Assembly: GCA_023251435.1 (NCBI GenBank)
Contig: JAHEYU010000003.1
Coordinates: 87,089-151,088, forward strand
From: Bacteroidota bacterium
GTDB taxonomy: Bacteria; Bacteroidota; Bacteroidia; Bacteroidales; Prolixibacteraceae
Direction: 5' to 3'
Length of the DNA stretch: 64,000 nucleotides
Shown here: positions 1 to 64,000 of the stretch, in pieces
Layout of the letters: every line of letters starts with the position of its first letter
Numbering within the stretch: position 1 is the first letter of the stretch
The notes under the pieces: model-generated
Databases searched by the model: none
What the model was told of the DNA's origin: nothing
What the model saw: only the letters and a program-made list of their open reading frames with translations
Translations under genes and position numbers: made by a program

Positions 1-132
1 AAAAACACAGGAGCAGGAGCTTCCGCAGAAAAAAGAGTGAGCTGGTCGCATCAGTTAAGCGATACAGAAGCAGCGGCCTATACTCTTGAAAATATTCTGG
101 GAGAATGGGTCAAAAAATACAGTGTTCAGTGA
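1..132 (+). CDS. C-terminal end of a pectin methylesterase (CE8-like), 5' truncated by window edge
   Basis: Frame 1 reads KNTGAGASAEKRVSWSHQLSDTEAAAYTLENILGEWVKKYSVQ*, resembling the CE8 C-terminus (GPGA..KRV.WSHQLTDEEA..YT.ENIL); precedes GH28 and CE12 genes. Confidence 0.7.
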   Translation, partial: KNTGAGASAEKRVSWSHQLSDTEAAAYTLENILGEWVKKYSVQ

Positions 133-224
133 TCAGTCGCAACAAAAGTTGTTACGAGTTGCTGGTTCCGAGTTAAACCCGCATCTCGTAACCCGAAACT
201 CGAAACAATTAAAAACTAAAAGAT

Positions 225-1916
225 ATGAACTTACTAAAATCAACATTCACGCTGTTTACAGCAATTCTGTTTTCAGCCTGTGCTATTTCGCAGCCTGCAG
301 CCCTAAAACAACAAACTGAAGATTTGTACAAAGGAATAGAGTTTCAAATGCCCCGTGTTCAGGAACCGGTTATTCCGGCCAATTCGGTTTCAATTACCGA
401 TTTTGGTGCGCAAAGCGGTGGACAGGTGCATTGTACACAGGCATTTGCCGATGCAATTGCTGCCGTCTCGAAAAAAGGCGGTGGCCGGGTGATTATTCCC
501 CGCGGTACATGGTTAACAGGGCCAATTACCCTGAAGAGTAACATCGAACTGTTCACCGAAACCGGCGCAGTGGTGGTATTCAGCACCAATAAAGATTTGT
601 ATCCGGTGGTTGAAACCAATTTTGAAGGATTCAACACTTTCCGCTGCACTTCGCCAATCAATGGCCGTAATCTTGAAAATATTGCTCTTACCGGAACAGG
701 TATTTTTGACGGTTCAGGTGAAGTTTGGCGTGCTGTTAAAAAGGAAAAACTGACTGAATCGCAGTGGAAGAAACTGATTGCTTCGGGTGGTTTGGTGAGC
801 GAAAACGGGAAAATCTGGTATCCTTCGGAGCAATTCAGGGCAGGTGAAAAAATCGCGGAAATGAATGTGGTACGTTCACTAAAAACAAAAGCGGAGTTCG
901 AGCAGATTCGGGATTTTCTTCGTCCGGTGATGGTCAGCCTTATTTCGTGTAAAAAAGTGCTGATTGATGGACCGACATTTCAGAATTCTCCGGCCTGGAA
1001 CATTCATCCGCTGATGTGCGAAGATTTCACCATGCGAAATACGACCGTTCGCAATCCGTGGTTTTCGCAGAATGGTGACGGAATTGACATCGAATCGTGC
1101 AAGAACAGCATTATTCACGATTGCAGTTTCGACGTGGGCGACGATGCGATTTGCATTAAATCGGGCAAAGACAAAGATGGACGCGACCGCAAAATGCCCA
1201 ACGAAAACCTGATTGTAAAAAACTGCATTGTATATCATGGTCATGGTGGGGTAACTGTTGGCAGCGAAATGTCGAGTGGAGTGCGCAATTTACATGTTTC
1301 AAATTGTACGTTTATTGGGACCGATGTAGGTTTGCGCTTTAAAAGCAACCGCGGACGGGGTGGGGTAGTCGAGAATATTTTTATTTCAAATATAGAAATG
1401 ATGAATATTCCAACCCAGGCCATTTCCTTCAATCTGTATTACAGCGGAAGGTCGGTTTCCGAAGATCTTGAAGCAGGAGAAAATGGTGACGCTCCCAAAT
1501 TGTTGCCAGTTACCGAAGAAACTCCGCAGTTTAAAAATATTTTTATTCGCGATGTGAACTGCAAGGGTGCCATGACGGGAATATTCCTGCAAGGTTTGCC
1601 CGAAATGAAACTTGAAAATATTGAACTCACCAATATTCAGATGGAAGCCAACTATGGCCTTGTGTGCATAGACGCTGATCGGGTGAAAATCAAAAATCTG
1701 AAACTAAAAACCAAAAACTATCCGGTAATTGATCTTCAAAATAGTTCGAATGTTTCGGTTGACGGACTTGTTTCTTCGGAAGGATTACCGCTGATCAAAG
1801 TTTCAGGTTCGCAAACCGGTGCAACCCACCTGAAAAATGTTGGCATCACCCATCCTGAAACCCAATTGGTTGTAGGGAAAGAAGTTCCGAAGAATGTGGT
1901 TAAATTAGGAAAATAG
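225..1916 (+). CDS. Glycoside hydrolase family 28 (polygalacturonase-like), secreted/lipoprotein
   Basis: 563 aa with signal peptide; parallel beta-helix motifs SPAWNIHPL, NGDGIDIESCKN, CSFDVGDDAICIKSGKD, GHGGVTVGSEMSSGV typical of GH28. Confidence 0.93.
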   Translation: MNLLKSTFTLFTAILFSACAISQPAALKQQTEDLYKGIEFQMPRVQEPVIPANSVSITDFGAQSGGQVHCTQAFADAIAAVSKKGGGRVIIPRGTWLTGPITLKSNIELFTETGAVVVFSTNKDLYPVVETNFEGFNTFRCTSPINGRNLENIALTGTGIFDGSGEVWRAVKKEKLTESQWKKLIASGGLVSENGKIWYPSEQFRAGEKIAEMNVVRSLKTKAEFEQIRDFLRPVMVSLISCKKVLIDGPTFQNSPAWNIHPLMCEDFTMRNTTVRNPWFSQNGDGIDIESCKNSIIHDCSFDVGDDAICIKSGKDKDGRDRKMPNENLIVKNCIVYHGHGGVTVGSEMSSGVRNLHVSNCTFIGTDVGLRFKSNRGRGGVVENIFISNIEMMNIPTQAISFNLYYSGRSVSEDLEAGENGDAPKLLPVTEETPQFKNIFIRDVNCKGAMTGIFLQGLPEMKLENIELTNIQMEANYGLVCIDADRVKIKNLKLKTKNYPVIDLQNSSNVSVDGLVSSEGLPLIKVSGSQTGATHLKNVGITHPETQLVVGKEVPKNVVKLGK

Positions 1917-2163
1917 GGCTTGATATTTCCACAATATTGTTGAAATAGAATATGTAGCTTCTTGGGGTGGTGTTTGATGTAGATTGGGGTTCAGCCCAGT
2001 ATGGGCGAAATATTTATAGCCCAGGGCAAACGACGAAGAAGTGTCGCCCTGGGTTGAAAATGGAAAAACGAATACCGTCCGGGCAAAATGGAATTCAAGG
2101 CATTAATCAGTTTTCGGACGGAATGGAATCAACGCTAAAAATTTTAACAACATATATAGTGAA

Positions 2164-2928
2164 TTGAGAATGAATCAGGTATATAAAACAATTATTTGCT
2201 GCATCATTATTTTGACAGGAATGGCCAATATTGGTATTGCACAAAATACATCCGAAAACCGCATCACCATTTTTACCATCGGCGACTCCACAATGGCCAA
2301 TAAAAAAGCAGAGGTAGCTCCTGAAACCGGCTGGTGTCAGGTGTTTTCTGAATTTGTTAATTCATCGGTTGAAATTAAAAACCGGGCAATGAATGGCCGA
2401 AGCTCTAAAAGTTTTATTTCTGAAGGTCGCTGGAAAGCGGTGACTGATTCATTAAAAGCCGGCGATTACGTATTTATTCAGTTTGGGCACAACGACCAGA
2501 AAATTAAGGATTCGACACGCTATACCGAGCCTTTTACCACTTTCAGGAAAAACCTTGAGCGTTTTGTGCGCGAAACCCGCGAAAAAGGGGCCACTCCGAT
2601 TTTGTTTACACCCATCGTTCGCCGGAAATTCGAAAATGGGTTTTTGACCGATACACATGGCAATTATCCGGTAGCTGTTCGGCAACTGGCTGCCGAAATG
2701 AATGTTCCTTTGGTTGATTTACAGATGCTGACTGCCGGGGCAGTGACTGCTTTGGGTGACGAAGCCACTAAAAACATCTACCTGTGGACTCCTCCAACCG
2801 GCAAGTTTCCTGAAGGTCGCAAAGACGACACCCACTTGTCGGTTGAAGGTGCAAAGCTGGTGGCCAAACTGGCAGCACAACAGTTGATGCTGCTGGATAA
2901 TTCGCTGGGGAAACAAATTAAGAAGTAG
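2164..2928 (+). CDS. Rhamnogalacturonan acetylesterase-like SGNH hydrolase (CE12)
   Basis: TIFTIGDSTMANKK (GDS block), NRAMNGRSSKSF, FIQFGHNDQK, and C-terminal DDTHLS block. Confidence 0.88.
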   Translation: MRMNQVYKTIICCIIILTGMANIGIAQNTSENRITIFTIGDSTMANKKAEVAPETGWCQVFSEFVNSSVEIKNRAMNGRSSKSFISEGRWKAVTDSLKAGDYVFIQFGHNDQKIKDSTRYTEPFTTFRKNLERFVRETREKGATPILFTPIVRRKFENGFLTDTHGNYPVAVRQLAAEMNVPLVDLQMLTAGAVTALGDEATKNIYLWTPPTGKFPEGRKDDTHLSVEGAKLVAKLAAQQLMLLDNSLGKQIKK

Positions 2929-3022
2929 GCAATTTAAACCGACCAGCCCATTCGGAAGAGAACAGTCTCCAGACCAATACCTATTGAAGATAAAATTGTA
3001 GAACCTTGAAATCAATCACGGA

Positions 3023-3215
3023 GAACCTTCCACAAAATGTAGAAGCCTAAACCCGAGTCAGTAGAACCTTCGGAAAAATGCGGAAGCTCCAACATGAGAC
3101 CGGGGAACCGTTCGCAAAATGCGGAAGCCTCAGCCGAAGTCAGTAGAACCTTCTGCAAAATGCACAAGCTCCAACCGGAGTCAGGTGAACCTTCTACAAA
3201 ATGCGAAAGCATCAT
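3023..3215. repeat. Tandem degenerate repeat, 41-bp period, about 5 copies, each centred on an imperfect hairpin
   Basis: GAACC(T/G)TTC...AAAATGC..AAGC units begin at 3023, 3064, 3105, 3146 and 3187 (spacing exactly 41). Confidence 0.85.
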
Positions 3216-3379
3216 GATACAAACATAAATACCTGAAAAGATAGAAAAAAGACAGTCAATAATTTTTATTTGTAAACATAACTCCCTACTTTTAAAACCT
3301 TAAAAATGAATGGCAATAGTGGGTTGAAAGAACCTGGAATACAAAAAAAGTACGGTAAACTCGCTGCAATTCGCTAGTT

Positions 3380-4129
3380 ATGCACAAACTTAAAAAGACA
3401 CAAAATATGACAGACTCGCCTAGCTTTTTCGGAGATCCAAAAGTGATCATTTCTCTTCTTGCTCTAATAATAGCTTCTATTAGCTTAATTTGGACATTTG
3501 CAAATCAATGGGAGCAGAATCGCAAATGGGACAATTTAAATGAAGGCAATCCAGAAATTAGGGAAATAAGACTTCTTAACTGGAAAGAATTATCAAAAGA
3601 GGAAGCTATGAATACTCCATGGGGTTATGATCCAACAATATATGGGAAAGGCGAAGCTTCTGATAGATTTGTTCTTCCTTATTATCTAACATTACGAGAT
3701 GCTGCCACAAATCTTCTTGTCCCAAACACAAATCCAGTGTTTACATTCCCAGAGATTGAATATGAATTAAAGAGAATTGATTTTAAAGGTAAAGTTGTAG
3801 TTTGTAGACTCTTTAAACCAAAGTTTGAAATTGAAAATATGGGAAAAACAGAGATTAAAGAATTATTAATTAATGTAGATGCAAAACTCCCCAATCAAGA
3901 ATGGAATAGAGCATTTTCTTCAAACGCCAAAATAAATCTCACTGGTTCACAGAAAAGTACTGTTACATTTAGTTTTGAAATACCTGTTGGAATAAGTTTA
4001 CCCGAACAAATAAGTTTTAAGGTGCATTTTACATATATGAACTACAAAAGCAAGACCACTGAAAAAATCATAGGTGCAAAATGGACAACAAATGATAATT
4101 TCTGGTCTTATGAAACAATCAATGAATAA
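3380..4129 (+). CDS. Hypothetical protein with one N-terminal transmembrane segment
   Basis: 249 aa ORF; hydrophobic VIISLLALIIASISLIWTFA near the N-terminus; no recognised domain. Confidence 0.6.
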   Translation: MHKLKKTQNMTDSPSFFGDPKVIISLLALIIASISLIWTFANQWEQNRKWDNLNEGNPEIREIRLLNWKELSKEEAMNTPWGYDPTIYGKGEASDRFVLPYYLTLRDAATNLLVPNTNPVFTFPEIEYELKRIDFKGKVVVCRLFKPKFEIENMGKTEIKELLINVDAKLPNQEWNRAFSSNAKINLTGSQKSTVTFSFEIPVGISLPEQISFKVHFTYMNYKSKTTEKIIGAKWTTNDNFWSYETINE

Positions 4130-4269
4130 CAAAAGTCTGTGCATAATATATAGGACTTTAAGCGGTACGCAGCACCCAGCGTGAAGTCCCGATTGAACTA
4201 TTCATCCGCCACGGGAGGACATTCGCATGCAATGTCTATGGACTTATCAATGGGAGTTTGATCAGGGCA

Positions 4270-4416
4270 AAATTGAATTTGGACAAACTTCCAGACGTTG
4301 TAATCTATGATGCCAAAAGAAATTGGTTGTTTTTAGTTGAATCAGTTACTTCACACGGATCCGTTTCACCCAAAGCAATAAATTTAATGAAAGAGTATTA
4401 TGAAAGCAGAAAATAA
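4270..4416 (+). pseudogene. C-terminal remnant of a BsuBI/PstI-type restriction endonuclease
   Basis: Reads [48 protein letters not shown], resembling the family's C-terminal catalytic motif (PDVVxYD..RNWLxLxEaVTSHGPVspKR); frame closes at 4159-4161 upstream with no N-terminal domain. Confidence 0.65.
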
Positions 4417-4711
4417 CAGCAAAGACATTACGACCTGGTCTCAAATCAAGGATCAGGTTTACGGTGAAGAAGGGACAGAAAGACGTGACAATCTTGAGCG
4501 GGAAGCCGAATCTTTTAAAATTGGACTTCTGTTAAAAAAGGCAAGAGAATCTCGTCACATGACTCAAGAAGAATTAGGACAAATCATAGACAAGAAGAGA
4601 ACTTATATTTCCCGCGTTGAGAATGATGGTAGTAATATAACATTGAGTACGCTTTTTGACATTGTTGAAAAAGGACTTGGAGGAAAAGTTCGTATTTCAA
4701 TAGATGTCTAG
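4400..4711 (+). CDS. XRE/HigA-like helix-turn-helix regulator
   Basis: [55 protein letters not shown] is a classic HTH_3 domain. Confidence 0.88.
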
Positions 4712-4775
4712 CGTTGAGTGAATTACGCCCTGTAATACCAACTGCAATTTCAAATCAGTCTATATTTTTGGTCGA

Positions 4776-5288
4776 TTATCTTTTCTTATAAAACGAATAC
4801 CTTAAATTCAGAATCAGGGGAAATTCCTCGTATTTGTTTTTTACCTGCAATAGGTGATTCTGAACATTAAACTCTTTTACACCATATTGGTAGCCTAACT
4901 CAACAGCAAATCCTTTACGATTGATTCTTTTACTATACCATTCTTTCCCGATCAGTATTCCCGGAATGGGCAAGCTTGTTTTATCGGTTTCGCCGTAAAC
5001 ATTCACGAATTTCCATTTTCCAACCAATCCAAAATAAGTACGGTCGGTTCGGTTATACATGATGGCTTTTAAGTATTTAAACCCTATTTCCACATCGTTT
5101 GGTTTGAAATCACCCAATTCGGCGGCAATTCCACCAAAAACTTCGAATCCGGTAGTTTTCGAAATCCAAATCCGGGCAGTGGGCTTTACACTTAGCACCG
5201 AAAGTTCGCCTCCATAGCCAATCATTTTTTGTGCGAAAGAGCCTGTTCCTATTAAAAGCAGCAATATTAACAGAGATATTACACGCAT
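4776..5288 (-). CDS. Secreted hypothetical protein, probable small outer-membrane beta-barrel
   Basis: Signal peptide MRVISLLILLLLIGTGSFAQ; alternating beta pattern. Confidence 0.55.
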   Translation of the reverse strand: MRVISLLILLLLIGTGSFAQKMIGYGGELSVLSVKPTARIWISKTTGFEVFGGIAAELGDFKPNDVEIGFKYLKAIMYNRTDRTYFGLVGKWKFVNVYGETDKTSLPIPGILIGKEWYSKRINRKGFAVELGYQYGVKEFNVQNHLLQVKNKYEEFPLILNLRYSFYKKR

Positions 5289-5315
5289 AAGTTTTCTTTT
5301 AATTTTCGATTAAAA

Positions 5316-7226
5316 CTATTGGTTAACCCATTTCTTCAACGCATCCAAATTCTTTTGGTTAACGATGTTTTTTGCTTCAGGAGTATAAAGAAACTCAAGT
5401 TCGTTACCGAAATATTCGGTAATTTTTCCACGAACCATTTTCATTGTCGAGTTGAGCAGGTGATTTTGTTCGGTAAATGCTTCAGGCAAAACTGCAATGG
5501 TGGTGGGCAACCAGCGTTCGGGAAACGAATCGGCAAATTTTCCTCCGGCTTTGTAAGCATCCACTTCATGCTGAATAATTTTCAGGGCTTGGGTCAAAGC
5601 TTCGTCGGTACCGGGTTTATGGCCATGCTTTTCGAGTTCGCGGTTAATGGCGGGCATGTTGGGCACAATCATTCCTGAAGTATAGGCATTCTGGTTATTG
5701 TAGAGCATACATTGGTCAAAATAAGGCGACTGATCAACCAGCGCTTCTTCAATTCCTTCGGGACTGAACTTTTCGCCGTCGCTACCAATCAGCAGACTTT
5801 TGAAACGCCCGAGCACATACAGAAAACCGTCTTTATCCATGTAACCCATGTCGCCGGTAAAGAGCCAACCGTCTTTGATGGTCTCGGCCGTAGCTTTCGG
5901 ATTGTTCCAGTAACCTTTCATCACATTGTCGCCTTTTACCACAATTTCGCCCTTTTCTCCCACCGGAAGTTCAATCCCGTCGTTATCACAAATTTTCAGG
6001 TCCATGTATTTCACCAATCTTCCTGAAGATCCGAATTTGATGGCATGAAGCGCATTCGAGGAAATTACCGGCGAGGCTTCAGAAAGGCCATATCCCTGGC
6101 ACATTGGCATCCCGATGGCAAAGAAAAAGCGTTGCAACTCGATGTCGAGCAGCGCACCTCCACCAATAAAAAGTTCAAGTTTGCCGCCAAATCCTTCTCT
6201 GATTTTCGAGAATAGGATTTTGTCATAGATTTTCAGGAGCGGTTTGTAGATGGCATTGGCGCCTTTGCCGCGGTCCCAGCCAAAACCATTGTATTTGTAG
6301 GCAATTTTGAGCGCATGGTTGAACATTTTTTCTACAACCGGGCCTTTCTGCCGTATGTTCGATTCAATTCCTTTCCTGAAATTTTTGGCCAGTGCCGGAA
6401 CACTCATCATGATACTCGGCTGAATTTCCTTGATATTTTTGGGAATATTTTTCAGCGTTTCCATAGGAGTTTTCCCAATTTCGAGGGCTGCAATACTGGC
6501 TCCGTTGTACATGAGGCAATACAAACAGGCGGTGTGCGCAAAGGCGTGATCCCAGGGAAGCAATGCGAGCGTTTTCCAGTTTTCAGTAATGTCCATCAAC
6601 GTATTCGATTGCACCACGTTGGCCGCATAATTCAGTTGCGACAGCATAATTCCTTTCGGATCGGCTGTAGTGCCCGATGTGTATGAGATGTTGGCAATGT
6701 CGTCGGGCTGAATGTTCTTGTAAATCGCTTCGAACTCTGCCCGGTTTGTTTTCAGGTATTCGTCGCCCATTGCTAAAACCTCGTTGTACGAAATGTCTTT
6801 TTCGCCCGGGTTTTCTTTCCCATCCATGTAAATTACTCTTTCAAGATCGGGAAGATCGTTTCTTATTTCCTCCACTTTCGAAGCATGTCCCTTCGAAACA
6901 ACAATCATTTTACTTCCCGAATGCGCCAGCCTGAATTTCAGCTCGTTACCCGAATCGAGTTTCACCGACAGCGGGACGTTAATTCCACTGGCGTACAAAA
7001 TACCGAGTTCCGAAATGATCCAGGCATTACGGCCTTCCGAAATAAGACCAACGCGTTCGCCTTTTTTGAGCCCAAGCGCTAAAAGCCCGGCACCAAACCG
7101 GAACACCAAATCGTGTGTTTGACTGTAAGTTGTTCCCTCATATTTGCCGTTTTGTTTCTCCCACAGGTAGATGTTGTTAGGGAATTTGGCCACGCTGGTC
7201 TCAAAAAGTTCGATGATCGTTTTCAT
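5316..7226 (-). CDS. AMP-dependent synthetase / long-chain fatty acid-CoA ligase
   Basis: 636 aa; AMP-binding motif ISYTSGTTADPKGIMLSQLNY, QGYGLSEASPVIS, WLFTGDMGYMDKDGFLYVLGRFKSLLIGSDGEKFSPE. Confidence 0.93.
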   Translation of the reverse strand: MKTIIELFETSVAKFPNNIYLWEKQNGKYEGTTYSQTHDLVFRFGAGLLALGLKKGERVGLISEGRNAWIISELGILYASGINVPLSVKLDSGNELKFRLAHSGSKMIVVSKGHASKVEEIRNDLPDLERVIYMDGKENPGEKDISYNEVLAMGDEYLKTNRAEFEAIYKNIQPDDIANISYTSGTTADPKGIMLSQLNYAANVVQSNTLMDITENWKTLALLPWDHAFAHTACLYCLMYNGASIAALEIGKTPMETLKNIPKNIKEIQPSIMMSVPALAKNFRKGIESNIRQKGPVVEKMFNHALKIAYKYNGFGWDRGKGANAIYKPLLKIYDKILFSKIREGFGGKLELFIGGGALLDIELQRFFFAIGMPMCQGYGLSEASPVISSNALHAIKFGSSGRLVKYMDLKICDNDGIELPVGEKGEIVVKGDNVMKGYWNNPKATAETIKDGWLFTGDMGYMDKDGFLYVLGRFKSLLIGSDGEKFSPEGIEEALVDQSPYFDQCMLYNNQNAYTSGMIVPNMPAINRELEKHGHKPGTDEALTQALKIIQHEVDAYKAGGKFADSFPERWLPTTIAVLPEAFTEQNHLLNSTMKMVRGKITEYFGNELEFLYTPEAKNIVNQKNLDALKKWVNQ

Positions 7227-7354
7227 ACTGTAATAATTTGTTTTTCAATGGTAGTATGGAACTCACATGTTGATGGAATTATTATCATTCACTTGGGTGT
7301 TGCAACATGTTCGTTTCATAGTTTTTTGAAGTTTTGTTAGTCGATGAAATTCAA

Positions 7355-7493
7355 AAACTGTTTAAAGTATTGAATTGAAGCCCAAAATCAAAAAAAATTA
7401 CCCCTGCCCTAAAGGGTGATTTTTTTAATTTTTCGGGCACCCTTTAGGGCAGGGGTAAGCCGAAAAATTAAAATGCACTAATTTAAACAGTTT
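7355..7493. repeat. 139-bp palindromic element with two perfect arm pairs
   Basis: Inner arms 7398-7418 / 7438-7458 (TTACCCCTGCCCTAAAGGGTG) are perfect 21-bp inverted repeats; outer arms 7355-7366 AAACTGTTTAAA / 7482-7493 TTTAAACAGTTT are perfect. Confidence 0.9.
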
Positions 7494-7528
7494 CTCAAAA
7501 GTACAAATTTTATTTTTCAGGCTTTCAC

Positions 7529-7553
7529 AAAAAAAAAGGGCCGAAGCCCTTTT
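7529..7553 (-). terminator. Rho-independent terminator for galM
   Basis: On the minus strand: AAAAGGGCTTCGGCCCTTTTTTTTT, a UUCG tetraloop hairpin with U tract just after the galM stop. Confidence 0.85.
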
Positions 7554-7555
7554 CA

Positions 7556-8602
7556 TTATTTTGTTCCGAATTTGTAGATCGTTTTTTCGAAGAATTTCTG
7601 TCCCGGAGCAAGCGTTACCGGCGCAAAATGAGGTTTGTTGATTGCATCCGGAAAATGCTGGGTTTCGAGTGCCACACCCGAGTAGCTGCCAAATTTTTTC
7701 TGTCCGTCAATTGTCAATTCAGGAATCCAGTAGCCGGTATAAAGCTGAATACCGGGTTGAGTAGTGTAAACTTCTACTTTCCTTCCTGAAGTTTCTTCGC
7801 TCAGGCAACCTGCATAAACCATTTTTCCTTCGTCATTGTCCAGAACAAAATTAAGGTCGTAACCATCTTCAAGTCCGGCAATGTCTTTACCGAGTTTTTT
7901 GCCCGTAAGGAAATCATTTACAGTTCCATCAACAGGAACAATTTCTCCGGTCGGAATACTTGCGATATTGGGTGTAAACGATTTTGCCGGCAATTGAAGT
8001 TCGTGATTTAAGATTTGTTCTTTTCCGCCTGTCAGGTTAAAATAGGTATGGTTGGTCAGATTTACAATTGTGGTCTGATCGGTTTCAGCACCGTACTCAA
8101 TGGCAAGTTCGTTGTTGTTATTTAAAGTGTAGGTGCAGATCACCTTTATATTTCCGGGATAGCCTTCCTCCATATCAGGACTCAGGTAACTCAGTTTAAC
8201 GCCAACAAATTCGGTTTCTTCAATTATTTCAGCAGAAAATAATCTGCGGTCGTATCCAACCAGTCCGCCATGCAAATGGTTGGGCCCGTTGTTAACTGCC
8301 AGCGAATAATTTTTTCCTTCAAGCGTGAATTTTCCATCAGCAATTCGGTTGCAAACACGACCGCATATACATCCAAAATAAGGATAGCTGCCTAAATATT
8401 CAGCACTTACGTAGTTTTCAAACTTTTCGAACCCACAGGCAATGCCGGCGATTTCTCCGTTTTTGTCCGGTGTTTCAATTGAGGTAATGATTGCTCCGTA
8501 GTTGGTGATTTTCACTGTCACCTGATTGTTGTTTGTCAGGGTAAATAATTCAACTTCAGATCCTTCGTTTGTTTTTCCGAAGAGTGATTTTGTGATTTTC
8601 AT
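7556..8602 (-). CDS. galM: Aldose 1-epimerase (galactose mutarotase)
   Basis: FGCICGRVCNRIADGKFTLEGKNYSLAVNNGPNHLHGG, NLTNHTYFNLTG, ALETQHFPDA. The track start (8710) runs into an intergenic repeat; MKITKSLFGKTNEG at 8602 is the better start. Confidence 0.93.
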   Translation of the reverse strand: MKITKSLFGKTNEGSEVELFTLTNNNQVTVKITNYGAIITSIETPDKNGEIAGIACGFEKFENYVSAEYLGSYPYFGCICGRVCNRIADGKFTLEGKNYSLAVNNGPNHLHGGLVGYDRRLFSAEIIEETEFVGVKLSYLSPDMEEGYPGNIKVICTYTLNNNNELAIEYGAETDQTTIVNLTNHTYFNLTGGKEQILNHELQLPAKSFTPNIASIPTGEIVPVDGTVNDFLTGKKLGKDIAGLEDGYDLNFVLDNDEGKMVYAGCLSEETSGRKVEVYTTQPGIQLYTGYWIPELTIDGQKKFGSYSGVALETQHFPDAINKPHFAPVTLAPGQKFFEKTIYKFGTK

Positions 8603-8740
8603 GTTTAGATATTTTAGTTTTATAATATGTTGCGCGATGCGGGTTACGAGCCGCGGGGTGCAGGCATAAACTCGTATTCCCGAAACCCGAAACCCGAAAT
8701 GCTTTTTCAACCGGCTTACAAATTTAATTTTTCTATTCAG

Positions 8741-8757
8741 ACTGGTAGGTACTGGTG
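8741..8757 (+). promoter_or_regulatory. Candidate operator (copy 1) for the adjacent GntR regulator
   Basis: ACTGGTAGGTACTGGTG; recurs as its reverse complement at 9909-9925 with 16/17 identity. Lies about 25-40 bp upstream of a TAnnTTTG-like -7 element (TACTTTTG, 8781-8788). Confidence 0.65.
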
Positions 8758-8820
8758 TGTATTTTGTTGCAATTTATTTTTACTTTTGAAATCTCTTTAT
8801 CCAACTTAAAATCAGAACGA

Positions 8821-9819
8821 GTGAAGAACATTCAGATTGATGATTCTTTAGGTGTGCCAAAGTACCGCCAAATAATTAACTCCATTTACTCGGCAATTTC
8901 GATAGGCGAACTAAAAATGGGGGATAAAATACCTTCGCTGAACCAAATTTGTGCTGAATTCGAGTTATCGCGTGATACGGTAATGGTGGCTTTTAACGAG
9001 CTGAAGGCCAAAGGGATTATTAATTCCATTCCCGGAAAAGGCTACTACATTAACAGTACCGAGATTAGCCTCGACCAGAAAATATTTGTGCTTTTTGACG
9101 AGCTCAACGCGTTTAAAGAAGATCTGTATACTTCGGTGCTGAATAGTCTGGATGCCAAATCGAGTGTCGATATCTACTTTCATCATTTTAATTATCAGGT
9201 ATTTAAAGATCTTATTTCGGAAAGTGCCGGCAAATACACTTCGTATGTAATTATGCCCGCCACCTTTGATTATTCGGCTGATATTATCGGAAAACTACCC
9301 AAAGACAAAGTTTATATTCTTGACCGCAAGAAAGATGATCTTTCAGATTATCCGGTTGTTTACCAGGATTTTGAGCAGGATGTTTACGATGCGCTGAATG
9401 ACGGTCTGGATTTGCTTCGGAAGTACAATAAGCTGATTATGATTTTCCCCGGAGGGAAAGAGCCTGAAGGACGAATGATTGGTTTTCAGCGGTTTTGCAA
9501 AGAGAAAGGCTTTCAATCTGAAATTATCAGGAACCTGGTAAATAAAGAAATGAAAAGCGGCGAGGCTTATTTTGTCCCTTCCGACCGCAATCTGGTTCGG
9601 CTGGTAAAGATGGCGGCTGAAAAAAATCTGCAACTGGGAGTCGATGCCGGGATTGTTTCGTTTAACGATACCATGCTGAAAGAAGTCGTTGCCGGTGGAA
9701 TTACCACCATTTCAACCGATTTTAATTTAATGGGGCAGACTTTGGCGCGGATGATTCAGGATAGAAGCACCGGTAAAATCAGAAACCAATCATCGCTGAT
9801 CAGGCGTAAATCGTTGTGA
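8821..9819 (+). CDS. GntR-family transcriptional regulator with sugar-binding-like C-terminal domain
   Basis: VPKYRQIINSIYSAISIGELKMGDKIPSLNQICAEFELSRDTVMVAFNELKAKGIINSIPGKGYYI is a GntR wHTH; C-terminus resembles a LacI/periplasmic-binding fold. Start uncertain (track 8755; GTG at 8821). Confidence 0.88.
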   Translation: MKNIQIDDSLGVPKYRQIINSIYSAISIGELKMGDKIPSLNQICAEFELSRDTVMVAFNELKAKGIINSIPGKGYYINSTEISLDQKIFVLFDELNAFKEDLYTSVLNSLDAKSSVDIYFHHFNYQVFKDLISESAGKYTSYVIMPATFDYSADIIGKLPKDKVYILDRKKDDLSDYPVVYQDFEQDVYDALNDGLDLLRKYNKLIMIFPGGKEPEGRMIGFQRFCKEKGFQSEIIRNLVNKEMKSGEAYFVPSDRNLVRLVKMAAEKNLQLGVDAGIVSFNDTMLKEVVAGGITTISTDFNLMGQTLARMIQDRSTGKIRNQSSLIRRKSL

Positions 9820-9908
9820 CCAATGAATTGAAAGTGTTGTTGGTACACGTGGTTATTGGAAAATTTTATCATGAGTCTAAAAATCTCCGAAAATTTTTTA
9901 TTTTTACC

Positions 9909-9925
9909 CACCGGTACCTACCAGT
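9909..9925 (-). promoter_or_regulatory. Candidate operator (copy 2) for the GntR regulator, upstream of galT
   Basis: CACCGGTACCTACCAGT, reverse complement ACTGGTAGGTACCGGTG. Confidence 0.65.
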
Positions 9926-10060
9926 AAGAAGAGAAAAATTAATGTTTGTAACATTAACACTTGGGAAAAGGGAAATAAAGAGTGGTGAGTCGCAGTTTCA
10001 AGTCTGCCAACTCGAAACCCGCATCCCGCAACCAATTAACAACCAGAAGAACTAAATAAA

Positions 10061-11113
10061 ATGAATAGTTTTAACATCGAAGATCATCCGCACAAGCGGT
10101 TAAATCCATTAACAGGCGACTGGATTTTAGTGTCGCCGCACAGGGCAAAGCGTCCCTGGCAAGGCCAGGTTGAGAAAACGGTTTCCGACGAACGTCCGAG
10201 CTACGACCCAACATGCTATTTATGCGCCGGAAACGAAAGGGCAGGAGGGAAGTACAATCCGCAGTACAAAGGAACTTTCGTATTTACGAACGATTTTAGC
10301 GCCTTATTAACAGATTCTCCGTTCGGAATTGTTGATGAGGGAAATCTTTTTCAGGCCAAAAGTGAAACCGGTATCTGTAAAGTAATTTGCTTCAGCGAAA
10401 ACCACAGTTTAACCATTCCTGAAATGGAAGTGGCAGATATTCGGAAAGTGGTTGACGTTTGGTGTGATGAATTTGCCGAACTGGCCAGCAACCCGATGAT
10501 AAACTATGTCCAGATTTTCGAAAACAAAGGAGCAATTATGGGCTGTTCAAACCCGCATCCGCACGGGCAAATCTGGTCATCGTCGTCGGTTCCTACTGAA
10601 CCTGAAAAGGAATCGAAAACCCAAAAGGAGTACTTCGAAAAACATGGAACTACACTGTTGGGCGATTACCTGAAAGCTGAACTCGCGAAAAAAGACCGCA
10701 TATTGGTTGAGAATGAGCATTTTGTTGCTTTGGTTCCTTATTGGGCGGTATGGCCGTTCGAAACCATGATCATCAGCAAACGTGCGGTTCAGAATATTAC
10801 CTTGTTAACCGATGACGAAAGAACCACTTTGGCTGATATTTACAAGAAGCTGACCGTAAAATATGACAACCTTTTTGAGGTATCGTTTGCATATTCAGCC
10901 GGTCTTCACCAGGCGCCAACCGATGGAAAAGATTATCCGGAGTGGCATTTGCACATGCACTTTTACCCGCCATTACTGCGTTCTGCTTCAGTAAAGAAAT
11001 TTATGGTGGGTTACGAAATGCTGGCAACCCCTCAGCGCGACATTACCGCCGAACAGGCAGCCCAGCGTTTGCGAGATCTGTCTGCGGTTCATTATAAATC
11101 GAATAGCAAATAA
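10061..11113 (+). CDS. galT: Galactose-1-phosphate uridylyltransferase
   Basis: [65 protein letters not shown]. Confidence 0.96.
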
Positions 11114-11158
11114 CCAATATCCAATAATCAATATCGAATAATCAAAAAAAAACAACTT

Positions 11159-12448
11159 ATGGCAAAAATTAGCTCTTTAATCGAAAAGATTGCCAATGGA
11201 AAAAATCCATTGTTTCAGGAATTATACGGTGTTAACGAAGTGGTTCTGAAAGAACAGGCCGACCGTTATGCCGCTTTGATGAATGAATTTCAACAAGTTT
11301 ACGGAACCGATGATGTTTCCCTATTCAGTTCTCCGGGACGTACTGAAATTGGTGGAAACCACACCGATCACAACTACGGACGCGTACTGGCTGGCGCAGT
11401 AAACCTCGATAATATCGCGGTGGCCGCTTCAAACGGAACCAATGTTATTCGCATTCAGTCAGTTGGTTATCCTGAATTTCAGGTTGATCTTTCGGAGCTG
11501 GTAATCGATGAGAAACAATTCTATACCTCTTCGTCGCTGGTAAAAGGAATTTGTGCCCGGATGAAACAGTTGGGCTATGAAATTGGTGGTTTCGATGCTT
11601 GTATTGAAGGTCGCGTACCAAAAGGTTCAGGTTTAAGCTCTTCGGCATCATTCGAAGTGTTGATTGGCGCTATCATCAATCACCTGTTCAACGATGGCAA
11701 AATGAGCGCTGTCGAAAATGGAATCATCGGACAGTGGTCGGAAAACAATTACTTCGGAAAACCTTGTGGTTTAATGGACCAAACGGCTTGTTCTGTTGGT
11801 GGATTAATAACCATCGACTTCGAGGATCCATCAAAACCTATCGTGAAAGAAGTTGATTTCGACTTCGTTAAAACCGGATTTGCTTTGGTAATTACCGATG
11901 TCGGCGGCGGACACGACGATGCTGCATCGCAGGCTGAATACGCGTCACTTCCAACTGAAATGAAAGCTGTTGCTGCTGAACTGGGAGCTAAAGTTTTGAG
12001 AGAAGTAACTTTGGAGCAGATTGTAGATAAAATTCCTGAAATCCGTAAAGTTACCGGCGATCGTGCCATTCTTCGCGCCTACCATTTTCAGGGCGATAAC
12101 CAACGTGTAGTTGAACAAGTCGCTGCCCTCGAAAACAACGATTTTCAGTCTTTCCTGAAAATGGTGGTTGAATCGGGATACAGCTCATACATGTACAATC
12201 AGAATATTTTTGATGTTGTGCATAAAGACGAGCAGGTGGTTTCGCTGGCTTTGGCTTTAAGCGAAATGATTTTGAAAGGAAAAGGTGCATGGCGCGTTCA
12301 CGGAGGTGGATTTGGCGGAACCATTCAGGCATTTGTACCGCAGGATTTACTGGGCAGGTATGTGGAAACTCTTGAACATGTTTATGGTAAAGGAAGTTGC
12401 CACAAATTGTTTATCCGCGCCAAAGGATCGATAAAACTTGATTTGTAA
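11159..12448 (+). CDS. galK: Galactokinase
   Basis: SSPGRTEIGGNHTDHNYGRVLAGAV signature; GRVPKGSGLSSSASFEVLIG (GHMP motif); WRVHGGGFGGTIQAFVP. Confidence 0.96.
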   Translation: MAKISSLIEKIANGKNPLFQELYGVNEVVLKEQADRYAALMNEFQQVYGTDDVSLFSSPGRTEIGGNHTDHNYGRVLAGAVNLDNIAVAASNGTNVIRIQSVGYPEFQVDLSELVIDEKQFYTSSSLVKGICARMKQLGYEIGGFDACIEGRVPKGSGLSSSASFEVLIGAIINHLFNDGKMSAVENGIIGQWSENNYFGKPCGLMDQTACSVGGLITIDFEDPSKPIVKEVDFDFVKTGFALVITDVGGGHDDAASQAEYASLPTEMKAVAAELGAKVLREVTLEQIVDKIPEIRKVTGDRAILRAYHFQGDNQRVVEQVAALENNDFQSFLKMVVESGYSSYMYNQNIFDVVHKDEQVVSLALALSEMILKGKGAWRVHGGGFGGTIQAFVPQDLLGRYVETLEHVYGKGSCHKLFIRAKGSIKLDL

Positions 12449-12541
12449 ATGCATTTTATTTTTCGCACTTTCGGGAGTTCAAACCAAAATGAACAACACA
12501 AACATTAACTAAATAATTTAACAATCTAATTACCTCAAATT

Positions 12542-13831
12542 ATGACACAAAACAAAAAGAGTTATGCATTGCCTATTGCAATGATGTTTGCACTTTTCTT
12601 TATGATTGCCTTTGTAACCGGGCTTCCGGCTCCGTTTGGTGTTATCGTGAAGAATCAGTTCGGCGCATCCGACTTTATGTCGACACTTGGTTTTTTTGCC
12701 AATTTTATTGCTTATGCTTTCATGGGTATCCCAGCAGGGATGTTACTCGAACGCATTGGCTATAAGAAAACCGCCTTACTTGCTGTGGGAGTAGGTTTTA
12801 CAGGAGTTGGAGTTCAATATTTGTCGGGCGTGGCCGGAAGTTTTAACGTTTATTTGGCCGGTGCCTTCATTTCTGGTTTTTCAATGTGTATGCTGAATAC
12901 AGTTGTTAACCCGATGTTAAACACTCTTGGAGGTGGTGGAAAAAAAGGAAATCAGCTTATACAGACCGGAGGATCGTTAAACTCAGTTGCAGCTACCATC
13001 GTACCTGTTCTTGTAGGTTATCTGATGGGGGCAAATGCTCTTGAACGTACGATTGAAAAGGCAAATCCTGCGCTGTTTATTGCAATGGGTATTTTTGCAA
13101 TCGTTTTTGTTGTTCTTTTCATCATGGATATCCCTGAACCACGTTTAATTGGTAAAGTGAAAATCAAATACGAACACAGCCCGCTTTCATTCCGTCACTT
13201 TATTTTCGGTGCGATTGCTATTTTTATGTATGTGGGTATCGAAATCGGAATTCCTCATTTCGCCAATCTTTTTATGACTTCAAGCGCTGAAAAAGGTGGC
13301 TTGGCAATTGATCCTACCATCGCAGGTTTTGTTGTCGGTACGTATTGGTTCCTGATGATGATCGGACGATTGTTTGGTGCTGGTTTGGGCGCAAAATTTT
13401 CTAGTAAGGCCATGTTGACTGTAGTTTCAGCAATGGGTTTGGTATTTGTTTTATTAGCTATTTTATTGCCTGTTACAACTACTGTGAGTATGCCGGTATT
13501 CCGCTCTGATATTTCGTTCGGATTAGCTGAAGTTCCAATTGGTATTATGTTCCTCATTTTCTGTGGATTGTGTACTTCAGTAATGTGGGGCGGTATCTTT
13601 AACCTTGCAGTTGAAGGACTTGGAAAATATACTGAAGCTGCTTCAGGTATCTTTATGGTAATGGTTTGTGGTGGTGGTATTCTCCCACTTATTCAGGGTC
13701 AGGTAGCCGATCTAACTTCGTACACTTCAAGTTACTGGGTTATTTTCCTTGCATTATCTTATATGATGTTTTATGCTTTAATTGGTAGCAAAAACGTAAA
13801 TAAAGATATTCCGGTTGAAGTGACTGCTTAA
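12542..13831 (+). CDS. MFS sugar permease (glucose/galactose/fucose:H+ symporter-like)
   Basis: 429 aa, about 12 hydrophobic segments; directly follows galT-galK. Confidence 0.85.
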   Translation: MTQNKKSYALPIAMMFALFFMIAFVTGLPAPFGVIVKNQFGASDFMSTLGFFANFIAYAFMGIPAGMLLERIGYKKTALLAVGVGFTGVGVQYLSGVAGSFNVYLAGAFISGFSMCMLNTVVNPMLNTLGGGGKKGNQLIQTGGSLNSVAATIVPVLVGYLMGANALERTIEKANPALFIAMGIFAIVFVVLFIMDIPEPRLIGKVKIKYEHSPLSFRHFIFGAIAIFMYVGIEIGIPHFANLFMTSSAEKGGLAIDPTIAGFVVGTYWFLMMIGRLFGAGLGAKFSSKAMLTVVSAMGLVFVLLAILLPVTTTVSMPVFRSDISFGLAEVPIGIMFLIFCGLCTSVMWGGIFNLAVEGLGKYTEAASGIFMVMVCGGGILPLIQGQVADLTSYTSSYWVIFLALSYMMFYALIGSKNVNKDIPVEVTA

Positions 13832-13875
13832 ATGATTTAATACAGCAGCTTAATTTTATAGCTATTTGTAATATT

Positions 13876-13908
13876 AATGGCAGAAGGGATTTCTCTTCTG
13901 CCATTTTT
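13876..13908 (+). terminator. Rho-independent terminator after the galT-galK-MFS operon
   Basis: AATGGCAGAAG-GGATTTCT-CTTCTGCCATTTTTAT; 11-bp perfect stem then T tract. Confidence 0.88.
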
Positions 13909-14122
13909 ATTTGGATCAAATCATTCATTCACTTTTGTTATACCACGCAATTATAAATTATACCAATTGTATTTATATTTTAGTCCAAAGCCATACTGCT
14001 ATAATGCCGATGAATAGAAAAGCAAAGGCTAATCGAGTGAGCGAAGATTGGACTAATACATTTCTTCAATCGGTATTAGCTTGAATTTTATCAAAAAGTG
14101 TTTTCCAGCAGAAAACTGTCTT

Positions 14123-14150
14123 TTGTACACTTTTACGTATAAAGGTACAA
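14123..14150. promoter_or_regulatory. Candidate operator palindrome upstream of the Nudix-HTH regulator
   Basis: TTGTACACTTTTAC|GTATAAAGGTACAA, 11/14 symmetric positions with perfect TTGTAC/GTACAA ends, 44 bp before the regulator ATG. Confidence 0.55.
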
Positions 14151-14193
14151 TATACTTTTATACTTTAGCCGATATTATTTTCCCGATTACTAT

Positions 14194-14874
14194 ATGGAAT
14201 TGTATAAAATACATCCGCAGCATTACGTTGCAGTCGATTGTGTGATACTAGGTTATCAGGATGAAGAAATTAAACTTTTGCTTTATCCGCGAAGCTTTGA
14301 GCCATACAAAGGCAAATGGTCGCTGTTGGGTGGTTTTGTTCAGGAAAATGAATCGGCAGATGAAGCGGCTGCCCGTATTTTGAAGCAAACAACCGGTCTG
14401 GAACAGATTTTTTTGGAGCAGGTTGCTTCATTTTCCGAACCCAATCGTGATCCTGAAGCCAGAGTAATTAGTCTGGCATATTATGCCTTAATCCGGATTG
14501 ATTTGCACGATGAGGAAAAAGTGAAGGAAAATGGTGCGTACTGGGTATCTGTCAATAAATTACCGAATTTGATTTTCGACCATCAGCAAATGTTTGAAAA
14601 AGCACTGGTTAAACTTCAGCAAAAAGCCGGATACAGTCTTTGCGGAAGTGAGTTGTTGCCTGAAATGTTTACCCTGATACATTTACGAAAATTGTATGAG
14701 GCTATATTTCAAAGAGAGTTTGATCCGGGAAATTTCAGGAAAAAGATATTGTCGCTTGGGGTACTCGAAAAACTGAATGAGAAAGATGCTTCGGAATCAA
14801 GAAAGGGAGCATTTTATTACAAAGTCAAAAGCAATATTGGTGAAATAGATGCTAATCGGATTGTGAAATTTTAA
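14194..14874 (+). CDS. Nudix-related transcriptional regulator (Nudix domain + C-terminal winged helix, NrtR/AraR-type)
   Basis: GKWSLLGGFVQENESADEAAARILKQTTGL is a Nudix-like box; C-terminal LRKLYEAIFQREFDPGNFRKKILSLGVLEKL is the NrtR-type wHTH. Confidence 0.88.
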   Translation: MELYKIHPQHYVAVDCVILGYQDEEIKLLLYPRSFEPYKGKWSLLGGFVQENESADEAAARILKQTTGLEQIFLEQVASFSEPNRDPEARVISLAYYALIRIDLHDEEKVKENGAYWVSVNKLPNLIFDHQQMFEKALVKLQQKAGYSLCGSELLPEMFTLIHLRKLYEAIFQREFDPGNFRKKILSLGVLEKLNEKDASESRKGAFYYKVKSNIGEIDANRIVKF

Positions 14875-14901
14875 ATTATTATAAATCTAATCTATAAAAC
14901 T

Positions 14902-16647
14902 ATGAATTGGAACTCACATGAATTTATTTGGCTCGACTGGGCAATTATGACAGTCGGGATTTTGGCTATAGCCTGGGCTGTATGGCGTTCGGTACAAAAA
15001 GACAAACGTTTGCAGAAGGGTGCCGATAGTGAAGACTACCTGTTCGGTAAAGGGGAGCCCTGGTATATCATTGGTGCGGCTATATTTGCTGCAAACATCG
15101 GTTCGGAACACCTTGTAGGGCTTGCGGGCACAGGTGCAAAGGCTGGTGTTGGTATGGCACACTGGGAGATGCAAGGCTGGATGATACTCATTCTGGGTTG
15201 GCTTTTTGTGCCGTTCTATCAATTGATGAATATTAAGTTGGGGAAAATCATCACAATGCCCGACTTTCTCAAAAATCGCTACACACCCGCTACGGGTTCA
15301 TGGCTGTCCATCATCACACTTATAGCTTATGTATTGACCAAAGTGAGCGTAACCGCGTTTACCGGTGGTATCTTCATGGAGAGCCTTCTTGGCTTGCCTT
15401 TCTGGTACGGGGCTATCGGTTTGATTGTCTTAACGGGTATCTTTACCGTTTTGGGTGGTATGAAAGGCGTGATGACACTGTCAGCCATTCAAACGCCTAT
15501 ACTTATCATTGGTTCATTCCTTGTTCTTTTCCTGGGATTGTCAGCGCTGGGAGATGGCAGTATTGCTAACGGTTGGACTGCAATGATTGACTATTCTAAA
15601 ACGCTAAACGTAGGTGCAGACGGTGTTGCTTATGGTACAAATCACATGTTCCATCTGGAGACTGGCGACCCGTTTTATGACGAGTATCCTGGGTTCTGGG
15701 TATTTCTTGGCGCTTCCATTATTGGCTTTTGGTATTGGGCTACCGACCAACACATCGTTCAACGTGTGCTCGGACAACGAAAAGGCGAGTCGAGCGACGT
15801 AGTAATGATGCGTGCCCGCAGAGGTACTATAGCTGCAGGTTATTTCAAATTGTTGCCTGTATTTATGTTCCTGATACCCGGTATGGTAGCCGCTGCATTG
15901 GCAGCACGTCCTGAAAGCGGATTTACTTTGGACAACCCTGATACTGCCTTTGGCTCAATGGTTAAGTTTGTATTGCCCGCCGGTGTGAAAGGTATTGTTA
16001 CCATTGGCTTTATATCCGCATTGGTTGCTTCTTTGGCGGCATTTTTCAACTCTTGCGCTACTCTTTATACCGAAGACTTTTATAAGCCAATGTTCAAAGG
16101 CAAAACCGAAGCCAGATACGTTTTGGTAGGTCGTATTGCAACAATTGTTGTAGTGGTTCTTGGAATTGTATGGATACCGGTTATGATGAGTCTTGGCAGC
16201 CTTTACAGCTATCTGCAAGGCATTCAATCGCTGCTCGCACCTGCAATGGTGGCCGTATTCGTAATGGGTATATTTTCCAAAAAAATTACGCCTAAAGCAG
16301 GTGAATTTGGATTAATTGTAGGCTTTCTTATTGGTATGGCACGCTTACTGACCAACATCTTTACAAATACAGGTAAAGACGTAATGACTGGCTGGTATTG
16401 GGAATCCACCACCTGGTTTTGGCATACCAACTGGCTTATCTTTGAGATATGGCTTCTAGCCTTTATCATGTTATTTATGGTTGCAGTATCATTCTTTACT
16501 AAAAAACCAACCGCTCAACAGATTGAGTTTATCACCTTCACCGGCGACTACAAAACCCTTATCAGGAATAGTTGGAACAAGTGGGATGTTATCGCTTCAT
16601 TGGGTGTAGTTTTAGCTTGTGTTCTTTTCTATGTATACTTTTGGTAA
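14902..16647 (+). CDS. Sodium:solute symporter (SSS/SGLT-like sugar transporter)
   Basis: 581 aa, multiple TM; IGAAIFAANIGSEHLVGLAGTGAKAGVGMAHWE and YWATDQHIVQRVLGQR are SGLT-type motifs. Confidence 0.92.
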   Translation: MNWNSHEFIWLDWAIMTVGILAIAWAVWRSVQKDKRLQKGADSEDYLFGKGEPWYIIGAAIFAANIGSEHLVGLAGTGAKAGVGMAHWEMQGWMILILGWLFVPFYQLMNIKLGKIITMPDFLKNRYTPATGSWLSIITLIAYVLTKVSVTAFTGGIFMESLLGLPFWYGAIGLIVLTGIFTVLGGMKGVMTLSAIQTPILIIGSFLVLFLGLSALGDGSIANGWTAMIDYSKTLNVGADGVAYGTNHMFHLETGDPFYDEYPGFWVFLGASIIGFWYWATDQHIVQRVLGQRKGESSDVVMMRARRGTIAAGYFKLLPVFMFLIPGMVAAALAARPESGFTLDNPDTAFGSMVKFVLPAGVKGIVTIGFISALVASLAAFFNSCATLYTEDFYKPMFKGKTEARYVLVGRIATIVVVVLGIVWIPVMMSLGSLYSYLQGIQSLLAPAMVAVFVMGIFSKKITPKAGEFGLIVGFLIGMARLLTNIFTNTGKDVMTGWYWESTTWFWHTNWLIFEIWLLAFIMLFMVAVSFFTKKPTAQQIEFITFTGDYKTLIRNSWNKWDVIASLGVVLACVLFYVYFW

Positions 16648-16700
16648 GAACCAGAATAAGTTTCTGCCAGGCTTGAAACATATTTCATAAAAAATTCTTT

Positions 16701-16735
16701 AAATTGCCCGAATAAACCATTCGGGCAATTTTTTT
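16701..16735 (+). terminator. Rho-independent terminator after the SSS gene
   Basis: AAATTGCCCGAAT-aaacc-ATTCGGGCAATTT + T tract; 13-bp perfect stem ending immediately before the next ATG. Confidence 0.9.
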
Positions 16736-17659
16736 ATGTACGATATTATTGGTGATGTTCATGGTCATGCCGATCAGCTAAAAAGCCTGTTGAAAAATAT
16801 GGGTTATAAGCTTACCGGTGATTTCTATTCGCATCAGAACCGCAAAGCTGTATTTGTTGGCGATTTCATTAATCGTGGTCCAAAAATCAGGGAAACTATT
16901 CTCATAATCCGAAAGATGGTTGAGAAGGGTTCGGCTTATGCCATATTGGGAAATCATGAAATGTACGCAGTTTTGTATTATCTGCGCGATATTGAAGGTA
17001 AATATTATAAAAAGCGAATACCAAAGTACCAGCTGCAGATAAATCAAACGCTCAGCGAATTTGTTCCACACAAAGAAGAATTAAAAAGTCACTTAAAATG
17101 GTTGCGAACCTTACCAATGTTTCTCGATTTTGGCGATATCAGGGTTATTCATGCTTGTTGGGATGATAAAAATATTAAACTTATCAAAGAGGCGATTACT
17201 GAACCAAAACTTTCTAAAACCATTTTGCGCGAAATTGCCCTGAACGAAACCAGATTTTCTGAAAGCTTTTGGGAATCCTGTAAAGGTGTCGATTTTCAGC
17301 TACCCAAAGACTTACTTGTTTTTGATGATGAAGGACGCCCACACCGTTCATTTCGGATGAAATGGTGGGCCAATCCGGAGGGAATGACTTTCAACGAAAT
17401 TTCACTTGAGAGTCGGTTTGCACTTCCGGCCTATACCATACCCAATGAGATTATTCAAAAAAGGAATCCCTATCCCCCAAATGATCCGATTGTTTTCTTC
17501 GGACATTACTGCTTAAATCAGTGTTGCGGTATTTTGACTGAAAATCTTTGTTGCGTTGATTCATGCGTTACCCGTACCGGTAAATTACTGGCATACAGGT
17601 GGGATGGTGAAAAAAAATTGAAAAAAGATAATTTTATTCTTTCAGATTCTGCAGATTAA
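16736..17659 (+). CDS. Metallophosphoesterase (PrpE/ApaH-like calcineurin superfamily)
   Basis: DIIGDVHGHADQL, FVGDFINRGPKI, ILGNHEMYAV, FFGHYCL are the metallophosphoesterase motifs. Confidence 0.92.
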   Translation: MYDIIGDVHGHADQLKSLLKNMGYKLTGDFYSHQNRKAVFVGDFINRGPKIRETILIIRKMVEKGSAYAILGNHEMYAVLYYLRDIEGKYYKKRIPKYQLQINQTLSEFVPHKEELKSHLKWLRTLPMFLDFGDIRVIHACWDDKNIKLIKEAITEPKLSKTILREIALNETRFSESFWESCKGVDFQLPKDLLVFDDEGRPHRSFRMKWWANPEGMTFNEISLESRFALPAYTIPNEIIQKRNPYPPNDPIVFFGHYCLNQCCGILTENLCCVDSCVTRTGKLLAYRWDGEKKLKKDNFILSDSAD

Positions 17660-17870
17660 GTGTTTGATATTTAGTAGAATATGAGGTTTTTAAAATACAC
17701 TTTTTAAACTTTAATTATTTTAATTTGACCTATTGCGGGGATAAAAAGAAAGGCTATATTTGCAAAGCCTTTTGAGAAACGGATTTCAGGAGGTTTGTTC
17801 TTTAAAAGTGCTGTAAATTTTGAAAAAACAACCTGATTTTTATTCGATCGGGTTAATTCGAAAATACTCT

Positions 17871-17944
17871 GGTGCGGTAGTTCAGTCGGTTAGAATATCG
17901 GCCTGTCACGCCGAGGGTCGCGGGTTCGAGTCCCGTCCGCACCG
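17871..17944 (+). tRNA. tRNA-Asp(GTC), copy 1
   Basis: GGTGCGG acceptor pairs with CCGCACC; anticodon arm TCGGC-CTGTCAC-GCCGA; T-arm GCGGGTTCGAGTCCCGT. Confidence 0.97.
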
Positions 17945-17987
17945 CCCTCTCAAAATTTACAATACTAGATCAAAAATACTGAAAATT

Positions 17988-18061
17988 GGTGCGGTAGTTC
18001 AGTCGGTTAGAATATCGGCCTGTCACGCCGAGGGTCGCGGGTTCGAGTCCCGTCCGCACCG
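17988..18061 (+). tRNA. tRNA-Asp(GTC), copy 2
   Basis: 74-nt sequence identical to copy 1. Confidence 0.97.
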
Positions 18062-18062
18062 C

Positions 18063-18089
18063 AAAAAGGGAGATTTATCTCCCTTTTTT
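18063..18089 (+). terminator. Rho-independent terminator after the tRNA-Asp pair
   Basis: AAAAAGGGAGA-TTTA-TCTCCCTTTTTT. Confidence 0.88.
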
Positions 18090-18093
18090 CATT

Positions 18094-18369
18094 ATGGAAT
18101 ACTTCGTTTATATTATTGAATCAGAGCAATCAGGTATTTTTTATAAAGGATACACTTCATATCCTTTATTGCGACTTGAAGAACATAACCGGGGACAGAG
18201 TCGGTACACCTCGGGCAAAGGTCCTTTGAATATGGTTTATCTCGAAAAAATGACAGATAAGAGAGCTGCCTTAATAAGGGAAAAACAATTAAAAAGAGTC
18301 AATGGCAATTATATCAGAAGGCTCATTATTTCGGATTTAAATATTATGGGTCAATTCATTTCTTCATAG
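18094..18369 (+). CDS. GIY-YIG nuclease superfamily protein
   Basis: YFVYIIESEQSGIFYKGYTSYPLLRLEEHNRGQSRYTSGKGPLNMVYLEKMTDKRAALIREKQLKRV, the single-domain GIY-YIG family. Confidence 0.9.
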   Translation: MEYFVYIIESEQSGIFYKGYTSYPLLRLEEHNRGQSRYTSGKGPLNMVYLEKMTDKRAALIREKQLKRVNGNYIRRLIISDLNIMGQFISS

Positions 18370-18407
18370 AGTACCAATTTTAACTATTTTTTGCTGAACT
18401 CAGATTT

Positions 18408-18473
18408 GTCGGTTAGAATATCGGCCTGTCATCTCGCTTTGAGGCGAGACGGGTTCGAGTCCCGTCCGCACCG
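18408..18473 (+). pseudogene. Partial/chimeric tRNA-Asp copy lacking the 5' acceptor strand
   Basis: GTCGGTTAGAATATCGGCCTGTCA (18408-18431) and CGGGTTCGAGTCCCGTCCGCACCG (18450-18473) match tRNA-Asp; the middle is replaced by TCTCGCTTTGAGGCGAGA; no GGTGCGG 5' strand. Confidence 0.8.
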
Positions 18474-18485
18474 CCTTTAATAACT

Positions 18486-18514
18486 AAAGTCCTTGAAATT
18501 CAAGGACTTTTTTA
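18486..18514 (+). terminator. Rho-independent terminator downstream of the tRNA-Asp remnant
   Basis: AAAGTCCTTG-AAATT-CAAGGACTTTTTTA. Confidence 0.82.
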
Positions 18515-18570
18515 TTTGGTGTAAAACGTAGTGTAAAACCAAATGGGTTGTGGTGTAAAATATTTCCTAT

Positions 18571-18873
18571 TCAACTACTTCGGAAATCCTGTTCCTTTTG
18601 AAATCTTCGGTGTTCAGTAAACCATGTTTGATTGACATTTTTTTTTGTCTTAATGATGGTTTTGTTTGAATAATCTACAATTTTACTAACGTCCCGTATC
18701 GTTAAAACCTTCTTCAAATTTTTGATAATCCTTTGTGTCAGGTCTTTGTTTAGAAAATCTTTTTCATTTTCGTTTGTACCTTCAGGTCTTCCTAATTTTC
18801 CACCCCTTTGAACATAGACCAAACGACCTGTCATGGTTAGTTCTTTAATGTTTTCCAACTCCATTTCGTACAT
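18571..18873 (-). pseudogene. C-terminal fragment of a serine site-specific recombinase
   Basis: GGKLGRPEGTNENEKDFLNKDLTQRIIKNLKKVLTIRDVSKIVDYSNKTIIKTKKN resembles the linker/HTH end of resolvase-type recombinases; no catalytic N-terminal domain. Confidence 0.55.
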
Positions 18874-18874
18874 T

Positions 18875-19295
18875 ACAGACGGAAATGGTAGTTATTCGAT
18901 TTCCAATTTTTCCTGAAAATTCGACATTGCTGTTTTCGTTTGTGGGGATGAAGGCACAGGAGATTTCTACAGGTGGAAAGACTACGATTGATGTTAGGCT
19001 TGTTGGAGATGCCATTGGAATTGATGAGGTCGTGGCAGTTGGTTATGGGACGCAACAGAAAGGGAATTTATCAGGAGCTGTGGCCTCTATTAGTGGTGAT
19101 TTAATGGCAAAACGCCCTGTAACTAACCCTGCTGCCATGATTCAAGGTTTAGCTCCAGGGGTTCGTGTCGTTCAAGGATTAGGACAACCAGGTAATGAAG
19201 CAATCACCATTCGTGTTCGTGGACAATGCACTTTTTCATCTGCTGGTTCCGATCCGTTAATTCTGGTCAATGGAGATTCGGTGTTTGGTTCCTGA
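18875..19295 (+). pseudogene. Fragment of a SusC/RagA-type TonB-dependent receptor (N-terminal and plug regions)
   Basis: TDGNGSYSISNF(frameshift)ENSTLLFSFVGMKAQEI...IDEVVAVGYGTQQKGNLSGAVASISGDLMAKRPVTNPAAMIQGLAPGVRVVQGLGQPGNEAITIRVRG...DPLILVNG. Confidence 0.88.
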
Positions 19296-19558
19296 CCATG
19301 TGAGGCAAAAAGCGACAACTGGGGATTTATCACCTGCAAAAAGCAGGGAGCGAATAAGAATCGGTTGTATTTCAACATTGTCAATTGGCCTGAAAACCTT
19401 GAGCTGGTAGTAAAAGGAATCGATCGGGTACCAGAGAAAGTCTATTTGCTTGAAACCGGACAACAACTTGATTTTATCCCTTATCCCGAAATGGAATGAC
19501 CATCTGGTTACTGAACAATCCAATTGATCCAAATTTGACGCTGGCGGTCGTTGAATGA
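19266..19558 (+). pseudogene. C-terminal fragment of a GH29 alpha-L-fucosidase with in-frame stop and frameshift
   Basis: NGDSVFGS*PCEAKSDNWGFITCKKQGANKNRLYFNIVNWPENLELVVKGIDRVPEKVYLLETGQQLDFI, then in another frame TIWLLNNPIDPNLTLAVVE*; compare NGEAIYGTQASPF..LSWGRATRKGQKLYLHVFDWPKDGKLAVPF in the intact GH29 at 35474. Confidence 0.75.
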
Positions 19559-19981
19559 TATGATTTTAAAATGATGATAGAATGAATTTCTTAACCCTCA
19601 TTGCGGTTATTCATCCATAACAAGCTGACAGTGTGGTTTTATTCTTAAAAGTTTCGTCAGTATGCCACACGAATTATTTTCGGGGCATTGGGATTTGTCT
19701 ATATTTTAATTTGGTGCAAATTATACCAAATGCAATTCTCAATAAATCAACTCCGGCATCCTCATCATCAATTCCGTTTCGTTGAAATTTTACATCAGAG
19801 GTTGCGAATCAATGTTTCCCATGTTGAAAATAAGTTTTAGGAGCGAATTCCCCGATTGATATTACAAGGAGTAAAAAGTACAAAAGTTGTTGAGAAAGAT
19901 ATTCAACTGGACAGTTTTTTTTATTCCGATAATTTTTCAGGAATATATTTTACTTTTAGACCAAATAAATTATCAAAACCA

Positions 19982-20620
19982 ATGAAAACTATTCTTATTA
20001 CCGTGCTTGTGTTTTTGGCAGTTTCTGGCTTTGCTCAAAAAAAACAATCGTTATTTAATGGCAAAAACCTGAAAGGCTGGACAATTTATGTGAATGATCC
20101 GAAAATAGCTCCTGAAAATTACTTCTACGTGAAAGATGGGGTGATTGAAACGATCGGTGTACCGGTGGGTTATATGCGTACGAAAAAGGAATATTCCAAT
20201 TACCGCTTGCATGTAGAATGGCGTTATCCTGAAAATCCAACCAATAGTGGAATCATGGTACACACAAACGGCCCCGACAAGATTTGGGTAAGCCATTATC
20301 AGGCGCAATTGAAACATGAAAATGCCGGCGATTTTATTGTGCATGGAGTGGGAGAGAAAGCTACTATTCGCGATAGCGTTTATGTTTCGACGGATACAGT
20401 AAAACCAGTTGTTCCCAAATTACTCCCTTCGAACGAAAATCCTGCCGGAGAATGGAATAGCTACGATATTACCTGCAAAGGAACTACGGTTGAAGTAAAA
20501 GTAAACGGATTACTTCAAAATACCGCCACCAATTGCTCGTTGACTAAAGGTGGAATTAGCTTACAGGCTGAAGGTTCCAAAATCCAATTCCGAAATTTGT
20601 GGATCGAAAAGATAAAATAG
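19982..20620 (+). CDS. Secreted DUF1080 / 3-keto-disaccharide hydrolase-type protein
   Basis: LFNGKNLKGWTIYVNDPK...YFYVKDGVIETIGVPVGYMRTKKEYSNYRLHVEWRYPENPTNSGIMVH is the DUF1080 signature. ATG at 19982 starts a signal peptide; track start 19856 is probably too long. Confidence 0.88.
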   Translation: MKTILITVLVFLAVSGFAQKKQSLFNGKNLKGWTIYVNDPKIAPENYFYVKDGVIETIGVPVGYMRTKKEYSNYRLHVEWRYPENPTNSGIMVHTNGPDKIWVSHYQAQLKHENAGDFIVHGVGEKATIRDSVYVSTDTVKPVVPKLLPSNENPAGEWNSYDITCKGTTVEVKVNGLLQNTATNCSLTKGGISLQAEGSKIQFRNLWIEKIK

Positions 20621-20783
20621 AGCAGAGTTTAGTAGTTAATTTTTTGTGGAATAAATTGTTGTAGGTTAAATTGTTAGGTGCTATCCAATCATTCATACAT
20701 CCACCAATTTAACCATTCAATATTTTTTAATATAATAATAAGTGCCATAAAAAATGCAAATTAAAGAGAAACGACCATTGCTA

Positions 20784-21058
20784 TTAGGATATGCCCAAAA
20801 ATTTGCAGTCGCTTTTAACCCCTAGTAATCGGGGCAATCATCACCTTATACCATGGGATTTATAATCTTAAACAACATAAATAGTTGATCGGAAATTTAG
20901 TTTTACCCCTTTACCTTTAAGGACAAGGGAGGCAGGGCCAACCCACATTTTGATCGTCAAGTATTTTCCGGCAATCAAATAGTTCATCTTCTCATTTTGC
21001 GGGTTTAATTTTTACAGCACCTTGCTCCTTAGGATATGCCCAAAAATTAGCAGTCGCT
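20784..21058 (+). repeat. 30-bp direct repeat pair separated by about 215 bp
   Basis: TTAGGATATGCCCAAAAATTTGCAGTCGCT (20784-20813) and TTAGGATATGCCCAAAAATTAGCAGTCGCT (21029-21058), 29/30 identical. Confidence 0.9.
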
Positions 21059-21160
21059 GGTGACGTTATAAATCGTCAATTTTTACCGGCAAGTGTACGG
21101 GCAGTTTCAATGGATTATATGCGACCAGTAAGGAAACCTGAAATTTTAATTCTTGAAGAA

Positions 21161-22414
21161 TTAAACCCCAAGCGAGGCAAGTGAAATAACATTTATACCG
21201 TCAGCTCGTGTGTAACTTATTCCTGTACCTGTTATGATATTCAAAGATTGAGGTGCCTGTGTTTTTGTTGTATCAATTACAGCGGCAAATTTAGTTAGAT
21301 TGGCGGCGGCGACGTCAATTTGCCCCGTTCCGAGTTTTATTTCAAAGGCAGCATATTCGCCGGAATATTTTTGTACGATTACATCTACTTCGAGACTTGA
21401 AGAATCGCGGTAGTGATACACTTTTGCATCATTTGCCTGCGCATACACGCGAAGCTCGTGTGTGGCAAGCGACTCAAAAAGAAAGCCAGTGAATTTCAGG
21501 TCGGAAAGTAATGATTTTTTATTTGCGCCGAGTGCAGCTACGGCAAGCGAAACATCTGTGAAATGACGTTTGGGAGCTTTTCTGAGCAGAGCAGAAGAAC
21601 GTAAATGTGTATTCCATGCGGGCTGATTTTCAATAATCATAAGACGTTCGAGCGCATCGAGATAATCGTAGATCGTCGGGCGTGAAACGGTGACACTGTC
21701 TTTTTCAAAAATGTCGGTTTCTATCGAAACAGTTTCGACGGTTGTGGCGGTATTTCTTGCCAGCGACCGAAGCAAATTAAGTACTTTTGCATGGTTGCGT
21801 TTCACATTTGAAACACGGCTCATATCTGCTTCGGCAAGCAAATCAATATATGCACGGTTTATGTCAGTAGCCTGTGTAATACTTTTATTTATCAAACCGG
21901 GGAAACCACCGGTTATAATTTTCTCAATAATAAATTCCAAATCAGTTGCTTCATCGTAAATATCAACCCTACCACCTTCCAAAAGTGCTTTCAAACTGAT
22001 TTTTCCTGACGAATGTCCTAATTCCTGCCAACTCATCGTGCGCATATCGAGTGTGGTAAACCTCCCTGCACCGGAGTGTTTCTTTGCGGTTTCGTCAGGA
22101 TTTGCCGATCCGGTAAGAATGAATTGTGCAGGTAAAGCACGTTTGTCGACTTCATGGCGGATAAGATTCCAGAGTTTGGGCTGTTCCTGCCATTCGTCTA
22201 TCAGGCGTGGCGGGTTACCAAGCAAAAGGCGGTTTGGTGAGGTGTCCATCAGCAGGGGTACCTGCGGGTCGGTATCAACCTCCAAAATACTTTTTGCAAA
22301 TTGTTTTGCAGATTCTGTTTTTCCACATGCTTTGGCACCACGAATCAGCACAGCTCCTGCCGCCTGTAATTTGCGCTGAAGTTCTGTATCGGTTATTCGA
22401 TTTACATATGCCAT
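21161..22414 (-). CDS. P-loop ATPase with AAA_14 / DUF4143 architecture
   Basis: Walker A IRGAKACGKTESAK; LIDEWQEQPKLWNLIRHEVD; FILTGSANPD; C-terminal HELRVYAQANDAKVYHYRDSSSLEVDVIV. Confidence 0.9.
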   Translation of the reverse strand: MAYVNRITDTELQRKLQAAGAVLIRGAKACGKTESAKQFAKSILEVDTDPQVPLLMDTSPNRLLLGNPPRLIDEWQEQPKLWNLIRHEVDKRALPAQFILTGSANPDETAKKHSGAGRFTTLDMRTMSWQELGHSSGKISLKALLEGGRVDIYDEATDLEFIIEKIITGGFPGLINKSITQATDINRAYIDLLAEADMSRVSNVKRNHAKVLNLLRSLARNTATTVETVSIETDIFEKDSVTVSRPTIYDYLDALERLMIIENQPAWNTHLRSSALLRKAPKRHFTDVSLAVAALGANKKSLLSDLKFTGFLFESLATHELRVYAQANDAKVYHYRDSSSLEVDVIVQKYSGEYAAFEIKLGTGQIDVAAANLTKFAAVIDTTKTQAPQSLNIITGTGISYTRADGINVISLASLGV

Positions 22415-22834
22415 AATCAGTTAGTAATTAAGAAATGAAATCAACTTTTCTGCAAAGATAAAGAATTCATATTACAAATAGATAGGATATAAATTTACAG
22501 ATTATGTGATACATATTTTACAGATTATTAATTCTTTGTTTTATTAAATTGCAACAATACCGAAAGTCGGGTTGGTTTTCTGCACTGTCAAAAAGGTGTC
22601 GTGTTTAGAACGGGGGATATACTTTCTTCTTTTGCGGCAATAACAAGTTACCTTGCATGTCTGTTAATGGCTCCTAAATAAAACCAGAATTTGGCAAATA
22701 GCTTAATTCTGCAATGAATCAACTGATTTGTTCAATTCTAAATAGATTAGATTGAATACTTTAGTAAACGAAAAATTGGGTTTATCTGTTTTTTTTTTAG
22801 AATATAAAGTGATAAAAAATAAACCAATATAGAA

Positions 22835-23389
22835 ATGAATATCAGAAGATTAACGATAGTGTTTGTGCTGATCGCGGCAAATGTTTTTAATGGTTTTTCG
22901 CAAACGAAACCGATGAACGAAATGTGGGGAGAAACATCAGTTTCAGTCGATGCCTTAAAAGCTGGTCGCGGAAAACTGTTTGATGAAGGAAATTTTGGCA
23001 TGTTCATCCATTGGGGATTGTTTTCGAATTTGGGGGGTAAATGGCAGGGAAAAACGTACTACGGAATCGGTGAATGGATCATGAACAAAAATATGGCCGG
23101 TATTCCGGTGAATGCCTATAAAGAGGTCGCCAAAGAATTCAACCCCTCAAAGTTTGATGCCAAAGCCATTGCACAACTGGCCAAAGATGCCGGTATGAAA
23201 TACATCATTATCACGAGCAAGCATCACGAAGGATTTGCCATGTTTCATTCCAAAGCTGATTCGTTCAACATCGTCGATGCGACTCCTTATGCCCGCGACC
23301 CGATGAAAGAATTGTCGGCAACATGCCGCGAACTGGGTGATCCGGAAACCTCCAGTCTTGAATCCATTCACATTTATCCGATCAATTAA
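22835..23389 (+). pseudogene. N-terminal part of a GH29 alpha-L-fucosidase, truncated
   Basis: FDEGNFGMFIHWGLFSNLGGKWQGKTYYGIGEWIMN...AKDAGMKYIIITSKHHEGFAMFHSKADSFNIVDATPY then loses homology after ATCRE; 184 aa versus about 565 aa for the intact paralogs. Confidence 0.85.
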
Positions 23390-23492
23390 AGCATCTTTAG
23401 AGGAGAATATAATAGCTGATTTTGCATATTTAGTTGAATTTATATCGTTTTTATATGCAAAAATAGCTACATTTGGGGAGTAATTGTGAATT

Positions 23493-24125
23493 ATGGCAGA
23501 ACAACAAAGAACATATAGTAATATTCCGATGGAAATTTCGGTGCTTAGGGAAGGCGTTGCCGATTACCGCGCACAAAATAACAGAATAAGCAATATGGAA
23601 CGTTCCGGCGAACTGATTCGCATACGAAGAGGATTGTATGTAGCCGACCCACGATTAAGCAACCAGGAGATTTCGCGCGAATTAATTGCCAATAATTTGT
23701 ATGGGCCATCGTATGTGTCTTTTGAGAGTGCACTCTCTTACCACGGGCTTATTCCCGAGAGGGTAAATGCTGTAAGTTCGGCCACAATCAGAAGGGCTAA
23801 AAGCTACACTACTCCTTTGGGTTTATTCGAATTTGTTACTGTTCCCCGCGATTATTTTCATATAGGAATAGAGCAGATCATTGTTGAAAATCAATACGCA
23901 TTCCTGATAGCCTCGCCCGAAAAGGCGATTTGTGATTTAATTATAACTACTTCAGGATTAAGGTTCCAATCGGTGAAGGCTGCACGTGAATACCTGCTTT
24001 ACGACATGAGAATAAGCATAGACGAACATGAAAACTGGGATGACGAAATATTTGCACAATGCTCGGAACACAGCAGAAAGAGGCGGGAAATTAATTTTTT
24101 AAGAAAGGTTATCCAAAATGGCTGA
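23493..24125 (+). CDS. AbiEi-type antitoxin / transcriptional regulator (type IV TA)
   Basis: wHTH N-terminus (NRISNMERSGELIRIRRGLYV) plus GPSYVSFESALSYHGLIPERV and SPEKAICDLI; overlaps the next gene by 8 bp. Confidence 0.85.
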   Translation: MAEQQRTYSNIPMEISVLREGVADYRAQNNRISNMERSGELIRIRRGLYVADPRLSNQEISRELIANNLYGPSYVSFESALSYHGLIPERVNAVSSATIRRAKSYTTPLGLFEFVTVPRDYFHIGIEQIIVENQYAFLIASPEKAICDLIITTSGLRFQSVKAAREYLLYDMRISIDEHENWDDEIFAQCSEHSRKRREINFLRKVIQNG

Positions 24126-24957
24126 TATTTTCAATCAAATGTTGTTGAGGTACAACATAAAAACAAATGAAGACAGGCAAAATGCGGTACACGAGGTAAT
24201 GCAGCAAATTTGTCTGGCAGGATTAAACAGGGCGGGTTTTTTCGACAAGGCTGCTTTTTATGGTGGCACTTGTTTACGTATATTTTATGGCCTGCGCCGT
24301 TTTTCGGAAGACATGGACTTTTCGCTGACAGAAATCGATGACAAATTCAATTTGGAGAACTATTTCGATGCCATCACAAATGAATTTACTTTACTGGGAC
24401 GCGAGGTTCAGATTCGGAAAAAGGAGAAAAGTCAGGACACGCAAATAGAATCTGCATTTTTGAAAGACAATACAGATATTGTAAATATCCGGTTTCAAAC
24501 CGACCCTTCTGTGAAAATTAAAATTGAAGTGGACAAAGTTCCTCCCTTAAAATTCAACACCGAGCATAAACTTCTGCTTTTGCCTTTTTCGTTTATGACC
24601 CGATGTTTTACCTTGCCCGGTCTTTTTGCAGGAAAAATACATGCTTTAATGTTCCGCAAATGGCGCAACCGCGTAAAGGGTCGCGACTGGTACGATTTTG
24701 AGTGGTATATACGAAACAATGTACAACTGGATTTTAACCATTTTAAAGAAAGGGCTATCCAAAGCGAAGGAATTGAATTTGAGGATTTAACACCCGAACG
24801 ATTCAAACAATTATTGAAAGAAAAAATCAATTCCACTAATATTGAAATGGTAAAAGCCGATGTTCGTAGGTTTGTTATAAACCCTCATGAGCTGGATATT
24901 TGGTCCGCAAACTATTTCCTGCAAATCACTGATATGATGAGGATTGAGTCTCAATAA
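24118..24957 (+). CDS. AbiEii/AbiGii-type nucleotidyltransferase toxin
   Basis: FYGGTCLRIFYGLRRFSEDMDFSL and GKIHALMFRKWRNRVKGRDWYDFEWYI. Confidence 0.9.
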   Translation: MADIFNQMLLRYNIKTNEDRQNAVHEVMQQICLAGLNRAGFFDKAAFYGGTCLRIFYGLRRFSEDMDFSLTEIDDKFNLENYFDAITNEFTLLGREVQIRKKEKSQDTQIESAFLKDNTDIVNIRFQTDPSVKIKIEVDKVPPLKFNTEHKLLLLPFSFMTRCFTLPGLFAGKIHALMFRKWRNRVKGRDWYDFEWYIRNNVQLDFNHFKERAIQSEGIEFEDLTPERFKQLLKEKINSTNIEMVKADVRRFVINPHELDIWSANYFLQITDMMRIESQ

Positions 24958-24973
24958 TCTATAATTTAACAAC

Positions 24974-27955
24974 ATGAATACCCATACTTCTTTTTTTATT
25001 TTACTTTTTTGCATTGCACTGTTTTCAAATTTTGGCTGTAAACAGCAGGAATCATTATCTTCAAATAATCTCGAATCCCGTTTTCTGAATCCGCCAGCTT
25101 CGGTTAAACCTTACGTGTGGTGGCATTGGATGGGTTCCAACTTTTCGAAGGAAGGAATTACCAAAGATTTGGAGGCCATGAAAGCTCAAGGGATTGGCGG
25201 CGCAACCATTTTCAATTTGAGTTCAGCAGTTCAGGAGTCACACGCCCCAACGCTGAATAATCCCTGGCCGGAGCAGACTTATCGCAGTCCGGCATACTGG
25301 GAAGCCATTCGGTTTGCAGCTTCAGAGGCGCAACGGCTGGGCCTTGAAATTGGGTTGCACAACACGGTTGGCTATTCAACAACCGGTGGCCCGTGGATTG
25401 ACGAGGAGCACAGCATGCAGCGTCTGGTTTGGAGTGACACGATAATTTCAGGAGGAGCAGAACTTAGCCTGAAGTTAAAAGCTCCAAAGTTGATTGCTGA
25501 CGAAGGCTGGGGAAAAACCGGAAGAACAATTTCATTTTATAAGGACATCGTTGTGCTGGCAGTTCCTGCTGAAAAAAAGCAGATTGCGACCGCTGAAGTG
25601 CTGAATCTGACCTCGTACTATGATGCCGGGAACGGATTGAAATGGAGTGTCCCTTCCGGAAACTGGATCATTTACCGTATTGGTCATGCCTCCACCGGAA
25701 GGCCGCCACATCCGGTTCCCGATGATGTTTTGGGAAAAGTGCTGGAAGCTGATAAAATGAGCACCGAGCAAAGTGCATTTCATTGGAAATCGGTGCTCGA
25801 TCCGTTCAAGGAGTATTTGGGCGAATACATGGGCACGTCGTTTAAACACATGTTGATAGATAGTTACGAAGCTGGAAATCAGAACTGGACGCCGGAATTT
25901 CGTGAAGAATTTATCAAACGCAAAGGATACGATCCGATTCCCTGGTTGGCAACTTTTTGTCTGACCACAGGAACAGAAAAAGACAACAAAGACCGACGGA
26001 TCGTTGGAAACGAAGATCAGACGGCACGTTTCGACTGGGATTACCGCGATGTGATCGATCAGTTATTTTACGAAAATGGCTGGAACATTGGCAAGAAAAT
26101 GCTGAAGGATGCCCAGCTCGATCTTCAGTTTGAACCTTATGGAGGACCGTTCAATACGCCGCAGGGAGTGGCCCTGGCCGATCTTCCGATGGCCGAATTC
26201 TGGACTGCCGGAAGCGGTGGAATTGATGCAGTTGTTCCGGCTGCAGCAAGGGCTTCAGGAAAAACGGTGGTTGGCGCCGAAGCGTTTACCGGACGTCCCG
26301 AAGTGAGCCAGTTTACCGAAGATCCGGCGTTCCTGAAATCATCAGCCGACAGAGTTTTTGCGCAGGGAATCAACCGCATGATTTTGCACCACTGGGTTCA
26401 CCAACCTTTTGACGATCGTTATCAACCCGGAATGGGAATGGGCTGGTGGGGAACACATTTTGGCCGTAACCAAACGTGGTTCGAGCCGGGAAAAGCATTT
26501 TTTACTTACATGGCGCGCTGCCAGGCTATGCTTCAGTATGGCGAACAACCAGCCGATTATTTGTGCGTGGATAAATTACAGGGATTTGCTGATTTGATCT
26601 CATCAACCGATTTTGTCAGGCAAAATATTACGGTTGAAAATGGGAAACTTCGAATGCCATCAGGAAGAATCTATCCTTTTATCGTTTTCAGCGACAGCAT
26701 CATGCAGCCCGAAACAGCCAATAAAATCAAAGAACTGGTTGCTGCCGGAGCCATGGTTGTTTCACCAAAACCTGTCAAATCACCCAGTCTGAAAAATTAT
26801 CCTGAATGTGATTCAGAACTAAATAAAATTGCTGATGAAGTCTGGGGAAACGGCTCTTTGAACAGATATAAAAAGGGATTCGTTTTCACCAAATTGGAAG
26901 ATGCTGTTCAGAAATCGGGTATAACTGCTGATTTTCAGGTAGAAAAAGCGATCACTCCCAACGATATAAAATTAGCTCACCGTACTTCTCCGGAAGCCGA
27001 TATTTATTTTGTGTCTAATCAGTCGGAAAAAGCGCAGGCGATTGCGGTTTCATTCCGGATTTCAGGAAAGCAACCCGAATTGTGGCAGGCCGAAAGCGGC
27101 AGCATTTCCAATGCACCGGTTTGGAACGACAAAGATGGCAGAACAACGGTCAGCCTGAATCTGAAAGGCATTCAATCGGTATTTGTGGTTTTCCGAAAAG
27201 TTGCTTCAAAGGCCGATCATCTGGTCTCTGTTACTGCAAAAGATTCGGATACCAACTGGAATATTCTCACGAATAAAAATAGATCGCCCGTTTTGAGGGC
27301 TTCCGAAGCCGTTTCTGTCGCGCTTGTTTACGCTTCAGGAAAACAAAAAACGATGGAGGTCAAACCGAATGCTCCGGTTGAATTGTCCGGCTCGTGGAAA
27401 GTGGCCTTTGCTCCAAAAACCGATCAGCAATTTGAACTGGAATTCCCGGAATTGATTGATTTCAGCCAGCACAGCAATAAGTCGGTTAATTATTTCGCCG
27501 GAACAGCGACTTACCGCAAAAAAATAGCAATGGATGCAGCTTCTATAAAAGAGCGAACGATTCTCGATTTGGGTGAAATGAACGACATTGCTGAAGTTCA
27601 TGTAAACGGGAAAAGTGCAGGTGTACTTTGGTATCCTCCCTATCGGGCAGACATTACCGAACTGCTTGTTGCAGGCGAAAATAATCTGGAAATTCTCGTC
27701 ACAACCAACTGGGCCAACCGCCTGATTGGCGATGAACAGGAACCTGCCGATTTCGAGTGGGGCAAAGACCGAGGCGAAAAAATGGGTCGCGCCATGCTGG
27801 CTTATCCGGAATGGTTTGTCAAAAACCAGCCTCGTCCTTCGCAGGGCCGAAAAACCTTCTCCATTTGGTATTATTACCGAAATGATAGTCCGCTAAAACC
27901 TGCAGGTTTGGTGGGGCCTGTGCGATTGGTAACGGAGTCGGAAGCTGAATTGTAG
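24974..27955 (+). CDS. GH106-like alpha-L-rhamnosidase lipoprotein
   Basis: 993 aa; VKPYVWWHWMGSNFSKEGITKDLEAMKAQGIGGATIFNL; LIDSYEAGNQNWTPEF; C-terminal galactose-binding-like domain. Confidence 0.88.
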   Translation: MNTHTSFFILLFCIALFSNFGCKQQESLSSNNLESRFLNPPASVKPYVWWHWMGSNFSKEGITKDLEAMKAQGIGGATIFNLSSAVQESHAPTLNNPWPEQTYRSPAYWEAIRFAASEAQRLGLEIGLHNTVGYSTTGGPWIDEEHSMQRLVWSDTIISGGAELSLKLKAPKLIADEGWGKTGRTISFYKDIVVLAVPAEKKQIATAEVLNLTSYYDAGNGLKWSVPSGNWIIYRIGHASTGRPPHPVPDDVLGKVLEADKMSTEQSAFHWKSVLDPFKEYLGEYMGTSFKHMLIDSYEAGNQNWTPEFREEFIKRKGYDPIPWLATFCLTTGTEKDNKDRRIVGNEDQTARFDWDYRDVIDQLFYENGWNIGKKMLKDAQLDLQFEPYGGPFNTPQGVALADLPMAEFWTAGSGGIDAVVPAAARASGKTVVGAEAFTGRPEVSQFTEDPAFLKSSADRVFAQGINRMILHHWVHQPFDDRYQPGMGMGWWGTHFGRNQTWFEPGKAFFTYMARCQAMLQYGEQPADYLCVDKLQGFADLISSTDFVRQNITVENGKLRMPSGRIYPFIVFSDSIMQPETANKIKELVAAGAMVVSPKPVKSPSLKNYPECDSELNKIADEVWGNGSLNRYKKGFVFTKLEDAVQKSGITADFQVEKAITPNDIKLAHRTSPEADIYFVSNQSEKAQAIAVSFRISGKQPELWQAESGSISNAPVWNDKDGRTTVSLNLKGIQSVFVVFRKVASKADHLVSVTAKDSDTNWNILTNKNRSPVLRASEAVSVALVYASGKQKTMEVKPNAPVELSGSWKVAFAPKTDQQFELEFPELIDFSQHSNKSVNYFAGTATYRKKIAMDAASIKERTILDLGEMNDIAEVHVNGKSAGVLWYPPYRADITELLVAGENNLEILVTTNWANRLIGDEQEPADFEWGKDRGEKMGRAMLAYPEWFVKNQPRPSQGRKTFSIWYYYRNDSPLKPAGLVGPVRLVTESEAEL

Positions 27956-27962
27956 TTACATT

Positions 27963-28823
27963 TTACCCCCTTTGTTTCCGGTATTTTTCAGGAGTATAAG
28001 TGGTGATTTTTTTGAAGATGCGCGAAAAGTAGGAAGCGCTCCGGAATCCGGTTTCCTCAATGATTTCCTTTTGTCCCATTTCGGTTGTAAGGAGCAGAAA
28101 TTGGGCTCTTTCAATCCGTTTTCGGATAATGTAATCGCAGGGAGCCATCCCGGTAATTGATTTAAATACCCTCGAAAAATGGTCTTTCGAGAAGCAGGCC
28201 ATGTCGGCAAGTTCGTTAACGCAAATGTCGCGCCCCAAATTATTTTGGATGTGGAGCAGGATTGGCTGAATGTTGTATTTTAATATACTTGTCATAACCT
28301 GACTTTTACAAGGCTCCAGAAAACGGGAAAACAACTGTTTTATGATTCCAGTCGTTTCAAGATAATGACCGGCAGATGTGTAAACTACCTTTTTATTCAG
28401 CCACAATTTAGTTTGATATACATTTGGATGATGATGAGGAAGTTGTAGGTCAGGATTGATTTGAACCAGTCGTTGAAACAATTTGCTGTCGAGCTCATTC
28501 GCATCAACTTTATTCATGATAGAATAGAGACTGTATGGGCTCAAGCCATTGGGCTGGTCGATACTGAGATGGATGTAGTAGTGAGTTAATCCGGCTCCAA
28601 AATTATAGGTGCATGATGTAAAACTTGGAATCAAATAGAGATTCCCAGCTTCAAGAGGTATTTTTTGATTTCCAATAATCAGCGAACCATTTCCTTCCGT
28701 AATCAGGTATATCCGGGTAAAAGGACTGATGATATCCTGATAATCTGAATCGGAGTTAAAGCTCAAAAATGCAGTATTTCGGAGATGAAAGGTTAGCGAT
28801 TCGCTGATTTGTTCAGAATACAT
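27963..28823 (-). CDS. AraC-family transcriptional regulator
   Basis: C-terminal double HTH: CVNELADMACFSKDHFSRVFKSITGMAPCDYIIRKRIERAQFLLLTTEMGQKEIIEETGFRSASYFSRIFKKITTYTPEKYRKQ. Confidence 0.94.
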   Translation of the reverse strand: MYSEQISESLTFHLRNTAFLSFNSDSDYQDIISPFTRIYLITEGNGSLIIGNQKIPLEAGNLYLIPSFTSCTYNFGAGLTHYYIHLSIDQPNGLSPYSLYSIMNKVDANELDSKLFQRLVQINPDLQLPHHHPNVYQTKLWLNKKVVYTSAGHYLETTGIIKQLFSRFLEPCKSQVMTSILKYNIQPILLHIQNNLGRDICVNELADMACFSKDHFSRVFKSITGMAPCDYIIRKRIERAQFLLLTTEMGQKEIIEETGFRSASYFSRIFKKITTYTPEKYRKQRG

Positions 28824-29030
28824 GGGCTTTTAAATGAATAGTATAACTCTAAAATTCTCAAATGTAGGAAAAAAGCAGACAGGTTCAAATCTCGTAATAG
28901 TGCAATAATTTGCCTGAAATGTTCAAGTTATAGTTATTCCGATTAGGTAAGTTTGTATGAGTATTCTAATCAATTTTACCGGAATACAAAAATAAGACTA
29001 AAAAAACCTATCATCTAAACCAGTAAGCTT

Positions 29031-30065
29031 ATGAATGCAAGTGTTTTGCTTGGCATTTTGATTATCGCCATTGGCGCGTTTTCCTCGGGCAGTTTCAGCA
29101 TTCCGTTTGATAAAGTAACCAAATGGAAATGGGAAAATTCGTGGCTAACTTTTAGCTTTTTTGCCTATCTCGTTGTACCATTGATTATTTGCCTGATTGT
29201 TGCCCCCAATTTTATAGCCATATACCAAACAATTCCATCGGGTAACTTGTGGCTTATTTTTATTCTGGGCGCGGTTTATGGCCTGGCGAACCTAACATTT
29301 GGATTATCGTTGCGTTACTTAGGTGTTGCTCTGGGCTTCTGCATTTCCCTGGGTTTAATGATGGTCATCGGAACCCTTTTGCCACCCATGATCGATGGTC
29401 GGATGAGCAGGATGTTTGAAGGAAACGGCGGTATTTTGCTTATTTCCGGACTTGTAATCTCGTGTATCGGTATTGGTATCACTGCTTATGCAGGTATTTT
29501 AAAAAGCCGCAAGCTCGAAAGCCTGAAAGGAGTGAAAGCCAACGCCGATTTCAATTTGCGCAAAGGACTTTTCGCTGCATTGTTTGTAGGCGTTACCGGT
29601 TCGTCGATGTCGCTTGGTTTTGAACAGGGCCGAATGATTGCCGAAGAGACTGTAAAAGCAGGCACCCCCGAACTGTTTGCCAAATGTCCTGTGTTTGTGC
29701 TCTTTTTTGCTGGGTCGCTGCTTTCGACCCTGATCTGGTGTATCTACCTGGGTATCAAAAACAACTCGTTGGGCGATTATTACAGAGGCGAATCAAAAAC
29801 ACTGATAACCAATTATTCCATGTGTGCTCTTGCCAGCTTTTTGTGGTTTATCAACTATATTTTCTACGGAATGGGAACCAGCAAACTGGGCGAATTTTCT
29901 TTTGTAGCGTGGGGAATTTTGATGTCGCTTACCATTGTCTGCGCAACAGTATGGGGATTTTTCCGCGGCGAATGGAAAGGGATTGAATTTAAAATCAAAC
30001 GACTGGTATGGTTAGGATTGGCGGTGCTGATTACAGCATCGTTTCTGATTGGCATTAGCGGATAG
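29031..30065 (+). CDS. rhaT: L-rhamnose:H+ symporter-like protein
   Basis: 10-TM protein; GSFSIPFDKVTKWKWENSWL, LGAVYGLANLTFGLSLRYLGVALGFCISLGLMMVIGTLLPP as in RhaT. Confidence 0.88.
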   Translation: MNASVLLGILIIAIGAFSSGSFSIPFDKVTKWKWENSWLTFSFFAYLVVPLIICLIVAPNFIAIYQTIPSGNLWLIFILGAVYGLANLTFGLSLRYLGVALGFCISLGLMMVIGTLLPPMIDGRMSRMFEGNGGILLISGLVISCIGIGITAYAGILKSRKLESLKGVKANADFNLRKGLFAALFVGVTGSSMSLGFEQGRMIAEETVKAGTPELFAKCPVFVLFFAGSLLSTLIWCIYLGIKNNSLGDYYRGESKTLITNYSMCALASFLWFINYIFYGMGTSKLGEFSFVAWGILMSLTIVCATVWGFFRGEWKGIEFKIKRLVWLGLAVLITASFLIGISG

Positions 30066-30161
30066 GAATAAATGGGTTACGTGTTCCGGGTTTCGTGTTT
30101 GTTTTAAACCCGTAACCCGCATCCCGCAACAATTTTAATCTGAAACTTTAAACTAATTTAT

Positions 30162-31409
30162 ATGACTTCAAGAGAACGAATTTTGATGGCCATCAATCAC
30201 AAGGAACCAGACCGTGTTCCAATTGATTTAAGCGCTACTCCAAGTTCAGGAATTTCGGCTATTGCCTATGGCAATTTGGTGAAACACATTGGCCGGCCCG
30301 AATTGTCGGTTCAGATTTACGATGTGGTTCAGCAATTGGCTCAACCCGATATGTCGGTGTTGGATTTGTTTGGTGTCGATGTGCTGGATATTGGTCGCAC
30401 GTTTAACGATCAGCCTTCGGATTGGAGTCCGGTGACGATGGCCAACGGGGGCGCCGCCTTTTACCCCAAATGGTTTCAGCCAACCCGAATGTCTGATGGG
30501 TCTTATCAAACTTACGACAGCGATGGCAAACGCATGCTTTCCCGAATGCCAATCGGAGCAACTTTCTTCGATCAGACTTATTTTCCATACGTAGATGGTT
30601 TCCCTGATTCGTACGAAAATCTGGATGCTGAAATGGGTCGGATCATGTGGGCACGCGATGCACACAGCCCCTGGGATCATGCCGGAGAATCAGATTTCTG
30701 GCAAAAACTTCGCGAAAATACACTAAAGTTAAGGCAAACCACAGACAAGGCGCTACTGGTGGTTTGTGGCTGCAACCTGTTTGAATGGGGAACTTTTCTT
30801 CGCCGGATGGACAATTTCCTGATGGACCTGATGTGCGATCCTGACAATGTGGAGAAACTGCTCGATCAATTGATGATCCGCCACTTGGCTACGCTCGAAA
30901 AGGTGTGTAATGCCGTGGGCGATATTGTCGATATTATCCGTTTTGGCGACGATCTGGGCATGAGTTCCGGCCCTTTTATGGATGTGGATACCTACAAAAC
31001 CTTGTTTAAACCGCGACATAAAATGCTGTGCGACTATGTGAAATCACACAGTAAAATGCACACGTATATCCATTCATGTGGCTCCATTTCGTTGCTCATG
31101 CCCGATTTGATTGAGGCTGGTATCGAGATATTTAACCCAGTGCAGACCAATTCCTGGAACATGGCTCCCGACTTCCTGAAAAAGGAATTTGGGCAGGATT
31201 GTACCTTCTGGGGAGGAGGAATCGAGACAGTTGGAACCTTGAATGTGGGTACACCTCAGCAGATTCGCGATCAGGTTTTCGAACGTTTGGAGATTTTCTC
31301 TAAGGGTGGCGGATTTGTATTCAATACAGTGCACAACATTCTGCCCGATGTTCCTCCGGAAAATATTGTTGCGATGTACGATGCGGTAAAGGAATTCAAT
31401 AAAAGATAG
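30162..31409 (+). CDS. Uroporphyrinogen decarboxylase-family protein (MtaA/CmuA-like superfamily)
   Basis: MTSRERILMAINHKEPDRVPID; HTYIHSCGSISLLMPDLIEAGIEIFNPVQTNS; GGGFVFNTVHNILPDVPPENIVAMYDA. Confidence 0.9.
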   Translation: MTSRERILMAINHKEPDRVPIDLSATPSSGISAIAYGNLVKHIGRPELSVQIYDVVQQLAQPDMSVLDLFGVDVLDIGRTFNDQPSDWSPVTMANGGAAFYPKWFQPTRMSDGSYQTYDSDGKRMLSRMPIGATFFDQTYFPYVDGFPDSYENLDAEMGRIMWARDAHSPWDHAGESDFWQKLRENTLKLRQTTDKALLVVCGCNLFEWGTFLRRMDNFLMDLMCDPDNVEKLLDQLMIRHLATLEKVCNAVGDIVDIIRFGDDLGMSSGPFMDVDTYKTLFKPRHKMLCDYVKSHSKMHTYIHSCGSISLLMPDLIEAGIEIFNPVQTNSWNMAPDFLKKEFGQDCTFWGGGIETVGTLNVGTPQQIRDQVFERLEIFSKGGGFVFNTVHNILPDVPPENIVAMYDAVKEFNKR

Positions 31410-31503
31410 AATAGAATGAAACGAGCCATCCCAATTAATCGGGACACAAGAGACTGATTATTGGCGAGTTCCATGTGGCAAATAAAAAACAAATTATAAA
31501 CAC

Positions 31504-33237
31504 ATGAAAAAAATAATTTCACTTTTGCTTTTTCTTTTCATCATTTCAGGTGTTTCAGGCCAAAACAGGCAAACAAATACTGACTATCTGAAATGGTGGC
31601 AGGATGCCCGCTTCGGTATGTTCATCCACTGGGGGCCGGTTACCCGTTTTGGCGGCGAAATCAGCTGGACTCGCGAAGGTTATGGAAAAGCCAAATACGA
31701 TTCGCTCTACAAAGGTTTCAATCCTGTAAAATTTAATCCTGAAGAATGGGTGGCTTTGGCTCAAAAAGCCGGAATGAAATACATTGTTTTTACCGCCAAA
31801 CACCACGATGGTTTTTGCGAATGGAATACCAAAACAACCAGTTACAACATCATGAAAACGCCTTTTGGACGTGATGTTTGCAAAGAACTGGCCGATGCTG
31901 CCCATAAAGCGGAAATGCCCATTTGCTGGTATTTTTCGCCTGCCGACTGGAAAGATCCGGATTGCCGTAACCCAAAAACCAATGATGTATTTGCCAAACG
32001 CGTACTGGAGCAAGTTCGTGAATTGTTGACTAATTATGGAAAAATCGGCATACTATGGATTGATTATGAAGGTTCGCCAAGCCCGGTAAAACCTAAGGAA
32101 ATATATGAACTGGCAAAGAAACTGCAGCCCGGAATCATTGTAAACAACCGGCTGGATGTTTTTCATACCGACGAATCTCATGCTTTTGTTGGTCCATACG
32201 GTGATTATGCTACTCCTGAAGGTTTTGTGGCCGGTTATGGTGCAATTCCATGGGAAACCTGCACCAATCTGGGGCATCAGTGGGCGTGGAGACCCAAAGA
32301 TACACCGCGTCCAATAAGCGAAGCGGCCACCACTTTGTTGCGTTGCGTAGGTGGCAATGGCAATTTACTGCTGAATGTTGGTCCCGATAGTTTAGGCCAG
32401 ATTCCGGCAGTCTTTCAGGAACGGTTAATGGAGTTGGGCGGATGGCTGAAACTGCATGGAAAATCTGTTTACAATACCAAAGGTGGTCCTTATACTCCAA
32501 CCAACGATTACCTGTGTACTTTCTCCGGAAAAACCATGTACCTGAATATTCTGGCCATGAAAGGCGATACTTTGACATTGCCGGCATTGCCTGCAAAAAT
32601 TCAAAAAGCCAATCTGGTCAGCGGGAAAGATGTTCGATTTATTCAGAATAAGGAGAGCTTAAAGCTGATTATTCCACAAGCTGATCGGGAAAAAATCTCC
32701 ACATTAATCACGATAACGACCAACAAGTCATTGAAAGAACTGGCTTTGATTTATCCGTTTTCTACTTCAGGATCATTGGCATACAATTGCAAGTCAAGTG
32801 CATCCGGTTCTATTGGTCAGTTTTTACACGATCCAAAAGCAGCATTCGACGATAATCCAAAAACTCACTGGAAACCCGGAAGAAAAGCGGATGCCGATTT
32901 TGATTTGTGGTATGGGAAATTGTTGAATTACCGGAGCGAAGAAGTCAAGGCTCTTTTCGAAAATACTGGCTGGCTGGAAGCTGATATGGGCAAACCTCAA
33001 ACCGTTAAAAGTATTTCAGTAAGCGAACATATTTTCCTGAATTCAGAAATTAAAGGTTTTGAAATTCAGGCTGAAAAAGGTGGTAAATGGCTCACCATTG
33101 CCAGCGGGACAAAAATGGGAGAGTGGAAACAAAATATTACTCCTGTAACTGCACGGAAATTCAGGATTGTCATTCTGGATAAACAAGGTTTTTCCGGGAT
33201 AAAGGAATTCCAATTGTTTGCCAATAATCTAAACTAA
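31504..33237 (+). CDS. GH29 alpha-L-fucosidase, copy A
   Basis: WQDARFGMFIHWGPVTRFGGE, YIVFTAKHHDGFCEWNT, candidate nucleophile region GILWIDYEG, LLRCVGGNGNLLLNVGPDSLGQIP; C-terminal discoidin-like domain. Confidence 0.93.
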   Translation: MKKIISLLLFLFIISGVSGQNRQTNTDYLKWWQDARFGMFIHWGPVTRFGGEISWTREGYGKAKYDSLYKGFNPVKFNPEEWVALAQKAGMKYIVFTAKHHDGFCEWNTKTTSYNIMKTPFGRDVCKELADAAHKAEMPICWYFSPADWKDPDCRNPKTNDVFAKRVLEQVRELLTNYGKIGILWIDYEGSPSPVKPKEIYELAKKLQPGIIVNNRLDVFHTDESHAFVGPYGDYATPEGFVAGYGAIPWETCTNLGHQWAWRPKDTPRPISEAATTLLRCVGGNGNLLLNVGPDSLGQIPAVFQERLMELGGWLKLHGKSVYNTKGGPYTPTNDYLCTFSGKTMYLNILAMKGDTLTLPALPAKIQKANLVSGKDVRFIQNKESLKLIIPQADREKISTLITITTNKSLKELALIYPFSTSGSLAYNCKSSASGSIGQFLHDPKAAFDDNPKTHWKPGRKADADFDLWYGKLLNYRSEEVKALFENTGWLEADMGKPQTVKSISVSEHIFLNSEIKGFEIQAEKGGKWLTIASGTKMGEWKQNITPVTARKFRIVILDKQGFSGIKEFQLFANNLN

Positions 33238-33265
33238 ATCAGTAATAACCTAAACAAAAAACGAG

Positions 33266-34957
33266 ATGAAGAAGAATATAAGTATCGTTGTGTTGATTTT
33301 CCTTTTGCTGTCAGGTTGGTCAACAAAATCATTTTCGCAAAAGGCTGTTGCAGAAAAGAAACCGATTGGCAACGAAAAGAAGATTGAAGAGTGGAAAGAC
33401 GCCCGATTCGGGATGTTTATTCATTGGGGACCGGTAACGCTAAAAGGTACAGAAATAGGCTGGTCGCGTGGCCGGGAAATTCCGGTGGAGGAATACGACA
33501 ATTTGTATAAACAGTTCGATGCCAAAAATTTTAATGCCGATGATTGGGTAAGCGTAGCCAAAGCTGCCGGTATGAAATACATTATCCTGACGACCAAGCA
33601 CCATGATGGTTTTTGTCTCTGGAATACCCGCCAGACTGAATACAACATCATGAACTCTCCACTCAAACGCGATGTGGTGAAAGAGTTGGCCGAAACTTGT
33701 AAAAAGCAGGGCATTCAATTCGGCACCTATTATTCAACCTGTGATTGGCATCATCCCGATTTTCCGCTGACAAGTCCGGGTGGCAGTGTAACCCGCGAAA
33801 AAAGCGATCTGGAAGCCTATACAACCTACCTGAAAAAGCAGGTCGCTGAACTTCTGCTTAACTACGGGCCGCTTTACGTCCTTTGGTTTGATGTTCCCCA
33901 GAAATTTGATGCCGTCCGCGGACAAGGAGTAATTGACTTTGCGCATCAGATTCAGCCAGATATAATCATCAACAACAGAACCGGTGCGAAAGGTGATTTT
34001 GATACTCCGGAACAGCGTGTTGGCGGATTTCAGAACACCCATCCGTGGGAAACCTGCATGACCATTGCCGACCAGTGGGCATGGAAGCCCAATGACAAAG
34101 TGAAATCACTGGAGCAGTGTTTACAGACTTTGGTACGCTCAGCCGGAGGCGATGGCAACCTGTTGTTTAATGTTGGTCCCATGGCTGACGGACGAATTGA
34201 ACCGCTTCAGATTGAAAGACTGAAAGAGATGGGGCAATGGCTTCAGAAGTATGGATACACCATTTACGAAACCCGTGGTGGCCCGTTCAAACCTGCTGAC
34301 TGGGGTGTAAGCACCCGGAAAGATAATTCTATTTATCTGCATATCCTGAAATGGATTGGAACAACTCCAAAAATTACAATTCCTGATCTGGGAATGGAAA
34401 TCAATAGTTGCAGACTGGCTCATGGTGGAAAAGTAAAGTTGACGAAGCTGGATAAAGCTTACACCATCGAATTTTCCGGAGAGGAATTGCAGCCCGTCAA
34501 TACCATCATCGAACTTGAATTTTCAGGCAACGTGATGAACATTGAGCCACTTGAAATAAGTTCAAATTCACTTTCCTATATGAAGCCACTGACTGCTTCT
34601 TCGAATCTTAAAGGTCACTGGGGAAATCATCAGTGGGTTGAATTAAGTGCAGTTACCAATGGCGATTGGTCTGGTTCATTCTGGGAACCGGAAGCAAAAG
34701 ATTTAAAGCCTTGGGTTGAAATTGATTTACTTAAACCTGAAAAAATATCTCAGGCAATTCTTTACGAAAGAGGAATGGCTGTTAAAGCTTTTGAAATTCA
34801 GGCCCTGGTTGGCAACAAATGGAAAACCCTGGCGAAAGGTAAAACCATAGGGAGCAAAGCGGTTATTAAACTTCCGAAAACCACTGCTCAAAAGGTACGT
34901 CTTGTACTGAAAGAATTCAGCCAGACTCCCGGTATTTATGAGGTAGTGTTGTTGTAG
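33266..34957 (+). CDS. GH29 alpha-L-fucosidase, copy B
   Basis: WKDARFGMFIHWGPVTLKGTEIGW, YIILTTKHHDGFCLWNT, LYVLWFDVPQ, LVRSAGGDGNLLFNVGPMADGRIE. Confidence 0.93.
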   Translation: MKKNISIVVLIFLLLSGWSTKSFSQKAVAEKKPIGNEKKIEEWKDARFGMFIHWGPVTLKGTEIGWSRGREIPVEEYDNLYKQFDAKNFNADDWVSVAKAAGMKYIILTTKHHDGFCLWNTRQTEYNIMNSPLKRDVVKELAETCKKQGIQFGTYYSTCDWHHPDFPLTSPGGSVTREKSDLEAYTTYLKKQVAELLLNYGPLYVLWFDVPQKFDAVRGQGVIDFAHQIQPDIIINNRTGAKGDFDTPEQRVGGFQNTHPWETCMTIADQWAWKPNDKVKSLEQCLQTLVRSAGGDGNLLFNVGPMADGRIEPLQIERLKEMGQWLQKYGYTIYETRGGPFKPADWGVSTRKDNSIYLHILKWIGTTPKITIPDLGMEINSCRLAHGGKVKLTKLDKAYTIEFSGEELQPVNTIIELEFSGNVMNIEPLEISSNSLSYMKPLTASSNLKGHWGNHQWVELSAVTNGDWSGSFWEPEAKDLKPWVEIDLLKPEKISQAILYERGMAVKAFEIQALVGNKWKTLAKGKTIGSKAVIKLPKTTAQKVRLVLKEFSQTPGIYEVVLL

Positions 34958-35015
34958 TAACTGATGATATGATTGAATAGTAAATAGTAAATCAGTAAAT
35001 TGTAAATTTAGCAAG

Positions 35016-35339
35016 ATGAAACGATTCGGACAAATCATAGGAGTTGATCCACAGAATTTCGAGAAGTATAAAGCTTATCATGCAGCAGTCTGGCCTGAAA
35101 TTTTAGAAATGATTACAGCCTGTAATATCTCCAACTATTCGATCTTTCACAGAGATAGTCTGTTGTTTGCCTACTTCGAATATACCGGTGACGATTTTAC
35201 AGGCGATATGGCGAAAATGGCTGCCGACCCCAAAACCCAGGAATGGTGGGATATTATGATGCCGATGCAGCGACCTGTTGATAATCGCTCAGAAGGAGAG
35301 TGGTGGGCCAATATGGAAGAAGTTTTTCATCTCGATTAA
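35016..35339 (+). CDS. rhaM: L-rhamnose mutarotase family protein
   Basis: MKRFGQIIGVDPQNFEKYKAYHAAVWPEILEMITACNISNYSIFHRDSLLFAYFEYTGDDF matches the RhaM/DUF718 family. Confidence 0.88.
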   Translation: MKRFGQIIGVDPQNFEKYKAYHAAVWPEILEMITACNISNYSIFHRDSLLFAYFEYTGDDFTGDMAKMAADPKTQEWWDIMMPMQRPVDNRSEGEWWANMEEVFHLD

Positions 35340-35355
35340 AATAACCTACTTTTAT

Positions 35356-35397
35356 GGAAACGTTTCCGAAAATGAAATCATTTCCGAAAACGTTTCC
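35356..35397. promoter_or_regulatory. Two LacI-type operator-like palindromes upstream of GH29 copy C
   Basis: GGAAACGTTTCC (35356-35367, perfect) and CCGAAAACGTTTCCGG around 35384-35399; both centred on C|G, centres 30 bp apart. Confidence 0.7.
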
Positions 35398-35408
35398 GGT
35401 AATTAATC

Positions 35409-35428
35409 GTTTGAATTGGAATTCAAAC
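35409..35428. promoter_or_regulatory. Perfect 20-bp palindrome upstream of GH29 copy C
   Basis: GTTTGAATT-GG-AATTCAAAC, 46 bp before the ATG at 35474. Confidence 0.6.
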
Positions 35429-35473
35429 AGATATTTCTAACACTATATTTACCCAAAGACTAAAACTAAACCA

Positions 35474-37168
35474 ATGAAAAAACTACTTCTGATTTGCCTT
35501 GCCGCCTTATTTGTTACAGCAGCAATGGCGCAAAACGGCGATGGCTCGGCCGCTTCAAAGCAAAATGATCCGAAAATGCAATGGTGGAAAGATGCCAAAT
35601 TCGGCATGTTTATCCACTGGGGAATTTACTCCGTACCTTCCGGAAAATGGGGCGACAAAACCACGTATGGCGAATGGATCATGCACACAGCAAAAATTCC
35701 AAGGGCTGAATATTCGGCCTTGGCACAAAAGTTTAATCCAACTCAGTTTAATGCTGACGAATGGGTGAAACTGGCCAAAGATGCCGGTCAAAAATACATT
35801 GTAATCACCTCGAAACACCATGACGGTTTTGCTATGTTTGGGTCAAAAGCCGATCCTTACAACATTGTGGATGCCACTCCTTTCAAGCGCGACATTCTGA
35901 AAGAATTGGCTGATGCCTGCCGTAAACAGGGCATGAAACTCGGTTTCTATTATTCGCAGGCGCAGGACTGGTATCATCCGGGTGGAGCTGTTTCCGGTAA
36001 TGTGGAATGGGACGAAACACACAAAGGTGATATGAATAAGTACATCGATGAAATTGCAGTTCCGCAGGTAAAGGAAATTCTATCCAATTATGGCGATGTG
36101 GCTGTGCTTTGGTGGGATACCCCAACCAACATGACCAAAGAAATGACCATTAAATTGGCTAACCTGACCAAAGCTTATCCCAATCTGATTACAAACAATC
36201 GTTTGGGTGCCGATATGGGTGGTGATTTGGAAACTCCGGAACAGTTTGTCCCGGCAACCGGATTCCCTGGCCGCAACTGGGAAGTTTGCATGACCATGAA
36301 CGGTCATTGGGGCTACAATGCCTACGACGACCGTTGGAAAAGCACCACCGATTTGCTGCAAAAGCTGATTGACATTGTAAGTAAAGGCGGAAACTTTCTG
36401 CTGAACGTAGGCCCGAATCAATATGGAATTATTCCTGAAGTGTGTCAGCAAAACCTGCGTGAAATGGGCGACTGGCTGAAACTGAACGGCGAAGCCATTT
36501 ATGGAACACAGGCCAGTCCTTTCCCATATCTTTCGTGGGGGCGTGCAACCCGGAAAGGCCAGAAATTGTATTTGCACGTGTTCGATTGGCCCAAAGACGG
36601 CAAACTGGCCGTGCCTTTTTCCAATACAATTACCAAAGCTTATTTGCTGGCCGATGCCAAAACCAATCTGAAAGTCACATCCGGAAAAGAAAACTCAACG
36701 ATTCAACTTCCTTCTTATGCGCCCGATAAAATTGCATCGGTTGTTGCCGTTGAGTTCGAAGGAAAACCAACCGTTCAAGCTATTCCTTCGCAGGGCGCAA
36801 AAGTGAGTGCAAGTTCAACAGGCGAAGGCAGCCAGACTGGCTTTGCAACCGATGGCGATCCAAAAAACAAATGGCAGGCTGCCAAAGGCGAAAAATCGGG
36901 TACACTCGAAATTGATCTGGGAAACCCTGCAGCTATTCAATGTTTGTCGGTGGTTGAACCCTGGCATCCGTGGAGCGGAATTCGTCAAAAACATGAATTG
37001 TTCTACCAGAAAGGCAACGAATGGAAATCTGTTTTAACTACTGAAACCGATGGAACAGGGCTGACCAAAAGCTTCGCACCGATAACAGCTCAAAAGTTCA
37101 AACTGGTGATTGGAAATGAAAAAGAAGCTCCGGCGGTGAATGAGTTGATTTTGTTCCGCGCCGAATAA
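35474..37168 (+). CDS. GH29 alpha-L-fucosidase, copy C
   Basis: WKDAKFGMFIHWGIYSVPSGKWGDKTTYGEWIM, YIVITSKHHDGFAMFGSK, VAVLWWDTPT, IVSKGGNFLLNVGPNQYG; C-terminal F5/8-type domain. Confidence 0.94.
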   Translation: MKKLLLICLAALFVTAAMAQNGDGSAASKQNDPKMQWWKDAKFGMFIHWGIYSVPSGKWGDKTTYGEWIMHTAKIPRAEYSALAQKFNPTQFNADEWVKLAKDAGQKYIVITSKHHDGFAMFGSKADPYNIVDATPFKRDILKELADACRKQGMKLGFYYSQAQDWYHPGGAVSGNVEWDETHKGDMNKYIDEIAVPQVKEILSNYGDVAVLWWDTPTNMTKEMTIKLANLTKAYPNLITNNRLGADMGGDLETPEQFVPATGFPGRNWEVCMTMNGHWGYNAYDDRWKSTTDLLQKLIDIVSKGGNFLLNVGPNQYGIIPEVCQQNLREMGDWLKLNGEAIYGTQASPFPYLSWGRATRKGQKLYLHVFDWPKDGKLAVPFSNTITKAYLLADAKTNLKVTSGKENSTIQLPSYAPDKIASVVAVEFEGKPTVQAIPSQGAKVSASSTGEGSQTGFATDGDPKNKWQAAKGEKSGTLEIDLGNPAAIQCLSVVEPWHPWSGIRQKHELFYQKGNEWKSVLTTETDGTGLTKSFAPITAQKFKLVIGNEKEAPAVNELILFRAE

Positions 37169-37187
37169 TATATTAGCTAACTGAACC

Positions 37188-37439
37188 ATGAAACAACCCA
37201 ACCTGATTGGCATTTACGACCAACGCAGCTTGAAACTATCGCACAATTCGAAAGAAGTGGTAACTTTCGCCATTGAGGTGGAACCAATTGGACACGGCCC
37301 GTGGATGATTTACCAAACATTTACCGTTAAACCTGGTGATAATTTTGACTATTTCTTCCCCGAAAGCTTCCAATCGCGCTGGATACGGTTCGCGACTGAT
37401 AAAGATTGTGGGGCAACAGCCTGGCTGAAATACGAATAA
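37188..37439 (+). CDS. Small stand-alone protein, possibly a detached C-terminal domain of a larger PUL protein
   Basis: 83 aa, no signal peptide: MKQPNLIGIYDQRSLKLSHNSKEVVTFAIEVEPIGHGPWMIYQTFTVKPGDNFDYFFPESFQSRWIRFATDKDCGATAWLKYE. Confidence 0.6.
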   Translation: MKQPNLIGIYDQRSLKLSHNSKEVVTFAIEVEPIGHGPWMIYQTFTVKPGDNFDYFFPESFQSRWIRFATDKDCGATAWLKYE

Positions 37440-37475
37440 CTCATGACCTGTTTCTAAACCAACACTTGCCGTTAG

Positions 37476-40400
37476 ATGAAGTACATTTTTTTGATTTTAT
37501 TTGGGTTCGCCGCTGGGTTCAGCTTTTCTCAGACACCTTCTGAAATTCAGGATGCGAACGTGATCGGGATTAATAAGCTTCCGGCGCGGACAGCGTTCTG
37601 GCCTTCGCCCAGTTTGGACGAAGCCAAAAAATCGGATTACGATCATTCCGTCTGGGTAAAATCGCTCAACGGAGAATGGAATTTTCACTGGTCTCCCGAC
37701 CCACAGTCGCGACCGGTGGAGTTTTACAGACCTGAATATGTTCGTCAGGGCTGGGCGACTATCGATGTACCTTCAACCATCGAACGGCAGGGATTTGGTA
37801 CTCCGCTCTATACCAATTCAACCTATCCGTTCAAAGTCAATCCGCCTTTTGTAATGGACGAACCTGATCCGAAGTACACCACTTTTGCACAGCGCAATCC
37901 GGTTGGTTCGTATTGCCGGAATTTTACCGTTCCCGAAAACTGGAAAGGCAAACGGATCATCCTTCATCTGGCAGGTTCCAGCTCCGGAACTTTCGTGTGG
38001 GTGAACGGAAAAAAAGTGGGATATTCGCAGGATTCGCGCCTTCCGGCAGAATTTAACCTGACAGATTTTTTGGTGCCCGGAGAGAATTTTCTGGCCATCG
38101 AAACCTATAAATATTGCGATGGTTCTTATCTTGAAGATCAGGACTACTGGCGCTTCAGTGGCATTTTTCGCGATGTTTTTATCCGGGCAGTTCCCCAGGC
38201 AACGCTTTGGGATGTTTATGCCCAGCCACTTCTGAATCTGGAAAAGAAGCAGGGAAGCATTGCTTTGCATTATACTTCGGCCAATTTCTCCGGAAAAGCT
38301 GAATCGGGATTTTCGATGGAGGTTTCTTTAACTGCCCCTTCCGGCGAAAAAGTGGGAAGAAAAAAAATATTTCCGATCGAAACTTTTGCTCCCGGATTTG
38401 GCGGAGAAATCACTCTTCCGGAGATGGATTTGGGCCAGGTGCATTTGTGGTACGACGAAAAACCGCTTCAATACACCGTTTTGGTGGAACTGAAGCAGAA
38501 AAGCAGGGTGGTGGAAGCTTATAAATTACCGGTAGCTTTCCGCAAAATAGAAGTTGTCGGGAATACGATGCTGCTGAATGGCCAAAAATTCAAAGTCAGG
38601 GGTGTCAACCGGCACGAGTTTTCGCCCGATCAGGGTTGGACTGTTTCGCGCGAAGAAATGATCCGCGATCTGGAACTGATGAAGCAGGCCAATGTCAATT
38701 TTGTACGAAATGCGCATTATCCAACTGATCCGAGGTGGTACGAACTGTGCGACCAATACGGCATGATGGTGATGGACGAAGCCAATGTGGAATCGCACGG
38801 ACTGAGCTACCACAAGCGGGTGCTTCCGGGTGATCAGCCTGAATGGACTGCTGCCTGTGTTGACCGCATGAAACGGATGGTTATCCGCGACAGGCAATTC
38901 CCTTGTGTGCTGATGTGGTCGCTCGGGAACGAAGCCGGATATGGAAATGCGTTCCTCGAAATGCGCAAGGCAACCCATGCCAGTGATCCGGAAACGCGTC
39001 TGATTCAATATGCTGATATGAATGCGGCTGCTGACATGGATAGCCAAACCTATCCAACGATCGAATGGATTAAACAACATTTACAAGGCAAAGCGACGCG
39101 GAAAGGTGAACGCGGTGAATCGACCAACGAGGAACAACACGGCAAATACCCCTCGGGGAAGCCATTTCTGCTGAACGAATATTGCCATTCGATGGGAAAC
39201 AGTCTCGGGAATTTCAACGATTACTGGGACCTTTTTTACCAGAACGACATACTTGCCGGTGGTTTCACCTGGGACTGGGTGGATCAGTCGCTTTATAAAA
39301 ATCAGAAAAATCCGTCAGATGGTTTTGTGTATGGTGGTGATTTTGGCGAATTCCCCAACGATAAAAACTTTTCAATCAACGGATTGATTGGGTCTGACCG
39401 AATTCCCCATCCGCATTATTATGAGATGCAAAAGGTACATCAGCCGGTTTCATTCAAGCTCATCAGCAAAAATCCAATCGTGATTGAGCTTACCAACCGG
39501 CAAATGGTTACCAACCTGAATGAATACGATTTGAGTTACAAACTCATTGCTGACGGGCATCCGGTTTCGTCCGGATTCCTGAATGCAGCAGACATTGCTC
39601 CGCTCAGCCAAAATCAAATTACTTTGCCTGAAAATATAGCTTTCGATTCGTCGAAAGAATGTTTTTTAACCCTTGCCCTTTCGTTGAAAGAAGATCGCAT
39701 CTGGGCAAAGAAAGGTCATGTATTTGCCTGGGAACAGTTCCGGCTGACTGACACACCCAAGAATGATGCTGAGCTTTCAAATCAGTCGTTTCCCAGACCT
39801 GAGAAAATTGAAACTACTGATTTTATCCTGATCAAAGGGAGAAATTTCGCTCTTAAAATCGACAAATCGACCGGATTGATTTCGGAATATCTGTTCGATG
39901 GAAAACCCGTTATTCAGAATAAAGTGCGGTTTAATTTCTGGCGGGCAATGACCGACAATGACATCGGCTGGAAAGTGAATCAAAAAATGAAAGCCTGGGA
40001 AAACGAAGCCAGTCAATATCAGTTGAAAGCCTTGACGGTGGAGGCTGATAGCGAAAATGAGATCGTTTTGAAAAGCAGTTATGTTTTTGCAAATACAAAT
40101 TCGACAGCCGAAATCCTGCAAACGATTTACCCAGATGGGAGCATCCGGATCGGTTTTAAAATGGATATTCCGGAGAAAGCACCTCGTGTACCTCGCGTCG
40201 GGCTTCAGTTCGAACTGAACAGAAACCTTCAGCAAATTGATTGGTATGGACGAGGGCCACATGAAAACTACCTCGACCGCAAAACGGGCGCTGCGGTTGG
40301 AATTTACCAGTCAACTGTTGAGAAGTTTGCAACACCATACATCCGACCGCAGGAAAATGCCAACCGTTGCGATGTCCGCTGGATTCGGTTTAGCAATGAT

Positions 40401-40652
40401 AAGATGCAACAGGTTCAGTTTACTGCTGAAAAAGGTAGTTCCTTCTCTGCGAGTGCCTGGCCTTATACACAACAAACGTTGAAATCGGCTACACACGATT
40501 TTGAATTGACGTCCGGACTAAATACCTTTGTAAACATCGACTGTGCCCAGATGGGTGTGGGTGGCGATAATTCGTGGGGACTGCCCGTACTGGAACAATA
40601 TCAGCTTAAACCAGGGAAATACCAATATACTTTTTTAATTCAGGCTAAATAA
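37476..40652 (+). CDS. GH2 beta-galactosidase (LacZ-type)
   Basis: 1058 aa; VRGVNRHEFSPDQGWTVSREEMIRDLELMKQANVNFVRNAHYPTDPRWYELCDQYGMMVMDEANVESHG; MWSLGNEAGYG; LLNEYCHSMGNSLG. Confidence 0.95.
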   Translation: MKYIFLILFGFAAGFSFSQTPSEIQDANVIGINKLPARTAFWPSPSLDEAKKSDYDHSVWVKSLNGEWNFHWSPDPQSRPVEFYRPEYVRQGWATIDVPSTIERQGFGTPLYTNSTYPFKVNPPFVMDEPDPKYTTFAQRNPVGSYCRNFTVPENWKGKRIILHLAGSSSGTFVWVNGKKVGYSQDSRLPAEFNLTDFLVPGENFLAIETYKYCDGSYLEDQDYWRFSGIFRDVFIRAVPQATLWDVYAQPLLNLEKKQGSIALHYTSANFSGKAESGFSMEVSLTAPSGEKVGRKKIFPIETFAPGFGGEITLPEMDLGQVHLWYDEKPLQYTVLVELKQKSRVVEAYKLPVAFRKIEVVGNTMLLNGQKFKVRGVNRHEFSPDQGWTVSREEMIRDLELMKQANVNFVRNAHYPTDPRWYELCDQYGMMVMDEANVESHGLSYHKRVLPGDQPEWTAACVDRMKRMVIRDRQFPCVLMWSLGNEAGYGNAFLEMRKATHASDPETRLIQYADMNAAADMDSQTYPTIEWIKQHLQGKATRKGERGESTNEEQHGKYPSGKPFLLNEYCHSMGNSLGNFNDYWDLFYQNDILAGGFTWDWVDQSLYKNQKNPSDGFVYGGDFGEFPNDKNFSINGLIGSDRIPHPHYYEMQKVHQPVSFKLISKNPIVIELTNRQMVTNLNEYDLSYKLIADGHPVSSGFLNAADIAPLSQNQITLPENIAFDSSKECFLTLALSLKEDRIWAKKGHVFAWEQFRLTDTPKNDAELSNQSFPRPEKIETTDFILIKGRNFALKIDKSTGLISEYLFDGKPVIQNKVRFNFWRAMTDNDIGWKVNQKMKAWENEASQYQLKALTVEADSENEIVLKSSYVFANTNSTAEILQTIYPDGSIRIGFKMDIPEKAPRVPRVGLQFELNRNLQQIDWYGRGPHENYLDRKTGAAVGIYQSTVEKFATPYIRPQENANRCDVRWIRFSNDKMQQVQFTAEKGSSFSASAWPYTQQTLKSATHDFELTSGLNTFVNIDCAQMGVGGDNSWGLPVLEQYQLKPGKYQYTFLIQAK

Positions 40653-40709
40653 ATCAAGTATGCCAACCAAATTTTGCCAAAGACTGGAAAATTGATAATT
40701 AAATAAACC

Positions 40710-42602
40710 ATGAAACAAACCAACCTGATTATTTGCATCCTGACGGTATTGGTAATTTTAAATTCAGCTCAAAACTTCGCACAAAATCCTGAAGTTCCGG
40801 AAAATCAAATTTTCAAAACTATCTCCGGGGCGATAAAAGTTTTACCTTTTTCTCCATCGGAGGTCGTGTTGAATCCATCATGGATCAAACAGCGTGAAGC
40901 TTTAAACACAAACTACCTGCATCAGCTTGATCCGGAGCGTTTGTTGCATAATTTCAGGGTGAATGCCGGGTTGCCGTCTTCAGCAAAACCACTGGAAGGG
41001 TGGGAGAGTCCGGAATGCGGTTTGCGTGGCCATTTTGTAGGGCATTACCTTTCGGCTTGCGCCACACTGATTGCGAAAGACGGAGACGCTTTATTGAGCA
41101 AAAACATCAGTTATATGATTGATGAATTGGCCGTGTGCCAGCAAAAAATGGGAGGCAAGTATTTAAGCGCATTTCCTGAATCGGAGTTCGAAACATTGGA
41201 GAAAAAGTATGGTGGAGTATGGGCGCCTTACTACACTTTTCACAAGATTATGCAGGGTTTGCTCGATGTTTACACGCTCACCGGAAACAAAAATGCGTAT
41301 CGGATTTTGCTGAACATGACTGATTATGTGGAGGGCCGCATGTCAAAACTTCCGGAGGCCGAAATTGAAAAAATTCTGTATTCGGCAGAAGCCAATCCGA
41401 CCAATGAAGCCGGTGGAATGAACGAAGTTTTGCACAACCTGTTTGCGGTTTCCAAAGATACGAAACACCTGAAGCTGGCCACTGTTTTCGACCGGAAATG
41501 GTTCAGCCAGCCGCTTGCAGATGGAAAAAATATTTTATCGGGATTGCATTCGAACACCCATATTGTGTTGGTGCATGGTTATGCCCGACGATTTGAAAAT
41601 ACGCATGAAACGGATTACCGGAAGGCCACCGAAAACTTTTGGGACATGCTTGTCCATCATCATGCTTATGTGAACGGTTCGAGCAGTGGCCCACGACCAA
41701 TTTCAACTACGCCAACCTCACGCATTGCCGAGCATTGGGGACATGCAGACCATTTAAGTGCCACACTCTCTGGCGAAATTGCAGAATCGTGTGTAACGCA
41801 CAATACCCAGAAATTAACGGCCAACCTTTTTTGCTGGACAGCTGACCCTGAATATGCCGATGCTTATCTGAACACCTTTTACAATGCGGTGCTGCCAATA
41901 CAAAACAAGGAAAATGGAGCAGTGGTTTATCACCTTCCATTGGGTTCGCCACGGACAAAAAACTACCTGAAAGAAAATGATTATAAATGCTGCAACGGTT
42001 CCGGCATCGAGGCTTTTGCCCACCTGAATTCGAACATTTATTTTCACAATCAGAATAACTTATGGGTCAATCTGTTCATTCCTTCAGAAGTAAACTGGAA
42101 AGAGAAAGGGATTAAGCTCGAACAAACTACTGATTTTCCTGAAGAGCCCAAAACCCAAATTAAAATTTCAGCCGAAAAGCCAACGCCATTTGCATTGAAG
42201 CTTCTAATTCCATCCTGGGCGAATGCACAAACGCTGGTTTTAGTGAACGGGCAACCAATGAAAACCAAAATCAAACCGGCTTCATTTGTAACCATCGACC
42301 GGATTTGGAAAGAGGGCGACACGGTTGAGCTTCAGTTCGACTACCAATTTCACCTGAAATCCATGCCCGACAATGAAAATGTAATTGTCTTGTTTTACGG
42401 TCCTGTTTTACTGGCTTTTGAAACCGACAAGGAGTTGATTTTGAAAGGAAATTCCGAAGAAATTCTGCACTCAATTAGTAAACAGCCAAACGAATTTTCT
42501 TTTAACCTGAAAAACAACGGAACAGACTACAAGCTTGTTCCATTTTACCAAATAACCAAAACTTCTTATGGGGTTTATGCCACCATTCGGAATGAATATT
42601 GA
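40710..42602 (+). CDS. GH127-like (DUF1680) beta-L-arabinofuranosidase-type protein, copy 1
   Basis: FRVNAGLPSSAKPLEGWESPECGLRGHFVGHYLSA; DYKCCNGSGIEAFAHLNSNIYF with paired cysteines. Confidence 0.9.
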   Translation: MKQTNLIICILTVLVILNSAQNFAQNPEVPENQIFKTISGAIKVLPFSPSEVVLNPSWIKQREALNTNYLHQLDPERLLHNFRVNAGLPSSAKPLEGWESPECGLRGHFVGHYLSACATLIAKDGDALLSKNISYMIDELAVCQQKMGGKYLSAFPESEFETLEKKYGGVWAPYYTFHKIMQGLLDVYTLTGNKNAYRILLNMTDYVEGRMSKLPEAEIEKILYSAEANPTNEAGGMNEVLHNLFAVSKDTKHLKLATVFDRKWFSQPLADGKNILSGLHSNTHIVLVHGYARRFENTHETDYRKATENFWDMLVHHHAYVNGSSSGPRPISTTPTSRIAEHWGHADHLSATLSGEIAESCVTHNTQKLTANLFCWTADPEYADAYLNTFYNAVLPIQNKENGAVVYHLPLGSPRTKNYLKENDYKCCNGSGIEAFAHLNSNIYFHNQNNLWVNLFIPSEVNWKEKGIKLEQTTDFPEEPKTQIKISAEKPTPFALKLLIPSWANAQTLVLVNGQPMKTKIKPASFVTIDRIWKEGDTVELQFDYQFHLKSMPDNENVIVLFYGPVLLAFETDKELILKGNSEEILHSISKQPNEFSFNLKNNGTDYKLVPFYQITKTSYGVYATIRNEY

Positions 42603-42608
42603 TATCCT

Positions 42609-44954
42609 ATGAAGAACCCGATTTATTACCTGATTATTTTATCCTGCCTGTTGTATATTCCATTCCTGACCAATGCTCAAAGTTTCGGCTATGTGACCAT
42701 TGGCGGCGGAGGGTACGTAACTTCGGTTGTTGGATGTCCGGCTGAGAAAGATCTTTTTTACGCCAAAACCGATGTGGGCGGAATCTTTCGCTGGCAGGAA
42801 GCCTCATCGAGCTGGAAACCTTTGTTTGGCTGGGTGGCCAACAACCAGACCTCGTATTTGGGAGCCGAAGCATTGGCCATTGATCCGCAATCGCCCAACA
42901 AAGTTTATGTGCTGGCCGGAACTTCCTATTGGGATGGCGGTAAGTCTGCCATTTTGCGTTCCGACGATTATGGCGAAACCTGGAAAGTTACCGATGTAAC
43001 CAATCAGTTTAAAGCTCATGGAAATGGCCCCGACCGGCAGAAAGGTGAATCTCTCGCCGTTGATCCCAATCTAGGAAATATTCTTTTTTGCGGCACCCGT
43101 TACAACAATGGCTTATTTAAAAGTACCGATTCGGGTGTCAGTTGGCAAAAAGTTAGCGCCTTAAATGTTACCGATGCCAGCATCAGTTTTGTCGTTTTCG
43201 ATCCGTCTACAGGAACCAAAGGAAATGCCTCACAAACCATTTATGTCGGTGTATTTCGCGAGGGTGCGAATAATTTGTACGTCAGTAAAGACGGCGGATT
43301 AACCTGGAATCCAATTGGTGGCCATTCTGCCGGAAAGCCACAGCGCTGCGTCATTTCAGCCGACCGGTATTTGTATGTAACTTATGCAGGAACTGCCGGA
43401 GCTGTTAAGAAGTATCTGATTGATGATGGAACCTGGACTGATTGCACGCCTGGAATGGTTACAAACCGCGGGTATAGTGGCATTGATGTGGATAAAAATT
43501 CTCCGGCAAAAATTGTGGCGTCAACATATAGTTGGTGGAATAACGAACAGCAGTGGGGTTGGGGCGATGCCATTTTTTACAGCGAAGATGGCGGTAAAAC
43601 CTGGAAAGAGAAAGTGCATAAAAACAATGGAACAATGAATAGCAATGGTAATTCATGGATTCGTGGTGCTGTACACTGGGCTGGCTGTGTAACTTTTAAT
43701 CCTCAGAAACCGGGCTGGGTTTTCGTGGTATCGGGCAATGGTGTTTTTGCAACCGAAAATATTGCAGCCACAAAACCAGTTTGGAATTTTATGTCTAAAG
43801 GTTTGGAAGAAACGGTGTTGCTCGACCTGATCAGTATTCCGGGTGGACCTCTGATTTCGGCAGTCGGCGATCAGGGCGGCTTTGTGCATACCGACATAAA
43901 TCAGGCTCCCCAGTCTCAAATCAATCAATCGTCTGGGTTTGCATTTGCCGGCTTGAAACCAACCACCATTGCCCGCGTTGCTACCGATTTGTATTTAAGC
44001 GAGAACAACGCTGTTACATGGACTAAGCTGCCTGCTACTCCGGATGCCATGACCAAAGGGAAAGTGGCAGTTTCTGCTGATGGAAAAACCATCATCTGGA
44101 AATCGACTTTGAACAGTCTGGAAAAATGCTGGTACACCAATAACAAAGGCGTAAACTGGACGGCTTGTACCGGAGTTAATTTTAGTTTTATCCCGATGGC
44201 TGATCCTGTAAATCCACTGAAATTTTACGCTTATAACCGATCTGAAGGCTACTTGTATGTGAGTGATGACGGAGGAATCAGTTTCCTGAAGGCTGGTTTT
44301 GCCGGGACAAACGGAAATGCCCGGATTGCTACCTGGCATGGAAAAGAAGGACACATCTGGATTGCAATGGGAGGTGGTGGAATCAAATATTCTTCCGATT
44401 CAGGAAAATCGTTTCAAACTGTTTCGGTGAATTTGGCTGAAGTTGTTACTGTTGGCAAGGAAATGCCGGGCACCGATGTTCCAACTATTTTCATTTATGG
44501 CCGGTCGAAAAGCACGGATGTGATTGGAGTTTACCGGTCAACAGACTGGGGCAAGACCTGGGTTCGGGCTGACGATAATCAGCACCAACATGGGGCACTG
44601 GCCAATGCCGGAATGATTGAGGCCGACCGCAATATTTACGGTCGGGTTTACAGAAGCACTGCCGGAATGGGTATTCCATACATGGATGCACCCATTCCAA
44701 CTGCCATTCAAACACACATTCAAAGCGCCGAAGTGGTATTGTTCCCTAATCCGTTCACATCTGCAATTACGTTGCAGGCGGGCAAATCAAAGATCGAATT
44801 GGTTCAGGTATATAATCTCAACGGTTCACTTCTGAATAACATTTTGCCCGATCAGCAAACGATTCGGTTTGGCGATGATTTGAAAACGGGTATGTATCTG
44901 GTTAAAGTTTCAGGAGAGAATGCTATTGGAGTGCATAAGATATTGAAACAGTAA
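42609..44954 (+). CDS. GH74-like / BNR-repeat secreted glycosidase with T9SS type A C-terminal sorting domain
   Basis: YVTIGGGGYVTSVVGCPAEKDLFYAKTDVGGIFRW; repeated BNR-type SxDxGxTW motifs; C-terminal VVLFPNPFTSAITLQ...YNLNGSLL...GMYLVKVSG. Confidence 0.88.
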   Translation: MKNPIYYLIILSCLLYIPFLTNAQSFGYVTIGGGGYVTSVVGCPAEKDLFYAKTDVGGIFRWQEASSSWKPLFGWVANNQTSYLGAEALAIDPQSPNKVYVLAGTSYWDGGKSAILRSDDYGETWKVTDVTNQFKAHGNGPDRQKGESLAVDPNLGNILFCGTRYNNGLFKSTDSGVSWQKVSALNVTDASISFVVFDPSTGTKGNASQTIYVGVFREGANNLYVSKDGGLTWNPIGGHSAGKPQRCVISADRYLYVTYAGTAGAVKKYLIDDGTWTDCTPGMVTNRGYSGIDVDKNSPAKIVASTYSWWNNEQQWGWGDAIFYSEDGGKTWKEKVHKNNGTMNSNGNSWIRGAVHWAGCVTFNPQKPGWVFVVSGNGVFATENIAATKPVWNFMSKGLEETVLLDLISIPGGPLISAVGDQGGFVHTDINQAPQSQINQSSGFAFAGLKPTTIARVATDLYLSENNAVTWTKLPATPDAMTKGKVAVSADGKTIIWKSTLNSLEKCWYTNNKGVNWTACTGVNFSFIPMADPVNPLKFYAYNRSEGYLYVSDDGGISFLKAGFAGTNGNARIATWHGKEGHIWIAMGGGGIKYSSDSGKSFQTVSVNLAEVVTVGKEMPGTDVPTIFIYGRSKSTDVIGVYRSTDWGKTWVRADDNQHQHGALANAGMIEADRNIYGRVYRSTAGMGIPYMDAPIPTAIQTHIQSAEVVLFPNPFTSAITLQAGKSKIELVQVYNLNGSLLNNILPDQQTIRFGDDLKTGMYLVKVSGENAIGVHKILKQ

Positions 44955-45190
44955 TACCATTCGAGTCTGGAATGATTAAATGATATTGTCTGAACTGTTT
45001 TTCCACGTCAACCGTCAGTTTATTATCCGGAAAAGATATGTGAAAAATGCAGAACTCTATTTTAACAACCAATTGGTTGTGCATCTGACTATAAAAACTC
45101 CTGAAAAAATAGTGATCAGCAGGGAGAAGGCTAGTGCTTTTATATATTGGTTGATTGGACGATAAAATTGATTTTTTTTTCAGAATGTAT

Positions 45191-47494
45191 ATGAAACTAT
45201 TGAAATTTAGTCTTGTCTTGCTGTTTCTAGTTGTTCATATTTCGATGAGCGGCCAGCCAGTAGAAGTAAACTTAAAAGCGATACCTTTTTCTTTGCATGA
45301 TGTTCGCTTAACGGATGGACCATTAAAAAAAGCTCAACAGTTAAACGAAAAGTGGCTTCAGGAAATAGATCCTGACCGTTTACTAAATGGCTACAGGACT
45401 GAAGCCGGATTAAAACCCAAAGGTCCTAAATACGGGGGGTGGGAATCCGGAGGATTATCGGGGCATTCGCTTGGCCATTACCTTTCGGCCCTTTCGTTGA
45501 TGTACGCTTCGACAGAAAATAAGCTTTACAAAGAACGGGTAATCTATATTTGTTCAGAGTTGTCGATGTGTCAGAAAGCCAATGGGAATGGATTTACAGC
45601 TGGATTTCCGAATGCCAATCAGATTATGGAACAGATTGCCAAGGGTGAAATCAAATCCTCCGGGTTTGACCTGAATGGTTCGTGGGTTCCTTATTACAAT
45701 TTGCATAAACTATTTGCCGGACTGATTGATGCAACCAACTTGACTCAAACTGAAGAAGCAAAATCGGTTTTGTTGGATTTGGCCGAATGGTTTTACAAAT
45801 TGCATAGACCATTGACCGACGAACAAATTCAGCAGATTTTACTTTGTGAACACGGCGGAATGAATGAAGTTCTGGCTGATGTTTATGCGATTACCGGGGA
45901 TCAAAAATTCCTCGAACTTTCATTCCGCTTCAATCATAAAGTGATATTAGATCCATTGGCTGAGGGACGGGATGAATTGGTTGGGAAACATGCCAATACG
46001 CAAATTCCGAAGGTGGTGGGGACAGCCAAACAATACTTGCTGACCGGAAATGACAAAAGCTTCAGAACTGCTTCCTACTTTTTTGATCAGGTTACTCATC
46101 AGCACACCTACTGTATCGGGGGCAACAGTTCTGACGAATATTTTGGTGAACCAGGGCATCTTGAAAACCGCATCACAGCCAGCACTTGTGAAACTTGTAA
46201 TAGCTATAACATGTTGAAGCTTGATAAAATGCTGTTTATGAATAATCCATCGGTTGAGCTGGCTGACTTTTATGAAACCACGCTATTCAATCACATTTAC
46301 GCTTCGCAAAACCCTGAAACCGGCATGGTGCTTTACTTTTCGCCTTTAATGACCAAATCAAAAAAGAGTGACAACAAAGGATTTAGCTCAAAGTTTGATT
46401 CGTTTTGGTGTTGTGTGGGTAGTGGATTAGAAAATCATAGTAAATATGGAGAGGCCGTATATTTTAAAACTTCAGATAACGATTTGATTATAAATCTTTT
46501 TATCGGTAGTGAACTAAACTGGGCTGAAAGAAATCTAAAATTAACCCAAACTACTTCGTTTCCTGAAGAGGGTAAAACAAGTTTTATCCTGAAGTTGGAT
46601 AAACCACAGAAATTTGCAATTCGTCTTCGGGTACCGACCTGGACATCATCCGATTATTTGGTTTCACTGAATGGGAAAGCTATGCAATACGACGTTAAAC
46701 CCGGAAATTATCTGGTAATCGATCATAAATGGAAAAACGGTGATCGCATTGATTATTCGTTTTCAATGCCCATTACAACCAAAGAAATTCCGGGCAACAG
46801 CAAACTTAAAGCCTTTCTGTATGGACCTATTGTTTTGTCGGCCAGCCTGAAGACAGGCGATCGTGAAGTGTTGGTCAGTAATGGTGAACCAGGTAAACAG
46901 GTTGTTCAGATTTCAAAAAATCCACTGCGGTTTCAATTGAATAATAGTGGTGATGCCGGAGTTTTGGAGTTGATGCCTTACTTTGAGAATCAGGGTGTGC
47001 AAGCTGTTTATTTCGAATCGTTTACACCTGATGAATGGAAAAGTTCAAAGGATGATTGGTTACTAAAAAAAGACAAGGATCAATATCTGGCTAAAAGTAC
47101 AATCGACCACATGCGATTTGGCGAAATGCAGCCTGAAAGAGATCATCAGTTTGACGGAGAAAAAGCAATAATCGGAGAGCGACTGGGTAAAAAAATCAGG
47201 GAGACAAGTGCAAACGGATGGATTGAATTTAATATGTCAGTCAAACCCGACGAAGGTCAATTGTTAATGGCATCGTTCTATGGCAATGTTGGTTCACGTT
47301 CTTTCTCAATTTATGTAGACGGAAAATACCTGACTACTGAAATAATACACTGGATGGGCAACCGCTTTGTGGATAAAAGCTATCCAATTCCGGTTGATAT
47401 GACCAAGGGAAAAGAGGTTGTTAGAATTCGGTTTCAGGCAAAAGATGACGGCATGGTTCCACCTGTTACAGAGGTAAGGATAATGAGAGAATAA
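45191..47494 (+). CDS. GH127-like (DUF1680) beta-L-arabinofuranosidase-type protein, copy 2
   Basis: PDRLLNGYRTEAGLKPKGPKYGGWESGGLSGHSLGHYLSALSLMYA; FWCCVGSGLENHSKYGEAVYF. Track start 45155; signal peptide begins near 45185-45191. Confidence 0.92.
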   Translation: MKLLKFSLVLLFLVVHISMSGQPVEVNLKAIPFSLHDVRLTDGPLKKAQQLNEKWLQEIDPDRLLNGYRTEAGLKPKGPKYGGWESGGLSGHSLGHYLSALSLMYASTENKLYKERVIYICSELSMCQKANGNGFTAGFPNANQIMEQIAKGEIKSSGFDLNGSWVPYYNLHKLFAGLIDATNLTQTEEAKSVLLDLAEWFYKLHRPLTDEQIQQILLCEHGGMNEVLADVYAITGDQKFLELSFRFNHKVILDPLAEGRDELVGKHANTQIPKVVGTAKQYLLTGNDKSFRTASYFFDQVTHQHTYCIGGNSSDEYFGEPGHLENRITASTCETCNSYNMLKLDKMLFMNNPSVELADFYETTLFNHIYASQNPETGMVLYFSPLMTKSKKSDNKGFSSKFDSFWCCVGSGLENHSKYGEAVYFKTSDNDLIINLFIGSELNWAERNLKLTQTTSFPEEGKTSFILKLDKPQKFAIRLRVPTWTSSDYLVSLNGKAMQYDVKPGNYLVIDHKWKNGDRIDYSFSMPITTKEIPGNSKLKAFLYGPIVLSASLKTGDREVLVSNGEPGKQVVQISKNPLRFQLNNSGDAGVLELMPYFENQGVQAVYFESFTPDEWKSSKDDWLLKKDKDQYLAKSTIDHMRFGEMQPERDHQFDGEKAIIGERLGKKIRETSANGWIEFNMSVKPDEGQLLMASFYGNVGSRSFSIYVDGKYLTTEIIHWMGNRFVDKSYPIPVDMTKGKEVVRIRFQAKDDGMVPPVTEVRIMRE

Positions 47495-47548
47495 ATTAAA
47501 ACACAATATGGCAAAGAACCTTAAATAGATAACTAAATACACCAACGT

Positions 47549-48547
47549 ATGAAAAAACTCATTATCCTTTTGTTACTCCTCGTTACAGAAATAATTTCTT
47601 CGGAAGCACAGACCCCAAAAATGATGTTCGGCGATACTTCCCGCAAAGGCGTTCCTTTTTCCAAAGATCCCCATGTGATCCGTTTTAAAGGCCGTTTCCT
47701 GATGTATTATTCGGTTCCGGGTTACACCGATCAGGCGGGAGTCGTGCATGGCTGGGGAGTTGGAATTGCCGAAAGCAAAGACCTCGTGAACTGGACCCGG
47801 ATGGGCGAAGTGAATGCCGATGCCCAGGCTACTTATGAAGCCAAAGGTTTTTGTGCGCCATGTGCGCTTGTGGTAAAAAATAAGGTGCACCTGTTTTACC
47901 AAACCTACGGAAATGGAACCAAGGATGCTATTTGCCATGCCTGGTCAAGCGACGGTATCAGCTTTACCCGAAACAAAACCAACCCGATTTTTAGTCCCGA
48001 CGGCGATTGGAATTGTGGCCGTGCAATTGATGCAGAAGTTATTCCCTTTAAAGGCAAGTACTATCTTTATTACGCCACGCGCGATCCGAACTATAAAATA
48101 CAATTGCAGGGAGTTGCCGTTGCTTCGGGAAAAACCAATTTCGATAAGCAAGACTGGACGAACCTCTCGAAAGATGCACCCATGCTAAAACCTGAATTAC
48201 CGTGGGAACGCGATTGCATTGAAGGCGCATCCATCATCAATAAAAATGGAGAACTTATCATGTTTTATGCCGGAGCCTATAACAATGCTCCGCAACAAAT
48301 TGGTGTCGCTAAAAGTTCCGACGGAGTCAATTGGACGCGACTGTTTGACCAGCCTTTTCTAGCCAATGGAAAGCCCGGCGAATGGAATTCAAGTGAGTCG
48401 GGCCATCCACACATTTTTGCCAATCCCAAAGGTGACGATTACTTGTTCTTTCAGGGAAATAACGACAACGGGAAAACCTGGTTTCTCTCGAATGTGAAAA
48501 TCAGTTGGAAAAATGGGAAACCTGAAGCGAACATGCCGCTGAATTAA
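47549..48547 (+). CDS. Secreted five-bladed beta-propeller glycosidase-like protein (GH43/GH117-type fold)
   Basis: SKDPHVIRFKGRFLMYYS, WGVGIAESKDLVNWTRMGEV, ICHAWSSDGISFTRNKTNPIF, AIDAEVIPFKGKYYLYYATRD. Confidence 0.75.
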   Translation: MKKLIILLLLLVTEIISSEAQTPKMMFGDTSRKGVPFSKDPHVIRFKGRFLMYYSVPGYTDQAGVVHGWGVGIAESKDLVNWTRMGEVNADAQATYEAKGFCAPCALVVKNKVHLFYQTYGNGTKDAICHAWSSDGISFTRNKTNPIFSPDGDWNCGRAIDAEVIPFKGKYYLYYATRDPNYKIQLQGVAVASGKTNFDKQDWTNLSKDAPMLKPELPWERDCIEGASIINKNGELIMFYAGAYNNAPQQIGVAKSSDGVNWTRLFDQPFLANGKPGEWNSSESGHPHIFANPKGDDYLFFQGNNDNGKTWFLSNVKISWKNGKPEANMPLN

Positions 48548-48646
48548 TTTCAATGGAGGCAGCAAAAAAAGAAGATGAAAATCATCCCGATAAATCGAAA
48601 CAGGCTATGTGGTAAATAAAAAACAGATTATAAACAGATTAAAAAT

Positions 48647-48701
48647 AACCACATAGACACATAGAAAATAAAAACTATGTTTTCTATGTGCCTATGTGGT
48701 T
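48647..48701. repeat. Long hairpin (22-bp arms, one mismatch)
   Basis: AACCACATAGACACATAGAAAA (48647-48668) / TTTTCTATGTGCCTATGTGGTT (48680-48701), 11-nt loop. Confidence 0.92.
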
Positions 48702-48957
48702 TAAAATTCAAATAGATGAAAATATTGTTCGAATTGAGAACTTCATTGCATGTGAGTTCCATCCGAATGCTCAAATAATCAACAAATTAATACCCATATA
48801 TTCGGATGAAATTCCAACCTATTTCCCTTTCGTTAAATTGAGCGAATTTGTTGTGATGCCCAATCATGATGTTCAACTTGGGCGTCTATACCAGATACCG
48901 GTTCTGTGTGAATTTGAATGCCGTATGTTTTTCCTTGTTTCTCCGAATATGTCTTAA
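48688..48957 (+). pseudogene. Possible remnant of a REP-associated tyrosine (Y1) transposase
   Basis: ...KLIPIYSDEIPTYFPFVKLSEFVVMPNHDVQL resembles the RAYT HUH-region consensus (..F....l.efVVMPNHvHgI), then loses homology; begins inside the hairpin at 48647-48701. Confidence 0.45.
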
Positions 48958-49092
48958 TTTTGCAGGGCTAACGCTGATTTGTAATCACCGTTTTATTAAC
49001 TGTGGATTTTAAAATTCACCAAAACACATCAAAATAAAAAGCAAGTCCGTGGGCGATCAGGAGGCGTCCCCAGACTAAAAAAGACACTACAA

Positions 49093-49962
49093 ATGAGTAG
49101 CATACTGATTACTGGAGCAACAGGAAATTTAGGATTAGAAGTGATTCGATTTCTAGACAAGGTAGACTCTTCAAATAGGATATTTGCTGGTGTTCGAAAT
49201 TTAGAGAAAGCAAAAAATGCTTTTAAAGACTATCCAAAACTGGATTACGTTCATTTCGATTTTGAGGATTTTGATACGTTTGATAATGCATTGGCCGGTA
49301 TTGACCGTATTTTTCTGTTGCGACCTCCACATATTTCTGACATAGACAGGTATTTTAGACCTTTATTTACAACGATCAAAAAGAATAACATAAATGAGAT
49401 TGTTTTTTTATCGGTTCAAGGCGCTGAAAAGAGCAAAGTGATACCCCACAATAAGATTGAGCGTTTGATTATTGAATCAGGATTTGACTCTGTTTTCATC
49501 AGACCAAGTTATTTCATGCAAAATTTAACAACTACTTTAATCGGTGATATAAAAACAAAGCGAGAGATTATTTTACCATCAGGAAAAGCAAAATTCAACT
49601 GGATTGACATTGAAAATATTGGAGAGGTAGCAGCAATTTTACTTGACAGATTCGATGAATTTAAAAATCAAGCATTCGAAATAACCGGGTTGGAAAATGA
49701 AAATTTTGAAAAAGTAGTTTCATTGATAAACAATTCAATAGAAAATCCGATTAGATACATGAATGTGAATCCGTTCAAATTCTTTTGGATTAAAAAACAG
49801 GAAGGAATGGTAAATGGAATGATTGTTATAATGATTTTGCTCCACTTTTTACCAAGGTTTCAGAAAGAACCACGGATTTCCGATTTTTACGAACGATTAA
49901 CCGGGAAAAAACCAACAGACTTAAAAGCATTTATTGAAAGAGAAAGCACTAAATTTGAGTAG
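49093..49962 (+). CDS. NmrA-like NAD(P)-binding protein
   Basis: SSILITGATGNLGLEVIRFLDK (Rossmann GxxGxxG), VFLSVQGAEKSKVIPHNKIERLIIESGFDSVFIRPSYFMQNL. Confidence 0.9.
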   Translation: MSSILITGATGNLGLEVIRFLDKVDSSNRIFAGVRNLEKAKNAFKDYPKLDYVHFDFEDFDTFDNALAGIDRIFLLRPPHISDIDRYFRPLFTTIKKNNINEIVFLSVQGAEKSKVIPHNKIERLIIESGFDSVFIRPSYFMQNLTTTLIGDIKTKREIILPSGKAKFNWIDIENIGEVAAILLDRFDEFKNQAFEITGLENENFEKVVSLINNSIENPIRYMNVNPFKFFWIKKQEGMVNGMIVIMILLHFLPRFQKEPRISDFYERLTGKKPTDLKAFIERESTKFE

Positions 49963-49995
49963 AAATAATTACTAAACAAATCAGAATAACACTTT

Positions 49996-50571
49996 ATGAC
50001 GATGGAAAATAGAAAAGATTTGTTAGCCGGACAAGGTGAAGAACTACTCAAAATTTTAAAAGTCCGATTTGAAAAAAACATGAGCCGCCATAAAGATATT
50101 GATTGGACCAATGTACAAGCCAGGCTGAACTCCGAGACCTCGGGTGATAAACTTTGGTCGCTCAATGAGATGGAGCAAACCGGCGGCGAACCGGATGTGG
50201 TTGGGTATGACGACAAGACATGCGAATACATTTTTTATGATTGTTCGGCTGAAAGTCCCAAAGACCGGAGAAGTATTTGCTACGATTTGGAAGCACTGGA
50301 ATCGAGGAAAGAACATAAACCGAAAAGCAGCGCTGTTGGTATGGCTTTCGAAATGGGCATTGAGTTATTAACCGAGGAACAATACCGGGATTTGCAGCAA
50401 CTTGGAAATTTCGATACGAAAACATCGAGCTGGGTGAAAACACCTAAGGAGATCAGAAAACTAGGCGGCGCTCTCTTTTGCGATCGGCGTTACAACCAGG
50501 TTTTTGTATATCACAATGGCGCTGAATCGTACTATTCAGCAAGGGCATTTCGCGGCTCGCTAAGAGTGTGA
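49996..50571 (+). CDS. DUF4256 domain-containing protein
   Basis: EELLKILKVRFEKNMSRHKDIDWTNVQARL...EMEQTGGEPDVVGYD...YIFYDCSAESPKDRRSICYDLEALESRKEHKP. Confidence 0.85.
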   Translation: MTMENRKDLLAGQGEELLKILKVRFEKNMSRHKDIDWTNVQARLNSETSGDKLWSLNEMEQTGGEPDVVGYDDKTCEYIFYDCSAESPKDRRSICYDLEALESRKEHKPKSSAVGMAFEMGIELLTEEQYRDLQQLGNFDTKTSSWVKTPKEIRKLGGALFCDRRYNQVFVYHNGAESYYSARAFRGSLRV

Positions 50572-50660
50572 GTTACGGATAAGATGATTCCATAAAATTA
50601 ACTCTGCGTTCTACTCTCAAAGAATTCCTGAAAATTCAGTAAAATATAGGAGAAAGAATT

Positions 50661-50954
50661 ATGAATGACAAATCAAATGTTTGGAAAATAATTAGTTGGG
50701 TGTTTGGTATAGTTGCTTTTGCAATCGGCGTAGTGAATACATTCTGGGGCAACGACTCAGTTTTCGGAATTTTTATAATTCTACTTTCTTTCGCTTATTT
50801 TCTTCCGGTGAATGTCATTATCAAGAAAATAACCGGTTTTTCAATTCCGGGAATGGGAATATTAAAAATCATTCTGGGAGTTTTTATCATCTGGGCGGCA
50901 TTAGGCGTAGGTGAATTGTTCTATAAAATAGAACTGATGATGTTGGATTTTTAA
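50661..50954 (+). CDS. Small membrane protein, hypothetical
   Basis: 97 aa with about three hydrophobic segments; plausible upstream AGGAGAAAG. Confidence 0.55.
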   Translation: MNDKSNVWKIISWVFGIVAFAIGVVNTFWGNDSVFGIFIILLSFAYFLPVNVIIKKITGFSIPGMGILKIILGVFIIWAALGVGELFYKIELMMLDF

Positions 50955-51077
50955 ATTTTGAAGCTTCACGAAGTTTTTACGGTGATCTGGACTTTTCAGG
51001 AAAATATTGTGTATCACAATTTGTTGTAACGGTTGAAAGAACATTTAGAAACCAACCGATAAGTTAATTGAACTGAA

Positions 51078-51130
51078 AGGGCAGGGGTAAATTTTTAGAT
51101 TTTGGGCGTCAATTTAAAATTTAAACAGTT
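51078..51130. repeat. Half-copy of the 7.4-kb palindromic element
   Basis: AGGGCAGGGGTAA (51078-51090) ... TTTAAACAGTT (51120-51130), same order as the right arm at 7446-7493; its reverse complement also matches the left arm (GCCCAAAATC.AAAA...TTACCCCTGCCCT). Confidence 0.75.
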
Positions 51131-51239
51131 CATAAATTTTTGTTATTTCTGTGTGACAGCATCCCCAAAAGCAAAAGCTTTCTCATTTTATAGTATAATT
51201 TAGGCCGACCAGAAATCGAACCCAAAATTTATAATAAAA

Positions 51240-52505
51240 TTGATGCAAAGCCGAATATTATTCCTCTTGCTCATATTCGTAATCTTCCTGTTTCAATCCG
51301 TTGTTGCGAAGAACACTAAGCTCGACAGCCTCGAAAATTGTTTGAAAATCTACCAATCCAATGATACACTAAAAGAAAATTTACTTCGTGAAATTGAGCA
51401 GGAACAGCAAAACAAGGATACAATGCAGCGCTCGATTTTATTTTTACTGATTGCTGGTATTGTTTTGGTATCAATTTTTACGGTTTATATATTCGGGTCG
51501 TCCCAGATTAAACACAGAACCAACCTTATTCTCGCAAAGCAGAAAAAGGAGATTGAAGAATTAAATGAAGAATATCTGGCTATTAATGAAGAATTGATGA
51601 CTACAAATGAAGCTTTGGCGGAAGCGAAAAAGAAAGTGGAAGAGAGTGAAGAGAGATTAAAGCTTTTGATCAAAAACTCCAATGACATCCTGGTTTTGGT
51701 GAATGAAAAGGGAGAACAGTTTTTCATCAGCGATGCGGCTAAAAATCTGTCAGGTTTTAGCGTAGAGGAATTATTGGGTTCTGTTGAAGATGTAATTTTC
51801 CCGGATGACTTGGAGATTGTGCAACGTCATTGGGAACGGGTATTGGCCAATAAAGATGTTGCAGATTGTATTCAGTACCGGCACAAACACAAGGAAAAGG
51901 GCTATGTTTGGTTTGAGGCAGTAGCCCAGAATTTTCTTGATCATCCGGCAATAAAATCGGTTGTAGCCAATATTCGGGATATTACCGAACGTAAAAATGT
52001 AGAACTTGCACTTCAGGAAAGCGAAGCAGTAAAAGCAAAATTGCTGACCAACGAAATTGATCGGATAAACCGCAAGCTTGAAACAAATCAGAGATCGATG
52101 ACGGCAGCCACCTTAAAACTGATTCAAAATTCGGAGCGAGATGCCCAAACCATCGATCGTTTATTGGAAATTGAGGAATATACCTCTCCTGAAGGGAAAC
52201 AAAAAATAAAAGCGCTGATCTTTGATAACAAACGAATTTCGTATGATTCGAACTGGGAGGAGTTTGAAATTTTATTCGAAAAAGTACACCGTTCTTTCTA
52301 CGAAAAACTGAACACACAATTTCCGACTCTTACCGCCAACGAAAGAAAACTTTGTGCTTTCCTGAAACTGAACATGAGCAATAAAGACATTGCGAAAATT
52401 ACGTTTCAATCGGACGATGCCTTGAAAAAAGCCCGTTTGCGCCTGCGCCAAAAACTTGAACTGAACAGGGAAACTAATTTGACAGCCTTTTTGCAGAATA
52501 TTTAG
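51240..52505 (+). CDS. Membrane-anchored PAS-domain regulator with C-terminal LuxR-like HTH
   Basis: Signal/TM, coiled coil, PAS (LLIKNSNDILVLVNEKGEQFFISDAAKNLSGFSVEELLG ... IRDITERK), C-terminal LTANERKLCAFLKLNMSNKDIAKITFQSDDALKKARLRLRQKL. Confidence 0.85.
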   Translation: MMQSRILFLLLIFVIFLFQSVVAKNTKLDSLENCLKIYQSNDTLKENLLREIEQEQQNKDTMQRSILFLLIAGIVLVSIFTVYIFGSSQIKHRTNLILAKQKKEIEELNEEYLAINEELMTTNEALAEAKKKVEESEERLKLLIKNSNDILVLVNEKGEQFFISDAAKNLSGFSVEELLGSVEDVIFPDDLEIVQRHWERVLANKDVADCIQYRHKHKEKGYVWFEAVAQNFLDHPAIKSVVANIRDITERKNVELALQESEAVKAKLLTNEIDRINRKLETNQRSMTAATLKLIQNSERDAQTIDRLLEIEEYTSPEGKQKIKALIFDNKRISYDSNWEEFEILFEKVHRSFYEKLNTQFPTLTANERKLCAFLKLNMSNKDIAKITFQSDDALKKARLRLRQKLELNRETNLTAFLQNI

Positions 52506-52718
52506 TGTTGTTGTTATTTTGTTGAATTTCTGTATTTTATGATCTTGTGAGGAATTTCTTTTTCTAATTGTCCACTTTTTGTCTCCCTGTAATTTTACCC
52601 CTTTTCCCGTAAGGCGTTTAGCTTTGCGGCATCAAATTCTGATTCATCTGCTAAGAGGTTAGGTCATAGAAAATAGCATTACGAATTAGATTTCAAACCC
52701 AAAAAATCAAAACAAAAG

Positions 52719-53258
52719 ATGAGAAAATTAGCTTTAATTATTGCTGCTGTTGCATGTTTTTCGGTGAGTTCAAATGCTCAGGATATGTTCGTAAAAGGAA
52801 CTCAGTTATTCAAACTGGGTGTTGGCGTTAACAGTAACGGAACACCATTGGACATTTCGTATGAAAAGGGTATTCAGGATGATTTCCTGGGAGTTGACGG
52901 CCTTGTTTTAGGTCTTGGCGGAAATCTGGGTTATTATGGCTACAAAGAGGATTTTACAAATCTGGCAGGTAGTTTTTCCTGGAAATATACCAATATCATA
53001 GTAGGAGCACGTGCTTTGGTTCATTATCCGCTCATCGATAAATTGGATACCTATACAGGTGTAATGCTGGGCTACAATGTTGCCAGTGCAAAGTATGAAG
53101 GACCCAATGCCGGTTCTATTGCTTCACCATCGGTTGGTGGTATTGTGTTTGGCGGATTAGTTGGCGCTCGCTATGAGTTTAGCCAATCATTGGGTGCATA
53201 TATCGAAGCTGGTTTTGGTATCTCAAACGTAAGCCTTGGTATCGCATATAAATTTTAA
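52719..53258 (+). CDS. Outer-membrane beta-barrel protein
   Basis: Signal peptide MRKLALIIAAVACFSVSSNAQ; Gly/aromatic beta-strand pattern; ends SLGIAYKF. Confidence 0.72.
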   Translation: MRKLALIIAAVACFSVSSNAQDMFVKGTQLFKLGVGVNSNGTPLDISYEKGIQDDFLGVDGLVLGLGGNLGYYGYKEDFTNLAGSFSWKYTNIIVGARALVHYPLIDKLDTYTGVMLGYNVASAKYEGPNAGSIASPSVGGIVFGGLVGARYEFSQSLGAYIEAGFGISNVSLGIAYKF

Positions 53259-53333
53259 TCCATCCCCATTCTATAATTAAATGCAATGCAATTCATGCAG
53301 TGGGCGCAAATGCTTGCTGCATTTTTTTAATAC

Positions 53334-53369
53334 AAAAGCCGGAAGCAAATGAATGTTTCCGGCTTTTTG
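53334..53369. terminator. Bidirectional terminator between convergent genes
   Basis: AAAAGCCGGAA...TTCCGGCTTTTT; another hairpin ATGCAG...CTGCATTTTTTT lies just upstream (about 53295-53329). Confidence 0.85.
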
Positions 53370-53391
53370 TATGTTATGTGTTTGATTGATT

Positions 53392-54201
53392 TTAATTTTC
53401 AGCCTCCAGAACCGCATTTACGGATCCGTGCAACAGTAGCAACCGTTTGGCTTTTATTTCGTTGTATCCTAGTTCTGCCATAATCATGCGGGTTCCGCGG
53501 TTAATCAGCTTTTGGTTGGTCAATTGCATGTTCACCATTTTGTTGCCTTTTACACGACCCAGTTTAATCATCAGCGAAGTGGTAATCATGTTCAGGATTA
53601 ACTTTTGCGAAGTGCCCGATTTCATGCGTGTGCTTCCAGTCAGAAATTCCGGGCCAACAATGGCTTCAATCGGAATTTCCACGCTTTGCGCCAGGATACT
53701 GCCATTGTTGTTCACGATGCAGCCGGTCAGGAGTCCTTCGGTACGGGCTTTCTTAACTGCGCCAATCACGTAAGGCGTTCTTCCCGAAGCGGCAATTCCA
53801 ACAATGGTATCCAGTTTGTTAACCTGGTATTTTTCGAGGTCTTTCCAACCCTGTTCTTCGTCGTCTTCGGCCATTTCCACCGCTTTGCGAATGGCACGGT
53901 CGCCACCGGCAATCAGACCAATCACCAAATCATGGCCAACACCAAAGGTGGGAGGGATTTCCGAAGCGTCCAATATTCCGAGTCGTCCGCTGGTTCCGGC
54001 GCCCATGTAGAATAGCCGTCCGCCCTTTTTCATGCGCTGATAAATCTGTTCTACCAGTTTTTCAATCTGGGGGATTGCTTCGTGTACTGCCGGCAATACT
54101 TTTTTGTCTTCTTCGTGAATGCTTAATAAAAGCTCTTTTACCGATTTTTTTTCCAGATCATTGTATAATGAATCGGATTCGGTGGTACTTTCTGTTGTCA
54201 T
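53392..54201 (-). CDS. murQ: N-acetylmuramic acid 6-phosphate etherase
   Basis: MGAGTSGRLGILDASEIPPTFG, GDRAIRKAVEMAEDDEEQG, GIAASGRTPYVIGAV, EFLTGSTRMKSGTSQKLILNMI. Confidence 0.97.
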   Translation of the reverse strand: MTTESTTESDSLYNDLEKKSVKELLLSIHEEDKKVLPAVHEAIPQIEKLVEQIYQRMKKGGRLFYMGAGTSGRLGILDASEIPPTFGVGHDLVIGLIAGGDRAIRKAVEMAEDDEEQGWKDLEKYQVNKLDTIVGIAASGRTPYVIGAVKKARTEGLLTGCIVNNNGSILAQSVEIPIEAIVGPEFLTGSTRMKSGTSQKLILNMITTSLMIKLGRVKGNKMVNMQLTNQKLINRGTRMIMAELGYNEIKAKRLLLLHGSVNAVLEAEN

Positions 54202-54297
54202 ACTGTTTGTGTTTTTGTATCAACGTTTCGGGTTGCGTGTTACAGGTTTCGGGGATTTTTGTGTCCCGAAACCCCATATCCCGAAACTCGCAATATT

Positions 54298-55140
54298 TTA
54301 TATTTCCACTTTGTAATATCTTTCCAATCCGTCAATCGGATCTTTAATAATCGTTGTTTTGTCGAACCCATAATAACTGGCTGTGTTGTTCAGAATCTGG
54401 CTGAAATAATAAGCCACCGAACCAATAAACCCAATCGGGTAACTGGTATAATTCGGAATATGACTGACATTCCGCTCAAAGAATTCCATGAAATTGTGCT
54501 GAACAAATTCCTGACAATAAGAAGAATTTCTGTGTTCCGACAAAAATGGGATAAACTGCGCCAGAAACTGATTGGGTTTTTCGCTGCGATAGACACGGTT
54601 TAAAGCCTCTTCACGCGTCAGATTATAGCGTTTGGCAAAATCCTCACGTAAATGCAGCGGCATTACTTCTTTAAAATAGTCGCCCAATAGTTTGCGTCCC
54701 ATTACTGCGCCACTACCTTCGTCGCCCAAAATAAATCCAAGTGGCGAAACTCCGCCGGTAATTTCCTTTCCGTCGTACAGGCAAACGTTCGATCCGGTGC
54801 CTAAAATACAGGCAATTCCAGGTTTGCTACCGAACAAAGCACGGGCTGCTCCCAAAACATCGCTGTAAGTTTCGATATAAGCATTTGGGTACATTCTGTT
54901 TAAAGCCCTTTTTATGATGTCGCCTTTTTCAGCATTGATAATGCCGGTTCCATAAAAATATATTTCCTGAATGTTTGTGCCGGTTTCAGGTAATAACGAG
55001 CTTGTCAGTTCCTGAAATATTTCTTCTTCAGTGCGAAAAAATGGGTTTAATCCGTGAGTTTTGATGTCTTTTGTTTTTCCCGGAGCTTCAATCAGTTTCC
55101 AGGCTGTTTTGGTCGATCCGCTATCTGCAATTAATTTCAT
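54298..55140 (-). CDS. BadF/BadG-type amino-sugar kinase (GlcNAc/MurNAc kinase-like)
   Basis: LIADSGSTKTAWKL, SDVLGAARALFGSKPGIACILGTGSNVCLYDG, GGVSPLGFILGDEGSGAVMGRKLLGDY. Confidence 0.9.
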   Translation of the reverse strand: MKLIADSGSTKTAWKLIEAPGKTKDIKTHGLNPFFRTEEEIFQELTSSLLPETGTNIQEIYFYGTGIINAEKGDIIKRALNRMYPNAYIETYSDVLGAARALFGSKPGIACILGTGSNVCLYDGKEITGGVSPLGFILGDEGSGAVMGRKLLGDYFKEVMPLHLREDFAKRYNLTREEALNRVYRSEKPNQFLAQFIPFLSEHRNSSYCQEFVQHNFMEFFERNVSHIPNYTSYPIGFIGSVAYYFSQILNNTASYYGFDKTTIIKDPIDGLERYYKVEI

Positions 55141-55391
55141 TGAGGGTCTGATTTCTAATTTAACGGTGTAAATATAAGGAATTAGATTCTAAAATAAATG
55201 TATCATATAACATGTATTACCAATATTTGTAAAATTCATTTAATACACTATTTTTGGTTCGTGTTTTGAATGACGCCTGAAGGTAAATATTTCTGTTTCG
55301 GAAGTATCTCTGATCAATTGATTTATATCTTTATTGGACGTAACTTTATTTTCTGATTTTCTGAATCTAAACCTGAAAAACTGATATCGCG

Positions 55392-57848
55392 ATGAAAAAA
55401 CTTTTCCTGATTGGTATGATTTGTCTGATTTCTTTGGGGATTTCCGCTTCGGGAGTTATCCGGATCAATCAACTCGGTTATTTGCCAAATTCAGTGAAGG
55501 TTGCAGTTTTTATTTCTGATCAGAACGACGAACCTGCAAGCTTTCAGTTGATTGAAACACTTTCAGGAAAGATGGTTTTTGAAGGTAAAACGGAAGCTGC
55601 TGATGCGTCTGTTTGGGGACAAAAAAGTGCTTTCAGGCTGAATTTTAGCGCCTTCAGTAAGTCGGGCGGATATTTTCTGAAAGCCGAAAATGCAGTTTCA
55701 CCTTCTTTTCGGATTGATGCTGATGTATATAAAGGTACAGCCGATTTTATCCTGAATTACATGCGCCAGCAGCGTTGCGGTTTCAATCCATACCTGAATG
55801 ATTCCTGTCACCTCCACGACGGAATTATAGTCGATCATCCGACCCGCACCGGAGAGCGTATTGATGTGACAGGTGGCTGGCACGACGCATCTGATTATCT
55901 GCAATATACTACCACTTCAGCCAATGCAACTTACCAGTTGTTGTTTGCTTATCAGGAGAATCCAACCGCTTTTGGCGATCAATTTCAGGCCAACGGAAAG
56001 CCCGGAAGTAACGGAATTCCCGATATTCTTGACGAAGCCCGCTGGGGACTGGAATGGCTGATGAAAATGAATCCGGCAAAGAATGAAATGTACAACCAGA
56101 TTGCCGACGATCGCGACCATGTTGGACTCCGTCTGCCAAATAAAGACAAAGCACAGTATGGATTGGGGCCACTGTTTCGTCCGGTATATTTTGTAACCGG
56201 AAAATCGCAGGGATTGGGCAAGCACAAAAACCGCTCTACCGGAGTTTCGTCAACTGCCGCCAAATTCTCTTCTTCTTTTGCATTGGGAGCATCCATTTTC
56301 AAAAATGTTGATCCGAAATTTGCCGCTCAAATGCTCGAAAAGTCGCACGAAGCCTGGGATTTTGCAAAATCAGATTTGGGAAATTTCCAGACAGCCTGCA
56401 TGGTTTCTCCCTATTTTTATGAAGAAGATAACTACGTGGATGATATGGAACTGGCGGCTGCAACGATGATTCCGCTCGACAAACAGACTGATTTTCAGAA
56501 AGAAGCCAAATATTGGGGCGAACTGGAACCTGTAACTCCCTGGATGGAACTGAACCGTGGTCGTCATTACCAGTTTTATCCGTTTGTGAATCTGGGACAT
56601 GCATTGCTGGCACGATCCAATGAACCTGCAATCGCCAAACAATTTGCCGGATTGATGAAACAAGGGCTCGACCAATTGAAGAAATATGCGGGAAATGATC
56701 CTTTCCTGATTGGCGTTCCGTTTATCTGGTGCTCTAATAATCTGGTAGTTGCCGCCGCAACGCAGGCGAAATTATACCGCAAAATAACCAGAGACAACAG
56801 TTACGAAGAAATGGAAGCTGCGCTCACCGACTGGCTTTTGGGCTGCAATCCGTGGGGAACTTCGATGATTTGCGGACTTCCGGCTGGCGGCGATTATCCT
56901 GCAATACCACATTCGTCGCTCACTTATATCCTGAAAGAAACCACCACAGGCGGACTGGTCGATGGTCCGGTTTATTCGCATATTTACAAAAGCCTGATCG
57001 GTATTACTTTGCACGAAGCCGACGAATATGCTGAATTTCAAAACGGAAGGGCAGTCTATCACGACGACATGGGCGACTATTCGACCAACGAACCAACGAT
57101 GGATGGAACGGCCAGTTTGAGTTATTTGCTTTCGTCGCTCGAAGCAGAGGCAGATAAGCCAGTTGTTATTGATAATCAGGGTGTTGTGGTCAGAATGAAT
57201 CCGGAAGAGAAGAAAGTTTACCTTATTTTTTCGGCACACGAATATGCCGAAGGTGGAAAAGTGATTGCTCAAACGCTGAAAAAGAACAAGGCAAAAGCTT
57301 CATTTTTCTTTACCGGAACTTTTTATAACCATCCTGAAAATAAATCACTTATTCAGGATTTGATTGCCAGTGGACATTATTTAGGAGCGCATTCCGACGC
57401 CCATTTGTTGTATGCCGACTGGACGAAACGCGATTCCACACTGGTTACTCAGCAACAGTTTGCGGACGACCTTAAAGCCAACTATCAAAAGATGACCGGT
57501 TTCGGAATTTCTCCTGAAAAGGCTTCCGTATTTTTGCCTCCGTACGAATGGTACAATGCCGAAAGTGTGGATTGGAGCCGCCAGATGGGATTAAAAGTGA
57601 TTAATTTTACTCCCGGAATCCGCTCTAATGCCGATTACACAACGCCGGACATGAAAAATTACCGTCCGTCGGAAACCATCATGAATGACATCAAAGATTT
57701 TGAGAAGAAAGATCCGAACGGGCTGAATGGCTGCATCATGCTGATTCATTTGGGAACAGCCCCTGAACGTACCGATAAGTTTTACAACCGTCTGAACGAC
57801 TTGCTGACTTTTTTAAAACGGAAGGGTTATGTGACAGAACGATTTTAG
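55392..57848 (+). CDS. GH9-like glycosidase fused to a NodB-like polysaccharide deacetylase domain
   Basis: N-terminal CelD-type Ig domain (IRINQLGYLPNSVKVAVF); GH9 motifs GGWHDASDY and STNEPTMDGTASLSYL; C-terminal KASFFFTGTFYNHPENKSLIQDLIASGHYLGAHSDAHLL. Confidence 0.9.
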   Translation: MKKLFLIGMICLISLGISASGVIRINQLGYLPNSVKVAVFISDQNDEPASFQLIETLSGKMVFEGKTEAADASVWGQKSAFRLNFSAFSKSGGYFLKAENAVSPSFRIDADVYKGTADFILNYMRQQRCGFNPYLNDSCHLHDGIIVDHPTRTGERIDVTGGWHDASDYLQYTTTSANATYQLLFAYQENPTAFGDQFQANGKPGSNGIPDILDEARWGLEWLMKMNPAKNEMYNQIADDRDHVGLRLPNKDKAQYGLGPLFRPVYFVTGKSQGLGKHKNRSTGVSSTAAKFSSSFALGASIFKNVDPKFAAQMLEKSHEAWDFAKSDLGNFQTACMVSPYFYEEDNYVDDMELAAATMIPLDKQTDFQKEAKYWGELEPVTPWMELNRGRHYQFYPFVNLGHALLARSNEPAIAKQFAGLMKQGLDQLKKYAGNDPFLIGVPFIWCSNNLVVAAATQAKLYRKITRDNSYEEMEAALTDWLLGCNPWGTSMICGLPAGGDYPAIPHSSLTYILKETTTGGLVDGPVYSHIYKSLIGITLHEADEYAEFQNGRAVYHDDMGDYSTNEPTMDGTASLSYLLSSLEAEADKPVVIDNQGVVVRMNPEEKKVYLIFSAHEYAEGGKVIAQTLKKNKAKASFFFTGTFYNHPENKSLIQDLIASGHYLGAHSDAHLLYADWTKRDSTLVTQQQFADDLKANYQKMTGFGISPEKASVFLPPYEWYNAESVDWSRQMGLKVINFTPGIRSNADYTTPDMKNYRPSETIMNDIKDFEKKDPNGLNGCIMLIHLGTAPERTDKFYNRLNDLLTFLKRKGYVTERF

Positions 57849-57864
57849 AAGGTGAGTGCTTTGT

Positions 57865-57901
57865 GTTCAGCCCAGTATGGGCGATCCGCCAATTGGCGGA
57901 T
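57865..57901. repeat. Intergenic palindromic repeat
   Basis: GTTCAGCCCAGTATGGGCGA (57865-57884) is identical to 1989-2008; followed by the perfect palindrome ATCCGCCAATTGGCGGAT (57884-57901). Confidence 0.85.
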
Positions 57902-57965
57902 GGAAGCATGAACTGGGAAAAGATGTTTTTGAAAGATAAAGATTTGAGACAAAAGAGTGTTTAAA

Positions 57966-58541
57966 ACCTTATTTTTTTAAGGTAACCTTAGTAGAAAGTA
58001 ATGAAATATGTAGTCAAACCTTATTACCTAATTTAATGAAAGTTGAGTATAATAACTTGTACACACATTTTGTGTTCACCACATTGCACCGATTGCCTTT
58101 GATTGCGGCGCAACATCGTGAAAGGATTGAGAAATACATGACAGGAATTGTAAAAAACAATGATAGTCATCTGTATGCGATTTATGCAAATCCTGAACAT
58201 GTACATTTTCTTGTCTCAAGATCACAAAAAATTTCGGAAGAAAGTTTGGCCACTTTGGTTGCTGACAGTTCAGAACGATTTATTAATGAGAATAAACTGT
58301 GTCAGGGAAAATTTAAATGGCAGGAAACGTGTTCCGCATTTTCAGTATCAAAAGGAGATGTGGATAAAGTTTGTAATTACATTCTGAACCAGCCGGAACA
58401 TCATAAAAAAGTCACATTTATGGAAGAGTACGAGATTTTTTTGAAATTTTATCAAAAGACGATTCGGCCTCAATAAGTTAATAAGGTTAGAAAACCTGGA
58501 AAGCTGACTTTCTACTAAGGTGGCCAAATAGAAAATAAGGT
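57966..58541 (+). mobile_element. Y1 transposase gene with mirrored flanking inverted repeats (IS200-like/REPtron-like unit)
   Basis: Three inverted-repeat pairs bracket the gene: ACCTTATTTT 57966-57975 / AAAATAAGGT 58532-58541; ACCTTAGTAGAAAGT 57985-57999 / ACTTTCTACTAAGGT 58507-58521; AACCTTATTA 58017-58026 / TAATAAGGTT 58479-58488. Confidence 0.8.
58036..58476 (+). CDS. IS200-like / REP-associated Y1 transposase (TnpA family)
   Basis: HFVFTTLHRLPLI; HUH motif NPEHVHFLVS; KVCNYILNQPEHHKKVTFMEEYEIFLK with candidate catalytic Tyr. Confidence 0.92.
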   Translation: MKVEYNNLYTHFVFTTLHRLPLIAAQHRERIEKYMTGIVKNNDSHLYAIYANPEHVHFLVSRSQKISEESLATLVADSSERFINENKLCQGKFKWQETCSAFSVSKGDVDKVCNYILNQPEHHKKVTFMEEYEIFLKFYQKTIRPQ

Positions 58542-58603
58542 AAAAAAATACAAATGGTGATTGACCTTAGTTACGAATTAAGAGAATATTGAGAAGAAAA
58601 TAA

Positions 58604-60106
58604 TTGATTGAATCTATACCATTTATGATCACATTGAATCGATATTTTTTGTCATACCAATTTGTAAAAGCGATCAGATTATTGCTTTTTGGAGGTATTT
58701 ATCTTTTGCTTTTGGGGTCCTGCAAAACTCCTCCGGAAAAGCCGTTCGATTTTTCAGGAATTGAAAAACTGGTGTATTCCGGTGAACTGAAAAAGGCAGA
58801 ATTGCTGGTAGATTCAATCAAGGCAACAGGCACTTTGAGCGAGACCAATTTGTATAAACTCGATTCGATGGTTGATATTGGTAATCGCATCAGAATCGAT
58901 TTTGTGCGGACAGAAGCAGAAGTAAAAATACAACTCTCAAAATATTTTCCGGATTTGGATTCTGGCCTTTTAAATAAATGGGAAACTAAGCAAAAATTGG
59001 AAATGCGCCAGATCGACGGAGAGAAACGCTATTTCAAAAATGCAGTCGCCAACTTATTTCGACTTGATGATGAAGCCCGAAAATACAAAGAGAAGGTAGA
59101 TGGCTTTCAGGTCGATTCGCTCGATCTGTTTCTGTTGGAACACACGCAAAAAATCATTTCTGAAACCAAGGTTTCAGGTGAAACAGTACTGCCGGTGCGA
59201 ATGAAATTGACTTATTTAATTGATGTTGATGCAAATGCTGTTCCCGATGGGAAAATGATCCGCTGCTGGATGCCCTTTCCGAGGGAAAGAAATGCACGGC
59301 AGAATAATATCCGTCTGATTGGTTCTGACCCTGAAGAAGTGAAAATTGCCGGCAATGAGCATCTTCAACGATCGGTATATATGGAAAAACGTGCTCAAAA
59401 AGATATGCCAACCATATTCAGGATTGAATTTGAAGTAGAAACTTCGGCCCAGTATTTTGATTTGAATCCGTCAGATATTAAACCGTACGATATTGAAAGT
59501 TCAATTTATAAAGAATATACAATTGAGCGGGCTCCGCAGATTGTTTTTGCCCCGAAAATAGAAAATCTGGCCAATCAGATTCTTGCTGGCGAAACCAATC
59601 CGCTAAACAAGGTTCAGAAAATATACAATTGGATCAGCGATTCTGTGCGCTGGGCCAGTGCGCTCGAATACAGCATCATGCCCGATATTCCCGGTTATGT
59701 GATGGAAACCCGTCATGGCGATTGCGGCATGCAGACCCTGCTTTTTATGACTTTGGTGCGCTCAAAGGGCATTCCGGCGAAATGGCAAAGCGGTTGGATG
59801 TTGCATCCGGGTGAAGTAAATTTACACGACTGGTGCGAAGTGTATTTCGAAGGCGTCGGCTGGGTTCCGGTCGATCAGTCGTTTGGTTTGCAGGATAGCC
59901 CGGATGAGAAAATCCGAAATTTCTATCGTTCAGGAATAGATTCGTACCGCCTGATTGTGAACGATGATTATGGATGGAAATTATTTCCGGAGAAAAAATA
60001 TCCGCGAAGCGAACCGTACGATTTTCAGCGCGGCGAACTGGAGTGGGAGGGAGGAAACCTCTATTTTGACAAGTGGAGCTGGGACATGGAAGTGGAATAC
60101 AAATGA
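58604..60106 (+). CDS. Transglutaminase-like domain lipoprotein
   Basis: Lipobox-like LLLLGSC; YNWISDSVRWASALEYSIMPDIPGYVMETRHGDCGMQTLLFMTLVRSKGIPAKWQSGWM...NLHDWCEVYFEGVGWVPVDQSFG (Cys-His-Asp). Confidence 0.9.
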   Translation: MIESIPFMITLNRYFLSYQFVKAIRLLLFGGIYLLLLGSCKTPPEKPFDFSGIEKLVYSGELKKAELLVDSIKATGTLSETNLYKLDSMVDIGNRIRIDFVRTEAEVKIQLSKYFPDLDSGLLNKWETKQKLEMRQIDGEKRYFKNAVANLFRLDDEARKYKEKVDGFQVDSLDLFLLEHTQKIISETKVSGETVLPVRMKLTYLIDVDANAVPDGKMIRCWMPFPRERNARQNNIRLIGSDPEEVKIAGNEHLQRSVYMEKRAQKDMPTIFRIEFEVETSAQYFDLNPSDIKPYDIESSIYKEYTIERAPQIVFAPKIENLANQILAGETNPLNKVQKIYNWISDSVRWASALEYSIMPDIPGYVMETRHGDCGMQTLLFMTLVRSKGIPAKWQSGWMLHPGEVNLHDWCEVYFEGVGWVPVDQSFGLQDSPDEKIRNFYRSGIDSYRLIVNDDYGWKLFPEKKYPRSEPYDFQRGELEWEGGNLYFDKWSWDMEVEYK

Positions 60107-60347
60107 GTTCCAGGTTTCAGGTTCAAAGTTCCAGGTTGAAAAAGAGCTTTGAATGAAGGATTCTGGTGAAAAGAGCTGCATCCTTTGCAGTTCCGCTTCA
60201 GCGAACGGATTTTGTTTAAAATTGAAAAAGAAAAATTTGTATGCGACAAGAGTTCATTAAATAGAAAACATAAATTAAAAATCGAAAAGGCTTTCGACAA
60301 CGGGCAAACTTGAAACTTGGAACCTGAAACTTTGAACTAATATAGAG

Positions 60348-61820
60348 ATGAGCATAACCATTGTATTTTTTGTCATTCTGACTTTTTTCGGCATGTTGAT
60401 GGCGGTTTCATATTTCACCTCGAAAAATGTGACCAGCGAGACTTTTTTTACCGGAAACCGTACCTCTCCCTGGTACCTGGTGGCTTTTGCCATGATCGGG
60501 ACAACCATTTCAGGAGTAACATTTATTTCGGTTCCGGGCGAAGTTGGTAATTCCGGCTGGACTTATCTTCAGTTTTTACTTGGGAATTTCGTTGGTTACT
60601 GGATTGTTGCTCTGGTACTTGTTCCGCTTTATTATAAATTGCAGTTGGTTTCCATTTATACATACCTCGATCAGCGTTTTGGCGTTCGATCCTATAAAAC
60701 CGGTTCGTTCTTTTTCCTGGTTTCGCAAACCATCGGAGCTTCGTTTCGCATGTATCTGGTTGCCGGTGTGCTGCAAATCGCTTTCTTCGACGCTGTTGGA
60801 ATCCCTTTCTGGGCAACGGTCATGTTCACCATTTTTATGATTTGGGTTTATACCTTTCGCGCCGGAATTAAAACCGTGGTATGGACCGATTCGCTGCAAA
60901 CATTGTTTATACTTGGTTCAGTCGGACTGACGATTGTGATTATTTCATCGCAATTGAACATGAGCATGGGTGAGATGGTGAAATCCATTGAGCAGCATCC
61001 GTACAGCGACATGTTCGACTGGGACTGGCGTTCGAAAACCAACTTTTTTAAGCAGTTTTTTGCCGGACTTGGAATCGTAATTGTGATGAATGGCTTGGAC
61101 CAAAATATGATGCAGAAAAGTTTGACCTGCAAAAACAGGAAGGACGCGCAGAAAAATATTTACTGGTTTAGTTTTGCCTTCATCATTGCCAACCTGCTTT
61201 TCCTTTGCCTGGGAGTGATGCTTTATATTTTTGCACAACAGAAAGGCATTGCCCTTCCAACCAAAACCGACGATTTGTTTCCGATGCTTGCTTTGCAGCA
61301 TTTTGGCCTGATCACCGGAATACTGTTTTTGCTGGGCATTGTTTCTGCTGCCTATTCGAGTGCTGACTCGGCGCTGACTGCCCTGACCACAGCTTTTTGC
61401 ATCGACTTCCTGAATGTCGATCCGAAAAATCCGGACAGCAAACCGAAACGCTTCAAAGTGCACATTGCCTTTTCTATACTCATGTTTTTGGTGATACTTC
61501 TATTCTGGTTTATCAACAACGACAGTGTGGTCACAGCAGTTTTTAAAGTGGCAGGATACACGTACGGGCCGCTGCTGGGACTTTTTGCTTTCGGAATCCT
61601 GACAAAAAAGCAGATTCACGACCGGTACGTTCCCATCCTAGGATTGCTTTCACCTGTAATTACTTATATCATCAATATTAATTCAGAAGCATGGTTCGGT
61701 GGCTACAAATTCGGTTTCGAATTGTTGCTCCTGAACGGCTTAATCATGTTCACCGGACTACTCATTTTAACCAAAAAATCAAACCATGATAAAAACAACA
61801 CAACGTTACCTCGCGCTTGA
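60348..61820 (+). CDS. Sodium:solute symporter (SSS family)
   Basis: 490 aa; TFFTGNRTSPWYLVAFAMIGTTISGVTFISVPGEVGNSGWTYLQF; GLDQNMMQKSLTCKNRKDAQKN; SAAYSSADSALTALTTAF. Confidence 0.94.
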   Translation: MSITIVFFVILTFFGMLMAVSYFTSKNVTSETFFTGNRTSPWYLVAFAMIGTTISGVTFISVPGEVGNSGWTYLQFLLGNFVGYWIVALVLVPLYYKLQLVSIYTYLDQRFGVRSYKTGSFFFLVSQTIGASFRMYLVAGVLQIAFFDAVGIPFWATVMFTIFMIWVYTFRAGIKTVVWTDSLQTLFILGSVGLTIVIISSQLNMSMGEMVKSIEQHPYSDMFDWDWRSKTNFFKQFFAGLGIVIVMNGLDQNMMQKSLTCKNRKDAQKNIYWFSFAFIIANLLFLCLGVMLYIFAQQKGIALPTKTDDLFPMLALQHFGLITGILFLLGIVSAAYSSADSALTALTTAFCIDFLNVDPKNPDSKPKRFKVHIAFSILMFLVILLFWFINNDSVVTAVFKVAGYTYGPLLGLFAFGILTKKQIHDRYVPILGLLSPVITYIININSEAWFGGYKFGFELLLLNGLIMFTGLLILTKKSNHDKNNTTLPRA

Positions 61821-62898
61821 CGTATTGCGCGGCATGACCGTCGCCCTGATGATTTTAGTGAACACTCCCGGAAGTTGGGCACATATTTATGCCCCGCTGA
61901 AACACGCGGCCTGGCACGGATGCACACCAACCGATCTGGTTTTTCCGTTCTTTCTTTTTGTGGTCGGGGTTTCCATGTTTTTCTCGTTTTCAAAATACAA
62001 CAACTCATTAAATACCGAATCGCTCCTGAAAATCGGCAAACGAACTCTGCTCATTTTTGCCATTGGTTTATTCCTGAACTCGTTTCCGCAGTGGGCAACC
62101 GATTATTCCAAACTGCGCATTCTGGGCGTGTTGCAGCGGATCGCACTTGCCTACGGTATTGGCGCTGTGATTGTGTTGGCTTCTCCCCGGAAATATCTTC
62201 CATACATCGGAGGCACCATTCTTTTGTTTTACTGGGGACTGATGTACTATTTCGGAGGTGCAGAGCAGTTTTCGCTTGAAGGAAATGCCACCATTCCATT
62301 CGATACAGCTGTTTTGGGTGCGGATCATCTTTACAAAGGCTTCGGAATTCCATTCGATCCGGAAGGATTGTTGAGCACCATTCCGGCGATTGTAACCGTA
62401 ATTATTGGCTATTTGATTGGTTCTGTGGTAAAAGACACCGAAAAGAAATCGGTACCGAAAAAACTGGTTCTGTTTGGCGCTGCAGCCATCGTTGCAGGTT
62501 TGATCTGGGGATTGGTTTTCCCGATCAACAAACCCATCTGGACCAGTTCGTATGTGCTTTACACCGCTGGTTGGGCTTGTTTGGTTTTATCATTGCTCAT
62601 CTGGGTAATCGACCTGAAAGGCTATTCGAAATGGACCTCGTTTTTTGTCGTTTTCGGCATGAACCCGCTGTTCATTTTTGCCCTCTCCGGATTGTGGGCT
62701 AAAATCTTTGGGCGATTGATTCATTTTACCGATCCTGATGGAAAAGTAATAAGTGGATCAGCCAAACTGTACCGCGATGTTTTTCTGCCAATGGCTGGCG
62801 AATTGAATGGTTCGTTGTTGTTTGCCATTTCGCATGTGCTGGTTTTCTGGCTGATCGGCTATGTGTTGTACAAAAAGAAGATTTTTATAAAAGTATAA
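61786..62898 (+). CDS. Heparan-alpha-glucosaminide N-acetyltransferase-like membrane acyltransferase (NagX/DUF5009 type)
   Basis: RYLALDVLRGMTVALMILVNTPGSWAHIYAPLKHAAWHGCTPTDLVFPFFLFVVGVSMFFSF; multi-TM; overlaps upstream SSS gene by 35 bp. Confidence 0.92.
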   Translation: MIKTTQRYLALDVLRGMTVALMILVNTPGSWAHIYAPLKHAAWHGCTPTDLVFPFFLFVVGVSMFFSFSKYNNSLNTESLLKIGKRTLLIFAIGLFLNSFPQWATDYSKLRILGVLQRIALAYGIGAVIVLASPRKYLPYIGGTILLFYWGLMYYFGGAEQFSLEGNATIPFDTAVLGADHLYKGFGIPFDPEGLLSTIPAIVTVIIGYLIGSVVKDTEKKSVPKKLVLFGAAAIVAGLIWGLVFPINKPIWTSSYVLYTAGWACLVLSLLIWVIDLKGYSKWTSFFVVFGMNPLFIFALSGLWAKIFGRLIHFTDPDGKVISGSAKLYRDVFLPMAGELNGSLLFAISHVLVFWLIGYVLYKKKIFIKV

Positions 62899-62989
62899 AA
62901 GCCCCCTTCTTATTATTTCTGGTTCGACTAGCTCACCAACCGGAGAAAGATTGGGCGTCGGTATTTGAACGACATCAAAAATAGTCAAA

Positions 62990-63300
62990 GTGCCTTTAGG
63001 CACGCAATATTTATAGAAACACATCGACAAGACAATTAACAGCGTGCCTTTAGGTATGCGATACAAAATAAGATAATGCAATTAACTATTGAAAATCAAT
63101 ATCTGTTTGCCCAGTCTCGATAAGAGTTCGGCGAAAAGGCAGGTTTTGTCCCTAAAGGGACAACCGATTCTTTTTCTTGTCCTTTTTCCATAAATATTTC
63201 ATCCCTAAAGGGATCGCTGGAAATTTTCGCCCAGAAAGGGCATAATATAATAGCCCGGGGGTAGTGACGAAGGAACGCCGCCCCGGGTTCAGGAAGCGAC
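62990..63300. repeat. Cluster of at least three intergenic palindromic elements
   Basis: GTGCCTTTAGGCAC (62990-63003), GTGCCTTTAGGTAT (63044-63057), TTGTCCCTAAAGGGACAA (63146-63163), ATCCCTAAAGGGAT (63201-63214), GCCCAGAAAGGGC (63229-63241), CCCGGGG...CCCCGGG (63254-63287). Confidence 0.88.
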
Positions 63301-63456
63301 ATCGAAGCCGTTCGCGGTAAAAATTAATATGAGTAAAAGCCTTACTCCGGACGGAACAGAAACATAAATGTTCAGAAACAAAAAACAATTATAATATTGA
63401 AAACGAATCAAATAAATAGAAATCCATTGAGCTTTTGGGACCCAATAAAATCCAAA

Positions 63457-64000
63457 ATGCTCATTCTGATTGTCATTCTTGGAATGGCTTCACAATCATG
63501 CCTTGTTCAATCCAAACGCCTTGTAAAAAAAGCCAACAAAGCCTCCATCGAATTTGCCCAAAAGGCTTCGGAAGGTTCGGTCTATAAATTTAGATTGGAT
63601 ACCGTTGTCGTTGATCAGCAGGCGAAAAAGGTAAACCTGAAAATGAAAGAAGGGTTTTCCTATTTTCCTTTTCGGCCCGAAAATACAAGCGAATATTACA
63701 ACTGGTACAAAGAATCACTCGGACGAAAATTCCGGACTTATTCCATTTCAATTGAGTCGATGGGAAAGGAAATCAGCGAGTTGATCCCAAATTATTACCG
63801 CGATCAAACGGTTGCTGTCGATGTTTCGCGTTTAAGCAAGCCTAATAAACCGAAATTGCCCATTGTGCGCAATATTTCAGGAGGGACGAATTTTACCGAA
63901 GGTTTGAGCAACCGCAACATCGCTTTGTGGCACAGTCACGGCTGGTATTACGAAAATACCCTCGACCGCTGGGAATGGCAGCGTGCGCGGGTTTTCCTCA
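63457..64000 (+). CDS. Secreted protein, start only (golvesin / xanthan-lyase-like annotation family), truncated by window edge
   Basis: MLILIVILGMASQSCLVQSKRLVKKANKASIEFAQKA...LPIVRNISGGTNFTEGLSNRNIALWHSHGWYYENTLDRWEWQRARVFL; open to the window end, absent from the ORF track. Confidence 0.6.
   Translation, partial: MLILIVILGMASQSCLVQSKRLVKKANKASIEFAQKASEGSVYKFRLDTVVVDQQAKKVNLKMKEGFSYFPFRPENTSEYYNWYKESLGRKFRTYSISIESMGKEISELIPNYYRDQTVAVDVSRLSKPNKPKLPIVRNISGGTNFTEGLSNRNIALWHSHGWYYENTLDRWEWQRARVFL

Follow-up and report, generated by a model that had tools for sequence, protein, structure and literature searches.

Transposase gene and box units at the locus

The window analyzed here is a stretch of 64 kb (contig C88, positions 87089-151088) from a 5.7-Mb Bacteroidota genome (G000) whose nearest relatives in the public genome set are Prolixibacteraceae. 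It carries a Y1 HUH transposase gene whose neighbours are a long glycosidase/deacetylase-like ORF and a transglutaminase-like ORF (labels given from sequence appearance). Each flank of the gene is occupied by one unit of about 72 nt, in which ACCTTATTTT, ACCTTAGTAGAAA, and ACCTTATTACCTTA follow each other at fixed spacing, and the downstream unit is inverted (Table 1). We refer to ACCTTA as box 1, to ACCTTAGTAGAAA as box 2, and to ACCTTATTACCTTA as box 3.

Table 1. Coordinates of the transposase gene and of the box units, as positions in the 64-kb window.
Feature	Position	Strand	Basis
Left end unit (box 1, box 2, box 3 doublet)	57963..58033	+	R1 match 54.2 bits, E 7.7e-16
Left box 1 ACCTTA (outer)	57966..57971	+	Sequence; conserved in A1; ACCTTATTTT spans 57966-57975
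Left box 2 ACCTTAGTAGAAAGT, GTAG inside	57985..57999	+	Sequence; at least 8/10 in 84/92 orthologous elements
Left box 3 doublet ACCTTATTACCTAA	58018..58031	+	Sequence; A1; ends 4 nt before ATG
Y1 HUH transposase gene	58036..58476	+	Pfam Y1_Tnp 1.2e-15; alignment A2; AlphaFold2 model
Right end unit, the left unit in inverted orientation	58472..58542	-	R1 match 42.2 bits, E 4.4e-12
Right box 3 doublet (TAAGTTAATAAGGT on +)	58474..58487	-	Sequence; first TAA is the stop codon
Right box 2, identical to left box 2 on the opposite strand	58507..58521	-	Sequence; ACTTTCTACTAAGGT
Right box 1 (outer)	58536..58541	-	Sequence; AAAATAAGGT spans 58532-58541

An earlier note on this DNA had described three mirrored motifs on each side of the gene, and on direct reading its motifs, coordinates, and gaps (9/10 and 17/18 nt) proved exact. 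On the left, where the third motif is AACCTTATTA (58017-58026), the gaps are 9 and 17 nt, and on the right, where its counterpart is TAATAAGGTT (58479-58488), they are 18 and 10 nt. The inverted, multi-site ends are thus borne out by the sequence. The box nearest the gene is a doublet, ACCTTA TT ACCTAA (58018-58031), a fourth motif that had been listed in part, and its mirror on the right starts at the TAA stop codon (58474). Two further motifs that had been attached to the element are not part of it: ACCTTAG at 58564 corresponds to ACCTTGAG in the element-less relatives G014 and G015, and the inverted match formed locally by AAGGTAACCTT at 57979 is absent from most relatives. Upstream of the element, two hairpin-like palindromes (AGCCCAGTATGGGCG and TCCGCCAATTGGCGGA) lie at 57868-57904, and an AGCCCAGTATGGGCGA repeat is also found at the equivalent intergenic position in G014 and G015.

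The window contains two exact copies of the central 15-mer, and because this 15-mer gives 4 matches against 1.41 expected when up to three mismatches are allowed, the motif alone is weak evidence. The strong part of the evidence is the geometry of the unit. Specifically, with a sequence-only model of the whole unit (R1), the two ends are the only matches in the 64 kb, the left end being in the training set of the model and the right end outside it. Comparison with relatives, and not the window alone, excludes a chance arrangement.

The transposase is intact and of core length (146 aa), and its signature comprises H55 and H57, W95-Q96, and Y115---Q119--HH (reading EHVH and YILNQPEHH). In an alignment of 28 relatives (A2), residues H55, H57, Q96, Y115, Q119, H122, and H123 are invariant and W95 is nearly so, the first residue of the HuH motif being E instead of D in most of the clade. 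The catalytic HUH and Y motifs are retained in 81 of 88 cases. The TnpA proteins of ISDra2 and IS608 were the nearest structural matches of the AlphaFold2 model (pLDDT 85.9), with the REP-bound TnpA-REP (4er8) further down. Against the NCBIfam models, the protein scored 46.8 bits for IS200, under the 55-bit cut-off, and 21 of the required 80 bits for REP. The HuH/WQ/Y---Q--HH signature on a core-length protein places it, by sequence, as a subclass 1.2-type transposase. A second copy in the same genome is a paralogue at C116 with 82% identity. Carriage on plasmids was limited to two distant matches (44% and 33% identity), and phages gave no match.

Conservation, co-change, and folding of the two ends

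The orthologue set comprised 92 distinct elements, whose transposases share about 64% identity or more. Box 2 was present upstream in 84, downstream in 77, and on both sides in 72 of them, as compared to 0.065% with box 2 on both sides among shuffled flanks. Orthologues lacking the flanks, a case that the earlier note had considered against its own reading, are therefore not what was found. Across 118 distinct units, the gaps (with the six- and eleven-letter cores as limits) were 12-16 and 21-25 nt with few exceptions. The carriers are Bacteroidota and Ignavibacteriota, along with isolated bins that carry the labels Planctomycetota, Calditrichota, Chlorobiota, and Thermodesulfobacteriota, for which mis-binning can occur. 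In part of the clade, GTAAC stands in place of the GTAG of box 2. A search for conserved sequence outside box 1 among 176 units retrieved A-runs only, and boxes of this type were absent from the distant paralogues (35-46% identity). In the 3' flanks of two orthologues (L062 and L063), right-end units occur in tandem downstream of the transposase gene.

Variation in box 2 is paired between the ends. Position 5 is T/T in 56 cases and C/C in 14, position 1 is A/A in 64 and C/C in 8, and position 10 is A/A in 10. The mean identity between the left and right box 2 of an element was 11.72 of 13, as compared to 10.44 (sd 0.11, maximum 10.89 in 5000 permutations) when the ends were dealt at random. 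Since kinship inflates this permutation test, changes were also counted on the protein tree. Three T-to-C changes at position 5 and two A-to-C changes at position 1 each affected both ends, the right end following the left, and position 10 underwent four changes on the left of which about three were matched on the right and almost never the reverse, these events being too few for a significant sign test. Among 19 elements with complete units, agreement between the ends was 95-98% in the boxes and 60-65% in the spacers. Taken together, these patterns indicate that the left and right boxes evolve together, and copying of one end onto the other could account for part of the co-change.

No conserved hairpin was detected by RNAalifold over 41 units (0 pairs), and with DNA parameters the single units were slightly less structured than their shuffles (mean z +0.5 and +0.7). 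A model in which each end folds as a hairpin was rejected on these grounds. On the strand that reads ACCTTA, the spacers are poor in G (3-12%). A long interrupted hairpin does arise when two units stand in inverted order (z -3.4 to -9.4); as it results from the inverted boxes themselves, this fold adds no independent evidence.

Several inverted REP-like palindromes (AGGGGCGTTAGCCCT, CCCGTAGGG, and CCGCGTAGCGG) were observed in the flanks of a distant Y---Q--HH transposase of the same genome (G000:C101:35612-36481, L023) and of its relatives (L045, L048, L049, and L050). The first of these has seven copies in G000, all of them local to its gene. That distant subclass 1.2-like paralogues within the genus carry hairpin palindromes in place of boxes, several on each flank, suggests that the present clade exchanged hairpins for boxes, or the reverse.

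Dispersed gene-less copies and alternative explanations

Copies of the motifs away from the transposase, as predicted by the earlier note, were found with R1 as gene-less units in 38 of 61 related genomes. At least 20 units are present in G000 (four of which are the ends of the two transposase copies), and at least 62, 66, 73, and 80 in G009, G011, G019, and G052, respectively. All 20 genomes with a close transposase (at a cut-off of E 1e-40, chosen by us) contained units, as opposed to 18 of the 41 others (Fisher p 8e-6), and the median was 30.5 units with a close transposase versus 0 without. Three genomes without a close transposase are nonetheless rich in repeats (26-35 units) and possibly hold orphan populations: G046 and G049, with none at E 1e-20, and G018, with a distant one only.

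In G000 and G009, 30 of 31 neighbouring unit pairs were inverted, and both polarities were observed, the inner boxes being either box 3, as at the transposase gene, or box 1. Two box 2 face to face within 20-50 nt were not found in G000. Only 1 of 25 sampled copies lay mostly within an ORF of at least 120 codons, versus 73% of random places. One gene-less pair, with box 3 doublets almost touching, lies about 900 nt before the start of the window (G000:C88:86090-86229).

Miniature copies keep ATGAAAGTCGAATAC... or the last transposase codons, and at C136 of G000 and in its G011 relatives the first codons (ATGAAAGTCGAATACAAC...) are joined to the right end. The locus of the window itself holds a miniature copy in G002 and G007 and no copy in G009, G011, and G015. 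Two repeat subtypes coexist in G000, namely ACCTTAG (at C43 and C47), which fits the transposase of the window, and ACCTCAG (at C87 and C136), which fits the paralogue at C116. In four comparisons of filled and empty sites, the difference exceeded the boxes by 50-100 nt per side and gave no precise insertion boundary, the outer limit not being fixed at these sites because the intergenic DNA differs beyond the boxes. Between C66 of G009 and C114 of G011, ATGA stands on both sides of the insert, which is too little to name a target. Box pairs within MITEs were also seen in G009 (L303, L307, L308, L186, and L183), with outer repeats such as GGTTCTATAACG..TGTGGGTA, and in other MITE families the outer repeats around the box pairs are TTTACTCATTTAGAA or TTGACACTTTT.

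An alternative explanation is that DDE-type transposons spread the copies, the boxes being passengers in larger inverted-repeat MITEs, and that the Y1 transposase uses, or used, its own flanks only. The outer inverted repeats of several families are in line with it, and the presence of paired families inside larger MITEs means that some copies may have hitchhiked, which may explain part of the copy number. As a general account, however, we regard it as rather unlikely. The outer repeats vary between families while the box units are constant, two copies at unrelated sites (L298 and L300) have essentially only the box-to-box segment in common, transposase codons persist in the miniature copies, and the presence of units tracks that of the transposase. 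Moreover, genuine REPs have also been reported as dimers inside palindromes (PMC3733652).

There is even less to suggest an ordinary IS200/IS605 insertion sequence with ends that look inverted by chance, which we judge quite improbable in spite of the nearest solved folds, the Pfam match, and the NCBIfam match under its cut-off. No single end has a conserved hairpin, and the Y---Q--HH and WQ found here differ from the Y[IV]ENQ and W[TS] of subclass 1.1 (PMC6006769). Likewise, G000 holds two divergent copies (82%) as opposed to the near-identical copies of those elements (PMC6006769), and no tnpB-like ORF was seen beside the gene among the ORFs at the locus. Standard IS200/IS605 ends and a lack of dispersed copies, the outcome that the earlier note had set against its proposal, are contradicted by hairpin-free ends and by the copies described above. 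Finally, it is very improbable that the boxes regulate the transposase gene as protein or RNA sites (autoregulation or terminator): left box 3 stands right next to the start codon and the stop codon falls within right box 3, but the arrangement is mirrored on both sides, gene-less copies occur at tens of other loci, and neither a hairpin nor an Rfam match was found.

Proposed mechanism and relation to known systems

These results probably describe a REPtron/TIRtron-like system acting on single-stranded DNA, made up of a subclass 1.2-type transposase, co-evolving hairpin-free units, and gene-less copies. TnpA would act on single-stranded DNA, as its relatives do, and would recognise the boxes there as a linear array; alternatively, it may read the left and right ends once these have paired. 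In TnpA-REP, a GTAG tetranucleotide helps choose the CT cleavage site (PMC8266576), and W94 and Q95 are among the residues that recognise it (PMC6006769). The transposase studied here retains W-Q, and box 2 has a GTAG adjoining an invariant CCT. By analogy, we infer that the GTAG of box 2 would be the guide and that the units would contain the cleavage sites, with the CCT near the cut. We also infer, from the sequence patterns, movement of elements and copies by TnpA, which, acting in trans, would have mobilised or amplified both paired units and copies with internal deletions, the transposase gene itself moving rarely.

A broader and more tentative reading, which we put at slightly under an even chance, is that of a Y1 family that dropped hairpin recognition in favour of linear ACCTTA boxes or end pairing, and populated Bacteroidota and neighbouring phyla with REPIN-like inverted doublets, a repeat class uncatalogued in the open-access literature. 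The known Y1 transposases (IS608, ISDra2, and TnpA-REP) recognise their DNA in the form of folded hairpins. Whether that fold is required can be tested directly in a widespread clade whose ends are strict and co-evolving but free of hairpins. Such a clade would also provide a candidate function and partner repeats for subclass 1.2, left without any in the 2018 survey (PMC6006769), and would account for a set of Bacteroidota intergenic repeats.

Subclass 1.2 has been listed with Y---Q--HH, WQ, and a length of about 148 aa in Cyanobacteria and Bacteroidetes, with no REP and generally no typical IS200 terminal structure reported (Quentin et al. 2018, PMC6006769). Our element agrees with that description in length, HuH, WQ, Y---Q--HH, occurrence in Bacteroidota, and low divergent copy number, but the conserved inverted box array is undescribed in that survey. 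The suggestion of a distinct subtype made in the earlier note is therefore upheld, as the signature is that of a subclass for which no REP is given.

With the IS200/IS605 elements (subclass 1.1, IS608, and ISDra2), the system shares the Y1 fold and the catalytic residues, and these are its closest class by sequence. It differs from them in the lack of subterminal hairpins, in its inverted ends, and in a copy number of one or two per genome, the copies being divergent.

REPs are palindromes that carry a GT[AG]G foot. Like REPtrons (RAYTs with their REPs and REPINs; TnpA-REP, class 2), the present system has inverted repeats bordering the gene, W-Q residues, non-autonomous copies scattered between genes, inverted doublets in either polarity, and GTAG. 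On the other hand, REPs are hairpins with a GTAG foot, whereas the box units are hairpin-free with the GTAG inside a linear box, and Y---Q--HH stands here in place of Y---NP. Since the units contain no palindrome, strict REPtron membership is not supported. The resemblance to a REPtron proposed at the outset thus holds for the dispersed intergenic copies, and fails for the hairpin with a GTAG foot and for Y---NP.

De Nocera et al. 2013 (PMC3733652) described TIRtrons as well as REP dimers, which occur in both polarities and also within palindromes. As in TIRtrons and their TIRYTs, a Y1 gene lies here between terminal inverted repeats unrelated to GTAG hairpins, and just as TIRtron repeats occur in some genomes as families of singles, dimers, or clusters (PMC3733652), dispersed families are present here too. 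Most TIRYTs, however, belong to subclass 2.1, with extra C-terminal DNA-binding-like (HTH-like) domains and GGGGWSAS (PMC6006769, PMC3733652), whereas our transposase is a 146-aa core-only protein of subclass 1.2 type with an ACCTTA three-box array across several phyla, and GGGGWSAS is absent from the A1 consensus of the box units. The TIRtron is at least as close a relative as the REPtron: the system is closest to the TIRtron in architecture and to the REPtron in behaviour.
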